From Planktotalea arctica (GTDB lineage: Bacteria; Pseudomonadota; Alphaproteobacteria; Rhodobacterales; Rhodobacteraceae), in the NCBI RefSeq assembly GCF_002105285.1, contig NZ_MUHR01000008.1:48775-112774 (forward strand): a stretch of 64,000 nt of DNA. Direction: 5' to 3'. The translations under genes and the position numbers were made by a program. How positions within the stretch are numbered: position 1 is the stretch's first letter; every line of letters begins with the position of its first letter. Below are positions 1-64,000 of this stretch, in pieces. The notes beneath the pieces were generated by a model. It saw nothing but the letters and a program-made list of their open reading frames with translations. It was not told the origin of the DNA and searched no databases.

Positions 1-1
1 C

Positions 2-256
2 ATCGCGTTACTGGGCGCTACCCTTCCTATTGAAACGCTTCATGCAGATCTTCTGGGAACCTCGGAAGCAGTAATTTCAGATCCTGTCGCGCTTGATGCC
101 TTGCGCCAGCAAATCGAGGCTTTGGTCCCTAAGCTTCTTGAACGGAATATACCTGAAGCCAATATTCCTGATGTTTTGCGAAACGACGATTTGATTAAGG
201 CTAACTGGGCCGATGCAGAGCCTATCATTCTAGAATTTCTTGGAGAAAATAAATAA
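2..256 (+). CDS. C-terminal tail of an unidentified gene cut by the window edge
   Basis: An open frame enters from the left edge and runs for 84 codons to a TAA at 254-256, which shares its last A with the ATG of the Z1-domain gene (TAATG). This coupling makes it the upstream member of the same operon. The visible tail is helical and acidic, with residues such as PKLLERNIPEAN, and ends GENK. No catalytic motif is visible. In related gene neighbourhoods the gene directly before the Z1 gene commonly encodes a MORC/MutL-type GHKL ATPase, so that is the best guess, but it is inferred from context and not read from the sequence. Confidence 0.65.
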   Translation: MALLGATLPIETLHADLLGTSEAVISDPVALDALRQQIEALVPKLLERNIPEANIPDVLRNDDLIKANWADAEPIILEFLGENK

Positions 257-2976
257 TGTCAGATAGTTACGATAAACTGGACGCGACGGTCTCTCAAGCA
301 ATTCTAGGGGATGAGAAAAAATCCCCAGATGAACTCCGGGAACTGATCGGGACTCTTAATACCTATGTGACAGGCGGAGCTGTGGACGTCGAAGACCTAG
401 AAAAGCTCGCGCGCAACATCGAGACGCGGTACAGCGTAAGCATGGGAATGGGTGCGATTGTAGACGATGGAAACTTCGAACCGTGGCTCGACACTGCCAA
501 GAGGGAAATCGATCCTTTCTACTGGAAGCGCTATCAAAAATTGTTAGTCAAGAACGGACTACCCCAAGATGTTGTGACCAAGCTTGATTACGTCACCGAC
601 CAAATTTTGGGGCGTCTTGGTGACCCAAACAAGAACTCCGAGTGGGACAGGCGGGGAATGGTGGTTGGTCACGTCCAAAGCGGCAAGACCGCAAACTATG
701 CTGGGCTTATCTGCAAAGCTGCAGACGCTGGGTACAGGTTGATCATTGTAATCGCAGGAATTCACAACAACCTCAGAAACCAGACACAAGAACGCATCGA
801 CGAAGGATTTATCGGACGTGATACGGGACGTATGGCCACTGGTTCCAACAAAGCAAAAATCATTGGCGTAGGCGAATTCGAGGACGATCGCGTTCCGGTC
901 AGCCTTACAACGGCCTTTGCCGATTTCAATAAATCCACGGCAAACAACAACAAAAGTCAGATCGGCTCATATAATGTTCCCGTCGTTCTGGTGATCAAAA
1001 AGAACTACAATACGCTGCGAAACCTGATCGATTGGCTGAAAGAAAACAGTGCAAAAGGGGACGCTGAAATGATTGACCAGCCTATGCTGCTGATCGATGA
1101 CGAGGCTGATAACGCCTCAATTAACACAAAGTTCGGCAAACAAGCCGTTACAACTATTAATGGTCAGATCCGGGACCTGCTAGGAGCGTTCCATCGTAGT
1201 TGCTACATTGGCTATACTGCCACGCCATTTGCCAACATTTTCATCGATCCCGAGCAGGACGACGAAATGCATGGTGAGGATCTTTTCCCCAAGCACTTCA
1301 TCATCGGCCTGGACGCACCATCAAATTATTTTGGCGGTAAAAAGGTATTTATTGATGGGGTTCCCGATGACGGTGAGCCAGAGTTTCTGCGGTTCGTCGA
1401 TGACAACGAAGACTGTTTCCCGATGTCGCATAAGAAAGAGCATATTGTAGATGAGCTTCCTCAATCTCTACACGAAGCCCTAGCCGCATTCCTATTGGCG
1501 CGTACAATCCGGAATCTGCGTGGACAGTCAGATAAACACGCGTCGATGCTTGTGAATGCTAGCCGCTTTACTGGCGTTCAGGGCTTGCTGAGGAACAGGC
1601 TCCATGAGGCGTTACAGAAAATAATCGACTCTCTACGAGTGAACGGCGCACTTGCCAGTGCTGCCCACGAGGACCCTGAAATTTCAAACCTCTATGCTGT
1701 TTGGTTAGAAGAGTTTTCGGGCTTAGAATTCACTTGGTCAGAGGTTCAAGCCGCCCTTCTGGATGCGGTGGCTTCAGCAAAGGTTGTTGAAGTCAACAGC
1801 AGTGCCAATGGCCTAGACTATACTACAAAGGGTCAAACAATCATTGCCATTGGTGGATACTCCTTATCTCGCGGCCTTACTCTCGAAGGCCTGACGACAA
1901 CCTGGTTTCTGCGAAATACGGCAATGTACGATACCTTAATGCAGATGGGGCGGTGGTTTGGCTACAGACCAGACTACGAGGATGTATGCCGCATCTGGAT
2001 GCCGCGCTCAGCCGTCTCCTGGTACTCACATATTGCTAAAGCAACAGACGAGCTTCACCTCGAACTTCGAAACATGGAAAAAGCAAAATTGACACCTGGA
2101 GAATTTGGACTGGCAGTCCGGAGCCATCCCTCGGCGCTTCTGGTGACCGCTCGCAACAAAGTGGGATCCGGGAAGAAGACCATTGCCGTCGGTCTGTCTT
2201 CACAATTTGTGGAAACCGCCAGACTAGACGTGTCCACCAAAGCGCTGAAGGGCAATAGGATGGCCGCCTCAACGCTTATCCAATCCCTGGGTGCCAATTC
2301 TTATAGTGAGAAAGCCGTCCCCGGTGGAACGCTTTTTCGAGATGTTCCGGTAGAAGCAATCGATGCGTTCCTGAGAGCATGGCATAATGCCGAGCAATCG
2401 ATCACAACACAAATCGAACCTCTGAGAAAATATATTGGAGATCGCAGTACTGATGAACTTAGCCATTGGGATGTTCTTGTGGGGTCGCTTGAGAAATCAG
2501 ACGACCCAGACGACTCAATCGTGGTGAACGGCCGTACGATCAACCCGATGAGGCGGAAAATCCTTGCCGCTGATCTTCCTAAAGGGTTTTTGTCGATTGG
2601 CGGCTCGAAGATGCGCGTATCGTCTCGTGGTGTGGAACGGGTCGGCATCCACGATGACGATGCTCTTGATGTTGAAGCCGACTACCGGAGTATCGAGAAA
2701 AAGGCCGAGGGGTCGAAAATTAACTACCCAGGCAAGATCTATCGATCAGTTCGACCTCGGCCGCTGCTCGCGCTTTATCATGTCAAAATCAAGGAGGCCG
2801 AAGGCTCAACCGATGCACTGCCAGAAAATTGCCCTGGTGAACCGGTAGTCGCATGGGCAATCAGCTTCCCAAGATCCGCCCGTGCAGACGAGCGGGTCGA
2901 GTATATAATCAATTCCCGCAAACAGCTGGAGCTCTTGGGCGAAGAAGACGAGGACGATGATGCCGATGTTGAATAA
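256..2976 (+). CDS. Z1-domain P-loop ATPase of a modification-dependent defence system
   Basis: This 906-aa protein has the hallmarks of the Z1 domain family (helicase-like P-loop NTPase). A Walker A GHVQSGKT is at residues 138-145 and a Walker B DDEAD at 281-285. A helicase motif III-like TATPFAN follows at 321-327, and an arginine-bearing QMGRWFGYR at 563-571 resembles motif VI of superfamily II enzymes. The C-terminus is very acidic (EEDEDDDADVE). Z1 proteins are known from operons with MORC ATPases, DUF4420 nucleases, AIPR proteins and cytosine methyltransferases, and are thought to power DNA translocation or remodelling during restriction. The start ATG overlaps the preceding stop by one base, and the 3' end overlaps the next gene by up to 20 bases, indicating one transcript. 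Base composition is AT-richer than in the core genes after position 10 kb. Confidence 0.9.
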   Translation: MSDSYDKLDATVSQAILGDEKKSPDELRELIGTLNTYVTGGAVDVEDLEKLARNIETRYSVSMGMGAIVDDGNFEPWLDTAKREIDPFYWKRYQKLLVKNGLPQDVVTKLDYVTDQILGRLGDPNKNSEWDRRGMVVGHVQSGKTANYAGLICKAADAGYRLIIVIAGIHNNLRNQTQERIDEGFIGRDTGRMATGSNKAKIIGVGEFEDDRVPVSLTTAFADFNKSTANNNKSQIGSYNVPVVLVIKKNYNTLRNLIDWLKENSAKGDAEMIDQPMLLIDDEADNASINTKFGKQAVTTINGQIRDLLGAFHRSCYIGYTATPFANIFIDPEQDDEMHGEDLFPKHFIIGLDAPSNYFGGKKVFIDGVPDDGEPEFLRFVDDNEDCFPMSHKKEHIVDELPQSLHEALAAFLLARTIRNLRGQSDKHASMLVNASRFTGVQGLLRNRLHEALQKIIDSLRVNGALASAAHEDPEISNLYAVWLEEFSGLEFTWSEVQAALLDAVASAKVVEVNSSANGLDYTTKGQTIIAIGGYSLSRGLTLEGLTTTWFLRNTAMYDTLMQMGRWFGYRPDYEDVCRIWMPRSAVSWYSHIAKATDELHLELRNMEKAKLTPGEFGLAVRSHPSALLVTARNKVGSGKKTIAVGLSSQFVETARLDVSTKALKGNRMAASTLIQSLGANSYSEKAVPGGTLFRDVPVEAIDAFLRAWHNAEQSITTQIEPLRKYIGDRSTDELSHWDVLVGSLEKSDDPDDSIVVNGRTINPMRRKILAADLPKGFLSIGGSKMRVSSRGVERVGIHDDDALDVEADYRSIEKKAEGSKINYPGKIYRSVRPRPLLALYHVKIKEAEGSTDALPENCPGEPVVAWAISFPRSARADERVEYIINSRKQLELLGEEDEDDDADVE

Positions 2977-3928
2977 AACTGATGTATGGGCCGGATTAAC
3001 GGCAGATCGTGGTCAGCGCGTAGAAGCGGCGAGTAAGTTCAATTTCTTTTGGGCCGTCCTCGAAGACGATTGCCCCGCACTCGTTTTGTTCTTGCCAGCG
3101 GGTATCGCCGAAGTCGAAAACCTGCCTAAATTGAAACAGATCGATGTTCGGTTTCGGACTCTAGACAAGCGCGCGTTTGTACTCCGCTTGCTTGATCATG
3201 CGCAAAAGGAACCCTTTTTTGCGATGTGCCGAGACATTTTCGAAGCCGCTGAAGTCGCCGAAACAGTTGAGTTGGCGCTCAACAGGGCAATACGCAGAAC
3301 ACGCCGCTGGCACTTCCTTCTTAAGGGAGGGAATACTCTAGGGCTTTCAACTGAAGAACAGCGAGGCCTCGTTGGTGAGTTAACGTTTCTGCGTGAATTG
3401 TCTGATGAAATTGGACCTGCAGCCGCAATTGAGGCGTGGAAAGGACCAGAAGGATCGTCGAAGGACTTCGAGTTTCCCCACTGCTGTATCGAGATCAAAG
3501 CGCGAAGAGGTGCGGCGAAACCGTTCGTCCGGATATCATCCGAGGATCAACTTTCTGATGTTGAAGGGGGAAGCCTTTTCTTGCGTGTCTACAACGTCGA
3601 CAGCGCAGTTTTGCCTGATGGCGAGACCCTACATGGCCATGTAGCCCTGACCGCAGATTACTTTGAAGAGAACGATTGGGCGTATGCACAATGGCAAGAT
3701 ATTATTGACGCAACGGGATATGCTCTGGAGGGTGATTATTCAGATCGAAGGTGGATTGTCGGTCTCACTCGAACGTTCGAAGTTGCCGACGGGTTCCCAA
3801 GGATAGTCGAGCCGATCCCGGAGGGCGTAGGCAGCCTTACATATGCTATAGCACTCAGCGCATGCGAGCCCTTCCTCACACCGAATGAAATGCCCTTACT
3901 AACCGCAAAGAGCACCGTAAATGGATGA
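2957..3928 (+). CDS. PD-(D/E)XK motif protein (DUF4420 family), putative restriction nuclease
   Basis: A protein of up to 323 aa with a readable PD-(D/E)XK nuclease core: a conserved Glu in GLVGELTFL (E141), then Asp170 in SSKDFEF, then the E-x-K of IEIKA (E179, K181), with a following basic stretch. This matches the DUF4420 family, annotated as putative PD-(D/E)XK proteins and found beside Z1 and AIPR genes. It is the most likely DNA-cutting subunit of the cluster. Three in-frame ATGs (2957, 2960, 2966) compete for the start. An AGGA at 2951-2954 lies 5 bases before 2960 and 11 before 2966. All overlap the end of the Z1 gene. Its TGA lies inside the start of the AIPR gene (8-bp overlap). Confidence 0.87.
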   Translation: MMPMLNKTDVWAGLTADRGQRVEAASKFNFFWAVLEDDCPALVLFLPAGIAEVENLPKLKQIDVRFRTLDKRAFVLRLLDHAQKEPFFAMCRDIFEAAEVAETVELALNRAIRRTRRWHFLLKGGNTLGLSTEEQRGLVGELTFLRELSDEIGPAAAIEAWKGPEGSSKDFEFPHCCIEIKARRGAAKPFVRISSEDQLSDVEGGSLFLRVYNVDSAVLPDGETLHGHVALTADYFEENDWAYAQWQDIIDATGYALEGDYSDRRWIVGLTRTFEVADGFPRIVEPIPEGVGSLTYAIALSACEPFLTPNEMPLLTAKSTVNG

Positions 3929-6020
3929 TCTAGAAGAGTTCCATCAACAGTTCTTGGCTGACGTTCAAGGGGATGCAGACGCTGACGGAATATATGCAGC
4001 AGAGGCGTTTTTCGAAAAAATTTGCGGATTGCTATCGGAAGCTGGCGAAATTGATGGAGGCACTCGTGCTTACCATTCCGGCAAGGGTTTTGGGGCCAAA
4101 AACAGTCGTACTAGCATTCAGGTCGATGGGTATGGTGGGGATCCTCGCGATACCGGTACGCTGAGTTTGCTGATTTGTGATTTTTCAGTCACCTCCGAAG
4201 TTCGCCGAAGAGCGTCATCAGAATTGAAGCCGTTCTTCAATAAACTTGTTGGGTTTCTTCGTGCGAGTCGGGACGCTGACTTTCGAGATGCCCTTGAAGA
4301 AACGAGTGATGGCTTCGGACTCGCTGATCTGATCTCGACGACTTGGAAACATATCGAAAAGATAAAGCTCATTCTCGTCACCAACGCCGATAGCCGCGCA
4401 AAAGTGGATGCGTTTCCAGCCGGAACTATCGACGAAATTCCGATTACCTACAATGTATGGGATCTCAAGAGAATCCGTAAATTTGAGGAGCAGGGCCAAG
4501 CGCGCGAAGACCTTCTGATTGACTTTGAGAAAGAGTTTGGCGGTCCCATTCCGATACTGCGAGCATCAGGCGGGGATGCCGCCTTGGAAAGCTATCTTGC
4601 TGTGATCCCAGGCAGCCAACTAGCCGCAATCTACGAAAAATGGGGCTCTCGATTGCTTGAATCGAACGTACGTAGTTTCCTTCAGGCGAGGGGAAACGTT
4701 AACAAAGGCATCCGTAAAACGATCACCGAAGAACCACATATGTTCCTTGCATATAATAATGGAATCGCTGCAACTGCTGATGCGTTGGACATCCAGAAGA
4801 CCCAAGACGGTCTGGCAATGGCTTCAGTCGAAAACTTGCAAATTGTGAATGGTGGCCAGACAACTGCTTCCATTCATGCTGTCCGGAAAACAGCCGCTGA
4901 TCAATTACCTGAAGTATTTGTTCAAATGAAGCTCAACATTGTTCCTCGAGAGCTATCGGAAGCTATTGTGCCAAAGATCTCAGAGTACGCAAACAGTCAG
5001 AACAAAGTGAATGCTGCAGACTTTTTTGCCAATCATCCTTTTCATGTTCGCATGGAGGAGTTTTCACGGAGGCTTTTGGCACCGGCAGGAACACATGGAT
5101 ATCGCGAAACAAAATGGTTCTACGAGCGCGCGCGAGGGCAATATGCTGACGAAAAATCCAAACTCACGGATGCAGGAAAGAAAAAATGGGATGCCGAGTT
5201 TCCAAGGGCCCAGTTCTTCACCAAAACGGATCTCGCGAAGTATGAAAATTCCTTTCAATGCAAACCTGAGATTGTTAGCCTCGGAGCCCAAAAAAACTTC
5301 GGAAAATTTGCGGAGCAGATTGGTAGCCGCTGGGGCGAAAGTGGGTTTGTCTATGATGAAACCTGGTTTCGCCGCCTTGTTGCAAAAGCCATCATCTTTA
5401 GAAAAATCGAAAAGGCTGTTTCAGCAGCAGACTGGTATGAAGGTGGTTATCGCGCCAACATTATCACTTACGGAATCGCAAAACTTGTCCATGATGTGAC
5501 CGCTCGTGAACGGGTCATCGACTTTGATCGCTTGTGGAAGATGCAGGAATTACCCTCTGATCTCGAAAGGTCATTTTTAGTGGCTTGCGCCGAGGCACAA
5601 TCAGTAATCCTGTCTCCGCAAGCAGTGCGAAATATTGGTGAATGGGCGAAGAAGCAAGCATGCTGGAAGATCTTATCTGACCGCCAGCTAGAGTATGATG
5701 ATGATCTAGGTGATTGGCTGGTTTCACAAGAAGAAGCCAATGCGATCAAACGTGAAGATCGTCAGGACCGCGATTTGGACAAAAGCGTCGCTGAGCAATC
5801 ACGGGTCTTCGAACTTGGTGCAAGTTTTTGGTCGGAGTGCCACACTTGGGGAAGGCAAATGAAGGCTCTATCGCCTCGTGAAGCCGGAGTCCTAGACACT
5901 TGTTCGCATATTCCTGGCAAAATCCCGACTGAAAGACAGTGTGAGCTTGCGATGCGAGCCCTAGAAAAGCTTGTCGGTCTCGGTTTTGTGCATGGGGCAC
6001 TTGAAGGTACCGAACACTAG
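3921..6020 (+). CDS. AIPR family protein (abortive infection phage resistance)
   Basis: This 699-aa protein carries the two signatures of AIPR proteins: AYNNGI at residues 277-282 and IVNGGQTT at 308-315, the latter within a short helix-rich stretch. AIPR domains are found in lactococcal abortive-infection proteins and in Z1/DUF4420 islands. Their biochemical role is not settled, though the conserved polar residues suggest a nuclease or nucleic-acid-binding function. The N-terminal third contains a nuclease-superfamily-like alpha/beta region, but I cannot assign catalytic residues there with confidence. It is the third visible and last gene of the plus-strand operon; its stop at 6020 faces the stop of the minus-strand operon at 6031 with only 10 bases between them, so the two half-operons converge. 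Confidence 0.88.
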   Translation: MDDLEEFHQQFLADVQGDADADGIYAAEAFFEKICGLLSEAGEIDGGTRAYHSGKGFGAKNSRTSIQVDGYGGDPRDTGTLSLLICDFSVTSEVRRRASSELKPFFNKLVGFLRASRDADFRDALEETSDGFGLADLISTTWKHIEKIKLILVTNADSRAKVDAFPAGTIDEIPITYNVWDLKRIRKFEEQGQAREDLLIDFEKEFGGPIPILRASGGDAALESYLAVIPGSQLAAIYEKWGSRLLESNVRSFLQARGNVNKGIRKTITEEPHMFLAYNNGIAATADALDIQKTQDGLAMASVENLQIVNGGQTTASIHAVRKTAADQLPEVFVQMKLNIVPRELSEAIVPKISEYANSQNKVNAADFFANHPFHVRMEEFSRRLLAPAGTHGYRETKWFYERARGQYADEKSKLTDAGKKKWDAEFPRAQFFTKTDLAKYENSFQCKPEIVSLGAQKNFGKFAEQIGSRWGESGFVYDETWFRRLVAKAIIFRKIEKAVSAADWYEGGYRANIITYGIAKLVHDVTARERVIDFDRLWKMQELPSDLERSFLVACAEAQSVILSPQAVRNIGEWAKKQACWKILSDRQLEYDDDLGDWLVSQEEANAIKREDRQDRDLDKSVAEQSRVFELGASFWSECHTWGRQMKALSPREAGVLDTCSHIPGKIPTERQCELAMRALEKLVGLGFVHGALEGTEH

Positions 6021-6030
6021 TTCAAGCGGT

Positions 6031-6453
6031 TTATTGCGGATCATAAGACTTCAGAAGTGAAATTGCTTGGCGAATTCGAGCGGGTTCAAGGTTTATCGTC
6101 TTGAACGATCTAGGCCCGTCACTTGCAGAAAAATGTATGATTTTTGCGAGGATTTCGAACAATGGCAGAGTCTGCACGGCTGCCATTGTTCTTGCGACAT
6201 CGTCGTTCAGATTGTCAGCGAAAAGCTGTCTCCAAGTTTTTTCGTGGTAGCGCGCGGGGAAAGAGTCCGTACTTTCCAAAATATCTTCTAGACATGACTC
6301 CAGTTGCGTTCCTGTCATAGCAAACCAATTTCGGTTACCCCCTCTACCACTGTTGCTGAATGTAAAAACAATTCCTGTCGTGGGCTTTGCAACTAGAATG
6401 TTACTGTTATCCTTAAGGAGGTCCTCGATGAAATCACTCATATTTTTGTGCAC
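6031..6453 (-). CDS. Small unknown protein encoded at the end of the dcm-vsr operon
   Basis: An unrecognised 140-aa protein, or 136 aa if the second Met (6441) is used. It overlaps the 3' end of vsr by 20 or 8 bases, so it is almost certainly co-transcribed and co-translated with vsr and dcm. The N-terminal part is beta-like with a Gly/Asn/Ser-rich turn (SNSGRGGNRNWF). The rest is helical and acidic, with Trp and Phe residues (TWRQLF, PLFEIL). There is no signal peptide, membrane segment, cysteine pair or nuclease motif. Because it sits inside the modification half of the island, it may be an accessory or regulatory subunit; that is inference only. Confidence 0.72.
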   Translation of the reverse strand: MHKNMSDFIEDLLKDNSNILVAKPTTGIVFTFSNSGRGGNRNWFAMTGTQLESCLEDILESTDSFPARYHEKTWRQLFADNLNDDVARTMAAVQTLPLFEILAKIIHFSASDGPRSFKTINLEPARIRQAISLLKSYDPQ

Positions 6454-6910
6454 TTTCCTCGCCGCGGATCGTACTTTCGAAGTCTGATCCGAAGATTGCG
6501 TTTTTCAGTTTTATGGCTAGCGCGGGTCTACTCAAAGCTGATCGCCCCTTAGTGGCACATTCCCAAACGGTAACCACACGCCAATCCATGGATTGAAGCT
6601 CGCTACTTCTCTTGAGGTCGCGAGTTTGGTTTTTATGGATTTTGTCGTCCCAAAATTCCGTTCTGCTTTTAGGTGGTCGAAACAGTGGGCAGTTGGCGTG
6701 CCCGTGCCAAAAACATCCGTTCACAAACACAACGGTTCGGTAGCGAGGCAGGACGATATCCGGGCGACCAGGTAAGTCTTTGCGATGTAACCGGAACCGA
6801 TAACCCAGCCAGTGTAGCAATTTACGAATCTCGATCTCGGGCCGAGTATTTTTGCTCTTGATACCTGCCATCATTTTGCTGCGCTTAGCAGGGGAGACTA
6901 TGTCTGCCAT
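6434..6910 (-). CDS. vsr: Vsr-type very-short-patch / T:G mismatch endonuclease
   Basis: A 158-aa Vsr family endonuclease. The family nicks beside T:G mismatches that arise when 5-methylcytosine deaminates, and sits beside cytosine-5 methyltransferases. Residues line up with the E. coli enzyme numbering: Glu25 (RPEIEIR), Asp51 (GRPDIVL), His69 and His71 (CFWHGH) and the WRVVTVWEC strand near the C-terminus. The E. coli His64 position is Asn here (VNGCFW). The start overlaps the end of dcm by 13 bases. In islands of this kind the Vsr-like protein could act either as a repair guard for the methylated site or as part of restriction; the sequence alone cannot decide. Confidence 0.93.
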   Translation of the reverse strand: MADIVSPAKRSKMMAGIKSKNTRPEIEIRKLLHWLGYRFRLHRKDLPGRPDIVLPRYRTVVFVNGCFWHGHANCPLFRPPKSRTEFWDDKIHKNQTRDLKRSSELQSMDWRVVTVWECATKGRSALSRPALAIKLKNAIFGSDFESTIRGEESAQKYE

Positions 6911-8181
6911 AGCCCGCTGTGCTCTGTGGTTTTTACCCCAAGAATTGGCAACATCTGGCGGGCGATAGCATCGATCACTGGAACAGCCACAGAGTTCCCA
7001 AATTGTTTGTACGCCTGTGCGGCGCTCACAGAAGAAATGTGGAAGTTCTCTGGAAATCCTTGGATCCGTGCGGCCTCCCTAGGAGTCAGCTTGCGTGGCC
7101 GCATATGCCCCGATTGGTTTACCAAGATTTCGCTACCGTCCTTGTAATACCGAGCGCTGATGGTGTTACAATATTCACTTGCCTCATTAAACATGCTGTA
7201 GCCAAATCCGTTGCCGTTCGCGAGGTGCCGTTCCTTCCGCCTCTGGTGCCCCGTCCAAAGTTTTTCAGAAATAACATATGGAGCAGTTTGTTCAGGTTCT
7301 GTCTGGAGAACTTCACCGAAGGTTCGCCTAGCGTATCCCTCTTCCCGCGCAGCATATATGCGGGCAAACATGTCTTTAACTAAACCTTCTCGATCTGCGC
7401 AAGCAACTTTTTTGCGATGAAAGCCAACGATGTAAATACGCTCACGGTTTTGGGGTAAACCAAAGTCCCTCGCCCGGAATACTTCAAAATCAGCATTATA
7501 ATTCAGCTTGGTCCCTAGCGCTTCACGCGCTTCTTCTGACATGGGCACACCTGCTGGAATATCCGGAGCATTATCTCCATTGAGGATCGCCATGATTGTT
7601 TCGAGTGTGCGCCCTTTGTCGTGACCTTTGAGCTGTTTGACGTTCTCCAGTAAAAAAGCTGACGGTTCATTGTGAGCAAGAATGCGCTGAATTTCAAAGA
7701 ACATCGTTCCGCGTGTATCAAGTAATCCAGCTTTACGGCCCGCTTGGGAAAACGTTTGACAAGGGAAACCTGCTAGCAAGACATCGTGATCGCCTATCTC
7801 ACTTGCCGAAAAAGCAGTGATGTCACCGTTTTTCCTTGGGAATTCACCGAAATTGCTGGCGTAAGAAATTTGTGCCTGCTTGTCCCATTCAGCGGTGAAC
7901 ACGCACTCACCACCTCGGGCTTGGAATGGCAGCCTCATGCCCCCTATTCCGGCAAAGAGGTCGATAAAGCGAAATTTCGGATCGCTTCCGCTAGGTTCCA
8001 TTCCGTAAGGAAACCTCAATGGCAGGCCTTGGAATCGCCGCTCATATATCTGAGGGATAGTCGCCGGTTTCTTAAGCCACTTTTGGATGGCGACATCAGG
8101 TTGGCCTCTAACTCCTAGAAGAAAAGCTATTTCTGCAACCTCAAGGTTGAGACGCTTCTTGGCTTTTTCGATATCGAACAT
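6898..8181 (-). CDS. DNA (cytosine-5-)-methyltransferase
   Basis: This 427-aa C5 DNA methyltransferase has its motifs in canonical order. Motif I is DLFAGIGG (residues 74-81), which binds S-adenosylmethionine. Motif IV is GFPCQTFSQAG with nucleophile Cys141, motif VI is ENV (179-181), and motif VIII is QNRER (244-248). Motif IX is TPREAARIQGFP and motif X is QFGNSVAVP near the C-terminus. The target recognition region between VIII and IX is short. Residues 1-60 form a separate helical head with a helix-turn-helix look (VAEIAFLLGV), possibly DNA binding or autoregulatory. It heads the minus-strand operon dcm-vsr-small ORF. The recognition sequence cannot be read from the protein. Confidence 0.95.
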   Translation of the reverse strand: MFDIEKAKKRLNLEVAEIAFLLGVRGQPDVAIQKWLKKPATIPQIYERRFQGLPLRFPYGMEPSGSDPKFRFIDLFAGIGGMRLPFQARGGECVFTAEWDKQAQISYASNFGEFPRKNGDITAFSASEIGDHDVLLAGFPCQTFSQAGRKAGLLDTRGTMFFEIQRILAHNEPSAFLLENVKQLKGHDKGRTLETIMAILNGDNAPDIPAGVPMSEEAREALGTKLNYNADFEVFRARDFGLPQNRERIYIVGFHRKKVACADREGLVKDMFARIYAAREEGYARRTFGEVLQTEPEQTAPYVISEKLWTGHQRRKERHLANGNGFGYSMFNEASEYCNTISARYYKDGSEILVNQSGHMRPRKLTPREAARIQGFPENFHISSVSAAQAYKQFGNSVAVPVIDAIARQMLPILGVKTTEHSGLWQT

Positions 8182-8304
8182 TAGTCAACTTTCAACAGTT
8201 TGAGGGTCTGCAAAACACCGGCTCAACCCTGTCCGCTTGATAACTTAACATTGAGTCCGATCCAAGGTAAGCTTTGGCTTTGGCTTGGCTTTGCTGTTGT
8301 CGCC

Positions 8305-8333
8305 GATGAATCGCCCCGAGTTTGTCGGAGACC
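8305..8333 (+). repeat. Left terminal inverted repeat of the IS3-family element
   Basis: 29 bp starting GATGAATCGCCCC and ending TCGGAGACC. It matches the reverse complement of 9732-9760 at 25 of 29 positions. The transposase frame starts about 17-40 bases inside it. Confidence 0.85.
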
Positions 8334-8349
8334 ATCAACTTAAGTTAAG

Positions 8350-9719
8350 ATGATGGTTATGACAAAAAGCAAAATGGCAAATCGCTACTCACCTGAGGTC
8401 CGCGCGCGTGCGGTTAGGATGGCGTTTGAACATCAAGGTTTGTATGAAACGCAGGCGGGCGCGATTGCGGCCATTGCACCCAAGATCGACTGTATTCCCC
8501 AGACCTTGAGCGGATGGGTCAAGCAGGCCGAAAAGGACAGCGGCATGCGCGACGGGCTTACATCCGAAGAGCGTGATCGGATCAAGGCGCTTGAACGTGA
8601 AAACCGGGAGCTGCGCCAGGCGAATGAGATCCTGCGCAAGGTATCTGTTTATCTTGCGCCCGCTCGCATCGCCGCAAGCGGCGGCTGCCGCGCAGTGGGA
8701 CGAAACTCGACCGCCCACTGAAGCGATGATCGCCTTCATTGAAGATCAGCGCGCTGTCTACGGCGTCGAGTTGATCTGCAGCGTTCTGCCAATCGCGCCA
8801 TCGACATACTACCATCAGTTTGCATGCTGCGCTGATCCTTCCAAAGCTTCGGCACGCCATCAGCGGAATACGGAGCTGTGCCCCGAGATCAAACGTGTCT
8901 GGGATGAAAATTACCAGGTCTACAGCGTTCTTAAGGCTTGGCATCAGCTGAAGCGGAAGGGCTTTGATCTGGCGCGTTGCACTGTGGAGCGGCTGATTAA
9001 ACAGATCGGCATCCGTGGGGTTGTGCGCGGCAAGGTAATCAAAACAACCGTCCCTGACACGTCAGCGCCTTGTCCGCGTGACAAGATGAACCGCGTGTTC
9101 CGAGCACCACCTCCAGACCTTCTCTGGGTCAGTGATTTTACCTACGTGTCGACATGGCAGGGTTTTATCTAAGTGGCTTTTGTCATCGACACATTCGCTG
9201 ATCGCATCGTCGGCTGGCGGGTCTCGCGGTCTGCCAAAAAGGACTTTGTTCTCGATGCTTTGGAGCAGGTCCCGCACGATCGACACCTAGTCCAGAAAAA
9301 CGGACTGGTTCGCCATTCTGACAGTTATATGATGGTCTCCAGTTCTCGGGTGGTTTGACTCAAACACTGATCGACCGTTCGCTGGGTTGGTGCCGCTTGG
9401 CTTTCCGGACCGCGGCGGGCAATATTTGTCCATTCGATACATGGGACGTTTGGCTGAGGCTGGCATCGAACCGTCGGTCGGCAATGTCGGTGACTCGTAT
9501 GGCAACGCCCTCGCCGAGACGATAAACGGTCTTTACAAAACCGAACTGATCCATCGCCAAGGATCGTGGTGCAACATGCAGGATCTGGAAATGACAACCC
9601 TCGGCTGGGTCGATTGGTTCAACAACAGTCGACTGCTTTGGCCCATCGGAAACATCCCGCCAGCCGAGGCCGAAGAGAGCTTCTATGCACAGCGCGACGT
9701 GCTCGACATGGTCGCATGA
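8350..9719 (+). pseudogene. IS3-family transposase OrfA-OrfB, broken
   Basis: OrfA (8350 or 8374 to 8721) has the HTH and coiled-coil leader typical of IS3 OrfA (YSPEVRARAVRMAFEH, then NRELRQANEILRK). Its C-terminus then runs out of frame, and the expected DRPLKR-stop reappears in another frame around 8706-8727. OrfB begins near 8728 (MIAFIEDQRAVYGVE) and carries the first DDE Asp in VSDFTYVSTWQG. A TAA at 9170-9172 replaces the usual tyrosine codon, and the same frame then continues VAFVIDTFADRIVGW. At about 9320-9410 roughly 80-90 foreign bases interrupt the HSDRG motif. The last part (to 9719) restores AEAGIEPSVG, GDSYGNALAET and FNNSRLL. The element cannot make an intact transposase. Confidence 0.9.
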
Positions 9720-9731
9720 AATGAAGCTATA

Positions 9732-9760
9732 GGTCTCCGATAAAACCGGGGTGATTCATC
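9732..9760 (-). repeat. Right terminal inverted repeat of the IS3-family element
   Basis: 29 bp, GGTCTCCGA to GATTCATC. It is the inverse partner of 8305-8333 (25/29 identical) and begins 12 bases after the end of the transposase remnant. Confidence 0.85.
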
Positions 9761-9993
9761 TGTCAGGACATAAAACCAGTTAAAGCATGGCTATCAAATT
9801 GTGCACGCAGATTCGTATTACTGTATGTGAGAATACCTATCGCCAACAAAGGGGGTGCCCCCGTGTGGGGTCGGGATAATTTGCGTTTTTTATAAGGGGT
9901 AGGCCTAGGCAAAGCCTGCGCACACTCTATCGGGGGTCCTTTATGGTAACAACACTGGCCGTAATAAAATTATCTAGCAATAACAAGAAACAA
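9761..9993. other. Non-coding spacer between IS element and tRNA-Ser
   Basis: No open reading frame with coding character is seen. The stretch includes a short GC hairpin (GGGGGTGCCCCC, 9851-9862) and a TTTTTT run near 9886-9892, but they are too far apart for a convincing terminator. It would be the place to look for an integration-site remnant. Confidence 0.5.
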
Positions 9994-10083
9994 TGGCGGA
10001 GGCTCAGGGATTCGAACCCTGGGAGGACTTTCACCCTCGTCGGTTTTCAAGACCGGTGCATTCGACCACTCTGCCAAGCCTCC
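9994..10083 (-). tRNA. tRNA-Ser(UGA)
   Basis: On the minus strand a 90-nt cloverleaf begins GGAGGC and ends GCCTCC-G-CCA, with acceptor arms paired 6-7 bp. The anticodon loop is CTTGAAA, giving anticodon UGA. The T arm contains GGTTCGAATCC, and a long variable arm (ACGAGGGTGAAAGTCCTCC) marks it as a class II serine tRNA. The encoded CCA is present. The 3' end points towards the defence island at lower coordinates, the orientation expected when an element integrates into a tRNA 3' end. Confidence 0.97.
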
Positions 10084-10311
10084 GACGCGCACTCTTTACT
10101 TGTGCAATCTTGAAGCGGCAAGAGCCGATCGCGTGAAAAAAGACATACAATCCACGACAGCGTGATCGAATTTCCGCTCGGTCGGGCGCGGCGGACTTTT
10201 CATGTGCATCAAACATAGCTACATTGATGCGAAGCAGGGTAGCTGGCACAGCATAATTCAGGACCGAAAAATCGGCCAATATGCGGCGGGCTTTGGGGCA
10301 AAGGGCACAAA

Positions 10312-11181
10312 ATGTACATCACCAACAAATTCACGCGAACGCGGCGCATCTGGATCGCGGTCGCGCTCACCTCGCTTTTTGTGCTGCCAGCCTGTCAGAA
10401 CGGACAAGGCCCCGCTTTCTTGCAAGCCAAAGATAACGGCGTCGCAAGCGGCACGCCTGCACAATCGCGCTCTGTCAAACTGGTCGAGCGCGACGTGGAA
10501 GCACCCGACGTGTTTCAAATTACCGAAAACGGACTTTGGGACGGGCGTCCCTCCCTTGGCGGTGTCTGGGTTGCGCATCCAAACGTGAAAGATCCCGAAC
10601 GGGTGATCATTCGCAATGAAAAAAATGGTAAGTTCGTGATCGGCGCATTGTTCCGCCGCGAGCTTGAGAACCCCGGACCGCGTTTGCAGGTCTCCTCTGA
10701 TGCGGCTGCTACGCTTGGAATGCTTGCGGGGCAACCCGCCAAGCTGAATGTCACGGCACTGCGCCGCGAAGAAGTTGCCGAAAACGGTCCTGCGCCCGAT
10801 GCTGCGCCGCAAACCAATGCACCCCAAAGCAGCGCACCGGGAACGATCAGTGAAACCGCGCTTGCCCCTGCAGCCACCGGCGTGGCGACGCCTAGCACGC
10901 AAGCCGCCTCAGCGCCCAAACCTGCGCCAGAGCCATCCTCCGGCGGGCTGAGCAAACCGTTTATCCAGCTTGGCATTTTCAGTGTCGAGCAGAACGCCAA
11001 GAACACTGGAGAAGCGATGCGCGTTGCAGGCATGGTGCCAACGATCAAGAAATCCAGCAGTTCGGGCAAGCCGTTCTGGCGCGTATTGGTCGGCCCTGCG
11101 CAAACAAGCGCCGAGCGCACAGCGATTTTGAAAAAGATCAAAGCATCGGGCTTCGCAGATGCTTATGCTGTCAGCAATTAA
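10312..11181 (+). CDS. Lipoprotein with degenerate RlpA-like barrel and C-terminal SPOR domain
   Basis: A 289-aa envelope lipoprotein. A basic N-terminus (RTRR) and hydrophobic stretch end in the lipobox LPAC, with Cys28 as the lipidation site. Residues 65-155 resemble the double-psi beta barrel of RlpA (GNE-like RVIIRNEKNGK, then SSDAAATLGM), but the usual acidic catalytic and Trp-Tyr-Gly residues of lytic transglycosylases are not visible, so it may be non-catalytic. An Ala/Pro-rich linker (about 160-205) leads to a SPOR domain (about 213-287, FIQLGIFS through FWRVLVGP), which binds denuded septal peptidoglycan. It precedes a D-Ala-D-Ala carboxypeptidase by 28 bases, supporting a cell-division or peptidoglycan role. 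Confidence 0.85.
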   Translation: MYITNKFTRTRRIWIAVALTSLFVLPACQNGQGPAFLQAKDNGVASGTPAQSRSVKLVERDVEAPDVFQITENGLWDGRPSLGGVWVAHPNVKDPERVIIRNEKNGKFVIGALFRRELENPGPRLQVSSDAAATLGMLAGQPAKLNVTALRREEVAENGPAPDAAPQTNAPQSSAPGTISETALAPAATGVATPSTQAASAPKPAPEPSSGGLSKPFIQLGIFSVEQNAKNTGEAMRVAGMVPTIKKSSSSGKPFWRVLVGPAQTSAERTAILKKIKASGFADAYAVSN

Positions 11182-11209
11182 CCAAACTTCGAAAAGGAAG
11201 GCCCTAGAT

Positions 11210-12388
11210 ATGCGCCACCTGATCTCAACGGGCATCGCGCTTTTGCTCCCTTTGCTCCTCGCCCTGCCCGCCGCCGCGTTCGAAACGCGCGCCACATCCG
11301 CGTTCATCATCGATCAAACCACAGGCACCGTGCTACTGGCCAAGAACGCTGACGAGATGCTGCCCCCCGCGTCTATGTCCAAACTGATGACGCTCTATAT
11401 CGCCTTCGAGGCGGTACGCGACGGGCGTTTGTCGCTTGATGAAAAGCTGCCCGTGTCCGAACATGCGATGTCATATGGCGGCTCGACGATGTTCCTTGAT
11501 ACCACTGATCGCATCACCGTCGAAGATTTGCTGCGCGGTATCATCGTGCTCTCGGGCAACGACGCCTGCGCAGTGATCGCCGAAGCGCTGAGCCCGGATG
11601 GCACCGAAGCAGGCTTTGCCCGGTTCATGACCCAGCGCGGGCAGCAAATGGGTATGACCAACTCGACCTTCACCAACGCGAATGGCTGGCCCCAGGCTGG
11701 GCACCGCATGTCCATGCGCGATCTGGCCTTGCTCGCCAATCGCCTGATCACCGACTTTCCCGCGTTCTATCCGCTCTTCGCAGAGCGCGAATTCGCCTTT
11801 GACGGACGCGCACCCCAAAACACACGCAACCGCAATCCGCTTTTGGCCTTGGGCATTGGCGCGGACGGCCTGAAAACAGGTCACACGCGCGAAGCGGGTT
11901 ATGGTCTTGTCGGCTCCGCCAAGCAACGCGATCGCCGGATCATTTTCGTCATTTCTGGCCTCGAAACCACACAGGCCCGCGCCGAGGAAGCAGAAGCCAT
12001 CGTCAACTGGGCCTTTCGTCAGTTCGCGGTAAAGCCCGTCGCCAAGTCAGGCACAGCCGTCGCCAGCGCCGAGGTATGGATGGGCCGCGATCAAAGCGTG
12101 CCACTGGTACCGCGCAGCGATGTCTCGATGCTGATGCCAGTCCTCTCGCAAGGTGCCGTCAAGGCCGAAGTCGTTTACAACGGCCCCATCACCGCCCCCA
12201 TCACCAAGGATCAACAAATCGCCGAATTGGTCATCACCCCCCCCGGCCTGCCTGAAACGCGCATTCCTTTGGTGGCGGGCAATGACGTGCCTGCGGGCGG
12301 CTTCATGTCGCGCATCGGCACGGTCGCGCAGCTCTTGATCTCGCAATTGAACGAAGCGCCCTTGGCTCCCGAAGAACAAGGCTCTTGA
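11210..12388 (+). CDS. D-alanyl-D-alanine carboxypeptidase (PBP5/6 family)
   Basis: This 392-aa serine peptidase is exported by an N-terminal signal peptide (cleavage near ALPAAA-FE, residue 23) and removes the terminal D-Ala from peptidoglycan pentapeptides in the periplasm. The three penicillin-binding motifs are present: S55-M-S-K58, S115-G-N117 and K222-T-G224. A C-terminal beta domain follows, as in PBP5. The start at 11210 is chosen because AAGGAAG lies 9 bases upstream and it gives a clean signal peptide; an earlier in-frame ATG at 11159 would overlap the SPOR gene. It is followed 4 bases later by tmk. Confidence 0.95.
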   Translation: MRHLISTGIALLLPLLLALPAAAFETRATSAFIIDQTTGTVLLAKNADEMLPPASMSKLMTLYIAFEAVRDGRLSLDEKLPVSEHAMSYGGSTMFLDTTDRITVEDLLRGIIVLSGNDACAVIAEALSPDGTEAGFARFMTQRGQQMGMTNSTFTNANGWPQAGHRMSMRDLALLANRLITDFPAFYPLFAEREFAFDGRAPQNTRNRNPLLALGIGADGLKTGHTREAGYGLVGSAKQRDRRIIFVISGLETTQARAEEAEAIVNWAFRQFAVKPVAKSGTAVASAEVWMGRDQSVPLVPRSDVSMLMPVLSQGAVKAEVVYNGPITAPITKDQQIAELVITPPGLPETRIPLVAGNDVPAGGFMSRIGTVAQLLISQLNEAPLAPEEQGS

Positions 12389-12392
12389 ACGG

Positions 12393-13022
12393 ATGACATC
12401 GCCCAAAGGTCGCTTCATCAGCTTTGAGGGCATTGATGGCTCCGGCAAATCCACGCAGGCCAAACGCCTCGCCACCGCGCTGGAGCGCGCGGGCTATGAC
12501 GTGGTGCTCACACGCGAACCCGGCGGCTCACCCGGCGCAGAAGAAATACGCGCGCTGGTGCTGCAAGGTGATACAGATCGCTGGTCGGCTGAAACGGAAA
12601 TTCTGCTCTTTACCGCCGCGCGCCGCGATCATATGGAGCGCACGATCCTGCCCGCACTCGCGGCAGGCAAGGTGGTGATCTGTGATCGCTTTGCCGATAG
12701 CACGCGCATGTACCAAGGCCTCTCGCGCGGCGATCTGCGCGCGCTGGTGGATCAACTCCACAGCTTGATGATTGGCCGCGAACCTGATCTCACTTTGCTG
12801 TTCGACATGGACCCCGATGTCTCGCACTCCCGCGCGGTAGAGCGTGACAGCATTGACAGCCGCTTCGAGAATTTCGGCGCGGGCCTGCAAAAGGCGATGC
12901 GCGCAGGGTTTCTTGAATTGGCTGCTGGCGAGCCTCAGCGCTTTCGCATTATCGACGCCGCGCGCGAAATCGACGCCATCGCCGCCGACACATTGAGCGT
13001 GCTCAAGGCGCATTTGGCATGA
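12393..13022 (+). CDS. tmk: Thymidylate kinase
   Basis: A 209-aa enzyme that phosphorylates dTMP to dTDP with ATP, needed for dTTP synthesis. The P-loop GIDGSGKS is at residues 13-20, the DR(F/Y) motif appears as CDRFADST, and REPGGSPGAEEIR matches the substrate-binding segment of bacterial TMPKs. Length is normal for the family. It overlaps holB by four bases (ATGA), the common tmk-holB pairing in alphaproteobacteria. Confidence 0.97.
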   Translation: MTSPKGRFISFEGIDGSGKSTQAKRLATALERAGYDVVLTREPGGSPGAEEIRALVLQGDTDRWSAETEILLFTAARRDHMERTILPALAAGKVVICDRFADSTRMYQGLSRGDLRALVDQLHSLMIGREPDLTLLFDMDPDVSHSRAVERDSIDSRFENFGAGLQKAMRAGFLELAAGEPQRFRIIDAAREIDAIAADTLSVLKAHLA

Positions 13023-14164
13023 GCGATGCTCTACCAGAACCCGACCGCGTTTTTGGTGCCCCGCATCCGCGCGATACCCCTCGCCTGATCGGGCAGGGCG
13101 CGGCTGAGCAGAGTTTTCTGGAGGCGTTCAATACAGGCCGTCTACACCACGGCTGGCTGATGATCGGCCCACGCGGCACGGGCAAGGCCACCCTCGCTTA
13201 CCGCATCGCACGCTTCCTGCTGAGCCAGCCTTTGCAGAGCGATGGCGGCATGTTTGGTGCGCCGGAAAAGCCAACCAGTCTTGATACGGACCCCAAGCAT
13301 CCCACTGCGCGCCGTATCTCGGCGCGCGCGGAGCCCTCGCTGTTTGTGCTGCGGCGCGGGGGGGCTGGATCCACCGATAGCGACAGGCAGAAAAACCTTG
13401 AGGCGGGCAAATTCGCCGCCGACATTCGCGTGGACGATGTACGCAAACTCAATGATTTCTTTAACTTTTCCTCTGCCGAGGGCGGTCGCCGTGTCGTGAT
13501 CGTCGATGCGGCGGATGAAATGAACGTGCAGGCTGCCAACGCGCTGCTCAAACGGCTCGAAGAGCCGCCTGAGCGCGCGACGCTCCTGCTGATCAGCCAT
13601 CAACCCTCGCGCCTTTTGCCCACCATCCGCTCGCGTTGCCGCGAATTGCGCATCTCCCCTTTGAGCGAGGCAGATATGGCCGAAGCGCTGCGCCAAGCGC
13701 TGCCAGAGACCGAGCTGAACCAAGCCGCCCTCGCCGCGCTCACTTCCGGCTCCGTTGGCGAGGCAATCCGCATGACCAACCTCTCTGGCCTTGCAATCTA
13801 CGGCGAACTCGTCGGCCTGCTTGCCAGCCTGCCCCGCATGGACCGCGCGCGCGCACTTCGCCTTGCCGATGCGGCAGCGCAGCGCGGGGCAGAGGACAAG
13901 CTCGACATGCTGGTCGATCTCATCGCCCTTGCGCTGGCCCGCCTTGCGCGCGCTGGCACACTTGGCACGACGCCCTATCCTGAGGCTGCACAGGGCGAGG
14001 CAGAAATGATCGCGCGCCTCTCGCCAAACCCGCGCCAAGCCCGCCGCTGGGCCGAAGTCGCGCAAGAAGTGGACGCAAAGCTGCGCCATGGCCGCGCTGT
14101 GAACCTTGACCCTGCCGCACTCATCCTAGATACCCTGAGACATATTTCGCAGGCGGCGAGCTAA
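13019..14164 (+). CDS. holB: DNA polymerase III subunit delta-prime
   Basis: A 381-aa clamp-loader subunit. It has a P-loop-like GPRGTGKA (residues 50-57), an AAA+ core with VDAADEMNVQAANALLK and LKRLEEPPE, and the sensor 1 SHQPSRLLPTIRSRC. These are standard for bacterial delta-prime and DnaX relatives. It acts with DnaX and delta to load the sliding clamp at the replication fork. Start codon overlaps the tmk stop (ATGA), implying coupled translation. Confidence 0.95.
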   Translation: MSDALPEPDRVFGAPHPRDTPRLIGQGAAEQSFLEAFNTGRLHHGWLMIGPRGTGKATLAYRIARFLLSQPLQSDGGMFGAPEKPTSLDTDPKHPTARRISARAEPSLFVLRRGGAGSTDSDRQKNLEAGKFAADIRVDDVRKLNDFFNFSSAEGGRRVVIVDAADEMNVQAANALLKRLEEPPERATLLLISHQPSRLLPTIRSRCRELRISPLSEADMAEALRQALPETELNQAALAALTSGSVGEAIRMTNLSGLAIYGELVGLLASLPRMDRARALRLADAAAQRGAEDKLDMLVDLIALALARLARAGTLGTTPYPEAAQGEAEMIARLSPNPRQARRWAEVAQEVDAKLRHGRAVNLDPAALILDTLRHISQAAS

Positions 14165-14183
14165 GCCGCGGCAAGGACGCTTT

Positions 14184-14990
14184 ATGACCACACCGCCGCT
14201 CATCACCGACAGCCATTGCCACCTGGATTTCCCTGATTTTGAGGGGGAACTGCCAGATATTCTCTTGCGCGCGGCAGAGGCTGGCGTGCACCGCATGGTG
14301 ACCATCTGCACAAAATTGCGCCTTGAGCCATCTGTGCGCGCACTGGCCGAAGCGAACCCGCAAATCTTTTTTGCTGCTGGCACACATCCGATGAGCGCAG
14401 CCAATGAACCGTTGGCAAGTGTCGATGAGCTTGTCGCAATGAGCGCACATCCCAAATTCGTCGGCATCGGAGAGAGCGGTCTTGATTACCACTACACCGC
14501 CGAGAGCATGGAGATTCAAAAGCACTCCCTGCTCGTGCACATCGAGGCAGCGCAGCGCACGGGTCTGCCGCTCATCATCCATGCGCGCGCGGCGGATCAG
14601 GACATGGCCGATATCCTCAGCGCCGAGCATCACAATGCACCCTATTCCTGCGTGATGCACTGCTATTGCTCCGGGCCGGAACTGGCCAAAACCTGCCTCG
14701 ACATGGGCTTTTATCTGTCCATGTCCGGCATCGCGACATTTCCCAAATCAAGCGAGGTGCGTGATATTTTTGCGAGTGCACCCGTGACCCAAGTGCTCGT
14801 GGAAACTGACAGTCCCTACCTTGCCCCCGTGCCGCGGCGCGGCAAGCGCAACGAACCGGCTTATACCGCATTCACCGCTAAGGTTGGCGCAGAGGTCTAC
14901 GGCATGGGCATCGCAGAATTCGCCGCGCAGACGGAGCAGAATTTCGAGCGTCTGTTCACCAAAGCCTCCCGCTACAAGGCTGCCGCGTAA
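14184..14990 (+). CDS. TatD family metal-dependent hydrolase / DNase
   Basis: A 268-aa TatD/YcfH-type TIM-barrel hydrolase. Metal ligands are visible in order: DSHCHLD near the N-terminus, GESGLDYHY, PLIIHARAADQDM, and the Asp in VETDSPYLAP. TatD proteins are 3'-5' exonucleases or DNases linked to DNA quality control, and the gene commonly follows tmk-holB. Its TAA shares a base with the next ATG. Confidence 0.94.
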   Translation: MTTPPLITDSHCHLDFPDFEGELPDILLRAAEAGVHRMVTICTKLRLEPSVRALAEANPQIFFAAGTHPMSAANEPLASVDELVAMSAHPKFVGIGESGLDYHYTAESMEIQKHSLLVHIEAAQRTGLPLIIHARAADQDMADILSAEHHNAPYSCVMHCYCSGPELAKTCLDMGFYLSMSGIATFPKSSEVRDIFASAPVTQVLVETDSPYLAPVPRRGKRNEPAYTAFTAKVGAEVYGMGIAEFAAQTEQNFERLFTKASRYKAAA

Positions 14991-15787
14991 TGGCACAGCT
15001 GCGCTTTACCATCCTTGGCTGCGGCTCCTCTGGCGGGGTGCCGCGCCTTGGCGGGCATTGGGGGGATTGCGATCCAAGCAACCCCAAGAATACACGCCGG
15101 CGCTGCTCCATGCTAATCGAGCGGATCGGCGAGGACGGCACAACCCGTGTGCTCATCGACACATCCCCCGATTTACGCAGCCAGCTTTTGGATGCAGGTA
15201 TCGGCGCACTGGATGCAGTCGCTTATACCCACAGCCACGCCGATCATGTCCATGGCATCGACGATCTGCGCATGGTGGTTTTCAACATGCGCGCGCGCTT
15301 GCCGGTCTGGGCGGATGGCGCGACGCAAAACGATCTGCTCTCGCGCTTCGGCTATGCCTTCGTGCAGCCCCATGGTTCGGCCTATCCACCCATATTGGAT
15401 CTGTTCACGATCGACGGTGATTTCACAATTGATGGCGCAGGCGGCCCTATCACGCTGCGCCCCTTCGAGATCGAGCACGGCAACATAGACGCGCTCGGAT
15501 TTCGCGTTGGCCCGTTGGCCTATCTACCGGACGTCTCTGAAATGAGCGATGAAGCATGGGCCGCAATAAGCGGCGCCGATTGCTGGGTGCTCGACGCTTT
15601 GCGCCGAACGCCGCACCCCAGCCACTCGCATCTTGCAAACTCGCTTGAATGGATCGCTAGGTCTGCCGTGCCGCGAGCGATCCTCACCAATATGCACATT
15701 GATCTGGACTACGAAACCGTGCTGAACGAGACCCCCCAACACATTGCCCCCGCTTTTGACGGGATGCAGATCACCTACGAGGTCTAG
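14990..15787 (+). CDS. MBL-fold metallo-hydrolase (PhnP-like)
   Basis: A 265-aa metallo-beta-lactamase fold protein with LGCGSSGGVPR at the N-terminus and the metal motif THSHADHVHGIDDLR, as in PhnP phosphoribosyl cyclic phosphodiesterases and their relatives. Further ligands are likely the Asp in YLPDVSEM and the His in the PSHSHL region. The physiological substrate is not evident; no phn genes are nearby, so a general cyclic-nucleotide or RNA-end phosphodiesterase is as likely as a phosphonate role. It is coupled to tatD by a TAATG overlap. Confidence 0.88.
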   Translation: MAQLRFTILGCGSSGGVPRLGGHWGDCDPSNPKNTRRRCSMLIERIGEDGTTRVLIDTSPDLRSQLLDAGIGALDAVAYTHSHADHVHGIDDLRMVVFNMRARLPVWADGATQNDLLSRFGYAFVQPHGSAYPPILDLFTIDGDFTIDGAGGPITLRPFEIEHGNIDALGFRVGPLAYLPDVSEMSDEAWAAISGADCWVLDALRRTPHPSHSHLANSLEWIARSAVPRAILTNMHIDLDYETVLNETPQHIAPAFDGMQITYEV

Positions 15788-15793
15788 AGCGCA

Positions 15794-16732
15794 GTGCAGG
15801 CACTGATCGAGGTCATCCTGCCGGTCTTTCTGGTGATCGGACTTGGCTATGCCTTGGTCTGGCGCAAATTTCTGAACGATAGCGCGATCGACGGCATTAT
15901 GAAATTTGCACAGCAGGTCGCCGTGCCAGCCCTTTTATTCAACGCGCTTGCCCATATTGATCTGAGCACAGGGTTTGACCCCAAGCTGCTTCTAAGCTTT
16001 TATGCAGGCGCAGCGACTTGCTTCACTATTGGCTTGCTAGGCGCACGCTATGCCTTCAACCGCTCTTGGGAGGACAGTGTCGCCATCGGCTTTTGCGCGC
16101 TCTTCTCCAACTCGGTTTTGCTTGGCCTTGCAATCACCCAGCAAGCCTATGGCACGGGCGACGCGCTGGCAGGAAACTACGCAATCATCGCACTACACTC
16201 GCCGTTTTGCTACGGGCTTGGCATTACGGTGATGGAACTTGTGCGTGCGCGCGAGGCGGGGACGCGCATGGCGCGCCTGCCTGCCACCGTCCTGAAGGCG
16301 ATGTTCAGCAATGTGTTGATTATCGCGATCACACTGGGTTTCTTGCTCAACATTTCCGGCGCAGTGATACCTGCCACCTTCCAAAGCGCGCTGGACATGT
16401 TGGTGCGCACCGCCTTGCCAACCGCGCTTTTCGCGCTTGGCGGGGTTCTGTATCGTTATCGCCCCGAAGGGGATTTGCGGGTGATCTTCTTCGTTTGCGC
16501 GCTGTCCTTGCTGCTGCATCCCTTGATCACCTTTGCCGCGGCATCATGGAGCGGCGTGCCAGAAGCTGGCATGCGCTCGGCGGTGTTGACTGCAGCTATG
16601 GCACCGGGGGTGAACGTCTATATCTTCGCCAGCCTTTATCAACGGGCGCAGCGCGTGGCAGCCTCGGCGGTGTTAATCGCAACGGGGCTGTCCGTGTTTA
16701 CGGCGTGGTTCTGGTTGTCTGTGTTGCCATAA
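15794..16732 (+). CDS. AEC (auxin efflux carrier) family transporter
   Basis: A 312-aa inner-membrane protein with about ten hydrophobic segments in two halves, starting PVFLVIGLGYALVWR. It has the AEC-type FAQQVAVPALLFN segment in the first half and MAPGVNVYIFASLY in the second. AEC carriers move organic acids or amino-acid derivatives by secondary transport; the substrate here is unknown. The start is GTG at 15794, six bases after the preceding stop, so it is probably the last gene of the dac-tmk-holB-tatD run. Confidence 0.88.
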   Translation: MQALIEVILPVFLVIGLGYALVWRKFLNDSAIDGIMKFAQQVAVPALLFNALAHIDLSTGFDPKLLLSFYAGAATCFTIGLLGARYAFNRSWEDSVAIGFCALFSNSVLLGLAITQQAYGTGDALAGNYAIIALHSPFCYGLGITVMELVRAREAGTRMARLPATVLKAMFSNVLIIAITLGFLLNISGAVIPATFQSALDMLVRTALPTALFALGGVLYRYRPEGDLRVIFFVCALSLLLHPLITFAAASWSGVPEAGMRSAVLTAAMAPGVNVYIFASLYQRAQRVAASAVLIATGLSVFTAWFWLSVLP

Positions 16733-16750
16733 GGAATGCGCACAAGCGCG

Positions 16751-16783
16751 CATGCTTTATAAGCATGACCATTAAGGTCATGC
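16751..16783. terminator. Alternative hairpins between convergent genes
   Basis: Two mutually exclusive perfect hairpins share the segment around 16763-16767. CATGCTT (16751-16757) pairs with AAGCATG (16761-16767), and GCATGACC (16763-16770) pairs with GGTCATGC (16776-16783). They lie between the ends of the AEC gene and the racemase gene. Neither has a strong T tract, so their role as a bidirectional terminator is inferred from position. Confidence 0.5.
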
Positions 16784-16808
16784 AGATTTGCCTCCGGCGG
16801 CGATATTT

Positions 16809-17444
16809 CTAGAAAGAGGAAGCCAGAACCGCTCCCAGTGCCATGGCGACGGCCGCTTGGGTGGGATCGATCACAGGAACACCAAGTGCGTCCTCAAGAG
16901 GTTTGCGGTGTTTGGCCATGCCAGCGCAACCAAGGATGAGGCAGTCTGCGCCATCACTGATGAGGTCTTGGCCGACCTCCATAAGGCGTTTGAACGTGTT
17001 TGCGCCGCGTGCGGTTTCATCAACGCTCATATTCAGCGCGCGCTCACCTGCAAGGCGTGAAAGCACGCCCATGCGGCGCATGTATTTACGGTGTCGCAGG
17101 ATGGAAGGTTGGCCGATGGCAATGACCCCGAACATATCGGCGCGGCACATGGCCGTGGTCGTGCCCGCCTCCTGGATGCCAAAGACGGGGACGGGGCTGA
17201 CAGATTTGGCGGCATCGATACCGGGGTCGGAGTAGCAGGCGATGACGAAGGCATCCGCGTCAGGGCGCGAGTTGATCAGGTCGAGCAGCGGCAAGACAAC
17301 CGCGTCGCTGTCACGCTGGCTTTCGATCCCGAAAGGGCCGGAAGTGAGCGTCACGCACTCGACATTTGGAAACGGTGCAAGCGCGCCGCGCAGACCTTCG
17401 GTGACCGCTTCATTGGAGTTGGGGTTGATCACGATGATGCTCAT
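16809..17444 (-). CDS. Hydantoin / Asp-Glu racemase family protein
   Basis: A 211-aa member of the Asp/Glu/hydantoin racemase superfamily, with the INPNSN N-terminus and the catalytic cysteine pair Cys70 (VIACYSDPG) and Cys173 (LILGCAGM). These two-base racemases invert hydantoins, allantoin or amino acids without cofactor. The chosen ATG at 17444 forms an ATGA overlap with the hydantoinase stop and gives the canonical family N-terminus; the open frame extends further upstream but only as shadow of the hydantoinase. It is the last gene of a three-gene operon, where it would racemise the substrate for stereospecific ring opening. Confidence 0.9.
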   Translation of the reverse strand: MSIIVINPNSNEAVTEGLRGALAPFPNVECVTLTSGPFGIESQRDSDAVVLPLLDLINSRPDADAFVIACYSDPGIDAAKSVSPVPVFGIQEAGTTTAMCRADMFGVIAIGQPSILRHRKYMRRMGVLSRLAGERALNMSVDETARGANTFKRLMEVGQDLISDGADCLILGCAGMAKHRKPLEDALGVPVIDPTQAAVAMALGAVLASSF

Positions 17445-18901
17445 GGGGCGATATCTGCTCCGAAGTTTTGGGCTGGGTCCAGTTCCGGGGCGAGATAACC
17501 CATACGGCCACCCGCATCGAATTTGGCGCGCACCAGGAATTGGCCGTGGCCTGCCCGGGCTAGCAGCGCGCCTTGATCGACAACGCGTTTTCCGCGCGAA
17601 AGGACAGTGATGGGGAGACCTTGGACCTCCCAGCCCTCGAAGGGTGAATAGCCCGCGTTGTCGTGTTGGTTGTCCACACAAATCCTGCCCCGTTTGTCAG
17701 GATCCCAGATAGCGATATCCGCATCTGCTCCAACGGTCAGCGTGCCTTTTTGCGGCAGCAAGCCATAGAGTCGGGCGGCGTTGGTCGAACTCAGCGCAAC
17801 GAACTCCGGCAGGGTGATGCGGCCCTTGCCGACCCCTTCGCTAAACAGCATCGGCAGTCGCGCGCCGATGCCGGGCATGCCGTTGGCGATCACGGTGAAG
17901 GGCGCACCCTCGCCATGCGCCAGCTTGCCCGTCTCATCCATGCGGTAGGGCGAGTGATCGGAACTGACCACGTCAAACGTGCCGCTCTGGATATGCTGCC
18001 AGAGCACGTCCTGCGTGGCGGCATCGCGCAAGGGCGGCGAGCACATGAGCGCCGCGCCCTCCATGCCGGGCTTGTCCATATCATCGCGGGTTAGGAACAG
18101 GTATTGCGGGCAGGTTTCACCGTAAATCTTGGCACCTTGCGCACGCGCGCTTTGCACCAAGGCTGCACCCTCGGGCGTGCTGACGTGGACGATCAGGAGT
18201 GGCGCATCCACCAGCTTGGCCAGGCAGATCGCGCGGTGGATCGCCTCTTCCTCGGCCAAGGCGGGATGGCTGAGCGCGTGATATTTTGGCGCAGTGAGGC
18301 CGCACGCCAAGAGGCGATCGGTCATCCATTTGATCATGCCCGCATTTTCCGCATGTACCATGGTCAAGGCACCATGGGTCTTGGCAACGCTCAAAACATC
18401 GAGAAATTGCGCGTCGTTCACCAGCATTTTGTCGTAGGTCATGAACAGTTTGAAACTGGTGATGCCGCGCAGAAAGGCGGCAGGTAGCTCTTCGGCTAAA
18501 ACCTTTTCGGTCGGGTCGGAAACGATCAAATGATAGGAATAATCCAGCACCGATGCGCCGATCGCGCGGCTGTCGTAAAGGTCGAGTGTTTCGGTGACCC
18601 CCATGCCGCGATGTTGCGCCGCAAAGGGGATGATGCAGGAATTTCCGCCAAACGCGGCAGAGATAGAGCCGGAGGTGTAGTCATCCGCCGTCATGCCGCC
18701 TGTGGCCGAGTTTTGCGCGATATGGGCATGTGCCTCGATGCCGCCGGGCATCACCAGCTTGCCGCGCGCGTCGATCACATCCTCGCAGTTAAGCCCCTCG
18801 CCAAGCGCCGCAATGCGCCCGCCAGAAACACCGATATCTGCCGCGAACATCTCCGACGCAGTGACGCATGTGCCCCCCTTGATAACCGTATCGAACCTCA
18901 T
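17441..18901 (-). CDS. Dihydropyrimidinase / hydantoinase family amidohydrolase
   Basis: A 486-aa cyclic amidohydrolase. The binuclear metal site is complete: His58 and His60 (GGIEAHAH), Lys151 (FKLFMTYDK, the carbamylated lysine), His183 (VHAEN), His239 (VHVS) and Asp315 (SSDHSP). Such enzymes open hydantoin, dihydropyrimidine or allantoin rings. The usual GGID-H-H is GGIEAHAH here. It overlaps the genes on both sides by four bases (ATGA), so lyase, hydantoinase and racemase form one translationally coupled set. Exact substrate is not predictable; no carbamoylase follows within the cluster. Confidence 0.92.
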   Translation of the reverse strand: MRFDTVIKGGTCVTASEMFAADIGVSGGRIAALGEGLNCEDVIDARGKLVMPGGIEAHAHIAQNSATGGMTADDYTSGSISAAFGGNSCIIPFAAQHRGMGVTETLDLYDSRAIGASVLDYSYHLIVSDPTEKVLAEELPAAFLRGITSFKLFMTYDKMLVNDAQFLDVLSVAKTHGALTMVHAENAGMIKWMTDRLLACGLTAPKYHALSHPALAEEEAIHRAICLAKLVDAPLLIVHVSTPEGAALVQSARAQGAKIYGETCPQYLFLTRDDMDKPGMEGAALMCSPPLRDAATQDVLWQHIQSGTFDVVSSDHSPYRMDETGKLAHGEGAPFTVIANGMPGIGARLPMLFSEGVGKGRITLPEFVALSSTNAARLYGLLPQKGTLTVGADADIAIWDPDKRGRICVDNQHDNAGYSPFEGWEVQGLPITVLSRGKRVVDQGALLARAGHGQFLVRAKFDAGGRMGYLAPELDPAQNFGADIAP

Positions 18902-19815
18902 GCAAGCGCTGCGATTTTTGTTGCCAGACGATCGCTCAAACGGGTCAGTTCAACCTTATCCAGCGCGCTTAATGAAGGCCCCGGCGCACGCACTTTGGGG
19001 CTGGAGAGCACGCCGCGGCGATGCAGAATTTCTTTGCGGATCGCAAGCCCAAGGCCAAGTTGCTGTTCATAGCGCACCAACGGCAGATAGGCATCAAAGA
19101 TATCTTCGGCGCCGTCCACATCGCCCGCAGCATGACGCTCGGTGACCTGCACCATCATCTCGGGATAGGCGAAACCCGTCATCGCGCCGTCCGCGCCGCG
19201 CTGCAATTCCAGCGGCAAGAACAAACCTGCGTTGCCCGTCAGGATCGACAGGGCGCCAACGGGAAATTCAGCGCGAATGCGCGACAGTTTGGTCAAGCCC
19301 GGCCAGTCCTCATGCTTGAACATGACGATCTGTTCATGGGCGTGAAAAATATCCAGAAGTGTTTCCGTCGAGAAATGCACGCCCAGAGTTTGCGGGAAAT
19401 CCTGCAAGCAGATCGGCACATCGCCGCCAAGCACTTCGCAGACCTGCGCGAAATAGCCCTTCTGTTTAGCGTCCGTATTCAAACCCGGCATGGGCGCGAC
19501 CATCACACCCTCAGCGCCTGCCGCCATCACCTCAGTGCTCAGACGTTTCATGTTATCTAGGCCAGGTCCAGAGACGCCAACCACCACAGGAACCCGCCCT
19601 GCAACGCGCGTAAGAACATGGCGCGCAAAGTTAAGCTGCTCATCAGAGGTGAGTTTAGGCGCTTCGCCCATTATGCCAAGGATGGTCATCCCTGTCACGC
19701 CAGCGTCTAGATAGAAATCAACCATCCGGTCCGTGCTGACGAGATCAAGCGCCCCATCGTCGGTAAAGGGCGTTGCGGCGATCACATAGACGCCATTACT
19801 GTTTCTGCTGATCAT
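18898..19815 (-). CDS. Dihydrodipicolinate synthase family aldolase/lyase
   Basis: A 305-aa class I aldolase of the DapA superfamily. The Schiff-base lysine is Lys167 (VMFKHED), and GIMGEAPKLT (48-57) corresponds to the GTTGE motif. The YNxP motif that supplies the catalytic tyrosine in true DapA reads QDFP (138-141), so the Tyr is replaced by Gln. With its genomic partners, this argues against lysine biosynthesis and for a catabolic lyase or dehydratase on a keto-acid. It is the first gene of the operon; GAGGAG precedes the ATG, inside an inverted repeat. Confidence 0.88.
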   Translation of the reverse strand: MISRNSNGVYVIAATPFTDDGALDLVSTDRMVDFYLDAGVTGMTILGIMGEAPKLTSDEQLNFARHVLTRVAGRVPVVVGVSGPGLDNMKRLSTEVMAAGAEGVMVAPMPGLNTDAKQKGYFAQVCEVLGGDVPICLQDFPQTLGVHFSTETLLDIFHAHEQIVMFKHEDWPGLTKLSRIRAEFPVGALSILTGNAGLFLPLELQRGADGAMTGFAYPEMMVQVTERHAAGDVDGAEDIFDAYLPLVRYEQQLGLGLAIRKEILHRRGVLSSPKVRAPGPSLSALDKVELTRLSDRLATKIAALA

Positions 19816-19820
19816 TGTCC

Positions 19821-19866
19821 CGCTCCTCTCGACACGCTCGTTTGAATACGATGTGCGAGAGGAGCG
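19821..19866 (-). promoter_or_regulatory. Inverted repeat covering the ribosome binding site of the lyase gene
   Basis: CGCTCCTCTCG (19821-19831) is an exact inverse of CGAGAGGAGCG (19856-19866). On the minus strand the proximal arm contains the GAGGAG Shine-Dalgarno sequence of the lyase gene, about 7 bases before its ATG. In RNA the 11-bp stem would hide the ribosome binding site. It could equally be a protein-binding site, or serve as an attenuator after the upstream gene. Confidence 0.55.
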
Positions 19867-19870
19867 CAGA

Positions 19871-19886
19871 GTGCAAGCGTTTGCAC
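19871..19886. promoter_or_regulatory. LacI/GalR-type operator-like palindrome
   Basis: GTGCAAGCGTTTGCAC is symmetric at 14 of 16 positions around a central CG, the form typical of LacI/GalR-family operators. It lies 56 bases before the lyase start and directly after the stop of the preceding gene. No LacI-family regulator is encoded in this window. Confidence 0.45.
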
Positions 19887-19887
19887 A

Positions 19888-22266
19888 CTAGAAATCGAGC
19901 AGAGTCTCCTTGTCCGCATTGTTCTCTTCCGCTTCGGAGAGAGCGATCTTGTACGCTTCCTCGTCAGAGCGCGCTGCGACGTCATCACTGAACAGCGCGG
20001 CGATGTCGTCATCATCCGATGTCGTCTCTCCAAGCGGCAGCGTTTCCCCGTTCGTGTCAGGGCCAGACCAAGTGACATCCAGAGATTGCGCACCCTGAGT
20101 GTCGAGATATCGCACGTCGACAGTATGCGAGCCTGCGATCAGGAAGATTGAATTGCTTTGCGAAGCGCCTTCGTCCAATGCGTCGGTGCTGACGACAGGA
20201 AGGCCCGAAATCGTGACGGACGCCTGATCATCCGAGGACACGCCGATCTCGTAAAGACCTGCGATCTCGATCGCAACTTGCTTGGTGAACTGCACAGCGC
20301 CATCAATTGGCCCGCCGTCAAGCAAGGCCTCGCTCTCAGAAGCGAGCGCAATGCCGTCCGTAACCTGCTCGGCATCGGGGGTTGCGGAAAAATCAACGTC
20401 CTTGAGCGAAGTTGCGACTGTCGCGAAGGCTTTTGCCGCGAAATCATTCGGCTCTTGCTCCGGCGTCGGCGCGGGCGTTTCTTCCGGCGTTTCCGGTTCT
20501 TCCTCGACAACCGGGGGCATTTCTTCCTGCTCTTCTTCGATCACGGGTTCGCCCAGCTCTTCAATCGCGCCCGAGGCCGGAATGGTTCCGCTGAGCGGCA
20601 CGTAAGCGCCTTGCGTGGATGGTCCCACCCAATCGAGGTTCAAAGATTGCTCGCCCGCCACCTCCAGATACTGCACCTGAATATCATGCGCGCCAGCCTC
20701 GAAATCGACCCACACAGACACCATGTCGCCCGGCTCAGTATCGCTGGAGTTCAACATTTCAACACCATCGATCATGATCCGCGCCGCGTCATCCGCAACC
20801 AGGAATATCTCATGCGCACCGGCTTCGGTTACATCAAGCACAGTGCTGTACTGCGCTGCGAAATGATCAGCGCCACTTTCCGGCACGAACGATCCCGTCA
20901 CTTCGAGGTACTGCAAGGAATCAATGGTTCCTGTCGCTGCTGGCTCCGCGTCAAAATCGACTTGATCGAGCGTCGCGACTTGCGTTCCCAGTTCGAAATA
21001 GGCCGCAGAAAAACCGACGGCCGCAGGTCCGGTGGGAGCTTCTGGCGTTGGCTCAGGCAGCGGCTCAGGCTCAGGCATTGGCGCGGGTTCTGGTTCCGGC
21101 ATTGGTTCCGGTTCCTGCTCTGGCAATGGCTCGGGCTCAATTTCGCTCGCTGCGACTTGCAAACTCACACTGCCTTGCACCGTGCCCCCCTCACCGTCGC
21201 TTACTGTGTAGCTGAAGCTGTCTGCACCGACATAACCCTCGTCTGGCGTGTAGACCGCTTGACCGTCGATAATTTCCACTGTGCCGAAACTTGCGGCCCC
21301 AATAGAGACGAGCGTCAAAGGATCGCCGTCCGCATCGCTATCGTTTGCAAGCAGATCGATCACCACCATCTCGCCCTGCGTCAGCTCGGCAACATCATCG
21401 CCAGCCACAGGGTCGGTGTTCACCTCCACGACTACTTCCCCGGCCTCCACGGGCGCGACATCAAGCAATTCACCAATGCGCGTGTTGATCGCATCAAAAT
21501 TCTCGATCACCAGTGGATGAATCGTATCCGGAACATCGAAATCTGCGGGCACCGCTTCGCCAAAAGTCGCGGGATAGGTGATCATGCTGGCCAGAAAGTA
21601 GACCGTTTCCGTGCCGTGCGGCGCACTATCCACATACAGATCATCAAGGCTCAACCCTTGCAACGGCCCGTCCGTAAACAACTCGGCCATAACCGACGCA
21701 ACGGGGATCAACTGCACATCCGCGCCCGGCACTGCCGCGTTGATACCGTCGGTGAAATCGACGTACCAATCGTGATAGGCGCCTGCATTATATTCGTGGT
21801 ACTCAGCCAGTTGCCCTTCGGAAACAGGGAAACCGAACATGCTACCCAGATCGGCCCAGCCCTCGTAAATATAGAGCTGTGCATCGGGCTGGTCTTGCAA
21901 AGTGTCGCGCACCGTATCGACCGCTGCGTCCAGCGGCGATCGCGTGTCGCCCGGATAAACGTCATCGGGCGCGAGATCTTGGATGAAATTACCAGGCGTG
22001 ATGATAACACTGTTGAAGGAGACTTCGTCAAACTCGGCGACATCACTGTCCCAGATGCCATCGACGCTTTGGAAGCCCCATTCATTACTGGGCTCTGTGC
22101 GATCTGCGTATTGACGCAGGAAGCCAAAGCCGCCGTTCACACCGTAAGTGTTGTCACCCGCCTCGGCAAATTGAGCCACCCAATACGGGACATTGCTTTG
22201 GGCAGAGCCGCCCGCGAAATTCACTAGGCTATTGCCATAAATGTACTGATTAATTTCAACAGGCAC
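19888..22266 (-). CDS. Large modular protein: SGNH hydrolase-like head, cadherin-like domain, two PA14-like domains
   Basis: A 792-aa acidic protein read from a GTG at 22266, preceded by GGGGGA about 10 bases upstream; a longer frame to 22308 lacks a better site. Residues 1-270 look like an SGNH/GDSL hydrolase: GNSL with Ser13 as block I, and D213-SAP-H217 as the catalytic Asp-His. Residues 284-371 match a cadherin-like/Big_9 repeat (DPVAGDDVAELTQGE, LLANDSDADGD, SFSYTVSDG). A Pro-Glu repeat linker spans 376-412. PA14-like carbohydrate-binding modules occupy about 420-550 and 608-740. There is no N-terminal signal peptide, so type I or another leaderless export route is inferred. Likely a secreted esterase acting on polysaccharide. 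Confidence 0.8.
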   Translation of the reverse strand: MPVEINQYIYGNSLVNFAGGSAQSNVPYWVAQFAEAGDNTYGVNGGFGFLRQYADRTEPSNEWGFQSVDGIWDSDVAEFDEVSFNSVIITPGNFIQDLAPDDVYPGDTRSPLDAAVDTVRDTLQDQPDAQLYIYEGWADLGSMFGFPVSEGQLAEYHEYNAGAYHDWYVDFTDGINAAVPGADVQLIPVASVMAELFTDGPLQGLSLDDLYVDSAPHGTETVYFLASMITYPATFGEAVPADFDVPDTIHPLVIENFDAINTRIGELLDVAPVEAGEVVVEVNTDPVAGDDVAELTQGEMVVIDLLANDSDADGDPLTLVSIGAASFGTVEIIDGQAVYTPDEGYVGADSFSYTVSDGEGGTVQGSVSLQVAASEIEPEPLPEQEPEPMPEPEPAPMPEPEPLPEPTPEAPTGPAAVGFSAAYFELGTQVATLDQVDFDAEPAATGTIDSLQYLEVTGSFVPESGADHFAAQYSTVLDVTEAGAHEIFLVADDAARIMIDGVEMLNSSDTEPGDMVSVWVDFEAGAHDIQVQYLEVAGEQSLNLDWVGPSTQGAYVPLSGTIPASGAIEELGEPVIEEEQEEMPPVVEEEPETPEETPAPTPEQEPNDFAAKAFATVATSLKDVDFSATPDAEQVTDGIALASESEALLDGGPIDGAVQFTKQVAIEIAGLYEIGVSSDDQASVTISGLPVVSTDALDEGASQSNSIFLIAGSHTVDVRYLDTQGAQSLDVTWSGPDTNGETLPLGETTSDDDDIAALFSDDVAARSDEEAYKIALSEAEENNADKETLLDF

Positions 22267-22500
22267 GCTACATTTCCCCCGAAACAATAAACCTCGACAA
22301 CGCTTCAAGAGAGAAAGCGGCGTACGAACTCAAAAACTTTGGATAGTATCTGCCGTAAAGCTATCTGCGTTCAAGAGAAACTTACATAAGTGTTCGTTAA
22401 ATTTAAGCTAATTTTCCAATGGTTATGCGGTTTTTCGCCGATTGCTGCGGCGCAGCACACTATTTGAACACGCAGCAGCGACAATACAGAAAACGGGCTC

Positions 22501-23652
22501 TTATTGTTTCCGCAAATTCGGAGCCAGAACGATCGACACGCACAATAGAATAAGCGCAACCGCGTAAAATGAAACGGTAAGACCGAACAATTCGGACAAT
22601 CCACCCATCAGAGGAGGGCCGATAAAGAACCCCATATAGCCGATCACAGAGATTCGCGTGATCACATGGACACGCTCCCGGTCGCTTACCCGCTTACCGA
22701 CCGCCGAATACGCCATCGGCGCAATCACGGACACACCAAGCCCTAGAACTGCAAATCCGAAATAGGCGGCGTTCAAACTATCCGCGCTGGCAGCAATCGC
22801 GATGCCGGTCGCCGCGATCACTGCTGCGATCTGTAGAACCGTAGTTTCACGCACATGGGCCGCGACGAACTGGCCCGACATGCGTCCAATGCCCATCGTC
22901 AGCCCCAAAATCGCTGGCCCGAGCGCACCCTGCGCCGCGCTCCCACCAAGTCCGCGCTCCAGATGGATCGCCGACCAGGCTTCTGTTGCTTGCTCGGAAA
23001 GGAAGGCGATCAAAATGACCCCCCCACCAAGATAAATCAGCGCAGGACGTGCACTGAGCGTCAAACTGCCCTCGGTCGTCGCAATCTCGGCTGGGCGATG
23101 AAACATTGCCGGCAAAAGCATCAATGCAACCACCAGTACCGCTGCGAAAACCACTGCAGGGCCCAATCCCGCCTCGCGAAACGCCCCTGCGCTCAAGGCC
23201 GCACCGGCGTAGGCGAAGGAAAACAAAGCATGATTGAGATTCATGAGCGAGCGTTTCACCTCGGCCTCGATGCCGCTGACCCGCGTGTTCATGATCACAT
23301 CTAGCGATCCCGACCCTGCCGAGGCCAAAAACATCGCAAGTGTGAAAAAAACAGGCCCTGCGGCAAGACCCGGCAGCAAGAAGGCCAGCGCCATGGCAAG
23401 CGCGGCACCCTGCATCGCACGCGCGCCCAGCTTTGCATCCACGCGCGGCGCAAGCCACATAGCCGCCACCGCGCCAAAAGCCGCAAAGAACATCGACAGC
23501 CCGAAAACGCCATCGCTTGCCCCGATCGCAGCTTTCAAATCAGGCACAAGTCCAGCAAAACTGCCCCAGAACAAGCCAACCGTGATGAAACCCGCTGCAG
23601 GTGCGCGCGAAAGGCGGATATCCGAGATGAGACCATGCAAAAAAACCATCAC
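22501..23652 (-). CDS. MFS transporter
   Basis: A 383-aa major facilitator with about twelve hydrophobic helices. It includes GLSMFFAAFGAVAAMWLAPR in the first half and GLGVSVIAPMAYSAVGKRVSDRER around the second cytoplasmic loop. Similar to the AraJ/YbjJ-like drug or sugar efflux group; substrate unknown. It lies 234 bases upstream of the modular PA14 gene, on the same strand, with a gap that probably holds a separate promoter for that gene. Confidence 0.87.
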   Translation of the reverse strand: MMVFLHGLISDIRLSRAPAAGFITVGLFWGSFAGLVPDLKAAIGASDGVFGLSMFFAAFGAVAAMWLAPRVDAKLGARAMQGAALAMALAFLLPGLAAGPVFFTLAMFLASAGSGSLDVIMNTRVSGIEAEVKRSLMNLNHALFSFAYAGAALSAGAFREAGLGPAVVFAAVLVVALMLLPAMFHRPAEIATTEGSLTLSARPALIYLGGGVILIAFLSEQATEAWSAIHLERGLGGSAAQGALGPAILGLTMGIGRMSGQFVAAHVRETTVLQIAAVIAATGIAIAASADSLNAAYFGFAVLGLGVSVIAPMAYSAVGKRVSDRERVHVITRISVIGYMGFFIGPPLMGGLSELFGLTVSFYAVALILLCVSIVLAPNLRKQ

Positions 23653-23787
23653 AGCGCTTTGCCTGCGCGCCCCCGTCTTTGCAAGGAAATATAGCCTTTC
23701 CCTAAACGCGATTCCCGTCTATACGCGCGGCTTCACGCGAGGTGACAGCCTTGGAGGCACTTCGCTCTTACATTTGGAGAATATAAA

Positions 23788-24429
23788 ATGGCTGGAGAAA
23801 TTCCTGATTTCCACGCTGAGGTCCGTACGGGGACAGGCAAGGGCGCCGCTCGTCAAGCACGTCGCGCAGGCATGGTGCCTGGTATCGTATTCGGTGGCGA
23901 CACCGATCCGCTGCCGATCAACGTTCCTTTCAACGTTCTGCTGAAAGCTCTTAAGGCGGGTCGCTTTAAGTCCACATTGCTCAACCTCAAGGTTGAAGGC
24001 CATGACGACGTCCGCGTCATCTGCCGCGATGTTCAGCGCCACGTTGTCAAAGACTTGCCCACGCACGTCGATTTCATGCGCCTTCGCCGCACAACGAAGA
24101 TCAACCTCTTCATTCCGGTCGAGTTCATCAACGAAGATCAAGCGCCTGGTATCAAGCGTGGCGGCGTATTGAACGCTGTACGCCCTGAGGTCGAGCTGAT
24201 TGTAACCGCAGGTGATATCCCAGAGAAGCTGACTGTCGACATGACAGGTCTGGACGTTGGTGACACCATCAACATCTCCGACATCACGCTTCCTGCGGGC
24301 AGCAAAGCGACGATTGACCGTGACTTCGTTGTTGCTAACCTCTCTGCACCCTCCGGCCTCAAGTCTTCGGACAATGAAGGCGGCGACGCAGACGCAGCAG
24401 ACGTACCAGTGGTTGGCGCGGAAGAGTAA
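23788..24429 (+). CDS. rplY: 50S ribosomal protein L25 (TL5/Ctc form)
   Basis: A 213-aa L25 protein of the long type: an N-terminal 5S rRNA-binding domain (about 1-95, with [10 protein letters not shown]) and a C-terminal TL5/CTC beta domain ([17 protein letters not shown] onwards) ending in an acidic tail. It binds 5S rRNA in the large subunit. TTTGGAG lies 8-9 bases before the ATG. Followed by a strong terminator and pth, the usual rplY-pth pairing. Confidence 0.97.
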
Positions 24430-24460
24430 TCTCTTCTCCCTATCGCTGATTGAATGGAAC

Positions 24461-24487
24461 GGGGCCTTTCACAGGCCCCGTTTTTTA
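24461..24487 (+). terminator. Rho-independent terminator after rplY
   Basis: GGGGCCT (24461-24467), loop TTCAC, AGGCCCC (24473-24479), followed by G and TTTTTT. It stands 31 bases after the rplY stop. Confidence 0.9.
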
Positions 24488-24533
24488 TTGTATGCCCCTC
24501 TTCAATCGCGTGCGCGTCCCCGGAGAGTTACAC

Positions 24534-25217
24534 ATGCAGATCTTTGTAGGCCTTGGAAATCCGGGCAGTAAATACGCCAAGAACCGTCACAACATCGGCT
24601 TTATGGTGCTGGACGAAATCGCCGCCGATCACGGCTTCACACCCTGGAAATCGCAATTTCAGGGGCAGGTGTGTTCGGGCAACCTCGGCTCTGAAAAGGT
24701 GCTGCTCTTGAAGCCCTCCACCTTCATGAACCTCTCTGGGCAATCGGTTGGCGAAGCAATGCGCTTTTACAAACTTACCCCCGAAGACGTAACCGTGTTC
24801 CATGACGAGCTGGACCTCGCCCCATCTAAAGTGCGCGTCAAAATGAGCGGCGGACATGCGGGCCACAACGGTCTGCGCTCCATCCATCAACATATCGGCG
24901 AGCACTATCGCCGCGTGCGCCTCGGCATTGGCCACCCTGGTCACAAGGATCGCGTCGCGGGCTATGTTCTAAGCGATTTCGCCAAGGCGGAGGCAGACTG
25001 GCTCGATAATGTCACCCGCGGCTGCGCCGATGGAGCAAAGGAACTGGCCTCTGGTGAAAGTGGCCGCTTCTTGAACGCCGTCTCCTTGCGCACTGCACCA
25101 GCGCGTTCGTCTAAATCAGTGAAACACACTGAAACAGCGAGCGCAAAACCCGCGGCAGAGCCTGTCGAGGATACGCGCAGCGCGATGCAGAAATTAGCAG
25201 CTCGGTTCCGGGGCTAG
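24534..25217 (+). CDS. pth: Peptidyl-tRNA hydrolase
   Basis: A 227-aa enzyme that releases peptides from prematurely dropped peptidyl-tRNA. FVGLGNPG starts the protein, His19 (NRHNIGF) is the catalytic base, and FHDELDLAPSKVRVK with GGHAGHNGLRSI forms the active-site rim. The start at 24534 is chosen because it gives the canonical N-terminus and follows CGGAGAG; earlier in-frame starts would lie in the rplY terminator. The C-terminal extension (about residues 190-227, Ala/Ser/Lys-rich) is longer than in E. coli, common in this order. Confidence 0.97.
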   Translation: MQIFVGLGNPGSKYAKNRHNIGFMVLDEIAADHGFTPWKSQFQGQVCSGNLGSEKVLLLKPSTFMNLSGQSVGEAMRFYKLTPEDVTVFHDELDLAPSKVRVKMSGGHAGHNGLRSIHQHIGEHYRRVRLGIGHPGHKDRVAGYVLSDFAKAEADWLDNVTRGCADGAKELASGESGRFLNAVSLRTAPARSSKSVKHTETASAKPAAEPVEDTRSAMQKLAARFRG

Positions 25218-25228
25218 CCGCACTAGGA

Positions 25229-25855
25229 CTACACCCGCTTCTTTTGACGTTTTTTCTTCGCCGGTGCCAGCATCGCGTAATCTATGAAAAGTCCAATCTG
25301 TGCTAAAAAGAAAACGAACACCACAATAGGCATCGCCAAGGTCTCGAACAGCACCCAGAACGCCTCTGATTGTGTGCGCCAGACCAATTCGTTCGCGCCT
25401 GCGGACAGCACAAACAATACAGCCGTGCGTTTCGTGAGGATCATCCAGCCCTCGGGCCTTAAGGGTATCATGCCTTCCATGATGTATTTCAGCCAGGATT
25501 GCCCCCGCAGTAGCCCGACCCCCAGGATCAGCGCGAGAAGCAGATAAATCGCGGTCGGTTTCATCTTGAACAGTCTGGGATCGTTCAGCCAAACGCTTGA
25601 GACCCCGAACACGATCACCATGACGGCCGCTGCAACCTGAATGCGTGACACCTTGCCTGACCAATACCAAAGCGCACCGATAGCAATAAGAAAGACAGGG
25701 ATGAACGCCGCGATAACTGCGATAAGACCGCTGTATTCAGTGCCCGCGACAAGAAAGGTTTTGTTCCGGGTGATCAGATAAGCCACGACGAAGGCAATCG
25801 TCGGGCCGAACTCCAATGTGGCTTTTACCCAAGAATTTAGTGGCTTGTCTGTCAT
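25229..25855 (-). CDS. Septation protein A homologue (YciB family)
   Basis: A 208-aa inner-membrane protein with five or six hydrophobic helices and the YciB/IspZ-type features KATLEFGPTIAFVVAY, NDPRLFKMKPT and NELVWR. YciB proteins affect cell envelope synthesis and septation. The C-terminus ends in a lysine/arginine-rich cytoplasmic tail (KKKRQKKR). It converges on pth with an 11-base gap. Confidence 0.9.
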   Translation of the reverse strand: MTDKPLNSWVKATLEFGPTIAFVVAYLITRNKTFLVAGTEYSGLIAVIAAFIPVFLIAIGALWYWSGKVSRIQVAAAVMVIVFGVSSVWLNDPRLFKMKPTAIYLLLALILGVGLLRGQSWLKYIMEGMIPLRPEGWMILTKRTAVLFVLSAGANELVWRTQSEAFWVLFETLAMPIVVFVFFLAQIGLFIDYAMLAPAKKKRQKKRV

Positions 25856-25938
25856 GGATGAACGCTTTCGAATTCGGATGCTCGCGCTGCAGTTTTAAAC
25901 AAACGCACTACTTTTCGGAAAATCATGGACCGGGTCCC

Positions 25939-26526
25939 CTAAACCTTAGAGGCAGCTTTTTGTTTCGCCTCGAATTGCTCCCAAACGTGCATCCGCCCTT
26001 TTTGTCGTGCATCAGCCAACCACATTTTCTTACGCGCATCTGGCGTTTCCAGTCCACGATACACGCCGCCTGAATATTTGGGCCAGTCAATCGCGAGTCC
26101 GAGCTTGACCATTTCGGCAGAAAGATCGCGACCATCAGCCAAGGTGCACTTTGCAACGGTCCGCCCGTGCACATCTTCTTCGGAAATTTCAGCCTTCACT
26201 GTTTCTCCCTTGCAAAGGGACACCAAAGCCCACTTCGCTTTCTGGCCGAAGGGATGATTCATCTCCGGCGCATCTATTCCAAACAACCGAATTTGAGTCT
26301 TCTGAATGACAATTGAATCCCCATCAATCACATACGCAGCGCCTTGCAAGACTGATGATTTCGTCGTTGCCCGTGCGGTTTTGGCATCAAATGGTTTGGG
26401 TCTGTACCGTCGGTCAGATCGTACAGGCGGCCGATAATTCCCCTGCCGGCTTTGCCCAGAAATCATCCCACGCACCGCCAAAAAACATAAGACTCCTATT
26501 ATGATAATCCCAATCATGAAATCCAT
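25939..26526 (-). CDS. Membrane-anchored thermonuclease (SNase-like) family protein
   Basis: A 195-aa protein with one N-terminal membrane segment (IGIIIIGVLCFLAV) followed by a staphylococcal-nuclease fold: VIDGDSI, then IRLFGIDAPE (Arg and Glu of the active site) and HGRTVAKC (second Arg). All three catalytic positions of the family are kept, so it should be an active Ca2+-dependent nuclease facing the periplasm. Start taken at the second Met (26526) with AGGG about 9 bases upstream; the open frame allows 11 more residues. Confidence 0.85.
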   Translation of the reverse strand: MDFMIGIIIIGVLCFLAVRGMISGQSRQGNYRPPVRSDRRYRPKPFDAKTARATTKSSVLQGAAYVIDGDSIVIQKTQIRLFGIDAPEMNHPFGQKAKWALVSLCKGETVKAEISEEDVHGRTVAKCTLADGRDLSAEMVKLGLAIDWPKYSGGVYRGLETPDARKKMWLADARQKGRMHVWEQFEAKQKAASKV

Positions 26527-26693
26527 AAATTCAAACCCTTTTCCAGTACCTGCTAACAAAAACTAAACCGCACAAACATTGACATGATTATGAATACACA
26601 CCTTAGGACCGTCGACAATCAGCGATCCCCCTACTCCCCATTTGCCTCTCACCTCTCCCCGTGCTTTGCTCCCTCTCAAAGGGAGCCACATCC

Positions 26694-27857
26694 ATGCGCC
26701 GCATTTTTACTTATCTGACCCGTTTTTTCGGGATCGTCCTGATCCTCGCCATAACCATCGGCATTTGGAAGCGTGAAGAGATAACGCGTCTGCTTGCCGT
26801 CAACTCGCTTTTTAGCGAAGAAAAAATCGTCACGAATTTCTCAGGCATGAACGCGGCCTTCCTGTCCGTCGATGTGCCGCGCGGGGATGGGCCTGTGGCG
26901 GAACTTCCCGAAGGTACGCAAATAGCCCTGCCCACAGAAGTTAACCAATGGATCAAGGACCGCACCGTCACCGCGCTGGTCGTGCTGAAGGACGGCGCGC
27001 TGGTGCACGAGAGCTACCATCAAGGGACCACAGACACCGATTTGCGCATCTCCTGGTCCGTCGCCAAAAGCTATCTGTCGTCCCTTTTGGGCGTACTGCT
27101 GGACGAGGGTGCAATCGCCTCGCTCGACGAGCCCGTCACCAAATATGCACCCTCGCTCAAGGGCGGTGCTTATGACGGGGCCAGCATCCGTAATGTGCTC
27201 AACATGGCCAGCGGAGTAACGTTTGACGAGGACTACCTCGATCAAAGCAGCGACATCAATAAAATGGGCCGCGTGCTTGCGCTAGGCGGCTCCATGGACG
27301 GGTTCGCGGCTGATCTGAAAGAGACGTTCGCCGCGCCCGGCACAGACTGGCAATACGTCTCCATCGACACCCACATCATTTCCATGGTCATCCGCGGCGC
27401 AACTGGACGCGAGATTGCACCGCTCCTGTCCGAAAAGATCATTCAGCCCATGGGGCTTGAAGCCAGCCCCTATTATGTCACAGACGGCAACGGCGTCGCA
27501 TTTGTGCTTGGTGGTCTGAACTTGCGGACGCGCGATTACGCCCGCATGGGGCAGATGTTCCTGCAAAACGGCATGTATAATGGCCGCCAGATCGTACCTG
27601 CCGGTTGGGTCGCCGGCTCCACCGTGCCCTCCGCCCCGACCAGTGCGGGCGAATACGGCTACGGTTATCAATGGTGGATGCCCAAGGATGGACGGCCGGG
27701 CGAATTCCTCGCGCGCGGGGTGTATGGCCAGTACATTTACATAAACCGACCGCTTGGTGTGGTGATCGCGACCAATGGGGCCGACCGAAAATTTCGCGAC
27801 GAAGGCGTCGGCGACTATAACATCGAGATATTCCGCACCATAGCGACAGGAATCTAA
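26694..27857 (+). CDS. Serine hydrolase (class C beta-lactamase-like)
   Basis: A 387-aa protein from 26694, chosen because AAAGGGAG precedes it and the N-terminus becomes a basic residue pair plus a hydrophobic segment (membrane anchor or signal). The SxxK motif is SVAK in RISWSVAKSYLSS, and the usual YxN is YVS in DWQYVSIDTH. Related to EstB/6-aminohexanoate-dimer hydrolases and beta-lactamase-like esterases rather than resistance enzymes. It is four bases upstream of the DUF2237 gene. Confidence 0.88.
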   Translation: MRRIFTYLTRFFGIVLILAITIGIWKREEITRLLAVNSLFSEEKIVTNFSGMNAAFLSVDVPRGDGPVAELPEGTQIALPTEVNQWIKDRTVTALVVLKDGALVHESYHQGTTDTDLRISWSVAKSYLSSLLGVLLDEGAIASLDEPVTKYAPSLKGGAYDGASIRNVLNMASGVTFDEDYLDQSSDINKMGRVLALGGSMDGFAADLKETFAAPGTDWQYVSIDTHIISMVIRGATGREIAPLLSEKIIQPMGLEASPYYVTDGNGVAFVLGGLNLRTRDYARMGQMFLQNGMYNGRQIVPAGWVAGSTVPSAPTSAGEYGYGYQWWMPKDGRPGEFLARGVYGQYIYINRPLGVVIATNGADRKFRDEGVGDYNIEIFRTIATGI

Positions 27858-27860
27858 CAA

Positions 27861-28241
27861 ATGATCAAAGACCCCAGCATCAACGTCCTCGGGACCGCGC
27901 TTGACCTATGCGGCCTCGATCCACTCACAGGCTATTTTCGCGATGGCTATTGCAACACTTGCGCCTCCGACAGCGGCAGTCACACTGTTGCAGCCCTTCT
28001 CACGAAAGAGTTTCTGGCCTTTTCCAAATATGTGGGCAACGATCTGAGCACACCCCGTCCCGAGTTCGGATTTGCTGGATTGAAGGAAGGGGATGCGTGG
28101 TGCCTATGCGCCTCGCGGTTCCTGCAAGCGCATGATGATCGCTGCGCGCCGCTGGTCAATTTGGCTGCGACGCATCAACGTGCGCTCGACATTGTTCCCT
28201 TGGAGGTTCTGAAGCTCTATGACCACACTGCCCAATCCTGA
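27861..28241 (+). CDS. DUF2237 family protein
   Basis: A 126-aa cysteine-rich protein of the DUF2237 family: NVLGTALDLCG, TGYFRDGYCNT, and GDAWCLCASRFLQA with PLVNLAATHQRAL near the end. Function unknown; the conserved Cys and His suggest metal or thiol chemistry. It overlaps the following ADP-ribosylglycohydrolase gene by 23 bases. Confidence 0.9.
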   Translation: MIKDPSINVLGTALDLCGLDPLTGYFRDGYCNTCASDSGSHTVAALLTKEFLAFSKYVGNDLSTPRPEFGFAGLKEGDAWCLCASRFLQAHDDRCAPLVNLAATHQRALDIVPLEVLKLYDHTAQS

Positions 28242-29148
28242 CGCCAGCGCCCTTATGGGGGCGTTGGTGGGCGACGCCGCCGCGCTTGGCCTGCACTGGA
28301 TCTATGATCCTGCGCGCATCGCAAATGTGGGCGGCGCTGCGCCTGCGTTTACGCCGCTGGACCCTGCCAATTACACCGATGTCATGGCCTTCTTTGCGCA
28401 CAGCGCGCGCAAGGACGGCGATCTGAGCCAATATGGCGAGACCCTCGCCCTGGCGATGCGATCCGTTCAGGATCGAAAAGCCTTCGACATGCAGGCCTAT
28501 CAAACCGCCTACGCCGCGCATTTCGGTGCGGGCGGCAGCTATCACGGCTATATCGACCGCCCGACGCGGGGCACACTGGCCAATCTTGCCGCGGAACAAA
28601 TCGACCCCTCCGGCGTGGACGATGATCAACTCCCCGCGCTTTCCACCCTGCCCGCCATCATCGCGCGCTACCGCAAAGCGCCCGATTTCCACGCGCAGAT
28701 CGAATGCGCCCTCGCCGTCACCCACGTCAACGCCGCCGCGTACCACTACGCACTGATCTTCGCCGATCTGCTTGCGGATGTCTTGTCCGGCACGGCCTTA
28801 CCAACAGCGCTAGAAACCGCAGCCAAACGCGAGCCACTTTTGCAGGCGGCGCTCGCGCAAAAAAGTGTAGACAGCACTGCTTACGGCGAAGTGACGGGGC
28901 GCGCTTGTCATTTACACCAAGGCCTGCCCCTCGCCTTTCATATCCTCGCCCGCACAGGCAGTTTTAGCCAAGCTATCACCGCCAACATCCAAGCGGGCGG
29001 CGACAGTTGCGGACGCGCGATCGCTATTGGCAGCCTCGCGGGCGCGGCTTACGGCGTGCAAAATATTCCGTTGGACTGGATTCTTGCCACCAACGACGCA
29101 AAAGATCACTGGAGCCTTGCGCAAAATCTTTCCCACAGTTCTGAATGA
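28219..29148 (+). CDS. ADP-ribosylglycohydrolase family protein
   Basis: A 309-aa all-helical protein of the ADP-ribosylglycohydrolase fold. The first metal-binding region reads ALVGDAAALGLHW and the second GGDSCGRAIAIGSLAGAAYG, matching the family GDA and GGDxD...GA blocks, but GGDSC replaces the usual GGDTD, so one acidic ligand is lost. Activity on ADP-ribosyl groups is therefore uncertain; many bacterial members act on other substrates. Translationally linked to the DUF2237 gene. Confidence 0.85.
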   Translation: MTTLPNPDASALMGALVGDAAALGLHWIYDPARIANVGGAAPAFTPLDPANYTDVMAFFAHSARKDGDLSQYGETLALAMRSVQDRKAFDMQAYQTAYAAHFGAGGSYHGYIDRPTRGTLANLAAEQIDPSGVDDDQLPALSTLPAIIARYRKAPDFHAQIECALAVTHVNAAAYHYALIFADLLADVLSGTALPTALETAAKREPLLQAALAQKSVDSTAYGEVTGRACHLHQGLPLAFHILARTGSFSQAITANIQAGGDSCGRAIAIGSLAGAAYGVQNIPLDWILATNDAKDHWSLAQNLSHSSE

Positions 29149-29180
29149 CTAAACATGACTTTATTTTAAGGAACGAAAAC

Positions 29181-29729
29181 ATGTCCAAGATTACGCTTTT
29201 TTCCTCCGCCCTGCTTGCCGCCGCTCTGATGGTCGGCGCGCCCCAGACGGGTTTTGCTGCGGGCGAGGACACTCCGCCGAAAACCACCAATACCACGAAG
29301 AAATGCAAAGAGGGCAAAGTGTACGACGCCCAGTCCAAGAAATGCCTTGCGGTGGAATCGCATAATTTCAGCGATGATCAACTCTACCTCGCGGCGCGCG
29401 AAATGGCCTATGCGGGGCAATATCAAAACGCTTTGCACGTGCTGGATAGCGCGCAAAACCAGAATGATCCCCGCATTCTCAATTATCGTGGTTTCACCAA
29501 TCGCAAACTGGGCAATCACGCGGTTGCCATGCAGTTCTATGAGGCCGCACTAAGCATCAATCCAGATTACATCCTCGCACGCTCCTACATGGGCCAAGGC
29601 CTTCTGGCGCACGGCGACGCAATCGGCGCGCGCGCGCAGCTTGCCGAAATTCGCACTCGCGGCGGTCGCAATACCTGGTCCTATACGGCTCTCGCCCTGG
29701 CGCTGCGCGGTGTGCCATCTAACTACTAG
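29181..29729 (+). CDS. Secreted tetratricopeptide-repeat protein
   Basis: A 182-aa protein with a signal peptide (SALLAAALMVGAPQTGFA, cleavage near residue 26), a short Cys-x-Cys-containing segment (KKCKEGKVYDAQSKKCLAV) and about three TPR-like helical repeats (LYLAAREMAYAGQYQNALHV, RGFTNRKLGNHAVAM, AALSINPDYILARSYMGQ). Likely a periplasmic scaffold. Start at 29181 with AAGGA 8 bases upstream; an earlier ATG at 29145 overlaps the preceding stop. Confidence 0.85.
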   Translation: MSKITLFSSALLAAALMVGAPQTGFAAGEDTPPKTTNTTKKCKEGKVYDAQSKKCLAVESHNFSDDQLYLAAREMAYAGQYQNALHVLDSAQNQNDPRILNYRGFTNRKLGNHAVAMQFYEAALSINPDYILARSYMGQGLLAHGDAIGARAQLAEIRTRGGRNTWSYTALALALRGVPSNY

Positions 29730-29779
29730 GTCAAACTTGCATCGGCGCTGAAGGGCGTCGATCGCTTGATTTAATATTT

Positions 29780-29801
29780 ACGACACCAATATGTCGTTTT
29801 C
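29780..29801 (+). terminator. Weak candidate terminator after the TPR gene
   Basis: ACGACA (29780-29785) and TGTCGT (29792-29797) pair around a 6-nt loop and are followed by TTTT. The stem is short; assignment rests on its place 50 bases after the TPR stop. Confidence 0.4.
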
Positions 29802-29925
29802 CGTTGATCTCTGGGCATTTGCGCTATCTGTTAGAGACATCCAGCAGGCGTGGACCGCGCGCGCTGTGCAGCCATGCGCCTAACGCGCGGCTGGTTTCGC
29901 AATCCTTACCCTAGTCGAGAGCTCC

Positions 29926-31566
29926 ATGATCAATTCAGATATGATCCATCCCGCAGCCAAAACATATGCTGCCGAAGTCACCCAAGGCACCCTGTCGCGC
30001 CGTGAATTTCTAACGCGCGCCACCTCCCTCGGGCTAAGCGCCACCGCAGCCTACGGGCTTTTGGGCCTAGCCCAGCCCGTGCGTGCGGCCGCGCATGCCA
30101 AAGCAGGCGGAACACTTCGCATTGAATCTTCGGTCGTCGCGCTCAAAGATCCGCGCGCTTTCGATTGGCCGCAGATGTCGAATTACACGCGCGGATATCT
30201 GGAATATCTGGTCGAATATCAAACTGACGGCAGCTTCGCGCCCATGCTGCTGGATAGCTGGGAAGTAAACGCAGATGCCACAGAATACCTGTTGCGCGTT
30301 CGCCCCGGCGTAAAGTGGAACAACGGTGATGCGTTCACCGCCGCAGACGTGGCCTTCAACATCACTCGCTGGTGCGACAAGGCGGTCGAGGGCAATTCGA
30401 TGGCCGCTCGCATGAGCTCGCTCATCGATGCAGAAACCGGGAAGGCCCGCGAAGGCGCGATCACGGCAGAAGATGATCTGACCGTGCGCCTGACTCTGGT
30501 GCAGCCCGACATCACCCTGATTGCCGGTTTCTCCGATTATCCGGCGGCAATCGTCCATCAGAGCTTCAACGGCGATCCCTTGGACAATCCCATCGGCACA
30601 GGCCCCTATATGCCCGGTGAATTCGAGGTGGGCGTGAAGGCGGTTCTGATCAAGAACGAAGGTCACGACTGGTGGGGCGAAGGTGCCTATCTGGACCGCA
30701 TCGAGTATCTTGATTTCGGCACAGAGCAGGCTGGCATCGTCGCCGCCGTCGATTCCGACGAGGTCGACATGGTCTATGAATCCATCGGTGATTTCATCTT
30801 TGTGATGGACGGCATTGGCTGGGCCAAGTCCGAAGCGGTAACGGCTAACACGGTCGTGATCCGCCCGAACCAGACAGCCGAAGTCAACGGCACGGTGCCC
30901 TACGCGGATGCACGTGTGCGCCGCGCCCTAGCGATGGCGGTGGACAACAACGTGCTACTGGAGCTGGGCTTTTCAAACAATGGCCGGGTCGCTGAAAACC
31001 ATCACGTCTCACCGATCCATCCAGAATACGCAGAACTTCCAGCCCCCGTTTTTGACCCCGAAGGTGCTAAGGCACTGATGGAAGAAGCAGGCATGGGCGA
31101 TTTCGAGCATGAGTTGATTTCCATCGACGACACTTGGCGCAAGAACACATCGGACGCGGCTGCGGCGATGATGCGCGATGCGGGCCTGAACGTGAAACGC
31201 ACGGTTCTGCCCGGCTCGACGTTCTGGAACGATTGGGCGAAATACCCGCTGTCCACGACCGACTGGGCGCAGCGTCCACTGGGCGTGCAGGTTCTCGCCC
31301 TTGCCTATCGCTCTGGCGAGCCTTGGAATGAGAGCGCCTTTGCCAACGCAGAATTCGACGCGCTTCTGAGCGAGGCACTGGCGATTGCCGATGCCAAGCA
31401 GCGCAGCGTGGTCATGGCGAAACTGCAAAAGATGATGCAAGACGAAGGTGTGATCATGCAGCCTTACTGGCGCTCGATCTATCGCCATCACCGGGAAAAC
31501 GTGGTCGGCGCAGAAATGCACCCGACATTCGAAATCCACGTGAGCAAACTGGGTTTCGCAGCCTAG
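29926..31566 (+). CDS. ABC transporter substrate-binding protein, family 5 (peptide type)
   Basis: A 546-aa periplasmic binding protein of the DppA/OppA family. Residues 24-29 (SRREFL) open a Tat signal with cleavage near VRAAAHA (about residue 57). Family features include [35 protein letters not shown] and, near the end, [21 protein letters not shown]. Solute is probably a peptide or similar small cation. No permease or ATPase genes follow; the next gene is convergent trpB, so this subunit is orphaned here. Confidence 0.93.
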
Positions 31567-31636
31567 GCAGCGGCTCAAACCACTCTGATCCGCGTTTCTA
31601 TGCGCGGATCAGAGACCACCTTTTTGAAGTGGGAAG

Positions 31637-32881
31637 CTAGCGTCCGTCCTGACCACTCATGTCAAAACCAAGGTGGCGCGCGACAGAAAAGATATCCTTG
31701 TCGCCGCGTCCGCACATGTTCATCACCAGCAGATGATCGCTTGGCAGATCGCCCGCTATTTTCATCACATGCGCAAGCGCGTGACTTGGCTCTAGCGCAG
31801 GAATGATACCCTCCAATGCGCAAGACAACTGGAACGCCTCAAGCGCTTCCTTGTCGGTGATCGACACGTATTTGGCGCGGCCGATGTCATGCAGCCAAGC
31901 GTGCTCCGGTCCGATCCCCGGATAATCAAGACCCGCCGAGATAGAATATCCCTCAAGGATTTGACCATCGTCGTCTTGTAGCAAATAGGTGCGGTTGCCG
32001 TGCAGCACACCCGGGCGCCCGCCTGTTAGCGAAGCGCAATGCTCCATCTTCATGTTCACGCCTTTGCCGCCTGCTTCGACACCGATGATATTCACCGACT
32101 TATCGTCAAGGAACGGAAAGAACAGGCCCATCGCATTGGAACCACCGCCAATGGCCGCGATCAGCGTGTCGGGCAAACGGCCTTCGGCCTCGTGCATTTG
32201 CTCGCGTACTTCCTTGCCGATGATCGACTGGAAATCGCGTACCATCGCGGGATAGGGATGCGGGCCTGCGACCGTGCCAATGCAATAGAAGGTGTCACGC
32301 ACATTGGTGACCCAATCGCGCAGTGCATCGTTCATTGCGTCTTTCAAAGTGCCGCGCCCAGAGGTCACGGGAATCACTTCCGCGCCGAGCAGCTTCATGC
32401 GGAACACGTTGGGGGCTTGGCGCTCCACATCATGTGCGCCCATGTAAACGATGCACTTAAGACCAAATTTCGCGCAAACAGTTGCCGTTGCAACGCCGTG
32501 CTGGCCAGCGCCAGTTTCAGCGATGATGCGCGTCTTGCCCATGCGGCGCGCTAGAATGATCTGGCCCAGCACGTTGTTGATCTTATGCGCGCCGGTGTGA
32601 TTGAGCTCGTCGCGCTTCATGTAAATCTTTGCACCGCCAAGGTGCTGCGTCAGGCGCTCCGCATAATAGAGCGGCGAAGGGCGGCCCACGTAATGCGTCC
32701 ACAGATCGTGCATTTCGGCCCAGAACGTCTCGTCCGTTTTGGCCTTCTCGTACTCTTCCTCAAGCGAGAGGATCAGGGGCATCAAGGTTTCTGAAACGAA
32801 ACGCCCGCCGAAATCACCAAAACGGCCGTCTTCGTCGGGGCCGTTCATGAAAGAATTGAAAAGATCGTCCGCCATAGCCAT
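31637..32881 (-). CDS. trpB: Tryptophan synthase beta chain
   Basis: A 414-aa PLP enzyme that joins indole and serine to make tryptophan. The PLP lysine lies in [11 protein letters not shown], the phosphate loop is GGGSNAMG, and the conserved [18 protein letters not shown]-terminus is complete. It follows the esterase gene with a 55-base gap; trpF lies upstream in the same direction. Confidence 0.97.
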
Positions 32882-32936
32882 GTCTCCCTGCGCTTATCGC
32901 TTAGGTAGCGCGCGCGCCCCCCCTCGTAAAGCGCTC

Positions 32937-33800
32937 TTAGCGCTCTGGCTTTCGCCAAGGTGCCACGCGTTCAAAAAAGGTCCAGATTTCATCACTGGCA
33001 TAATAGCGATCACCAAACCCAATGGGCCAGTCATGGCCCAATTCCGACAGTTCGACCAATTCGCCAACCAAACTGTCATCTTCATCAAAATAGCGTGTCA
33101 CATGTCCGTTTGAGTATGAGCGTGATGCTTCGCGGCGAACCGCCCCATTCCAACTCGCCGCGCGTGCCACAACCTCAAACGCGCCGGGAACCTTTTCAAG
33201 CGGCACACCCTTGAGCAAGACCACATCGTCATCTCGCCCGTGGATATGCAAGGCAGGTACGCCGTTTTGCGCAGAGCAAGTCAACCAGTCGCTCGCAGTC
33301 ATCGCACCGGCAACAACAGCGATCGCGGCAAACCTTTCGGGCTCTGCACAGGCGAGGCGATACGCCATACTGCCGCCGTTAGAAAACCCCACCAGGAAAA
33401 TGCGTGCAGAATCCAGATCGTAAGTGCGCTGCAACTTATGAATCGCAGCCAGTAAAAAACCCAGATCGCTCGTCGCGCCAGCTCCTTCTTCCACATTCCA
33501 AGAGCGCTGACCGACGGCATCCTGCAAGGCTTGGGGATAAAGAACAACGGCACCGCGCAAGTCTGCACCGGCATCCAACTGCACAGTTTCGCGAAACAGC
33601 ATTGCCGTGTCGCCATGGCCATGCAGCGCAACGATCAAAGGTGCGCCAGAAGCGCCCTGCGGCGGCACATTCACAAAGTAACGGTATTTTACGTCCTCAA
33701 AGACATATCGCCCGGACACATCCGCCGACCCGATCTGTACGGTACAAAGCAAAATGAACATCGCCGCGAGCGTTCGTGTCAACGCGCGCGCGCCGCTCAC
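32937..33800 (-). CDS. Secreted alpha/beta hydrolase (LpqC / PHB depolymerase-like esterase)
   Basis: A 287-aa esterase with an N-terminal signal peptide ([20 protein letters not shown]), an ALHGHGD oxyanion segment, nucleophile GFSNGG, and HIHGRDDD plus ELGHDWP supplying Asp and His. Resembles polyhydroxybutyrate depolymerase-like and feruloyl-esterase-like secreted enzymes. Its ATG overlaps the trpF stop (ATGA), so it is co-translated with trpF although its function is unrelated to tryptophan. Confidence 0.85.
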
Positions 33801-34477
33801 TCCTGTGCACCGCGTACGAAGGCATGGATCAACGCTGTATCCTTGACGCCCGGCGCGCTTTCCACACCCGAACTGACATCGACCTGCCGCGCGCCCGTCA
33901 TGAGCACCGCTCGGGCAACGTTATCGGGGGTCAACCCACCGGCAAGCATCCAAGGCACGCCAAAATCGCGCCCTGCAATCAGACGCCAATCAAAGGCCAG
34001 CCCGTTGCCACCCGGCAACTCGGCCCCTTTGGGCGGTTTAGCATCAATCAACAGCTGATCTGCAACAGCCGCGTAGCTCTCAAGCGCAGGCAGATCATCC
34101 GCGTCCGCGACGCCCACCGCTTTCATCACAGGCAGACCATAGCGCGCCTTGACCTCGGCCACTCGTGCAGGCGTTTCGCTGCCGTGAAGTTGCAGAATAT
34201 CCAAAGGCACCGCCGCAGTGATCGCATCCAGCTCTTCATCGCTTGCGTTTACCACCAACGCGACCTTGGCGACGCCCAAAGGCACGTCCAGCGCCAGTTC
34301 GCGTGCAGTATCTATGCTGACATTGCGCGGGGATTTGGCGAAAAAGACGAAACCCACATAGCTTGCCCCGCCAGAGGCCGCAGCATGCACATCGGCGGGT
34401 GTGCTCAGGCCACAAATCTTCACCGAAATGCCAGTGCGCGGCGCTAACCCGCTACCCGGTGCGATCAAAACAGGCAC
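33797..34477 (-). CDS. trpF: Phosphoribosylanthranilate isomerase
   Basis: The TIM-barrel isomerase of tryptophan biosynthesis, with the signature [29 protein letters not shown] and a GGLTPDNV phosphate loop. Catalytic Cys is in KICG and Asp in VDVSSGVE. The start is uncertain: only GTG codons are available (34477, giving 226 aa, or 34423, inside the VKICGL motif), and neither has a clear Shine-Dalgarno. Downstream of lapA by about 6 bases. Confidence 0.94.
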
Positions 34478-34483
34478 GCCCGC

Positions 34484-34834
34484 TTAGCTGGCTTCATCCA
34501 GAAGCGCGAGCACGTCGTCTTTGCCCGCGTTCTGCGCGCCCTTCAGGCGCTTGATCTCACGGCGCATGCGATCCATCTCGCGCGCCTGCGCTGCCGCCTC
34601 GGCACGTTGCTTGTATTCACGTATCCACTCCCAAAGAAAGCCAATGAGCAGGCCCACGCCTACGCCGCCAAAAATCACAACAAACAAAGGCAGGCTGATC
34701 GAGTGGTTCAAACCCAGAAGCGACGCAAGATCGCCCGGCAGCAATTCAAGCGTGACCAACTTGCGATTGGCCAAAGACACGGCAATGAGAACCACCGCGA
34801 TCGCGGCGAGCAGGGCATACTTGATATAGCGCAT
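34484..34834 (-). CDS. LapA family membrane protein
   Basis: A 116-aa protein with two hydrophobic segments (LLAAIAVVLIAVSLANRKLVTLELLPG-type first helix split, then PLFVVIFGGVGVGLLIGFLWEW) and a C-terminal coiled coil rich in Arg, Glu and Ala. This is the lipopolysaccharide assembly protein A/DUF1049 architecture, involved in envelope assembly. It lies three bases after ihfB, an arrangement common in this order. Confidence 0.88.
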   Translation of the reverse strand: MRYIKYALLAAIAVVLIAVSLANRKLVTLELLPGDLASLLGLNHSISLPLFVVIFGGVGVGLLIGFLWEWIREYKQRAEAAAQAREMDRMRREIKRLKGAQNAGKDDVLALLDEAS

Positions 34835-34837
34835 TGG

Positions 34838-35119
34838 TTACTTTCCGTTCAGCCGGTCACGCAGCAGTTTTCCGGTCTTGAAGAAGGGTACATGTTTCTC
34901 GTCCACAGGCACGGATTCGCCTGTGCGCGGGTTGCGCCCGATCCGCGCGTCACGCTTTTTGACCGAGAAGGCCCCGAAGCCGCGAAGCTCCACACGATCA
35001 CCGCGCGACATGGCATCGGTGATTTCCTCGAAAACGGTGTTCACGATACGCTCGACATCGCGTTGATAAAGATGCGGATTTTCATCCGCCAGCTTTTGGA
35101 TCAGTTCGGATCGGATCAT
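34838..35119 (-). CDS. ihfB: Integration host factor subunit beta
   Basis: A 93-aa DNA-bending protein of the HU/IHF family. [18 protein letters not shown] is the classical IhfB N-terminus, and RNPRTGE carries the intercalating proline at the tip of the beta arm. The open frame extends upstream but the ATG at 35119 gives the normal length. It pairs with IhfA to bend DNA at specific sites. Confidence 0.96.
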
Positions 35120-35417
35120 GGCGCAAGGCCCCCCCAGTATTCTTCTTGATATGTGTCGTCGCGTGGCAGCGAGTCCTTGGTTATAGACTATATGGACTTT
35201 CCAGCGTGGGAAAAGCCTGAACAGTGCGATTGGGGCAAATCTGTGGATTCTCGCTGGATATTCACCGCTATCACCCCTGCTTTCCTTAGGTTTGAGGTAG
35301 TGGCAGAACCACATTCAACCAATTTTCTACACACACCAGCGATTCGCAGCACTTCACCGCGGCTCCTTGCACGCACCAATTTCGGCTTGAAATCAAAGCG
35401 CTAACACTTCGCGCGTT
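35120..35417. other. Non-coding spacer upstream of ihfB
   Basis: About 300 bases without a convincing gene; two short overlapping frames on opposite strands look like chance. Contains AT-rich promoter-like stretches for ihfB (for example TATAGACTATATGG near 35181-35194), not resolved into a specific promoter. Confidence 0.45.
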
Positions 35418-35894
35418 TTATCTGTTTTCCAAAAAGTGGTAGGCATCCAGAATGGTCGTGCTCAGTCCCTCGAAGAACCCGTCGGCGGCAACGTCGATCA
35501 GTCCCGCTTGAGCGCTCTGCTCTTCTTCCTCGCTGGGCGCGTTCAGCGTCAACAGCGCGCTCGGGAATTTAAGCAATTCTCGATAGCTTGCCCCCTTGCC
35601 GTGTTTCAGCACATTGATCGCAAGGTAGTAGCCATGCACGCGATCCGCCAGATCGCCCTGCCCCGCTTCCACAAGCAGCCCCTTCAATTTGCGCGAGAAC
35701 GGACCGCGTTTGAAATGATGCTGCATGCGTGCCTCAAAGACCGTGAAAATGTCGACCGAAACCGCTTCTAGGCCTTTGATCGCACTTTGCCTGTCTGCGG
35801 CAGCGCTCGCGCCTGAAATGCGCGCTTCGAACATTTTCGCTTCCGCCCGCGCCGCGGCGACGAGATCGGGTATGCTGCTCTGGGTCGCGTCCAT
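35418..35894 (-). CDS. Conserved-looking hypothetical protein
   Basis: A 158-aa soluble, largely helical protein that I do not recognise. It has an acidic Ala-rich N-terminus, a basic middle (HHFKRGPFSRKLKGLLVEAGQGDL), a region with HGYYLAINVLKHGKGASY, and an acidic SEEEEQ loop. GC-rich codon use matches neighbours, and GAGAAAG precedes the ATG. It is transcribed in the same direction as ihfB but separated from it by about 300 bases. Confidence 0.7.
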   Translation of the reverse strand: MDATQSSIPDLVAAARAEAKMFEARISGASAAADRQSAIKGLEAVSVDIFTVFEARMQHHFKRGPFSRKLKGLLVEAGQGDLADRVHGYYLAINVLKHGKGASYRELLKFPSALLTLNAPSEEEEQSAQAGLIDVAADGFFEGLSTTILDAYHFLENR

Positions 35895-35960
35895 CGCTCT
35901 TTCTCCTTATGGCTTCCCCTCCCTTAAGCTATGCTGACGAGAATGATAGGGGTGGCAGCC

Positions 35961-36146
35961 ATGAAGATGCCCGCCCTTTGTGATTTGCACCGCGACATCG
36001 CCGCTACGCCTTGCTCCGACTCCCTGCTTTGCGTGCATATCCACAACGCGTGCGACATGTCAGGCTACATCGACGATCGCGCCGAGGCGGTAAAAGGGGG
36101 CTCTGAGCACGCCGAGCGGTATGCGCGTTTGAGTGATCGCTTTTGA
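35961..36146 (+). CDS. Possible small cysteine-containing protein
   Basis: A 61-aa frame with four cysteines and several His residues (CDLHRDI, CSDSLLCVHIHNAC). GGTGG lies about 8 bases upstream of the ATG at 35961 and GC3 is high like the neighbours. No homology is recognised, and it could be chance. It sits between a hypothetical gene and the rpsA terminator. Confidence 0.3.
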   Translation: MKMPALCDLHRDIAATPCSDSLLCVHIHNACDMSGYIDDRAEAVKGGSEHAERYARLSDRF

Positions 36147-36165
36147 GCCATCATCCACTTTCAAA

Positions 36166-36201
36166 CGAAAAAGGCCCCGCAAGATCGCTCTTGCGGGGCC
36201 T
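36166..36201 (-). terminator. Rho-independent terminator after rpsA
   Basis: AGGCCCCGCAAGA (36172-36184) and TCTTGCGGGGCCT (36189-36201) form a perfect 13-bp stem with a 4-nt loop. On the minus strand the stem is followed by TTTT, 22 bases after the rpsA stop. Confidence 0.93.
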
Positions 36202-36223
36202 CTCATGTCTAGAACGTCAGTGC

Positions 36224-37897
36224 TTAGTCGTCAGACTTAAGCGCTGCACCAAGGATATCACCCAAGGATGCACCGGAGTCGGACGAGCCGTACTGCTGTA
36301 CTGCTTCTTTCTCTTCTGCAATCTCGCGCGCTTTAACGGAGACGCCAAGACGACGTGTCTTCGCATCGACGTTGGTGATGCGCACATCAACTTTGTCGCC
36401 GATCGAGAAACGCTCTGGACGCTGCTCAGCACGGTCACGGGACAGATCGGAGCGGCGGATGAAGCTCTTCATGCCTTCATACTCGACCTCGACGCCGCCC
36501 TCTTCGATGGCTGTCACTGTGACAGTCACGATAGAGCCACGCTTTACGCCGCCAACCGCTTCAGCGAACTTATCGCCGCCAAGCGCCTTAACGGAGAGCG
36601 AGATACGCTCTTTCTCAACGTCGACTTCAGACACAACCGCCTGAACGATGTCGTTCTTGTGGTAGCTCTGAATGGCTTCTTCGCCGCGCTCGTCCCAAGA
36701 CAAGTCGGAGAGGTGAACCATGCCATCGATGTCGCCCTCGAGGCCAATGAACAAACCGAATTCGGTGATGTTCTTAACTTCGCCCTCAACCTCAGTGCCC
36801 TCTGGGAACTGCTCTGCAAAGACTTCCCATGGGTTGCGCTGTGTCTGCTTGAGACCAAGGGAAACGCGGCGCTTGGCACCATCGATTTCCAGAACCATGA
36901 CTTCGACTTCCTGAGACGTCGACACGATCTTGCCGGGGTGTACGTTCTTCTTTGTCCAGGACATTTCGGAAACGTGCACGAGACCTTCAACACCTGGCTC
37001 CAGCTCAACGAATGCGCCGTAATCAGTGATGTTGGTGACGCGGCCCGTGTGCGTGGACTCGAGTGGGTACTTGCCAGCAACCAGATCCCATGGATCTTCT
37101 TGCAACTGCTTCATGCCAAGCGAGATGCGGTGCGTCTCTTTGTTGATCTTGATGACCTGAACCTTGACCGTCTCGCCGATTGTCAAAATCTCGGAGGGGT
37201 GGTTCACACGGCGCCATGCCATGTCTGTCACGTGAAGCAGGCCGTCTACGCCGCCAAGATCGACAAATGCGCCGTACTCGGTGATGTTTTTGACAACGCC
37301 GTCAACCGCTTGACCTTCTGTAAGGTTGCCGATGACTTCTGCGCGCTGCTCTGCGCGGGACTCTTCAAGGATTGCACGGCGCGACACAACGATGTTGCCA
37401 CGGCGACGGTCCATTTTAAGAATCTGGAACGGCTGCTTGAGACCCATAAGCGGGCCCGCATCGCGTACAGGGCGCACGTCAACCTGAGAGCCGGGCAAGA
37501 ACGCAACCGCGCCGCCAAGATCAACAGTAAAGCCGCCTTTAACGCGACCAAAGATTGCGCCTTCAACGCGCTCTTCGTCTGCGTATGCCTTCTCAAGGCG
37601 ATCCCAGGCTTCCTCACGGCGCGCCATCTCGCGAGAGATAACCGCTTCGCCGCGCGAGTTCTCTGCAGAGCGCAGGAACACTTCAACTTCGTCGCCGACG
37701 GCGATTTCAGGAGCTTCACCAGGGTTTGCGAATTCTTTAAGATCAACGCGGCCTTCCATCTTGTAGCCTACGTCGATGATGGCTTGGCCCGCTTCGATTG
37801 CGATGACCTTGCCTTTGACAACTGTACCCTCGTCGGGTGTGTCCATCTCGAAGCTTTCGGTTAAGAGTGCTTCAAACTCGTCCATTAGATTTGCCAT
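36224..37897 (-). CDS. rpsA: 30S ribosomal protein S1
   Basis: A 557-aa protein with six S1/OB-fold repeats; repeat signatures such as GRVTNITDYGAFVELEPGVEG and GEVKNITEFGLFIGLEGDIDG are easy to see, and VHVSEMSW closes one unit. It brings mRNA to the 30S subunit. The acidic C-terminal tail is typical. In related genomes cmk lies directly upstream; here about 2.8 kb of extra DNA including an AT-rich cassette intervenes. Confidence 0.97.
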   Translation of the reverse strand: MANLMDEFEALLTESFEMDTPDEGTVVKGKVIAIEAGQAIIDVGYKMEGRVDLKEFANPGEAPEIAVGDEVEVFLRSAENSRGEAVISREMARREEAWDRLEKAYADEERVEGAIFGRVKGGFTVDLGGAVAFLPGSQVDVRPVRDAGPLMGLKQPFQILKMDRRRGNIVVSRRAILEESRAEQRAEVIGNLTEGQAVDGVVKNITEYGAFVDLGGVDGLLHVTDMAWRRVNHPSEILTIGETVKVQVIKINKETHRISLGMKQLQEDPWDLVAGKYPLESTHTGRVTNITDYGAFVELEPGVEGLVHVSEMSWTKKNVHPGKIVSTSQEVEVMVLEIDGAKRRVSLGLKQTQRNPWEVFAEQFPEGTEVEGEVKNITEFGLFIGLEGDIDGMVHLSDLSWDERGEEAIQSYHKNDIVQAVVSEVDVEKERISLSVKALGGDKFAEAVGGVKRGSIVTVTVTAIEEGGVEVEYEGMKSFIRRSDLSRDRAEQRPERFSIGDKVDVRITNVDAKTRRLGVSVKAREIAEEKEAVQQYGSSDSGASLGDILGAALKSDD

Positions 37898-38305
37898 GTG
37901 GCGTTCATTATCCTTTAACGTTGTTTTCTGGCCGCGCGGTTGTCTCCGCCGGTCTTTTACTACGGTTTGGTCGATCTAGTGCAACGCAAGAAAAAGAGGG
38001 CTGGAAGCTCCAACCCTACTCATCTCAATATGTATGCGATGTTCGTCACCGTCTCAACGTTCGCGCGTATAGAGGGGAATCGGGTGTGTGGCAAGTGTGA
38101 TTGGCTTTGACGCACGTGGGCTGCAACAGGGCAATCGCCAGACCGCTGGGCAGGCGATCCAAACTTCGTTCTAAGCGCTTTATGTCAGCCAAATCCTTGC
38201 TCGATCAGAACGGGGCGCATCCCTCCACCAAATCGCCAGCCCTGTCGGGCGGTCTGGCGATTGCCCGGCACATGAATGTGCTATTCGGCCAAACAATTAG
38301 AACGC
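37898..38305. other. Spacer upstream of rpsA containing an inverted-repeat element
   Basis: 408 bases with no supported gene. The part next to rpsA must hold its promoter and leader (AT-rich GCGTTCATTATCC near 37902-37914). The part next to the cassette holds the inverted repeat described separately (38129-38266). Confidence 0.5.
38129..38266. repeat. 138-bp REPIN/MITE-like inverted-repeat element
   Basis: An 18-bp perfect inverted repeat (38129-38146 with 38249-38266; GGGCAATCGCCAGACCGC) encloses a second 10-of-11 repeat (38148-38158 with 38232-38242) and a 6-bp pair CGTTCT/AGAACG further in. Each half can also fold by itself through ATCGCC/GGCGAT, like two REP units in opposite orientation. 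It lies just downstream of the AT-rich cassette. Confidence 0.75.
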
Positions 38306-38479
38306 TCAATCAGCTTTTTCGAGCTCTTCGGTTGCGGAAGCAAACATCCTTTCTACAACCTTTTCGCTCCATTTTTCGACCGACATTTCCTCACGTTCAG
38401 CTTGCTTCATCACCTGAGGAATAAACCTAGTTTTGCCGGACACTTGTTTATCAAGCGATATATCAATCCTACGAGTCAT
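38306..38479 (-). CDS. 57-aa charged partner of the Ntn-hydrolase-like protein
   Basis: A 57-aa protein starting at 38479 behind a strong GGGGGAGG six bases upstream. It overlaps the stop of the larger gene by 11 bases, so both are on one message and translation is probably coupled. The N-terminal strand (RRIDISLDKQV) is followed by a long amphipathic, strongly charged helix (QAEREEMSVEKWSEKVVERM) ending EELEKAD. It could be a small adaptor, inhibitor or DNA-binding antitoxin-like protein; no family is recognised. Confidence 0.7.
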   Translation of the reverse strand: MTRRIDISLDKQVSGKTRFIPQVMKQAEREEMSVEKWSEKVVERMFASATEELEKAD

Positions 38480-39731
38480 TTGATACCTCCCCCGAGTAGC
38501 GTACATCGCGTCGTTGCACGAAGTCACGGTTTAAATCAATATCAAAATAGTGTTTTCGTTTGATCCAAACGAAACCGTCAGATTTTGAGATGATTGCTAC
38601 ATCCACAGGCCCTCCAACAGTCTCCAACCGAGAGTCCATCTTCCGCCGCAAAGACGTCGTTTCAACAAGCGCTTCTGCAACTGCTGCCATTTCTTCTTTG
38701 GGAAGAGAGCTTACTACGCGCATCATTGGTTGAACAAAAGCCTCGCGCCGAAAAGCTCCAAATTGCTCCAGAAACTCTTTAGTCATAGCTTCATTAGCCC
38801 TAAATTGCCTTGCTTCTTCTACAGTGCGTTCATCCGAGTCTGACACATAATCCTTAACGAGCTCTTTGCTTTTCCGGTCGAGAGTTCCCTTGAGAGTCTG
38901 TGCAACAAAATCGATATATTCCGGCAAAAGCCCCTCAATGAATAAGTAGGCAATGTCAGACTGTGCAAAGGGCATTACCACGCCGCCAGCGTCCTCATGA
39001 TTACTATCTCTAATTCGTACTGTCCAAGCACGTGTACTACCGTCTAAGGTGCCATCCACGCAGATTTCTTGAACAACAGGAAGTAGTTCACTTTCACCGA
39101 ATCCAGCAAATACGATACCTGTTTCCGAACCAGATGGAATTGATCTTTTCAGAATTTCATAGCAAGCAGAAATCATTGCGGACAAGACTGGCTTAGTAAT
39201 CAAGATCTCAAGCTTCTCTTCCAAGAATCCTCGTATCTGCTTACTATGTTGCGCGCTGAAATTTTCGCGCGAATAGTCTTCAAAAACAACCGGTGCTTCT
39301 GAAACATCCTCAACAATAGAATTCATTTCGGAGATAAATTTCTTTCTTTTTGCTGTTTTACCCGAGATTTTTTCAAGTACTTCAACGCTGTCATCAATGA
39401 TACTCATCATTATCGAGTAGGTATTTAGGTCGCTCTGAATAGGATGAGGTGTCTTTAAGCCATCTAAGAATTTCAAAAAATGCTTGGAATAATCTGTTAA
39501 GTTTTCAAAAGTGCATTGTCCAAGAGATTTTCGATATTGTTTGATTATGACTTCCCACGGCAAACCGCAGTGATTACCATTGCCAAAAACCATAACTCCA
39601 ACGTCCGCGCATGGCGCTAAATGAAAAAGCTTGTTGCTGTTTTTCCAAACTCGATCGCCGCCAATAGTCAAGGCGCTGTCAGCAGCGAGTGCGATACCAG
39701 TTCTATTTACGATAGCAATTTCTGCAGTCAC
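38469..39731 (-). CDS. Predicted Ntn-hydrolase (proteasome beta/HslV-like) protein of unknown function
   Basis: A 420-aa protein whose best start is the GTG at 39731 (GGAG 7 bases upstream). The product begins M-T-A-E-I-A-I-V, so removal of the start Met exposes Thr1. In mature numbering Asp17 is in LAADSALT and Lys33 in NSNKLFHL, the exact spacing of the Thr1-Asp17-Lys33 set in proteasome beta subunits and HslV, and the strand pattern GIALAADSA followed by VGVMVFGNG also fits. After about 200 residues a helical second half follows with no known domain. It is about twice the size of HslV. No ATPase partner is next to it; the only partner is the 57-aa gene. Base composition is clearly AT-richer than both flanks. 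Confidence 0.75.
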   Translation of the reverse strand: MTAEIAIVNRTGIALAADSALTIGGDRVWKNSNKLFHLAPCADVGVMVFGNGNHCGLPWEVIIKQYRKSLGQCTFENLTDYSKHFLKFLDGLKTPHPIQSDLNTYSIMMSIIDDSVEVLEKISGKTAKRKKFISEMNSIVEDVSEAPVVFEDYSRENFSAQHSKQIRGFLEEKLEILITKPVLSAMISACYEILKRSIPSGSETGIVFAGFGESELLPVVQEICVDGTLDGSTRAWTVRIRDSNHEDAGGVVMPFAQSDIAYLFIEGLLPEYIDFVAQTLKGTLDRKSKELVKDYVSDSDERTVEEARQFRANEAMTKEFLEQFGAFRREAFVQPMMRVVSSLPKEEMAAVAEALVETTSLRRKMDSRLETVGGPVDVAIISKSDGFVWIKRKHYFDIDLNRDFVQRRDVRYSGEVSNDS

Positions 39732-40119
39732 TCGAAATCTCCAGCTTATCGGCACAACTCAAGCGTTAGTATCACTTCGCATCATCCAACTTACAATAGG
39801 TCGTTTGGGCATTCCTAAAATGAAACTAAACGCAAATGACAAATTGGCCACCCCCACCGAACGCACCCCTCACCAATCCTTAACCAACTCGCCCCAAACT
39901 CCCCCTCGGTTAACCACTGAAAACAGGATCACAGACTCGCTTAACCGCGAGCGCCGATCATCTTGCGCAAGACGACGGGGTGAACAGCCCCAGAGCGAGC
40001 AAGGGGATTAAAACACCCCGAGACCTTCTAACGATCCGCTTCATGGCGGCCGCCACTTTTAGAAACAGCAAATGCCAAAGCGGCAGGGCAATCGCCCTCA
40101 GCCGCCGCATTTGCGTGCC
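39732..40119. other. AT-rich spacer upstream of the Ntn-hydrolase cassette
   Basis: 388 bases without a supported gene. It should contain the promoter of the cassette (AT-rich AATGAAACTAAACGCAAATGACAAATTGG near 39818-39846 in plus orientation, split by GC-rich pieces) and the hairpin at 40068-40114. One 13-bp word (CAGGGCAATCGCC, 40084-40096) recurs at 38127-38139, on the other side of the cassette. Confidence 0.5.
40068..40114 (-). terminator. Three-part hairpin downstream of the CIA30-like gene
   Basis: Nested pairs GCAAATGC/GCATTTGC, GCGGC/GCCGC and AGGGC/GCCCT make a long imperfect hairpin 6 bases after the stop of the CIA30-like gene. There is no good T tract, so termination is inferred from position; it may also be a REP-like unit. 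Confidence 0.5.
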
Positions 40120-40650
40120 TCACTCAACCCTCACCTCTCCAACCCAAACATCCGCCTCATAATCCGCCCCATAGGCCGCCAGCCCGATGCTTTTTACATC
40201 GCTCGGGTCCAATTTCTGTCGCAGTACGCGAGAAGAACGCTCGAACGCGGATAGCTCCAGTCGCACCTCGGACCACGCGGCCCCCGCAACAAACGTCGCT
40301 TTATAATTGTGCCACGGCAAAAGCGCTTGGCGGGTGCGCAAGAACACGGTGTAGCGCTCGCCGTTGCCGCGCACTTTCAGCACCAACGCGCTTGCGTCCG
40401 CCGCCAGACCATCTGGAAAATCACGGCGCACTTGAATGAAGCCGCCATTGTTATCCGTGCTCACGCTGCCGCTCAGGTGCATCCCCTCGGGCGTCACCTG
40501 AGCAGTCCCGCTCGACACGCCGCCCATCACATTGTCGCCAATATAGCGCCACCGCTCATTCGCCCCTGCGTCGAAGCGTTCAATCATTTGCACAGGTTCA
40601 GCCATTGCCGCCCCCGCAAATATCATCGCTATAAATGCCCATACTCTCAT
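40120..40650 (-). CDS. CIA30 family protein (secreted)
   Basis: A 176-aa protein with a signal peptide (VWAFIAMIFAGAAMA, cleavage near residue 17). The mature part carries the CIA30 fold (NVMGGVSSGTAQ, NGGFIQVRRDFP, WSEVRLELSAFE), named after NADH:ubiquinone oxidoreductase intermediate-associated protein 30. Bacterial members are galactose-binding-like beta sandwiches of unknown role. It lies on the minus strand 71 bases after cmk. Confidence 0.87.
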   Translation of the reverse strand: MRVWAFIAMIFAGAAMAEPVQMIERFDAGANERWRYIGDNVMGGVSSGTAQVTPEGMHLSGSVSTDNNGGFIQVRRDFPDGLAADASALVLKVRGNGERYTVFLRTRQALLPWHNYKATFVAGAAWSEVRLELSAFERSSRVLRQKLDPSDVKSIGLAAYGADYEADVWVGEVRVE

Positions 40651-40721
40651 CTCATGCTCCTTGTGTTACGCATGAGATGGGGCGCGATCGGCGCATATTC
40701 AAGCGTGCGCCTGTGCGCACT

Positions 40722-41330
40722 CTATGGCTTTCGCGCCTCGACCACCGCAATAGCGCGCAATGCTGCGTCCTCGATGCTCATCTGCGATGTATCAATCAGC
40801 ACCGCGTCATCCGCAGGTTTCAGCGGCGCTTCCACACGCTCCATGTCGCGCGCATCGCGGGCTTTTACATCCGCCAGCACGTCCTCGCGCGTGCACGGAT
40901 CGCCCTTGGCCAACAACTCCAGAAACCGCCGCTCCGCGCGCACCTGCGCAGAGGCTGTCACGAACAGCTTGACCGCCGCGTCGGGGCAAATCACCGTGCC
41001 AATGTCGCGCCCGTCAAGCACAGCCCCGCCCGCGCGCTGCGCAAAAGCGCGCTGGAAATCCACCAGTGCTGCGCGCACTTCCGCGATCACTGCCACACGG
41101 CTCGCCGCTTGCGCCACGTCTTGCGTGCGCAGGCCCTGCGCGTTCAAATCCTCTGCCGTCAGCGCCAGCGCCGCTTCGATCGGCTCGACCCCCAACAAGG
41201 TTTTCGCTCCGACTGCGCGATACAATAGACCCGTGTCCAGATGCGCAAAGCCGAAATGCGCCGCGACCGCCTTGGATAGCGTGCCCTTGCCCGCCGCCGC
41301 AGGTCCGTCAATTGCAATGGTAAAGCTCAT
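40722..41330 (-). CDS. cmk: Cytidylate kinase
   Basis: A 202-aa (d)CMP kinase: P-loop [10 protein letters not shown] at the N-terminus, [12 protein letters not shown], and [15 protein letters not shown] with the DGRDIGT motif. It converts (d)CMP to (d)CDP for nucleic-acid synthesis. The ATG at 41330 forms an ATGA overlap with the membrane-protein gene upstream and gives the usual N-terminus; the frame extends further. Confidence 0.97.
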
Positions 41331-41824
41331 TTTATTCTTCTTTTCGTAACGGCTGCGACACTCAAGCACAGGAAAACAAATCCAAGCAGCCCGTATTTCA
41401 CCGTCGTCATCATACTGGCCACCGACGCCGTGCGCCTGAAATCCTGCGATGTTTCCAAATCGCTCAAGAATTTGTTTTCAACCAAATCCGCAAACATATA
41501 ACCCAGCGCAAGAAGCGAAAACAAACCGATAATAGACCTTCCGAATTCCGGGCGCACCCGTTTCAGAACAATGACCAGCGCAACCGCAAGAACCGGAGGG
41601 AATACAGTATCCAACGTGCGAAACAGCCCGAAAAAGACCGCGCGCCCGTCGCCAGCAATGTGCTCCAGAAACGCGTGCACCTCTTGCGGCGTGTATCCAG
41701 TCAAGCGAAGATCAGGTGCAGCGCTGGCACCGAACGGCGGGCCGAAATAGATAATTTGCACGGCGTTCAGCCCCGCATAGAGCGCGATGGCCAAGGCCAA
41801 TATGATGCGCTCGAGCATGTTCAT
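41327..41824 (-). CDS. Small membrane protein of unknown function between aroA and cmk
   Basis: A 165-aa inner-membrane protein with four hydrophobic helices: near residues 5-28, 75-100, 100-118 and 135-155. Between the first two lies a periplasmic loop with [15 protein letters not shown] do not assign a family. Both ends overlap neighbours by four bases (ATGA), so it is translated as part of aroA-X-cmk. Confidence 0.78.
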
Positions 41825-43176
41825 TCAGTGGCAGTTCTTTCAATACGTGCCCCCAGTCGCGCCATCAGCGGCTCGAAAATCGGGAAAGACGTAGCAATCG
41901 GGCCAGCGTCATCCACATGCACAGGCTGCACCGTGCTCATCCCGAGCACGAGGAACGACATGGCGATCCGGTGATCCAGATGGCTCGCACATTCCGCACC
42001 GCCCTGCACGCGCCCCATGCCACGCCCCTGCACGATCCACCAATCAGGGCCGTCCTCAACCTCGACCCCGTTGGCGCGCAAGCCCGTAGCCATCGCTTCA
42101 ATCCGATCGCTCTCCTTGACACGCAGTTCTTTAACACCGCGCATCACGGTCGGCCCGACGGCATTAGCCGCAACAACAGACAGCACAGGATATTCGTCAA
42201 TCATCGACGCGGCGCGCTCTGGCGGCACTTCGATGCCCTTCATATCGGGCGAATAGCGCGCGCGCAGATCCGCCATCGGCTCGCCGCCCTCAATGCGCTC
42301 GTTCTCGTAACTCAGATCCGCACCCATATCGCGCAGAGTCTCGAACAGCCCTGCGCGCGTCGGATTAAGGCCGATGTTGGGCACCAAGACGTCCGAGCCT
42401 TCCGTGATCAGCGCCGCACAGACAGGAAACGCCGCCGAGGAGGGATCGCGCGGCACGGTAATCACCTGCGGCCTCAGCTCGGGCTGCCCCGTCAGCGTAA
42501 TAACGCGGCCCTCATCCGTATCCTCAACGCTCAATTCAGCGCCAAAGCCTTGCAGCATCCGCTCCGTGTGATCGCGCGTCGCTTCCTTCTCAATCACCAC
42601 TGTTTGACCCGGCGCATTCAGCCCGGCCAGTAGCACCGCCGATTTCACCTGCGCCGAGGGCACGGGCGTGACGTAGCGCACCGGCACAGGCTCTTTCGCG
42701 CCCACGATGGTCATCGGCAAACGGCCACCGGTCCTCCCGACAGCAACAGCGCCAAACAGCGCCAAAGGATCAGTAACGCGCGCCATAGGTCGCCCATTCA
42801 GGCTCGCATCCCCTGTAAATGTCGCCGCGATCGGCGTGGTCGCCATCGCGCCCATGATCAGGCGCACACCAGTACCAGAATTGCCGCAATCTATCACTTG
42901 ATCAGGCTCGGCAAATCCGCCGACCCCCACGCCGTGCACCGACCATTCTGCGCCGCCATGGTCCGTCACTTCTGCCCCGAACGCGCGCATCGCCTTGGCT
43001 GTGTCCAAAACGTCTTCGCCCTCCAGCAGGCCCGTAATCCGCGTTTCACCAACCGCCATCGCCCCCAAAATCAGCGAGCGATGCGAGATGGATTTATCTC
43101 CGGGTACATCTGCGCGCCCTTTCAGGGGGCCGCAGCGCGTTGAGGACATAGGAACCGGAGTGCCATGAGAGGACAT
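41821..43176 (-). CDS. aroA: 3-phosphoshikimate 1-carboxyvinyltransferase (EPSP synthase)
   Basis: A 451-aa shikimate-pathway enzyme that adds the enolpyruvyl group of PEP to shikimate 3-phosphate. [39 protein letters not shown] and KESDRIEAM are all present in order. The ATG at 43176 is preferred over a TTG at 43200 because the latter adds a basic octapeptide and is a rare start. Head of the aroA-cmk-rpsA type block. Confidence 0.96.
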
Positions 43177-43265
43177 GCGCAAATCTTTCTTCAAAACCAA
43201 GTTAAAAACGGTGATAGCGCAAGCAAATTACCCCGTCCATCACGCGCCCCTTCATCTTGCCAAAT

Positions 43266-43311
43266 AAACTCCGGGGGAGTCGCGGCTTGCCGCGGCGGGG
43301 GCTGGCCCCCG
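43266..43311. repeat. Intergenic palindromic repeat, copy 1
   Basis: AAACTCCGGGGGAGT, an internal GCGGC/GCCGC hairpin, then CGGGGGCTGGCCCCCG. The outer words recur at 56025-56070 and 60934-60966. It lies between trmB and aroA. Confidence 0.8.
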
Positions 43312-43316
43312 TTTCG

Positions 43317-44048
43317 TCATCCACCCAAGCGCATGAACGTCAGGTAATGGGGCACGCGCCCCTCGCGTAGCGCTTTTTGCTCGTAGCGCGTCGAAACCCA
43401 ATCGCTCCACGGCTCTTTCCAATCCGCAGCCTGCTCGGCTGTCCAAGCAAAGCCCGCGCGCGGCACTTGCTCCAAGGTTTGACGCACATAATCCTCGATA
43501 TCGGTCGCCACGCGTAGCTCTGCCCCCGGTGCCATCACTTCGGCCAAGGGCTCCAAATGTTCTTGCGTTACAAAGCGGCGGCGATGATGCCGCTTTTTAG
43601 GCCAGGGATCAGGGTAGTTCAAAAACACTTTCTCCACCGAACCTGCAGGCAGCACATCAAACAGGTGCCGCGCATCGCCGGGATGCACACGCAGGTTGCC
43701 CACGCCCGCCTCGCGGATTTTCCCCAAAAGCATCGCAACGCCATTGATGTAGGGCTCCGCGCCGATGATCCCCACACCAGGGTTCAACGCGGCCTGATGC
43801 ACCAGATGTTCACCGCCGCCAAAACCGATCTCAAGCCACAAAGGCTTGCCACCGAACATGCCGTGCAAATCCAGCTTGTCGCGGTTCGGGTTGCTTTCCC
43901 AATCCACCGCACCCGGGGAGAGGGCTGCCAAATCCTCGTCCAGAAAAACCTGCTGGCTATCGCGCAAAGTCTTGCCCTTGAAGCGGCCATAGAAATTGCG
44001 CCAGGGCGCACCGGAGGGATGTTTCGTATCGTGTGTTTTATCGCTCAT
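43317..44048 (-). CDS. trmB: tRNA (guanine-N7-)-methyltransferase
   Basis: A 243-aa enzyme that methylates G46 of tRNAs. The SAM-binding WLEIGFGGGEHL and the catalytic FLNYPDPWPKKRHHRRR motifs are complete. The ATG at 44048 gives the normal length; the upstream extension of the frame is shadow. Confidence 0.96.
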   Translation of the reverse strand: MSDKTHDTKHPSGAPWRNFYGRFKGKTLRDSQQVFLDEDLAALSPGAVDWESNPNRDKLDLHGMFGGKPLWLEIGFGGGEHLVHQAALNPGVGIIGAEPYINGVAMLLGKIREAGVGNLRVHPGDARHLFDVLPAGSVEKVFLNYPDPWPKKRHHRRRFVTQEHLEPLAEVMAPGAELRVATDIEDYVRQTLEQVPRAGFAWTAEQAADWKEPWSDWVSTRYEQKALREGRVPHYLTFMRLGG

Positions 44049-44058
44049 GGCGCGCCTG

Positions 44059-44772
44059 TTAACTTGGCGCGGCGATCTTGTCGAGCAAATGCGCCAAACC
44101 CGCAGCGTCCGCAAAGAAGGGCGAGTGCGACGTTGCAATGTCGTAGCTGTCCAAAGGTGCCGTGCGCGCGGCCATTTCGCTCTGGAATTCAGGCGGGATC
44201 GTGCGATCCTCGCTGCAGCGAATATAGGACTTGGCAACGCTCTCATATGCCGCCCCCAGCGCCAATCGCGTCACCTGCGGCAGGTTCGCTTGCGCAGTGA
44301 TGCGCGCGTTTGCGTAAGCCACCGCCTCATCAGGGCAATCGTGATAAAACGTCTCGCGCGCTTTGGACAGGGCGGGCAGCCAGCTTAGCCGATCCGCACT
44401 CATTTCAATCGCATCAAGCAAGGGCTGACGCGCCTGCATCTTGCGCATATCCACCAGCGACATTCCCGAAATCGGCGCGTAAGCGCACAAATAGACCAAC
44501 CGCGAAATCTTTTGAGGCGAAGCCTCTGCCGCTGCCGCAATCGGAAAACCTGCCATGGAATGACCGACCAAAATCACAGGTTCCTCAATCGCCGCCAAAA
44601 TCGCATCGCGGTACAAATCCAGTGTCACATCCGCAATCGGGGTTTTGTCGCGCCCATGGCTCGGCAAATCAATCGCCCGCACGCGATGTCCCAAGCCTTC
44701 CAGCGCGGGGATCACATCGCGCCAACACCATGCGCCGTGGCACGAGCCGTGGATCAGAAGGAACTCAGCCAT
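44059..44772 (-). CDS. Alpha/beta hydrolase (esterase/methylesterase-like)
   Basis: A 237-aa alpha/beta hydrolase: FLLIHGSCHGAWCW oxyanion segment, nucleophile elbow VGHSMAGF, and late Asp (CSEDRTIP) and His (TSHSPFF). It resembles plant methylesterases and hydroxynitrile-lyase-like hydrolases. Substrate unknown. It overlaps the pcaD gene by 8 bases and ends 10 bases before trmB. Confidence 0.88.
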   Translation of the reverse strand: MAEFLLIHGSCHGAWCWRDVIPALEGLGHRVRAIDLPSHGRDKTPIADVTLDLYRDAILAAIEEPVILVGHSMAGFPIAAAAEASPQKISRLVYLCAYAPISGMSLVDMRKMQARQPLLDAIEMSADRLSWLPALSKARETFYHDCPDEAVAYANARITAQANLPQVTRLALGAAYESVAKSYIRCSEDRTIPPEFQSEMAARTAPLDSYDIATSHSPFFADAAGLAHLLDKIAAPS

Positions 44773-45565
44773 CGCTGCCGTGCCCGATGCTGTCCATGAA
44801 CCGTATCAGATGTTTAGCGTATAACTCCGGCTGCTCCACGCAGGGCAAATGCCCGGCCTTGCGGACCAATTCATAGCCAGACCCAGGGATAAGCCCCATC
44901 AATTCACGCACCATATCGGGTGGGGTCGATCCATCTTCAGACCCTGCAATTCCCATCGCAGGCAGACGCAAACCAGAAGTGGGGGTAATCATATCGGTGC
45001 CGGAAATCGCCGCCATGCTGAGGTTATAGCCCTTGGCTGATTGCCGCGTCAGCATGTTACGCCACATCTGCAATTCAGGCGTGGCACGAAAACCCTTGGA
45101 AAACCACCGCTCCATCGTCGCGTCCGCCACCGCCTCGATCCCGCCAGCCTCGACCGCCGCAATGCGCTCGCCCCACATATCGGCATTACCGATCTTCGCG
45201 CCTGTGTTGGACAGCACGATGCCGCGCACCAGATCAAGCCGCTTCACTGCAAGCCCCTGCGCGATCAAGCCGCCCATCGAGAGACCCACGAACACCGCGT
45301 CGGATACGCCCACATACTCCATCAGGCGCTCCACATCCGTCACCAAAGCACCCATGCCAAAAGGCGCATCGGGGCAAGACGAAAGCCCATGCCCGCGTGT
45401 ATCATAGCGAATATAGCGCAGGCCCTCTTTGGGCAGCAGTTCAATCACAAAATCCCAGAGCCGTAAATCGGTGCCAAGCGAGTTGGAAAACACCACTGGC
45501 GCGCCATCGGGGTCGCCGTCCTCGCGCCAATGTAGCTGCGCATCGCCTGCATCGAACCAGTTCAT
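44765..45565 (-). CDS. pcaD: 3-oxoadipate enol-lactonase
   Basis: A 266-aa alpha/beta hydrolase of the PcaD group, with VFSNSLGTDLRLWD, RYDTRGHGLSS, nucleophile elbow GLSMGGLIAQ, and GKAGHLPCVEQP-type C-terminal His (RKAGHLPCVEQP). PcaD opens 3-oxoadipate enol-lactone in the protocatechuate/beta-ketoadipate pathway. No other pca gene is in this window, so it may serve a related lactone. Overlaps its upstream neighbour by four bases. Confidence 0.85.
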   Translation of the reverse strand: MNWFDAGDAQLHWREDGDPDGAPVVFSNSLGTDLRLWDFVIELLPKEGLRYIRYDTRGHGLSSCPDAPFGMGALVTDVERLMEYVGVSDAVFVGLSMGGLIAQGLAVKRLDLVRGIVLSNTGAKIGNADMWGERIAAVEAGGIEAVADATMERWFSKGFRATPELQMWRNMLTRQSAKGYNLSMAAISGTDMITPTSGLRLPAMGIAGSEDGSTPPDMVRELMGLIPGSGYELVRKAGHLPCVEQPELYAKHLIRFMDSIGHGSDG

Positions 45566-46758
45566 CGCGTCTCTCCCAGTACAAGATGCACCATGATCTG
45601 ACCGTGATCCGATGCGAGTTTATTATACGGTGCCTCCGCGTGGCTGCCATCCGTCAAATGATCGTTCAGCACGCTGAAATATTCCATTTCACCCAAAGTG
45701 CCACCCGCTTCGGGCACGAAATGACGCGAGAGATAAATCTGGTCAATGCTTTCGTAGACACCCCCAAAGGCCGATGTGTACACCATATCACGCAGGGATT
45801 TGCGCACGAAGAGTTTTTCAGCCGAGTGCAAACGCATTGCAGCGATTGCCTCCTGAATGGTCTCGTTCTCTTCCTTGGAGTAGCGGTCATTCGACGCCTT
45901 GGCATCGTGGCGCAGCATCCATGAATAATTCTTGAACGGCTTTTCGCCCGCGATGATTTCACTGCTCACCGCGTTCTCGCTATCGTTGAAATCGCCCATG
46001 ACGATCACGGGATTGCCCGCCTTCAATTCTGCAACAATCTCGCGACGCAGCACCCACGCCTCTGCCATACGCCGCAGCGCCGCGCGCGCCGCGCCCAGCG
46101 CACGGCCAACCGCATCGTAATTCGCCAGATCGGCCTCAGGCGCAAACTCAGCGCCGTTCGGTTTCACAAACTCGCCCAGCTTGGACTTGAGATGCGTGTT
46201 GAACACCGTCACCACCGCACCGCCCATAGGAACGCGCGCTTTCAAAATCGGGCGCGAGAGCCGCGAAATGCGGTAGTGCCCGCCATCGCCGCCGCCCATA
46301 TCCTGAAATGGTATGTCCAGCGGCGTAGGCAATTCTTGGATTGTCTCTGGCGTGCCTTCAAAGCCAAAGCGCGACAGGATCGCCACGCCTGGGCGGCGAT
46401 TACCCGCCCTACCGTCATTCACATTAGGCGCAAAAGCCAGCGCAGCATCACGATAGCCTGCATAACTCAATTTTCGAAAAATCGCTTTCTTGCGATAGCG
46501 TTTGGAGCGGTCTGGCACCGCCACCTCATTGCTTTCCTCGCCCATGTCATCGGCCTCAGCAATTACCGCGCGCAGGGCCGTTTCCTCGAAAATCTCTTGA
46601 AAACCAATCACATCCGCATCCATGGTCACGATCTGATCGGCGAGCCATGCCGCCTTCCACGCATATTCTTCCTGCGTGTATTGCTGGAACCTGTAGTATT
46701 CGCTCTCCGCCCCGATCAAATTCTTGACGTTGAAACTGGCTATAGTTGCCCGTGACAT
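45562..46758 (-). CDS. Endonuclease/exonuclease/phosphatase family protein
   Basis: A 398-aa protein of the EEP fold: TIASFNVKNL, ADVIGFQEIFEE (metal Glu), NTHLKSK, VIMGDFNDSENA (catalytic Asp-Asn) and the terminal SDHGQIMVHL. Could act on DNA, RNA or phosphorylated small molecules; there is no signal peptide. Translational coupling to pcaD by ATGA. Confidence 0.9.
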   Translation of the reverse strand: MSRATIASFNVKNLIGAESEYYRFQQYTQEEYAWKAAWLADQIVTMDADVIGFQEIFEETALRAVIAEADDMGEESNEVAVPDRSKRYRKKAIFRKLSYAGYRDAALAFAPNVNDGRAGNRRPGVAILSRFGFEGTPETIQELPTPLDIPFQDMGGGDGGHYRISRLSRPILKARVPMGGAVVTVFNTHLKSKLGEFVKPNGAEFAPEADLANYDAVGRALGAARAALRRMAEAWVLRREIVAELKAGNPVIVMGDFNDSENAVSSEIIAGEKPFKNYSWMLRHDAKASNDRYSKEENETIQEAIAAMRLHSAEKLFVRKSLRDMVYTSAFGGVYESIDQIYLSRHFVPEAGGTLGEMEYFSVLNDHLTDGSHAEAPYNKLASDHGQIMVHLVLGETR

Positions 46759-46764
46759 TTACAC

Positions 46765-47736
46765 TTACTCCAAGGTTGCCAAAGCGCGCTCGAAAACCGC
46801 CCGGTCCACATTGCCGCCAGAGGCGGTGACGATCACTGTATCAGACTTGAGTTGCGCACCGTGGAAAAGCGCCGATGCCAGCGCAACCGCGCCGCCCGGC
46901 TCGATCACCACGCGCAAACGCTCGAACGCAAGAGCCATGGCGCGCAGGCAATCGGCGTCACTGACGACAATGCCAGCGCCGCACAGCCGCTGCATGATCG
47001 GGAAAGTCAAATCCCCCGGTTGCGGCGTGATGATCGCGTCGCAGATCGAGCCTGTCATTGAGGCGTTGCGCTGGATCGTGCCATAGACCAGCGAACGCGC
47101 AACATCGTCAAAACCCTCCGGCTCTGCGGGGCGCACTTTGAAACTCGGCTGCTCCGCCTCAAGCGCAAGTGCGATGCCAGAGGTGAAACCACCGCCGCCA
47201 CAACACACGATCACCTCGGCGTTCTCGATGCTTTGCTCGCGCGCTTGCTCGGCAATCTCCAAACCGCATGTGCCCTGCCCCGCGATCACCTGTGGATCAT
47301 CGAAGGGCTTGATCAGGGTCAGGCCGCGCTTCCCTGACAGGCGCCCCCCAATCTCGTCGCGATCTTCGGTTTCGCGATCATAGAGCACGACCTCAGCGCC
47401 CAGCGCGCGCGTGTTCTCGATCTTCACGCGCGGCGCATCTTTGGGCATGATAATGACAGACGACGCGCCGTGCATTTTCGCCGCCAAAGCCACGCCCTGC
47501 GCATGATTGCCGCTGGAAAAGGCGATCACGCCCTTGGCGCGCTTTTCAGGCTCCATCGCCGACAAAGCCGACCAACCGCCGCGAAACTTGAAGCTGCCGG
47601 TGTGCTGCAAACACTCCGCTTTCAGAAACACCCGCCGTCCTGCGATCTCGTCAAGGAAGGGCGAGGACAGCAGCGGCGTGCGCCGCACGGTGCCTTTGCC
47701 GCGCTTATAAGACTCGCGGATCATCTCGATATTCAT
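46765..47736 (-). CDS. Threonine/serine dehydratase family PLP enzyme
   Basis: A 323-aa fold-type II PLP enzyme. The PLP lysine is in TGSFKFRGG, and the phosphate-binding loop is CCGGGGFTSGIAL. Lacks the C-terminal ACT regulatory domain of biosynthetic IlvA, so it is the short catabolic or serine-racemase-like type. The ATG at 47736 overlaps the preceding hydrolase stop by four bases (ATGA). Confidence 0.9.
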   Translation of the reverse strand: MNIEMIRESYKRGKGTVRRTPLLSSPFLDEIAGRRVFLKAECLQHTGSFKFRGGWSALSAMEPEKRAKGVIAFSSGNHAQGVALAAKMHGASSVIIMPKDAPRVKIENTRALGAEVVLYDRETEDRDEIGGRLSGKRGLTLIKPFDDPQVIAGQGTCGLEIAEQAREQSIENAEVIVCCGGGGFTSGIALALEAEQPSFKVRPAEPEGFDDVARSLVYGTIQRNASMTGSICDAIITPQPGDLTFPIMQRLCGAGIVVSDADCLRAMALAFERLRVVIEPGGAVALASALFHGAQLKSDTVIVTASGGNVDRAVFERALATLE

Positions 47737-48560
47737 TGCATTTCTCCGATCCAAGCCTGCAAGAGCGCTACCGCTTCGGGCTCATCCAGAAACGGCACAT
47801 GGGCGCGATCGGGGATCACTGCGCCGCTCGCATCCGGCAGGCGCTCGAGCATCTCGTCAAAGCAGTCTTGCGTCAGCAGGTCCGAATTGGCCCCACGAAT
47901 GATCGCGCATGGCAAACCGCTTAGCGCTTCGAACCAAGGCCACAGGTCCGGCACTGCCGCGTGGCTGCTCGCCTCCACCGCGTCGCGCAATTTGGGGTCA
48001 TAGGTGAGATCCAACCCCGCGTCGGTCTGCACGAAGAATTTTGCGGCCTCTTCCATCCAGCGCGCTTGCGGCACATTCGGGAACAAATCGCGCATGACGT
48101 GGGCACGCGCACTTGCGGCTTCCTCCAGCGTCCTGGCCTTCGGTTTCACGCCCAAGTAGCCCATGATTACCTCAAGCCCTTTGGGGTCAAGCTCGGGTCC
48201 GATATCGTTCAAAGCCACACCGATCAGCCGCGCTTTCAGCGTTGCGGCAAGGCCCATCGCGATCAAACCGCCGCGCGATGTACCAAGGATCGCGGCCTTC
48301 TCGAGACCCAGATGATCCAACAATTCCACCGCGTCTTGCGCCTCGCGCATGATGTTGTAGGTGCTGAAATCCTCCGCCCAATCCGACTGCCCCCGCCCGC
48401 GATAATCCGGTCGGATCACGCGACATCCTTTCAGATAGGGCAGCACATACTCAAAGTCGCGACTATCGCGTGTGAGGCCAGACAGGCACAGCAACGGCAG
48501 GCCAGTGCCCGCGTCCTGATAGAACAGCGACAGACCATCGGAGGTTTCAAAACGGGGCAT
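47733..48560 (-). CDS. Alpha/beta hydrolase
   Basis: A 275-aa hydrolase with LLCLSGLTRDSRDF, RPDYRGRGQSDWAED, nucleophile elbow GTSRGGLIAMG and C-terminal DRAHVPFLDEPEA. It belongs to the group often annotated as haloalkane dehalogenase or lactonase-like; reaction unknown. It shares one base with the HAD gene (TGATG). Confidence 0.87.
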   Translation of the reverse strand: MPRFETSDGLSLFYQDAGTGLPLLCLSGLTRDSRDFEYVLPYLKGCRVIRPDYRGRGQSDWAEDFSTYNIMREAQDAVELLDHLGLEKAAILGTSRGGLIAMGLAATLKARLIGVALNDIGPELDPKGLEVIMGYLGVKPKARTLEEAASARAHVMRDLFPNVPQARWMEEAAKFFVQTDAGLDLTYDPKLRDAVEASSHAAVPDLWPWFEALSGLPCAIIRGANSDLLTQDCFDEMLERLPDASGAVIPDRAHVPFLDEPEAVALLQAWIGEMQ

Positions 48561-49246
48561 CAGCTACCTGCTAATTGGGGAATTTCAGTGAGATCGCTCA
48601 ACACATGCTGCGGCTCAGCGAACAGACGATCCATCGGTTCGCCCGCGCGATTGACCCATACGGTTTGGAAACCGAATCCACTGGCAGCAGCAGCGTCCCA
48701 ACCGTTCGAGGAGACGAAAAGCACTTCGTCCTTGGCACATGCAAAACGATCGAGCACCATTTGATAAACCCGCCCATCCGGTTTGAACACGCCCACATCC
48801 TCGACCGAGAGGACCGCGTCCAGAAACATCTCGATTCCTGCCGATCCAACAGCACCATCAAGCATATCGGGCGCACCGTTCGACAAAATTGCAGTTTGCA
48901 GTCCGGCCGCCTTCAGCTGGGCTAACATCATCGGCACTTCCTTATAAGCGCGCAGCTCCCAATAAAGCGCAAGGAGCCGCTCGCGCAGTTCAAGATCACC
49001 GCCGAGACCCGTCTTTTCCAAGGCCCAATCGAGACCGTCCTGAGTAACCGTCCAAAAATCCGTGTGATTGCCCGAAACCGCGCGCAGCCATGTGTATTGC
49101 AACTGTTTTTGACGCCAGAATTCCGCCAACTCGCCTGCCTTGGCCGCAAGCGCTTCGCGGCCATCCTCGCCCGCAGCGATGCGCGCAGCCGCACCCACGT
49201 CGAAAAGCGTGCCATACGCATCGAACACACATGTTTTAATCGCCAT
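48560..49246 (-). CDS. (S)-2-haloacid dehalogenase type II (HAD superfamily)
   Basis: A 228-aa HAD hydrolase with the type II dehalogenase signature FDAYGTLFDV (nucleophile Asp8), LSNGAPDML, KPDGRVY and VSSNGWDAAAA. These enzymes replace a halogen on short 2-haloacids with hydroxyl. In a marine-type bacterium this fits natural organohalides, but related HAD phosphatases share much of the pattern. Confidence 0.9.
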   Translation of the reverse strand: MAIKTCVFDAYGTLFDVGAAARIAAGEDGREALAAKAGELAEFWRQKQLQYTWLRAVSGNHTDFWTVTQDGLDWALEKTGLGGDLELRERLLALYWELRAYKEVPMMLAQLKAAGLQTAILSNGAPDMLDGAVGSAGIEMFLDAVLSVEDVGVFKPDGRVYQMVLDRFACAKDEVLFVSSNGWDAAAASGFGFQTVWVNRAGEPMDRLFAEPQHVLSDLTEIPQLAGS

Positions 49247-49310
49247 ACAAGAAGCTCCCTATTTTGCGTCACCATGGCGCGCAGACCTCAAGGGGGCAAG
49301 AGGCGGCGCT

Positions 49311-50297
49311 TTAGATTTCCAGCAGGACCGCCCCGTTGCGACCCGCGCTCATCACGCGCTCATGGGCTTTTGCGGCATCTTCAAGCGGCATAATCTCGTG
49401 TATCGCAGGGTGCAGCGCACCTGCACTGAGGGCCGCGTGCAGCTTTTCAATCGCCGCCGCGCGCGGGGCAGGATCAAGTATATAAATCAGCACGATATCG
49501 ATGGTGATCGCTTTGAACAGGAACGGACCGAAGGGCAGTGTCGGGCTCATATCAAACTGTGAGCCATAGGCCGCAATTGTGCCATTGGCGCGCATCACTT
49601 CGGCTAGCAAACCCGCGTTAACGCCGAATTCCGGCTCAACCGCACGGTCAATACCTTTGCCTTCGGTGATCGCCATGATCTGCGCTGCCAAGTCATCCGC
49701 GCGGTAGTCCAGCACATGATCCGCACCTGCCGCCTTCACGCGCTCGAACGCACGCGGCGAAGCCGTCGCAATTACCGTCGCGCCGCCCCATTTCGCCAGT
49801 TGCACAGCGTTGTGCCCAACCGCGCCAGCGCCGCCGGAAATTAGCAAGGTCTGGCCGGAAATATTACCACCACCAAACACCGCATGCGCCGCTGTCAGCC
49901 CCGGAATTCCAAGTGCTGCGCCCGCTTCAAACGATACGCCGTCAGGCAAGGCCACCGCCTGCACGCTTGGCAGACAAATCGACTCTGCCGCAGAGCCAAA
50001 GGCGCGCTGCCATTGGCCGTTCCATATCCAGACCCGCTCCCCAATGCGTGCGGGCGCAACACCAGCGCCAACCGCATCAATCACGCCAGAGCCATCAGAA
50101 TGGGGGACAACAAGGTCAAAAGGCGGCCTAAGAACACCGGGGCGCGTCCCGGAGCGCGCTTTGGCATCAGAAGGGTTCACGCCGGAGTAGACCAGCTTCA
50201 CGCGCACTTCGCCCGCCGCAGGCTCTGGCACCCCAATATCATGCAGCGCTAGAACATCCGCCGCCGCACCAAAAGCACTGTAGCCGATCGCGCGCAT
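49311..50297 (-). CDS. NADPH:quinone reductase-type zinc-independent MDR oxidoreductase
   Basis: A 328-aa medium-chain dehydrogenase/reductase. The GroES-like N-terminal half carries VNPSDAKARSG, and the Rossmann half LLISGGAGAVGHNAVQLAKW. No structural or catalytic zinc cysteines are seen, as in quinone oxidoreductases (QOR/zeta-crystallin). The stop abuts the irr start by one base, so the two genes are adjacent on the same strand. Confidence 0.9.
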   Translation of the reverse strand: MRAIGYSAFGAAADVLALHDIGVPEPAAGEVRVKLVYSGVNPSDAKARSGTRPGVLRPPFDLVVPHSDGSGVIDAVGAGVAPARIGERVWIWNGQWQRAFGSAAESICLPSVQAVALPDGVSFEAGAALGIPGLTAAHAVFGGGNISGQTLLISGGAGAVGHNAVQLAKWGGATVIATASPRAFERVKAAGADHVLDYRADDLAAQIMAITEGKGIDRAVEPEFGVNAGLLAEVMRANGTIAAYGSQFDMSPTLPFGPFLFKAITIDIVLIYILDPAPRAAAIEKLHAALSAGALHPAIHEIMPLEDAAKAHERVMSAGRNGAVLLEI

Positions 50298-50729
50298 CTA
50301 AACGGAGGTCTTGCGCAAACGGATCACCACATCGACCTTGGCTATTTCCATCCCCTCGGGCGCATCGGGCAGCGCGGAGATAACCAGATCGTCCGCATGG
50401 GCATCGCTGAGGCGCCCCTCGTCTTCCCAGAAGAAATGCGGGTGATCATGGGTGTTCGTGTCGAAATAACTCTTGGAGCCGTCGACCGTGACTTCCTGCA
50501 ACAGCCCCGCATCGCAAAATGCGCGCAGCGTGTTGTACACGGTCGCAAGCGATACGCCCTCGCCATGCCCCTTGGAGGCCGCGAACAGGCTTTCTGCCGT
50601 CACATGGCGATTCTTGCCGTCACCGACCAGCAACTCGGCCAGGGCCAGGCGCTGACGCGTCGGGCGCAAATCCGCCCCTGCAAGCCATTCGGCCGCGCGG
50701 TCTTGGGAGATGATCAATGCGTCGCTCAT
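50298..50729 (-). CDS. irr: Iron response regulator Irr (Fur family)
   Basis: A 143-aa Fur-superfamily repressor/activator with a winged-helix domain (RPTRQRLALAELL, SLATVYNTLRAFCDAGLL) and the Irr-specific HDHPHFFWEDEG histidine cluster. It lacks the CxxC zinc motifs of true Fur. There is no Cys-Pro haem regulatory motif, as in rhizobial Irr forms without one. Irr controls haem and iron genes. It is divergent from fabA, an arrangement typical of alphaproteobacteria. Confidence 0.9.
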   Translation of the reverse strand: MSDALIISQDRAAEWLAGADLRPTRQRLALAELLVGDGKNRHVTAESLFAASKGHGEGVSLATVYNTLRAFCDAGLLQEVTVDGSKSYFDTNTHDHPHFFWEDEGRLSDAHADDLVISALPDAPEGMEIAKVDVVIRLRKTSV

Positions 50730-50887
50730 ACGGAATCCTTACGTTGCCACCCTTATATGCGCTTTTGCGAACCGTTTTCAATTGCCTCATGCCCATCCCT
50801 TGCACTGTCGTTTGAATCGCCGCTTGCTTGCGCCTGCGCGCGCGCCGATGTTAGGACTATGAAAACACGCTAGATGCAGGAGCCATC

Positions 50888-51397
50888 ATGTCCACTTTCC
50901 CCAGCAGCTTTGACAAAGACGACTTGCTCAAATGTTCCAGAGGCGAGTTATTTGGCGAGGGCAACGCACAATTGCCCGCTCCTCCGATGTTGATGATGGA
51001 CCGCATTACGGATGTGTCCGGAGACGGCGGCGCGCATGGCAAAGGGCACATTGTCGCAGAGTTCGATATCACGCCTGATTTGTGGTTTTTCGAGTGCCAC
51101 TTCCCAGGCAACCCGATCATGCCCGGTTGCCTTGGTCTTGATGGTTTGTGGCAGCTTACCGGCTTCAACCTCGGTTGGCGCGGCTGGCAAGGGCGCGGTT
51201 ATGCGCTTGGCGTTGGCGAAGTGAAACTAAAAGGCATGGTGCGCCCGGATCGCAAGATGCTTACCTATAAGATCGACTTCACCAAGGCGATTCAGACCCG
51301 CCGCCTCACCATGGGTGTTGCCGATGGCATCGTCGAGGCGGATGGCGAGGTGATCTATGAGGTGACGGGTATGAAGGTGGCTTTGAGCGAGAGTTGA
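50888..51397 (+). CDS. fabA: 3-hydroxyacyl-[ACP] dehydratase/isomerase
   Basis: A 169-aa hot-dog fold enzyme that dehydrates 3-hydroxydecanoyl-ACP and isomerises the product, opening the unsaturated fatty acid branch. The catalytic His is in [12 protein letters not shown] and the Asp in [18 protein letters not shown] precedes the ATG. FabB, its usual next neighbour, lies 2.6 kb away. Confidence 0.97.
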
Positions 51398-51487
51398 TGT
51401 GCGCTCGCACAGCTATCCTTTTGAGAAATCAACTGAGCTGAAATTTTTGAAAAAGTATGCTCGAGCCAAGATCAACACGCACGGATC

Positions 51488-51515
51488 GCGCTATCATCGT
51501 AAACTTTGATAGCGC
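51488..51515 (+). terminator. Hairpin downstream of fabA
   Basis: GCGCTATCA (51488-51496) pairs perfectly with TGATAGCGC (51507-51515) around a 10-nt loop, 90 bases after the fabA stop. A weak smaller hairpin (TGTGCG/CGCACA) directly follows the fabA stop. There is no long T tract, so it is a moderate candidate. Confidence 0.45.
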
Positions 51516-51661
51516 CTTCCTTGCTCACCATGCTGCGTAAATCCAGTTGTTATTGCACATTTGGACATCAAGTCTTGCCGACCCCGAATTGTGCCATACC
51601 AAAATCAATAGATTGTAGACGCTTCGTACTGGACGTCTGCAATCCTCCTTATTTCCCAACT

Positions 51662-52582
51662 TTATCCAAAAAACAAACTCCGCCGATCTTTCCGAACATA
51701 AGTCCAAGCCACAAACCGGCTGGTCTTCTGCCCCTGTGCCATTTCGACAACCTCAAAATCAGCGACCTTCGCCTTCTTCAAAATCCGCTCAATTGGCACG
51801 AGGTTATCCTTCTTCGACAGCAAAGAACTAAACCACAGGCATTGATCCGCGAACTCCGCGCTCTGTTCAATCATGCGCGCGATAAACTTTATCTCGCCGC
51901 CCGGGCACCAAAGTTCAGCATTTTGACCGCCGAAGTTCAGCGCTTTCGATGATCCTTTCTCAAGATTGCTCCACTTGCGCTGCGTGCCTTTGCTCGCTTG
52001 CTCCATCGACGCATGGAACGGCGGGTTGCACAGGGTGATGTGGAATCTGTCCTTGGGTTCGATTACGCCTTTAAAGATATTGTCACACTCAGCTTGCTGC
52101 CGAAGGGTGATGTTCAGCCCATTGAGCTCGCAAATCTTCTGCGCCGATTTAAGCGCACCTGCGTCCGTGTCAACGCCAGTAAAATCCCAGCCATATTCGC
52201 TTTGCCCGATAAGAGGGTATACCAAACTCGCACCGGTGCCGATGTCCAACGCTTTGATACTGTGGCCACACGGGATTTCACCCATATTGCTGCCAGCCAG
52301 CAAGTCCGCGAGATGATGGATGTAATCGGCGCGACCAGGGATCGGGGGACAGAGATAATTGGCGGGAATATCCCAGAAACCGACACCGTAGTACGCCTTC
52401 AGCAGCGCGCCATTAAGCATGCGCACCGCCTGCGGGTCTTTGAAATCAATGCTAAAGCGACCCGCAGGGTTGCGGATTATGAAGGCTTCAAGCTCAGGAG
52501 ACTGCGCCACTAATCGCACGAAGTCGTAACCTTCTCGATGTTGGTTACGGGGGTGCAGCTTGGTTTTCATGGCCATGGGCAA
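51662..52582 (-). CDS. rlmF: 23S rRNA (adenine(1618)-N(6))-methyltransferase
   Basis: A 306-aa SAM-dependent methyltransferase. LHPRNQHREGYDF is the RlmF N-terminus, ALDIGTGASLVYPLIG is SAM motif I, and CNPPFHAS is the N6-adenine motif IV. It methylates A1618 of 23S rRNA. The gene is AT-richer than its neighbours and lies between fabA and fabB, which are normally adjacent in this group, so it was probably acquired. Confidence 0.93.
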   Translation of the reverse strand: MPMAMKTKLHPRNQHREGYDFVRLVAQSPELEAFIIRNPAGRFSIDFKDPQAVRMLNGALLKAYYGVGFWDIPANYLCPPIPGRADYIHHLADLLAGSNMGEIPCGHSIKALDIGTGASLVYPLIGQSEYGWDFTGVDTDAGALKSAQKICELNGLNITLRQQAECDNIFKGVIEPKDRFHITLCNPPFHASMEQASKGTQRKWSNLEKGSSKALNFGGQNAELWCPGGEIKFIARMIEQSAEFADQCLWFSSLLSKKDNLVPIERILKKAKVADFEVVEMAQGQKTSRFVAWTYVRKDRRSLFFG

Positions 52583-52653
52583 CCTTCATTAGAAACAATC
52601 GAGAACGCCCGCCAGACCACTATGAGTTTGTAATGGCAACCGATTAACCCGTT

Positions 52654-53460
52654 CTATTCATTCGGTCGAACCCGCGCCGCGCTCTTGTCCGCGAAGGCCG
52701 CCAAGCGCGCGCGCGCATCGGGCTGCGTGTTTACCACGCCCGCCACAACCGCCTCGGCATAAGCCGCATCCATCGCGGACATATTCTGCATGTGACTTAC
52801 CGCAGAGCAAATCGCGAAGTTCGAAAGAGGCAGGTTCTCGGCCGCTTTACGCGCGAGTTCCAAGGCGCGATCGAAACTTGAGCCCTCAACCGAATACTGC
52901 GCCAGACCCACATCAACAGCTTCCGCACCCTGATATACGCGCCCCGTCAGCATCATGTCGATCATCCGCGCCTTGCCCACCAAGTCCGTGACGCGGATTG
53001 TCGCGCCGCCGCCCGTGAAAAGCCCCCGTTGCCCCTCTGGCAATGCGAAATAGGCCGATTGATCCATGACGCGCACATGCGCCGCGCTAGCAAGTTCCAG
53101 ACCGCCGCCGACAACAGCGCCTTGCAAGGCCGCGATAATCGGCACGCCGCCATACTCCATCTTGTTGAAGGCCTCGTGCCAGCGCAGGCAAACGTGCATG
53201 AAATCGGCAGGGCTTCGGTCGGCGTCATGATGCTCGACCAGATCGAGACCGGCGCAGAAGTGATCCCCGGAACCAGCCAGAACAACCGCCCTGACGCCAG
53301 CCCGCGGCGCGGCAGAAAAGAAATCCACTAACTCCTCGATGGTCGCGATATCCAAAGCATTACGTTTGGACGGACGGTTTAAGGTAACGATCCAAACCCC
53401 GTCATCCTGTGCCTCAAGCGCAAGATTTTTGTAGCGCGCGATATCAATCTGGAGCGTCAT
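52654..53460 (-). CDS. Enoyl-CoA hydratase/isomerase (crotonase) family protein
   Basis: A 268-aa crotonase-fold protein. [16 protein letters not shown] and [21 protein letters not shown] are the oxyanion and active-site segments. The classical paired Glu residues of enoyl-CoA hydratase are not both obvious ([13 protein letters not shown] has one), so isomerase or another crotonase reaction is possible. ATG at 53460; the longer frame lacks a site. Oriented against fabB, next to rlmF. Confidence 0.85.
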
Positions 53461-53977
53461 GGCCCTATCCTTCTCAAGTTTGTTCGTCCCCGTTTGGGTA
53501 GCGATTTGAAATTTGCCGCACAAGAAAAGAGCAAGCGATCGACGCACCGTCACTTTGGCGCATGCGAACTAAAAAGGCACCAGCCTTGATATGCCAACGC
53601 CTTCTCGTTTCAATATTTTGGAACATTCACCACCTCGGCAAATATCAACCGGTGACTTCACCCAACAGCGTGGAGTTGATGTGCACTTTCATTTTTTCGA
53701 CACTCGGCATGTACTTTGCATCGAAATTACTACGATCAAAAGCAGTTTCGTTACCGGCCAGTCTAAATATGTATGAACAGGGCCACGTAAACCTGCCAAT
53801 AATACCGAAGAATTTCCCAATGCCTAAACGGCGAGCAGTGATTGTGTTGTTTCCCTAAGCCTATCGAGGCATTGCAACCTGTGGACTTCGCGTACACTAG
53901 GTTTCCACCCTCTGCCCTTGCACCCGAGCCCTCCTCTCGCATACACACAACTTAAGTTTATTAAGAAGGAGTGCGCC
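53461..53977. other. AT-rich spacer between crotonase and fabB
   Basis: 517 bases with no recognised gene; short frames on the plus strand (53562-53858, 53591-53776) lack a good ribosome site and have AT-rich composition. It should hold the promoter of fabB-fabI, and an AAGAAGGAG ribosome site leads into fabB. Confidence 0.5.
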
Positions 53978-55207
53978 ATGCGCCGTGTCGTCGTCACAGG
54001 TCTGGGAATTGTCTCCAGCATCGGCAACAATGCAAATGAGGTTCTGGCCTCACTGCAAGCTGGCCGATCCGGCATCACTGCCAATGAAGACATGAAAGAG
54101 CATGGATTTCGCTCGCAGATCGCAGGTGAAGTGAAGCTGAACATTGCCGATCATGTCGAAAAACGCACTTTGCGCTTTATGGGCCCCGGCGCAGCCTATG
54201 CACATATCGCGATGGGTCAGGCGATTGCAGACGCTGGACTGACAGAAAAAGAGGTCATCAACCCGATGACAGGTTTGATTGCAGGGTCTGGTGGTCCCTC
54301 CACCTCTGCCATGCTCGCTGCTCATCAGGTGGTTCTCAAGACTGGCGCGACAAAACGGATCGGGCCCTTTGCAGTACCCAAGACAATGTCCTCGACAGTC
54401 AGCGCGAACCTTGCCACGGCCTATCAAATCAAGGGCATGAACTTCTCGATCACCTCCGCTTGCTCCACGTCATTGCACTGCATTGGCATGGCCGCACAGC
54501 AAATCGCGCTTGGCCTACAAGACACGATGTTTGCCGGCGGCGGTGAGGAACTCGATTGGACACTGTCCTGCCTGTTCGATGCGATGGGCGCGATGTCGAG
54601 CAAATATAACGACACGCCAGAAAAAGCCTCGCGCGCCTTCGATGCGAACCGTGATGGTTTTGTGATCGGCGGCGGCGGCGGTATTCTGGTGCTCGAAGCA
54701 CTGGAAAGCGCTCAGGCGCGCGGCGCGAAAATCTACGCGGAAGTCACTGGTTTCTCGGCCACATCGGACGGCGCGGACATGGTTGCTCCCTCCGGCGAGG
54801 GCGGCGAACGCGCGATGCGCGGGGCGCTGAAAACGCTGAGCGAGGACCGCAAGGTCAACTATATCAACGCCCATGGCACCTCGACGCCTGTTGGCGATGT
54901 GGGCGAGATCGAAGCCGTGCGCCGCGTCTTTGGCGAAGGGTCCACGCCCCCCGTTAGCTCGACCAAGTCAATGACAGGCCACTCCCAAGGCGCGACCGGT
55001 GCGCAGGAAGCGATCTATTGCCTGCTCGCTCTGGAGAATGATTTCATCATCCCCTCGATCAACGTCGAAACACTCGATCCCGCGCTGAATGCCGCCGAGA
55101 TCGCAACCACGCGCGTAGACAATGCGGGCCTTGATACAGTGATGACCAACTCCTTCGGCTTTGGCGGCACCAACGGCTCCATGCTGCTTAGCAAATTTCA
55201 CGGGTGA
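53978..55207 (+). CDS. fabB: Beta-ketoacyl-ACP synthase I
   Basis: A 409-aa condensing enzyme that extends acyl-ACP, needed for unsaturated fatty acids. The catalytic triad is visible: Cys in ITSACSTS, His in NAHGTSTP and His in SMTGHSQGA. The ATG at 53978 has AAGGAG 6-7 bases upstream and yields the standard RRVVVTGLGIVSSIG start. FabI follows six bases later. Confidence 0.97.
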   Translation: MRRVVVTGLGIVSSIGNNANEVLASLQAGRSGITANEDMKEHGFRSQIAGEVKLNIADHVEKRTLRFMGPGAAYAHIAMGQAIADAGLTEKEVINPMTGLIAGSGGPSTSAMLAAHQVVLKTGATKRIGPFAVPKTMSSTVSANLATAYQIKGMNFSITSACSTSLHCIGMAAQQIALGLQDTMFAGGGEELDWTLSCLFDAMGAMSSKYNDTPEKASRAFDANRDGFVIGGGGGILVLEALESAQARGAKIYAEVTGFSATSDGADMVAPSGEGGERAMRGALKTLSEDRKVNYINAHGTSTPVGDVGEIEAVRRVFGEGSTPPVSSTKSMTGHSQGATGAQEAIYCLLALENDFIIPSINVETLDPALNAAEIATTRVDNAGLDTVMTNSFGFGGTNGSMLLSKFHG

Positions 55208-55213
55208 ATTGAT

Positions 55214-56005
55214 ATGACAGGTTCCATGCAGGGAAAACGCGGCCTCATTATGGGCGTCGCGAATGAACGCTCGATCGCTTGGGGCATTGCCAGATCAATG
55301 GCCGCGGCGGGCGCTGAACTGGCCTTTACCTATCAAGGCGAGGCATTCGGCAAACGCCTCGAGCCACTTGCCGCCTCTGTCGGCTCGGATTTCATGGTCG
55401 ATGTGGACGTCACTGAGGATGCCTCGCTTGACACCGCCTTCGAGAAGCTCGGAGCGCGCTGGGACACAATCGATTTCGTGGTCCATGCCATCGCCTATTC
55501 GGACAAGAACGAGCTCACAGGCCGAATCCTGAACACGTCGCGCGAGAATTTTAAAAACTCGATGGATATCAGCGCCTATAGCCTGATCGAGGTCGCACGC
55601 CGCGCACATCCGATGATGGTGGAAAACGGCGGTACGATCCTGACGCTTACCTATATGGGCTCCACCCGCGTGACGCCCAATTACAACGTCATGGGCGTCG
55701 CCAAGGCCGCACTGGAATCAACCGTGCGCTACCTTGCCAACGATCTCGGCCCCGAGGGCATCCGCGTCAACGCGATCAGCCCGGGCCCGATGAAAACCCT
55801 TGCGGGCGCGGCGATCGGCGGGGCACGCAAAACATACAAACATACGGATCAAAACGCACCTTTGCGCTCGAACGCAACACTGGACGCTGTTGGCGGCGCT
55901 GCCGTATTCCTCGCATCCGATGTGGGCGCGTGCACCACAGGCGAAATTCTTCGGGTCGATGGCGGCTTTCACGTCCTCGGCATGCCGCAACAGGACAATC
56001 TCTAG
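55214..56005 (+). CDS. fabI: Enoyl-ACP reductase (NADH)
   Basis: A 263-aa SDR-family reductase that makes the last step of each fatty acid elongation cycle. N-terminal GKRGLIMGVANERSIAWGIA is the cofactor loop, and the Tyr-Lys pair is in TYMGS...YNVMGVAKAALES. Expressed with fabB. Confidence 0.96.
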   Translation: MTGSMQGKRGLIMGVANERSIAWGIARSMAAAGAELAFTYQGEAFGKRLEPLAASVGSDFMVDVDVTEDASLDTAFEKLGARWDTIDFVVHAIAYSDKNELTGRILNTSRENFKNSMDISAYSLIEVARRAHPMMVENGGTILTLTYMGSTRVTPNYNVMGVAKAALESTVRYLANDLGPEGIRVNAISPGPMKTLAGAAIGGARKTYKHTDQNAPLRSNATLDAVGGAAVFLASDVGACTTGEILRVDGGFHVLGMPQQDNL

Positions 56006-56024
56006 ACACTTCTCGGGTCGGAAA

Positions 56025-56070
56025 ATACCTCGGGGGAGTCTTGGCTCGGCCAAGACGGGGGCTGGCCCCC
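56025..56070. repeat. Intergenic palindromic repeat, copy 2
   Basis: ACCTCGGGGGAGTC, an internal CTTGGC/GCCAAG hairpin, then ACGGGGGCTGGCCCCC, followed by AAAAAA. It lies downstream of fabI and may terminate it. Confidence 0.8.
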
Positions 56071-56149
56071 AAAAAATTCTTCTCCGAAGAATTTGACCAC
56101 GCACGTAGTCACTCCGATAAAGTTTCAGCAGAAAACTTTATCGGCTGGA

Positions 56150-57088
56150 TCAAAACCATTGCCCCGGCTCGATCAAACCAAGATCAAGCAATTGGCGCGA
56201 ATGCCATTCAAACGCCGCAGAATTGTGCCATTGGAATGTCTCAATATCAAACGACGAGCCGGGATTGCGTTTAAGCGCTTTCGCGGTACGAAACGACATG
56301 ATCGCCGCAGAAATATTGTGATGCCACTCACAAGAATAGGTGTTGCACTCAGGCATATTGAATGTGTGGTTGGCGCGAAGCTCCAACCCGCTCACCGCTT
56401 TGAACAAAGCCACGCGATCGATCTTTCGGCTCGCTTCGGAAACATGCTCCTCATAACGCCAGCGCAAGCCACCGAAGAAATCAAGCTGACGCTCTTCAGG
56501 CCACTGCGTTCCCGGCTTCATTCGCGCCAGCGCATAGTAGCCCGAACGATCCATATGTGCGCGCTCCAATGAGACCGCATTAGGATAAGCCCCCAAATCA
56601 TCTGCATATAGATCGACCACGAAGGTCATGATCGTATCGCGCCGCTCTTCGACGTTGAAGGCAATCATTTCACCCACGCTGCGTGTCTCGCAGAACGGAT
56701 AGAACAAATATTCGCCGTTATAACAGTAGTAGAGCCAAACACCCGGCGCAGCCTTGATCACCGCGTTCACCGCCCGCTCCAGCGCACCGTCCGTCGCCAT
56801 GTCATAGTGTACACGGTGCACCTTTTCACTCACGTCCTCAGGCAAATCGAAGGCCGCGGGCATAAAGGCCACGACATCTTTGAAGCCGCAATCGAAATGA
56901 TGGCGCAGGGTCGTGCCAACTTCTACATCGTCCTCTACGAAGATCAACGCCACGGGCCCCTTCGCAAGGGCCACGCCCCCTTCGGCAAGAAACTGCGTAA
57001 GCGATGAATACTGCGGCACAGGCTTTCCTTTGCACAAATGCTTTGCCCTAGAATCAGCTATTTGGCCCTGCATTGCAAGCGCCCTCAC
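56150..57088 (-). CDS. Hypothetical protein, possibly glycosyltransferase-like
   Basis: A 312-aa soluble protein (307 aa from the Met at 57073). The N-terminal part (GPVALIFVEDDVEVGTTLRHHFDCGFKDVVAF) resembles the start of Glyco_tranf_2_4-type domains. Near the C-terminus a block with MPECNTYSCEWHHN holds several Cys, His and Trp. The similarity is weak, so function stays open. Divergent from miaB, with about 60 bases between the two starts. Confidence 0.72.
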   Translation of the reverse strand: MRALAMQGQIADSRAKHLCKGKPVPQYSSLTQFLAEGGVALAKGPVALIFVEDDVEVGTTLRHHFDCGFKDVVAFMPAAFDLPEDVSEKVHRVHYDMATDGALERAVNAVIKAAPGVWLYYCYNGEYLFYPFCETRSVGEMIAFNVEERRDTIMTFVVDLYADDLGAYPNAVSLERAHMDRSGYYALARMKPGTQWPEERQLDFFGGLRWRYEEHVSEASRKIDRVALFKAVSGLELRANHTFNMPECNTYSCEWHHNISAAIMSFRTAKALKRNPGSSFDIETFQWHNSAAFEWHSRQLLDLGLIEPGQWF

Positions 57089-57148
57089 TTATGATGTAAC
57101 AGGCGCCAATCACTGTGCAGCGCGCAAGCAACTTTGGGGCACCTTATC

Positions 57149-58471
57149 ATGGCCGAGACTAAGAAACTCTTTATCAAGACCTATGGCTGCCAGATGAACG
57201 TCTATGACAGCGAACGCATGGGCGAGGCGCTCGAGGCGTCGGGCTATGTCACGACGCAAACCCCCGATGATGCGGATATGATCCTGCTCAACACCTGCCA
57301 CATCCGCGAAAAGGCGGCCGAGAAAATCTACTCCGAACTCGGGCGCATGAAGGCGCATAAGGTGAACAACCCCGATCTCAAGATCGGCGTCGCAGGCTGT
57401 GTCGCGCAGGCCGAGGGCCGCGAGATCATGCGCCGCCAGCCTGCCGTCGATCTGGTCGTCGGCCCGCAAAGCTATCACCGCCTTGCAGAAATGGAAGCCA
57501 AGACACGGCGCGGCGAAAAGGCGCTTGATACCGATTTCCCGATCGAAGATAAATTCGAAGTCCTGAAAAACCGCCCCAAAGCGCGGCGCGCGCCAACCGC
57601 CTTTCTGACCGTGCAGGAAGGCTGCGATAAATTCTGCGCCTTCTGCGTCGTGCCCTACACACGCGGTGCGGAATCCAGCCGCCCCGTGCAGCGCATCGTC
57701 GATGAAGCCAAGGATCTGGTCGAGCGCGGCGTGCGCGAAATCACCCTGCTCGGCCAGAACGTCAACGCCTATCACGGCGCTGGGATCGACGGGAACGAGT
57801 GGGGCCTTGCCCAGCTTATCTGGGAATTGGACAAGGTCGACGGGCTTGAGCGTATCCGCTTCACCACGTCCCATCCCAACGACATGCAGGACGATTTGAT
57901 CGAGGCGCATGAACATTGCTCCAAGCTCATGCCCTATTTGCATTTGCCCGTGCAATCCGGCTCGGACCGCATTCTTAAACGCATGAACCGCTCCCATACG
58001 GCGGAGAGCTATTTGCGACTGATCGAACGCATTCGCAAAGCGCGCCCGGATATTCTTATGTCCGGTGATTTCATCGTTGGCTTTCCCGAGGAAACCGAGG
58101 CAGATTTTCAAGCCACGCTCGATCTGATCGAAGAGGTGCGCTACGGCTATGCCTATTCGTTCAAATATTCTACGCGCCCCGGCACGCCGGCAGCCGAGCG
58201 CGCGCAGGTGGACGACGCAGAGGCAAACGAGCGCCTGCAACGCCTGCAAGCGCTGATCTTCCGCCAGCAAATGGAAATCCAGCAAAGCATGGTAGGCCGC
58301 GAGGTCACTGTTCTGCTCGAAAAACCGGGGCGCGACTCCGGTCAAATGGTCGGTAAATCCGAATATCTGCACGCGGTGCATATAAATGACTGCACCGCGC
58401 AGCCCGGCGATCTGGTCAAAGCGCGCATCACCGAAGCCGTGCGTAATTCGCTCGCCGGCGCAATGGTGTGA
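57149..58471 (+). CDS. miaB: tRNA-2-methylthio-N6-dimethylallyladenosine synthase
   Basis: A 440-aa radical SAM methylthiotransferase that modifies A37 of tRNAs. The N-terminal auxiliary cluster Cys residues are in [15 protein letters not shown] and AGCVAQ. The radical SAM CxxxCxxC is in [10 protein letters not shown], and a TRAM domain ends the protein. Start at 57149 (ATG), preferred over a TTG at 57134. Confidence 0.97.
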
Positions 58472-58795
58472 TGGCCTGAAGCAGGCCTTGCACCCTTAAC
58501 CTCATCACAAATAATCATCGCGTGGGCCCTTGAAATGCGCGCGCTGATACGCGAATCGCACGGCCCTAGCCCTGTCTATCGAACACGTCCAACACTTGCC
58601 GTGGTCACGCGGGACCTGTGGATAAGTCCCTTCCAAGCCAAATTTGTCGGTAAACGCCCCAATTTGATACTACTTTCGGAACACATTGCGCTTCACACAG
58701 ACTAAAGATTTGGTATGCTATGCAATATCTAGTGGGATGCAGAGCTAACACACCGCTTATATGGTATGGCTCTGGGGGGATTAAGGACGAAGGAC
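58472..58795. other. Spacer between miaB and the OmpA-like gene
   Basis: 324 bases. A small hairpin (GGCCTG/CAGGCC, 58473-58487) directly after the miaB stop is a weak terminator. TGTGGATAA at 58617-58625 matches one DnaA box but stands alone. AT-rich sequence at about 58690-58735 (TTTGGTATGCTATGCAAT) is the likely promoter of the OmpA-like gene. Confidence 0.5.
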
Positions 58796-59446
58796 ATGGC
58801 TGTGGTTAATTTACTATCCAAAGCACTTCGTATCGTTGTCAAAAGTGCAGCTATTGCCGGCTTGGGTGTCATCACCCTCAGTGGCGCAGCGATCGCTCAG
58901 CAATACGGTACGCAACAATACGGTAGCGTTCAGGGTGTAGCGACAGCTATCCAGGGCGCCGCAACTGGCAACACGCGCACCATTCTGGGCGAGCGTTACA
59001 TTCCAAATATCTGGGTTGATCCGGATGGATGCGAGCACTGGGTCATGGACGACGGTGTCGAGGGCTATATGACACCGCACACAACCCGTCAGGGCATCCC
59101 GGTCTGCCGCCGTGGAAATGTCTGCGGAGTTATGAACTCCGATCAGTTCTTTGCGACCAACAGCCATCACATCAGTGCCTCTGGCCGCCAGCAGCTTGCT
59201 AACTTCTTTCAAAGTGCGAGCGCTTCAGCCTACATCATCGCAGGTCACACCGACAGTCGCGCCTCAGACGACTATAACATGCGTCTGTCGTATAACCGCG
59301 CTGCAACCGTTGCTGCCGTCGCTCAAAGCACCGGAGCCCGCGTCGCCGATGTCCGCGGCTATGGAGAGCGGATGCCACGTGCGTCCAACGGCACACGTAA
59401 CGGCATGGCACAAAACCGCCGCGTCGAAATCATCTGCATTCGCTGA
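58796..59446 (+). CDS. OmpA family protein with WVDPxGC module
   Basis: A 216-aa secreted protein. The signal peptide ends near SGAAIA-QQ (residue 34). Residues 72-104 hold a Cys-containing module (IWVDPDGCEHW, DDGVEGY, GIPVC) also present in the next gene. Residues about 108-214 form an OmpA-like peptidoglycan-binding domain (AGHTDSRAS, MRLSYNRAATV, NRRVEI). Probably a periplasmic protein bound to peptidoglycan. ATG at 58796 follows GAAGGA. Confidence 0.9.
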   Translation: MAVVNLLSKALRIVVKSAAIAGLGVITLSGAAIAQQYGTQQYGSVQGVATAIQGAATGNTRTILGERYIPNIWVDPDGCEHWVMDDGVEGYMTPHTTRQGIPVCRRGNVCGVMNSDQFFATNSHHISASGRQQLANFFQSASASAYIIAGHTDSRASDDYNMRLSYNRAATVAAVAQSTGARVADVRGYGERMPRASNGTRNGMAQNRRVEIICIR

Positions 59447-59457
59447 GGAAAGATAAA

Positions 59458-59769
59458 ATGAAACTCGCAAAATTGACCCTCGCGATTGTTGCCGTGTCCG
59501 CGCTTGCAGCCTGCGAAGGTGGCCAGATCGGCCCCGACAAAGGGAGCGATCGTGGCACGGACAGCAAAGACCTCAGTCAGCTACGCGCTGGGATATGGGT
59601 TGACCCGAACGGCTGTGATCACTGGATCATCGATGATGGCGTCGAGGGATATCTTTCCGCACGCCTCGATAAATACGGCAAGCCGGTCTGCTCTGGTGCC
59701 GCCCCCGCCAACGTGGCCACAGGCCCATTCAAAGGCGGTGCGACAAGCATCTTTGGCGATCCACTCTGA
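59458..59769 (+). CDS. Small lipoprotein with WVDPxGC module
   Basis: A 103-aa lipoprotein with lipobox LAAC (Cys19). Residues 46-78 repeat the module of the preceding protein (IWVDPNGCDHW, DDGVEGY, GKPVC); 20 of 33 positions are identical. After it there is only a short tail. It likely works with the OmpA-like protein in the outer membrane. 11-base gap after the OmpA-like gene, with GAGGAAAG as ribosome site, so one transcript; a terminator follows. Confidence 0.87.
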   Translation: MKLAKLTLAIVAVSALAACEGGQIGPDKGSDRGTDSKDLSQLRAGIWVDPNGCDHWIIDDGVEGYLSARLDKYGKPVCSGAAPANVATGPFKGGATSIFGDPL

Positions 59770-59797
59770 TCATCGCCCACGTACATAAAACGCTTCA

Positions 59798-59828
59798 AGC
59801 CGCAGGTCATGCACCTGCGGCTTTTTTA
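59798..59828 (+). terminator. Rho-independent terminator after the lipoprotein gene
   Basis: AGCCGCAGGT (59798-59807), loop CATGC, ACCTGCGGCT (59813-59822), then a T tract. A perfect 10-bp stem ending the OmpA-lipoprotein transcript. Confidence 0.92.
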
Positions 59829-59878
59829 CGTCCGCCGCCGCACTATATGAAACGGCACATGCTATAAAGGAGCGCTGC

Positions 59879-60913
59879 GTGAACGCGACCACCCTATCCC
59901 CGGACCTGCCCAATGCCATCGAAGCCAAGCTAGAGTTTCCCGACAACCGCCTGTTGATCGATCTATGCGGCGCGTTTGACAAAAACCTCGCTCAGGTCGA
60001 GACTGGCACACAGGTCCAGATCATCCGGCGCGGCAACCAGCTTGTAATCATGGGCGAGCCCGAGGCGCGCACCGCTGCTATCGAAGTGCTCGGCACCCTC
60101 TATGCGCGGCTCGAAGCGGGCAAGAGCGTCGAAGCTGCTGATATCGACCGTGAATTGCGCATGGGGCTCACCCCGCGCCGCGCCGATGCCGAGGACGGCA
60201 GCGCAGATCAGGGCGAAATGTTCAAGCACGATCATATCGAGATCAAGACCCGCAAGAAACTGGTCGAGGCGCGCACTGATGCGCAGAAAGCCTACATCAA
60301 ATCGCTCTTTGACAATGAACTCGCCTTCGGCATCGGCCCTGCGGGCACGGGCAAGACATACCTTGCCGTCGCAGTCGGAGTGTCGATGTTTATCGGCGGT
60401 CATGTGGACAAGATCATTCTGTCGCGCCCTGCGGTGGAAGCGGGCGAAAAGCTCGGCTATCTGCCCGGTGACATGAAGGACAAGGTCGATCCCTACATGC
60501 AGCCGCTCTATGATGCGCTGAACGATTTTCTGCCCGCCAAGCAACTGACCAAACTGCTCGAGGATAAACGCATCGAAATCGCGCCTCTGGCCTTTATGCG
60601 CGGTCGCACGCTCTCAAATGCCTTCGTCGTTCTGGACGAGGCGCAAAACGCCACAACCATGCAGATGAAAATGTTCCTCACCCGCCTCGGCGAGGGCTCG
60701 CGCATGGTGATCACCGGCGATCGCACCCAGATCGATCTGCCGCGCGGCGTTCCCTCCGGTCTCGCAGATGCAGAGCGCCTGCTGAACACGATCCCTTCGA
60801 TCAGCTTCAATTACTTCACCTCCAAGGACGTCGTGCGCCACCCGCTCGTCGCTGCCATCATCGAAGCCTATGAAGCCGATCACGAGGCGATGCTCGCCCG
60901 CAAGAAACTCTGA
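59879..60913 (+). CDS. PhoH family P-loop ATPase (YbeZ type)
   Basis: A 344-aa PhoH-like protein. N-terminal KH-like region (about 20-75), then a P-loop GPAGTGKT with LAVAVGVSMF, and Walker B VLDEAQNAT with TRLGEGSRMVITGD. It works with YbeY and RNA-decay factors. Start is GTG at 59879 with AAAGGAG upstream. Followed by ybeY after a repeat. Confidence 0.93.
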   Translation: MNATTLSPDLPNAIEAKLEFPDNRLLIDLCGAFDKNLAQVETGTQVQIIRRGNQLVIMGEPEARTAAIEVLGTLYARLEAGKSVEAADIDRELRMGLTPRRADAEDGSADQGEMFKHDHIEIKTRKKLVEARTDAQKAYIKSLFDNELAFGIGPAGTGKTYLAVAVGVSMFIGGHVDKIILSRPAVEAGEKLGYLPGDMKDKVDPYMQPLYDALNDFLPAKQLTKLLEDKRIEIAPLAFMRGRTLSNAFVVLDEAQNATTMQMKMFLTRLGEGSRMVITGDRTQIDLPRGVPSGLADAERLLNTIPSISFNYFTSKDVVRHPLVAAIIEAYEADHEAMLARKKL

Positions 60914-60933
60914 TGTCGCTTCATCTTGCCTCT

Positions 60934-60966
60934 AAACTCCGGGGGTCCGGGGGCTGGCCCCCGGCC
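60934..60966. repeat. Intergenic palindromic repeat, copy 3 (short form)
   Basis: AAACTCCGGGGGTCCGGGGGCTGGCCCCCGGCC. This version lacks the middle hairpin found in the copies at 43266 and 56025. It sits between phoH and ybeY. Confidence 0.75.
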
Positions 60967-60977
60967 GGTTAGCCAAT

Positions 60978-61466
60978 ATGCTCACAGATATACTTATCGA
61001 GGACGAACGCTGGAGCGTCCTTGGCCTGGGCGCGTTGGCCGAAACCGCCGCGCGCGCCACCCTCGTTCATCTCTCGCTTGATCCGAGTGCGTTTGAAATC
61101 GCAGTACTAGCCTGTGATGACGAACGCATCGCCGCGCTCAACACCGAGTTTCGCGGCAAGCCATCGGCGACCAACGTGCTGTCCTGGCCCTCCGATGACC
61201 GCGCAAGCAAGATCGAGGGCGCCGCGCCGGATAAACCGCTGCTGCCGATGGAGGCCGAACTTGGCGATATCGCGATCAGCTATGACACCTGCGCACGCGA
61301 AGCTGGTGCTGCGGGCAAGACATTGCATGACCACACCGTGCATTTAATTGTGCACGGCACGCTTCATTTGCTCGGGTTTGACCATATCCGTGACCTTGAT
61401 GCCACTTTGATGGAAGAAACCGAAGTCGCGATACTTGGCACTTTGGGTATAGAAAGCCCATATTAA
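60978..61466 (+). CDS. ybeY: rRNA maturation RNase YbeY
   Basis: A 162-aa zinc endoribonuclease for 16S rRNA 3'-end maturation and ribosome quality control. The metal motif HLIVHGTLHLLGFDH and the preceding GDIAIS segment are complete. It stands between phoH and the CBS protein, the common alphaproteobacterial order. Confidence 0.96.
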   Translation: MLTDILIEDERWSVLGLGALAETAARATLVHLSLDPSAFEIAVLACDDERIAALNTEFRGKPSATNVLSWPSDDRASKIEGAAPDKPLLPMEAELGDIAISYDTCAREAGAAGKTLHDHTVHLIVHGTLHLLGFDHIRDLDATLMEETEVAILGTLGIESPY

Positions 61467-61490
61467 CCCCATCTGGCGTAACACGCCTCA

Positions 61491-62417
61491 ATGATACAAG
61501 GATTACAGCGCGCCATGGGCGACACGACCGGCTCCTCTATCGCAGCGCCAAGCGCGCAGCTCATAGAGCAAACCACACCCTCACCCGAGCCGTCCGAGAA
61601 GGACAGCGGCTTTTTCTCTCGCGTTATTTCGGCGCTCAGCCCGTCACAGGACGGCGGCTCCGAAGCCACCGTGATACAAAGCGCGCCGCGTGCGCAGCCC
61701 CATGGCATGATCAATCTGCGCCGCATGCGCATTGAAGATGTGGCCATACCCAAGGCTGATATCATCTGCGTCCCCGTCACTGCGGATAAGGACGAACTGC
61801 TCCGTGTGTTCCGCGATAGCGGCATGACGCGCTTGCCCGTTTACGACGGCACGCTGGATTCGCCGCTTGGCTTCGCGCATTTGAAGGATTTCGCGCTTCT
61901 GCACGGCTTCAACAGCAACGGCCCGGCCTTCGATTTGCAAGCCATGCTGCGTCCTTTGCTCTTCGTGCCCCCCTCCATGCCTATCGGCATTCTGCTCACC
62001 AAAATGCAGACAGAGCGGCGTCATATGGCTTTGGTGATCGATGAATACGGTGGCGTCGACGGGCTGGTCACGATCGAGGATCTGATCGAGCAGGTCATCG
62101 GAGAAATCGAGGACGAGCACGACACAGAAGAGGCCGACCTTTGGACGCTGGAAAAATCGGGGCAATATCTGGTGCAGGCCAAAGCGCCGCTAGATGAGTT
62201 CGAGGCCGCAATCGGCCTGCATCTGACCGAGGATGATGAAATCGACGCGGAGGAAATCGACACCCTCGGCGGGCTGGTTTTCATGCTGGCGGGTCATGTG
62301 CCCGCACGCGGCGAAGTCGTTCGCCATCCCGCAGGCTATGAATTCGAAGTGATCGACGCCGATCCACGCCGGATCAAGCGCCTTCGCGTGCGCCTCGCGC
62401 CGCCCCCTGCCGAATAA
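61491..62417 (+). CDS. CBS-domain protein of the hemolysin/CorC family
   Basis: A 308-aa protein with a tandem CBS pair (about 85-205, MRIEDVAIPKADIICVPV and MALVIDEYGGVDGLVTIEDL) and a C-terminal CorC_HlyC domain (ILVQAKAPLDEFEA to RIKRLRVRL). The DUF21 membrane domain of larger homologues is absent, so it is the soluble CorC type. Likely linked to divalent-cation efflux. ATG 61491 is taken; 61515 is also possible. Confidence 0.92.
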   Translation: MIQGLQRAMGDTTGSSIAAPSAQLIEQTTPSPEPSEKDSGFFSRVISALSPSQDGGSEATVIQSAPRAQPHGMINLRRMRIEDVAIPKADIICVPVTADKDELLRVFRDSGMTRLPVYDGTLDSPLGFAHLKDFALLHGFNSNGPAFDLQAMLRPLLFVPPSMPIGILLTKMQTERRHMALVIDEYGGVDGLVTIEDLIEQVIGEIEDEHDTEEADLWTLEKSGQYLVQAKAPLDEFEAAIGLHLTEDDEIDAEEIDTLGGLVFMLAGHVPARGEVVRHPAGYEFEVIDADPRRIKRLRVRLAPPPAE

Positions 62418-62420
62418 GCG

Positions 62421-63881
62421 GTGACATCCTCGCGGCGAACCTTTGCACTTTGCATTCTTGCAGGGCTGAGCTTGGCCGCCGCGCAGGCACCACTGGGTAT
62501 TTGGCCAATGGTGCTTGTGGGGCTTGGCCTTTCGGTCTGGATCTTAACCAAAGCCCAAACCCCGCGCCGCGCCGCTTGGTGCGGCTGGAGTATTGGCGCA
62601 AGTTATTTTGCCGCCTCGCTCACTTGGATCATCGAGCCGTTTCTGGTGGATGTCGCCGCGACCGGCTGGATGGCACCTTTTGCGCTCGCACTTATGGCAA
62701 GCGGCCTTGCACTGTTCTGGGCCGCGCCGTTCTGGAGTGCCGCACGCCTAGGCAGGCCCGCAAGCATCCTCGCGCTGTGGCCGCTGGCGGAATATGCCCG
62801 CAGCACTGTTTTCACCGGCTTCCCTTGGGGTTTGCAGGCCTACGCCTGGATCGACACGCCGCTGGCGCAAATCGCCGCTTGGAGCGGACCGCACGGGCTT
62901 GGCGCGCTCACGCTCGCGCTTGTAGCTCTGCCAATCTTATGGGGCGCGCGCAAAGGAACTGTGCTGGCGCTCACGGGGCTTATCGCACTCGCGCTTCTGG
63001 GCGCGCTACGCCTCGGCCAAGCGCCTGAAACAGCGCAGGACGCGCCCATCATTCGCCTGACCCAGCCCAACGCGCCGCAACACCAGAAATGGGACCGCGC
63101 CTATGCGCCGACCTTCTTCAATCGCCAAATCGAAGCGAGCCGCGCCACACCCAAACCAGATCTGATCGTCTGGCCCGAAACCTCCCTGCCCAATTGGCTC
63201 AACGATGCTGAAGACACGCTTGCCCATATCACGCGCGCCGCAGGTGGCGTGCCGGTTCTCATCGGTGCGCAGCGCTACGAGGGCATGCGCGCCTTCAACA
63301 GTCTCGCGCTCTTGCAGGGCGATGGCACGATCGGGCACATCTATGACAAGCACCATCTGGTGCCCTTCGGTGAATATCTACCATTTAGCGCGCTCTTGAC
63401 GCGACTTGGCATGGGCACGCTAACCGAAGCGGTCGGCGGCTTTGATGCCGGCGCGGGGCCAGAGTTGATCGACCTCGGCGCACTCGGCACTGCGCTGCCG
63501 CTGATCTGCTACGAGGCGGTGTTTCCCCATCAAATGCAGAGCCCAGCGGGGCGTCCCCGCTTCCTGCTGCACGTCACCAACGACGCCTGGTTCGGCACAT
63601 GGTCCGGTCCTTATCAGCATCTGGTTCAAGCGCGGTTTCGCGCAATCGAGCAAGGCCTGCCGCTGCTGCGCAGCGCCAATACAGGCGTCACCGCTGCGAT
63701 CGATGCCCATGGCCGTGTGCTGCAAAGTATTGCCCTTGGCACGTCAGGGTATATTGATACCGCCCTACCGGCGCGCGCGCCAGAGACCCTTTATTCGCGC
63801 TTCGGCGATATTCCTGCGCTCATTGCCTTGCTTCTCCTCTTCGCAGTCACACTTCCGCCCTACGCGAAGCGTAAGGATTGA
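62421..63881 (+). CDS. lnt: Apolipoprotein N-acyltransferase
   Basis: A 486-aa inner-membrane enzyme that adds the third acyl chain to lipoproteins. An N-terminal block of six to seven membrane helices is followed by a nitrilase-fold domain with the catalytic Glu (WPETSLPNW), Lys (YDKHHLVPFGEYLPF) and Cys (LICYEAVFP). The GTG start at 62421 lies directly after the previous gene. Its lipoprotein substrates would include the two LxxC proteins of this window. Confidence 0.95.
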   Translation: MTSSRRTFALCILAGLSLAAAQAPLGIWPMVLVGLGLSVWILTKAQTPRRAAWCGWSIGASYFAASLTWIIEPFLVDVAATGWMAPFALALMASGLALFWAAPFWSAARLGRPASILALWPLAEYARSTVFTGFPWGLQAYAWIDTPLAQIAAWSGPHGLGALTLALVALPILWGARKGTVLALTGLIALALLGALRLGQAPETAQDAPIIRLTQPNAPQHQKWDRAYAPTFFNRQIEASRATPKPDLIVWPETSLPNWLNDAEDTLAHITRAAGGVPVLIGAQRYEGMRAFNSLALLQGDGTIGHIYDKHHLVPFGEYLPFSALLTRLGMGTLTEAVGGFDAGAGPELIDLGALGTALPLICYEAVFPHQMQSPAGRPRFLLHVTNDAWFGTWSGPYQHLVQARFRAIEQGLPLLRSANTGVTAAIDAHGRVLQSIALGTSGYIDTALPARAPETLYSRFGDIPALIALLLLFAVTLPPYAKRKD

Positions 63882-63917
63882 CGCCAGACCCGAGCGGGCG
63901 TAGGCCCTTATTCACCT

Positions 63918-63966
63918 GTCACAACGGCTTCCTGACGTGACGGATTTAACCCATTGGAGCACTATC
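63918..63966 (+). promoter_or_regulatory. SAM/SAH-type riboswitch upstream of metK
   Basis: The leader reads GTCAC-AACGGCTTCCTGAC-GTGAC and continues to TTGGAGCACT. GTCAC (63918-63922) pairs with GTGAC (63937-63941), and the distal strand contains the GGAG ribosome site just before the metK ATG, the layout of the small SAM/SAH riboswitch known from Rhodobacterales. Ligand binding would close the pseudoknot and hide the ribosome site, lowering metK expression. Confidence 0.88.
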
Positions 63967-63968
63967 CC

Positions 63969-64000
63969 ATGACACGGCAGAATTACACATTCACTTCGGA
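63969..64000 (+). CDS. metK: S-adenosylmethionine synthetase, first codons only
   Basis: The last 32 bases start with ATG and read MTRQNYTFTS, the usual start of MetK in this order. The gene continues beyond the window. Preceded by the SAM/SAH-type leader. Confidence 0.85.
   Translation, partial: MTRQNYTFTS

What the first reader, a model, noticed from the sequence alone, without database searches (positions are those of the whole stretch)
38306..39731. AT-rich cassette with a large proteasome/HslV-like Ntn hydrolase and a 57-aa partner
Reading the GTG at 39731 as start gives Met-Thr-Ala-Glu-Ile-Ala; after Met removal Thr1, Asp17 and Lys33 fall at exactly the positions used by proteasome beta subunits and HslV. 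The protein is 420 aa, about twice HslV, and its C-terminal half matches nothing I know. A 57-aa charged gene overlaps it by 11 bases. No AAA+ partner is adjacent. The cassette is AT-richer than its surroundings and interrupts the otherwise conserved cmk-rpsA neighbourhood, so it looks mobile. A self-contained threonine peptidase with a dedicated small adaptor, inhibitor or sensor would be new to me; defence or stress proteolysis are possible roles.
Basis: partly seen in the sequence, partly recalled or inferred. Interest (0 to 1): 0.85.

Follow-up and report, generated by a model that had tools for sequence, protein, structure and literature searches.

The report
Mobile proteasome-like protease with small partner
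A bacterial genome carries a small mobile cassette of two genes, one for a protein predicted to fold and cut like a proteasome subunit and one for a tiny protein that is inherited together with it across bacteria, archaea and phages and likely controls it, which gives a widespread but unexplained group of protein cutters a partner that can be tested.

Summary
Window 38469-39731(-) encodes a 420-aa protein predicted (AlphaFold pLDDT 92) to be one proteasome-type Ntn domain interrupted by two helical insertions, not an HslV-size domain plus an unknown C-terminal half. Thr2 aligns with proteasome Thr1; Asp18 and Lys34 are invariant in 100 aligned sequences. Anatomy and distribution fit PMI-4, a proteasome-homologue family described in 2021 without function, context or partner.

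The partner is what I did not find in print. A 45-95-aa ORF starts beside the protease stop codon in 96 of 101 loci (23-28% at control positions); it is under purifying selection where measurable, evolves faster than the protease, and its types follow the protease tree. It tracks a conserved protease tail (RKHYF...N): 117 of 128 loci with the tail have the ORF, 1 of 13 without it do, though few independent tail losses underlie this. One natural fusion was found.

The pair is mobile cargo: phages, satellites, plasmids, 10 of 390 to 7 of 101 related genomes; its chromosomal slot holds other DNA in two same-genus relatives. Most likely the small protein docks on the tail and controls a threonine peptidase serving as an accessory, perhaps anti-phage, module. 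Docking, activity and defence are inferred.

The parts
38469..39731 (-). PMI-4-like proteasome-fold gene, 420 aa, GTG start
   Evidence: PHROG 5990 (unknown function) E 4e-93
39726..39728 (-). codon of Thr2, the predicted nucleophile (aligned with proteasome Thr1)
   Evidence: Thr in 110 of 112 loci
39678..39680 (-). codon of Asp18 (proteasome position 17)
   Evidence: invariant in the 100 rows of A2
39630..39632 (-). codon of Lys34 (proteasome Lys33)
   Evidence: invariant in the 100 rows of A2; aligned to the Lys of 'KKLF' in the Thermoplasma beta subunit
39147..39443 (-). insertion 1, residues 97-195, four helices between H2 and the next strand
   Evidence: predicted secondary structure; labels H1-H4 assigned by me from the order of elements
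38706..38837 (-). insertion 2, residues 299-342, long helix between H3 and H4
   Evidence: predicted secondary structure
38544..38558 (-). RKHYF tail motif, residues 392-396, proposed docking site of the small protein
   Evidence: conserved in A1/A2; presence tracks the partner ORF
38485..38490 (-). ribosome-binding-site-like ggaggt before the small gene
   Evidence: read
38306..38479 (-). 57-aa partner gene, overlaps the protease gene by 11 bases
   Evidence: counterparts behind L052, L053 (0 of 2,000 shuffles as good) and L054 (4 of 2,000)
38289..39851 (.). cassette: stretch without match in same-genus G005 (in G003 the unmatched stretch is 38287-39898)

Best explanation
This is a mobile two-gene module in which a 420-aa protein, predicted to be an N-terminal-threonine peptidase of the proteasome fold (family PMI-4 by anatomy), is co-inherited with a 57-aa downstream gene whose product likely binds the protease's conserved C-terminal tail and would control its activity. 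Shown: the gene order and overlap, the conservation of Thr2/Asp18/Lys34 and of the RKHYF tail, the near-constant partner ORF with purifying selection where measurable and clade-specific types that follow the protease tree, one natural fusion, and carriage by phages, satellites, plasmids and an exchangeable chromosomal slot. Predicted: the fold, the insertions, and Thr as nucleophile after Met removal, without propeptide. Inferred: translational coupling from the overlap makes the two proteins together; the small protein docks on the tail and holds the peptidase inactive, or assembles it, until a trigger; freed or assembled peptidase then cuts host or viral proteins. The most likely role, because the pair behaves like lysogenic-conversion cargo, is protection of the carrier cell or element against rival phages.
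Against: AF2 of protease and partner read through as one chain (L089) did not place the partner confidently: partner blocks pLDDT 52-77, pTM 0.80. Partner types are not shown to be homologous to one another: best profile-profile probabilities 37% and 31%, the other 19 of 21 comparisons at 2% or less, and the main partner profile does not match the window's own partner (E 3.3). The tail-partner link rests on 3 tail changes on the tree; the paired test had 2 independent pairs and cannot reach significance. Ten of 13 divergent alphaproteobacterial loci had no partner ORF. No consistent defence neighbour in 385 ORFs around 45 loci and no background control was run; no PADLOC match for the protease. 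No activity is measured anywhere.
Confidence: 0.5

Rival explanations
1. The small protein is the dedicated substrate, not a regulator: the enzyme works like connectase, cutting or ligating its one cognate protein, and the product is the effector.
For: Stable one-to-one pairing with clade-specific partner types; a homologue with this chemistry, connectase, is in the same superfamily (PMC8665760); in the main partner profile one Pro is the only nearly invariant residue.
Against: Partners of different clades share no detectable motif; a fused protease-partner (L207) is awkward for a released substrate.
Confidence: 0.18
2. Housekeeping or stress proteolysis: a solitary quality-control peptidase, acting with general chaperones, with the small protein as assembly factor.
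For: Fuchs et al. discuss AAA+-free clearance of unfolded proteins for these homologues (PMC8665760); many chromosomal neighbours are ordinary metabolic genes.
Against: Patchy: 7 of 101, 17 of 385, 12 of 398 and 10 of 390 sampled genomes, counts that include the own genome, fragments and divergent relatives; phage, satellite and plasmid carriage; the host already has a PF00227 proteasome-family gene of HslV size elsewhere.
Confidence: 0.15
3. Toxin-antitoxin-like maintenance or abortive infection: the peptidase alone is toxic and the small protein is its antitoxin.
For: Two-gene overlapping operon on mobile elements, fast-evolving small gene; broken copies occur (for example G099 and L191), as expected for a costly gene.
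Against: Protease first and small gene second; intact proteases with the tail but no 45-95-aa partner ORF exist (11 of 128, of which 4 have a 34-35-aa ORF and 3 carry a C-terminal extension).
Confidence: 0.17

Closest known systems
PMI-4, 'Proteasome homolog with Multiple Insertions' (Fuchs, Alva, Lupas 2021, PMC8665760)
   Same: Insertions after H1/H2 and between H3/H4, no propeptide, Thr/Asp/Lys, found in the same broad set of bacterial groups, Euryarchaeota and phages
   Different: The paper reports no genomic context, co-occurring gene or AAA+ partner (sections read); the small downstream gene, its link to the tail and the fusion are additional here. Its representative sequence was not at hand for direct comparison
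HslV
   Same: Thr directly behind the initiator Met, proteasome fold
   Different: About 190 aa without these insertions and paired with HslU; the window protein has no Pfam PF00227 match
Anbu
   Different: No such insertions, chains of about 230-240 residues, no small partner gene that I recall
Connectase
   Same: Proteasome-like fold with an N-terminal nucleophile (PMC8665760)
   Different: Monomeric ligase of some methanogens, lacks H1/H2, insertion at another site (PMC8665760)
PPH and AAH, phage-borne proteasome homologues
   Same: Carried by phages (PMC8665760)
   Different: PPH about 140 residues and no such insertions

Membership tests
Proteasome-like Ntn hydrolases | Proteasome beta-type sandwich core | tested here: met
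   AF2 model, Foldseek and VIA-align; a prediction, not a solved structure
Proteasome-like Ntn hydrolases | Thr1/Asp17/Lys33 active-site residues | tested here: met
   D18 and K34 invariant, T2 in at least 90% of 100 rows; Thr in 110 of 112 loci
Proteasome-like Ntn hydrolases | Peptidase or ligase activity | not testable with these tools
   needs protein
PMI-4 | Long insertion after helices H1/H2 | tested here: met
   helices between residues 97 and 195; element names assigned by order
PMI-4 | Insertion between H3 and H4 | tested here: met
   helix 299-342
PMI-4 | Distribution: many bacterial phyla, Euryarchaeota, phages | tested here: met
   PMI-3, the only other PMI type with both insertions, has no phage mark and 28 sequences in the paper's Table 1
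PMI-4 | Sequence match to the representative HDY66466.1 | not tested
HslV | Pfam PF00227 / HslV models | tested here: not met
   no such match at E<=1 in Pfam or NCBIfam
HslV | HslU partner gene adjacent | tested here: not met
   no such gene seen in the ORF list of 34-44 kb, read by eye only
Known anti-phage defence system | Match to a PADLOC-DB 2.0.0 model | tested here: not met
   0 families for the protease; the small protein only Csx15 at E 0.018, taken as chance
Known anti-phage defence system | Protects cells from phages | not testable with these tools
   needs plating assays

The most novel reading that the evidence does not exclude
A widespread class of mobile immune proteases: ATPase-free proteasome-fold peptidases, each leashed through its C-terminal RKHYF tail by a private, fast-evolving small protein, that fire when a phage disturbs the leash. 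The same tail-plus-partner plan is also present in a second, smaller subfamily (278-315-aa ORFs), and on rhizobial plasmids the module sits beside a ubiquitin-like/E1 operon, which would make a bacterial counterpart of tagged proteasomal immunity conceivable.
Probability: 0.3. Interest if true: 0.85.

Novelty: new variant of a known kind. Interest (0 to 1): 0.62.

Why it matters
The 2021 survey that named these proteasome homologues had no lead on function. A constant small partner, a tail motif that predicts it and a natural fusion turn the question into binding and plating experiments. If the small protein is the switch, it would be a way of regulating a proteasome-type active site without an AAA+ unfoldase or propeptide, spread by phages across two domains of life.

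Tried and rejected
Rejected: 'HslV plus an unknown C-terminal domain' (one domain with two insertions). Rejected as chance: weak Pfam/NCBIfam hits VTC, DUF7391, MalK, Mpi recombinase, PADLOC Csx15 and PHROG HicB-like for the small protein. Inconclusive: defence neighbourhood. 385 ORFs (at least 100 aa, within about 4.5 kb) of 45 genome loci were scanned. Restriction, BREX, DISARM and other defence families appear in scattered ORFs, integrases in at least 5, but the tool lists only the top 25 families and I ran no background, so I draw nothing from it. Inconclusive: AF2 of protease plus partner. No coordinates or PAE were available. Led nowhere: profile comparison between partner types; promoter/terminator scan, at shuffle level; flanking repeats as att sites: short chance-like repeats only, apart from an inverted repeat at 38129-38266 beside the junction. 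Papers: PMC8665760 sections 4, 10 and 14 read, other sections not; PMC13022661 by term search, it cites that paper in its reference list and the other 'PMI' hits shown were 'pmid'; PMC11514479 by term search, no hit; all others as search listings only. That the partner is not in print rests, in one open-access library without preprints.

Results that cut against me or were adjusted: the tail pattern was widened, whose stricter pattern and undeduplicated rows gave 112 tail/partner, 10 tail/none, 36 no tail/partner, 22 neither; many of the 36 visibly carried the tail (GPIWIKRKHYF and the like), and the deduplicated recount with the wider pattern is (141 loci; 14 excluded for lacking the N-terminus or a full C-terminus; near-edge and duplicate rows also dropped). 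So that test is post hoc. The profile was built from seeds among the very ORFs that it then found (22 seeds, 32 hits at E<0.01 in the first round, 44 at the end). In one search single-linkage groups used a tiny database, so the E-values are soft. labels 75 of 111 rows; 36 were left out, and most labels come from groups I made by eye.

Full report
What is there. On the minus strand, between rpsA (36224-37897) and a CIA30-like gene (40120-40650) with cmk beyond (40722-41369), lie a 420-aa ORF (38469-39731, GTG) and a 57-aa ORF (38306-38479) that overlaps it by 11 bases (the names of the flanking genes are my reading). GC is 0.39-0.47 there against roughly 0.54-0.65 around.

Known family. Fuchs, Alva and Lupas (PMC8665760; sections read) describe 22 proteasome homologues. 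Among their PMI types only PMI-3 and PMI-4 have both the H1/H2 and the H3/H4 insertion, and PMI-4 (501 sequences at 90% identity) is the one marked in phages, with the spread of bacterial phyla and Euryarchaeota that I also see. I could not compare with their representative sequence. They state that they found no genomic context, co-occurrence or AAA+ partner.

The small gene. Of 101 unique intact loci with enough DNA downstream, 96 have a 45-95-aa ORF starting between -45 and +35 of the protease stop; random positions give 570 of 2,020 and the ends of other ORFs of at least 300 aa 150 of 653. The five without: L018, L032, L108, L119, L125; L032 and L119 have 35-aa ORFs there. One profile ('s..E.e..yfPk...lG..lA..sL..i') matches 44 of these ORFs in bacteria and archaea and no other ORF at E<0.01, but not the window's own partner (E 3.3). 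The window's partner resembles those behind L052 and L053 (0 of 2,000 shuffles as good) and L054 (4 of 2,000); that behind the Ruegeria gene (L146) aligns with them but was not shuffled. Types from different clades are not shown to be homologous. Where dS could be estimated (4 of 9 pairs) omega is 0.12-0.19. In 83 of 86 pairs the partner is less conserved than the protease. On the protease tree seven partner types need 7 changes (least 6; shuffled mean 30.9; 75 of 111 rows labelled). In public records the small gene is annotated as a separate CDS in L141, L145, L147 and L189. The large protein search gave 52 homologues of the main type at E<=0.001, none with a Pfam domain, and no Pfam family matches 37 members nor PHROG ten diverse phage or plasmid-type partners.

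The tail. Residues 392-396 (RKHYF, then an Asn) are strongly conserved. More divergent alphaproteobacterial relatives first looked like counter-examples: 10 of 13 loci had no partner ORF. Most of these lack the tail. Over 141 deduplicated loci: tail and partner 117, tail without partner 11, no tail with partner 1, neither 12 (Fisher p 2e-10). Of the 11, three carry C-terminal extensions (L187, L194, L207) and four have 34-35-aa ORFs (L032, L119, L185, L186). The L207 extension matches the separate partner of its relative L206 (0 of 2,000 shuffles): a natural fusion; the other two extensions were not tested. A smaller, divergent subfamily (278-315-aa ORFs; L049, L137, L163, L209-L211) keeps the tail and a partner-size ORF. 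Caveats: the pattern for the tail was widened after a first look, and the tree has only 3 tail changes, so the association is not independent evidence many times over. AF2 of L089 protease and partner as one read-through chain left the partner at pLDDT 52-77: docking is neither shown nor excluded.

Mobility. 51 viral-contig loci, 13 of 50,697 phage records including Streptococcus satellites, 10 of 72,556 plasmid records, 22 of 5,426 E. coli genomes with a partial DNA match, the two opened lying among prophage genes. Six of the 13 phage records were opened: the gene sits between a DNA methylase and a holin (L141), behind the lysis genes at the record's end (L143), against the strand of the lysis genes (L144), near the end of satellites (L142, L189) and inside a structural block (L147). 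In sampled genomes: 7 of 101 relatives, 17 of 385 of the class, 12 of 398 of the phylum, 10 of 390 of the order, each including the window's genome, fragments and divergent relatives. Nine archaeal among 63 bacterial loci need 6 changes of domain on the tree (bins may hold foreign contigs). At the window's own locus, same-genus G005 aligns to 38288 and from 39852 on and holds 1,674 bp of other DNA with a 459-aa ORF that looks, by eye, like a HAD protein with membrane segments; G003 aligns to 38286 and from 39899 on with 548 bp of other DNA. The other two regions fetched (G001, G010) do not resolve the site. The host has one PF00227 gene of HslV size elsewhere.

Function. Evidence favours an accessory module that the carrier benefits from: cargo positions, an exchangeable slot, broken copies (L133, L191, G099), and no fixed neighbours. 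Defence is the usual use of such cargo, but nothing here tests it. Two lines point weakly that way: in 4 of 9 opened plasmid regions (Rhizobium x3, Mesorhizobium x1; 10 records matched) the gene lies near a multiubiquitin-domain protein and a ThiF adenylyltransferase, and scattered restriction-type genes occur around genome loci (no control). A tblastn of these ubiquitin-like genes against the loci then held found no further cases. I therefore commit to a partner-controlled peptidase at 0.5, with defence as the likeliest use.

Noticed in passing
L187, L188, L190, L191 (rhizobial plasmids): The protease gene lies within a few kb of genes annotated multiubiquitin-domain protein and ThiF adenylyltransferase; DUF6527 and Clp-protease-like genes are annotated or detected beside them in some. 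Seen in 4 of 9 opened plasmid regions and in no other locus held at that time.
   Followed up: partly
L180:3449-4828 (G005, same genus): The slot that holds the cassette in the window holds in this relative a 459-aa ORF that looks like a HAD-type hydrolase with membrane segments (by eye).
   Followed up: no
window 38129-38266: 26-nt inverted repeat (88% complementary) next to the cassette junction; part of this stretch, with 'CACATGAATGTGCTATTC' up to the junction, is nearly identical in two same-genus relatives.
   Followed up: no
L137, L209, L210, L211, L163, L049: Smaller divergent proteasome-like ORFs (278-315 aa) with the same RKHYF/RKHFY tail and a partner-size ORF at the stop codon.
   Followed up: partly
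L036:207-1499: Relative with Ser instead of Thr behind the start Met (MSACIC...), a possible Ser nucleophile.
   Followed up: no
L133, L191, G099:C2 (L160/L165): Copies interrupted by stops or frameshifts, described only.
   Followed up: no
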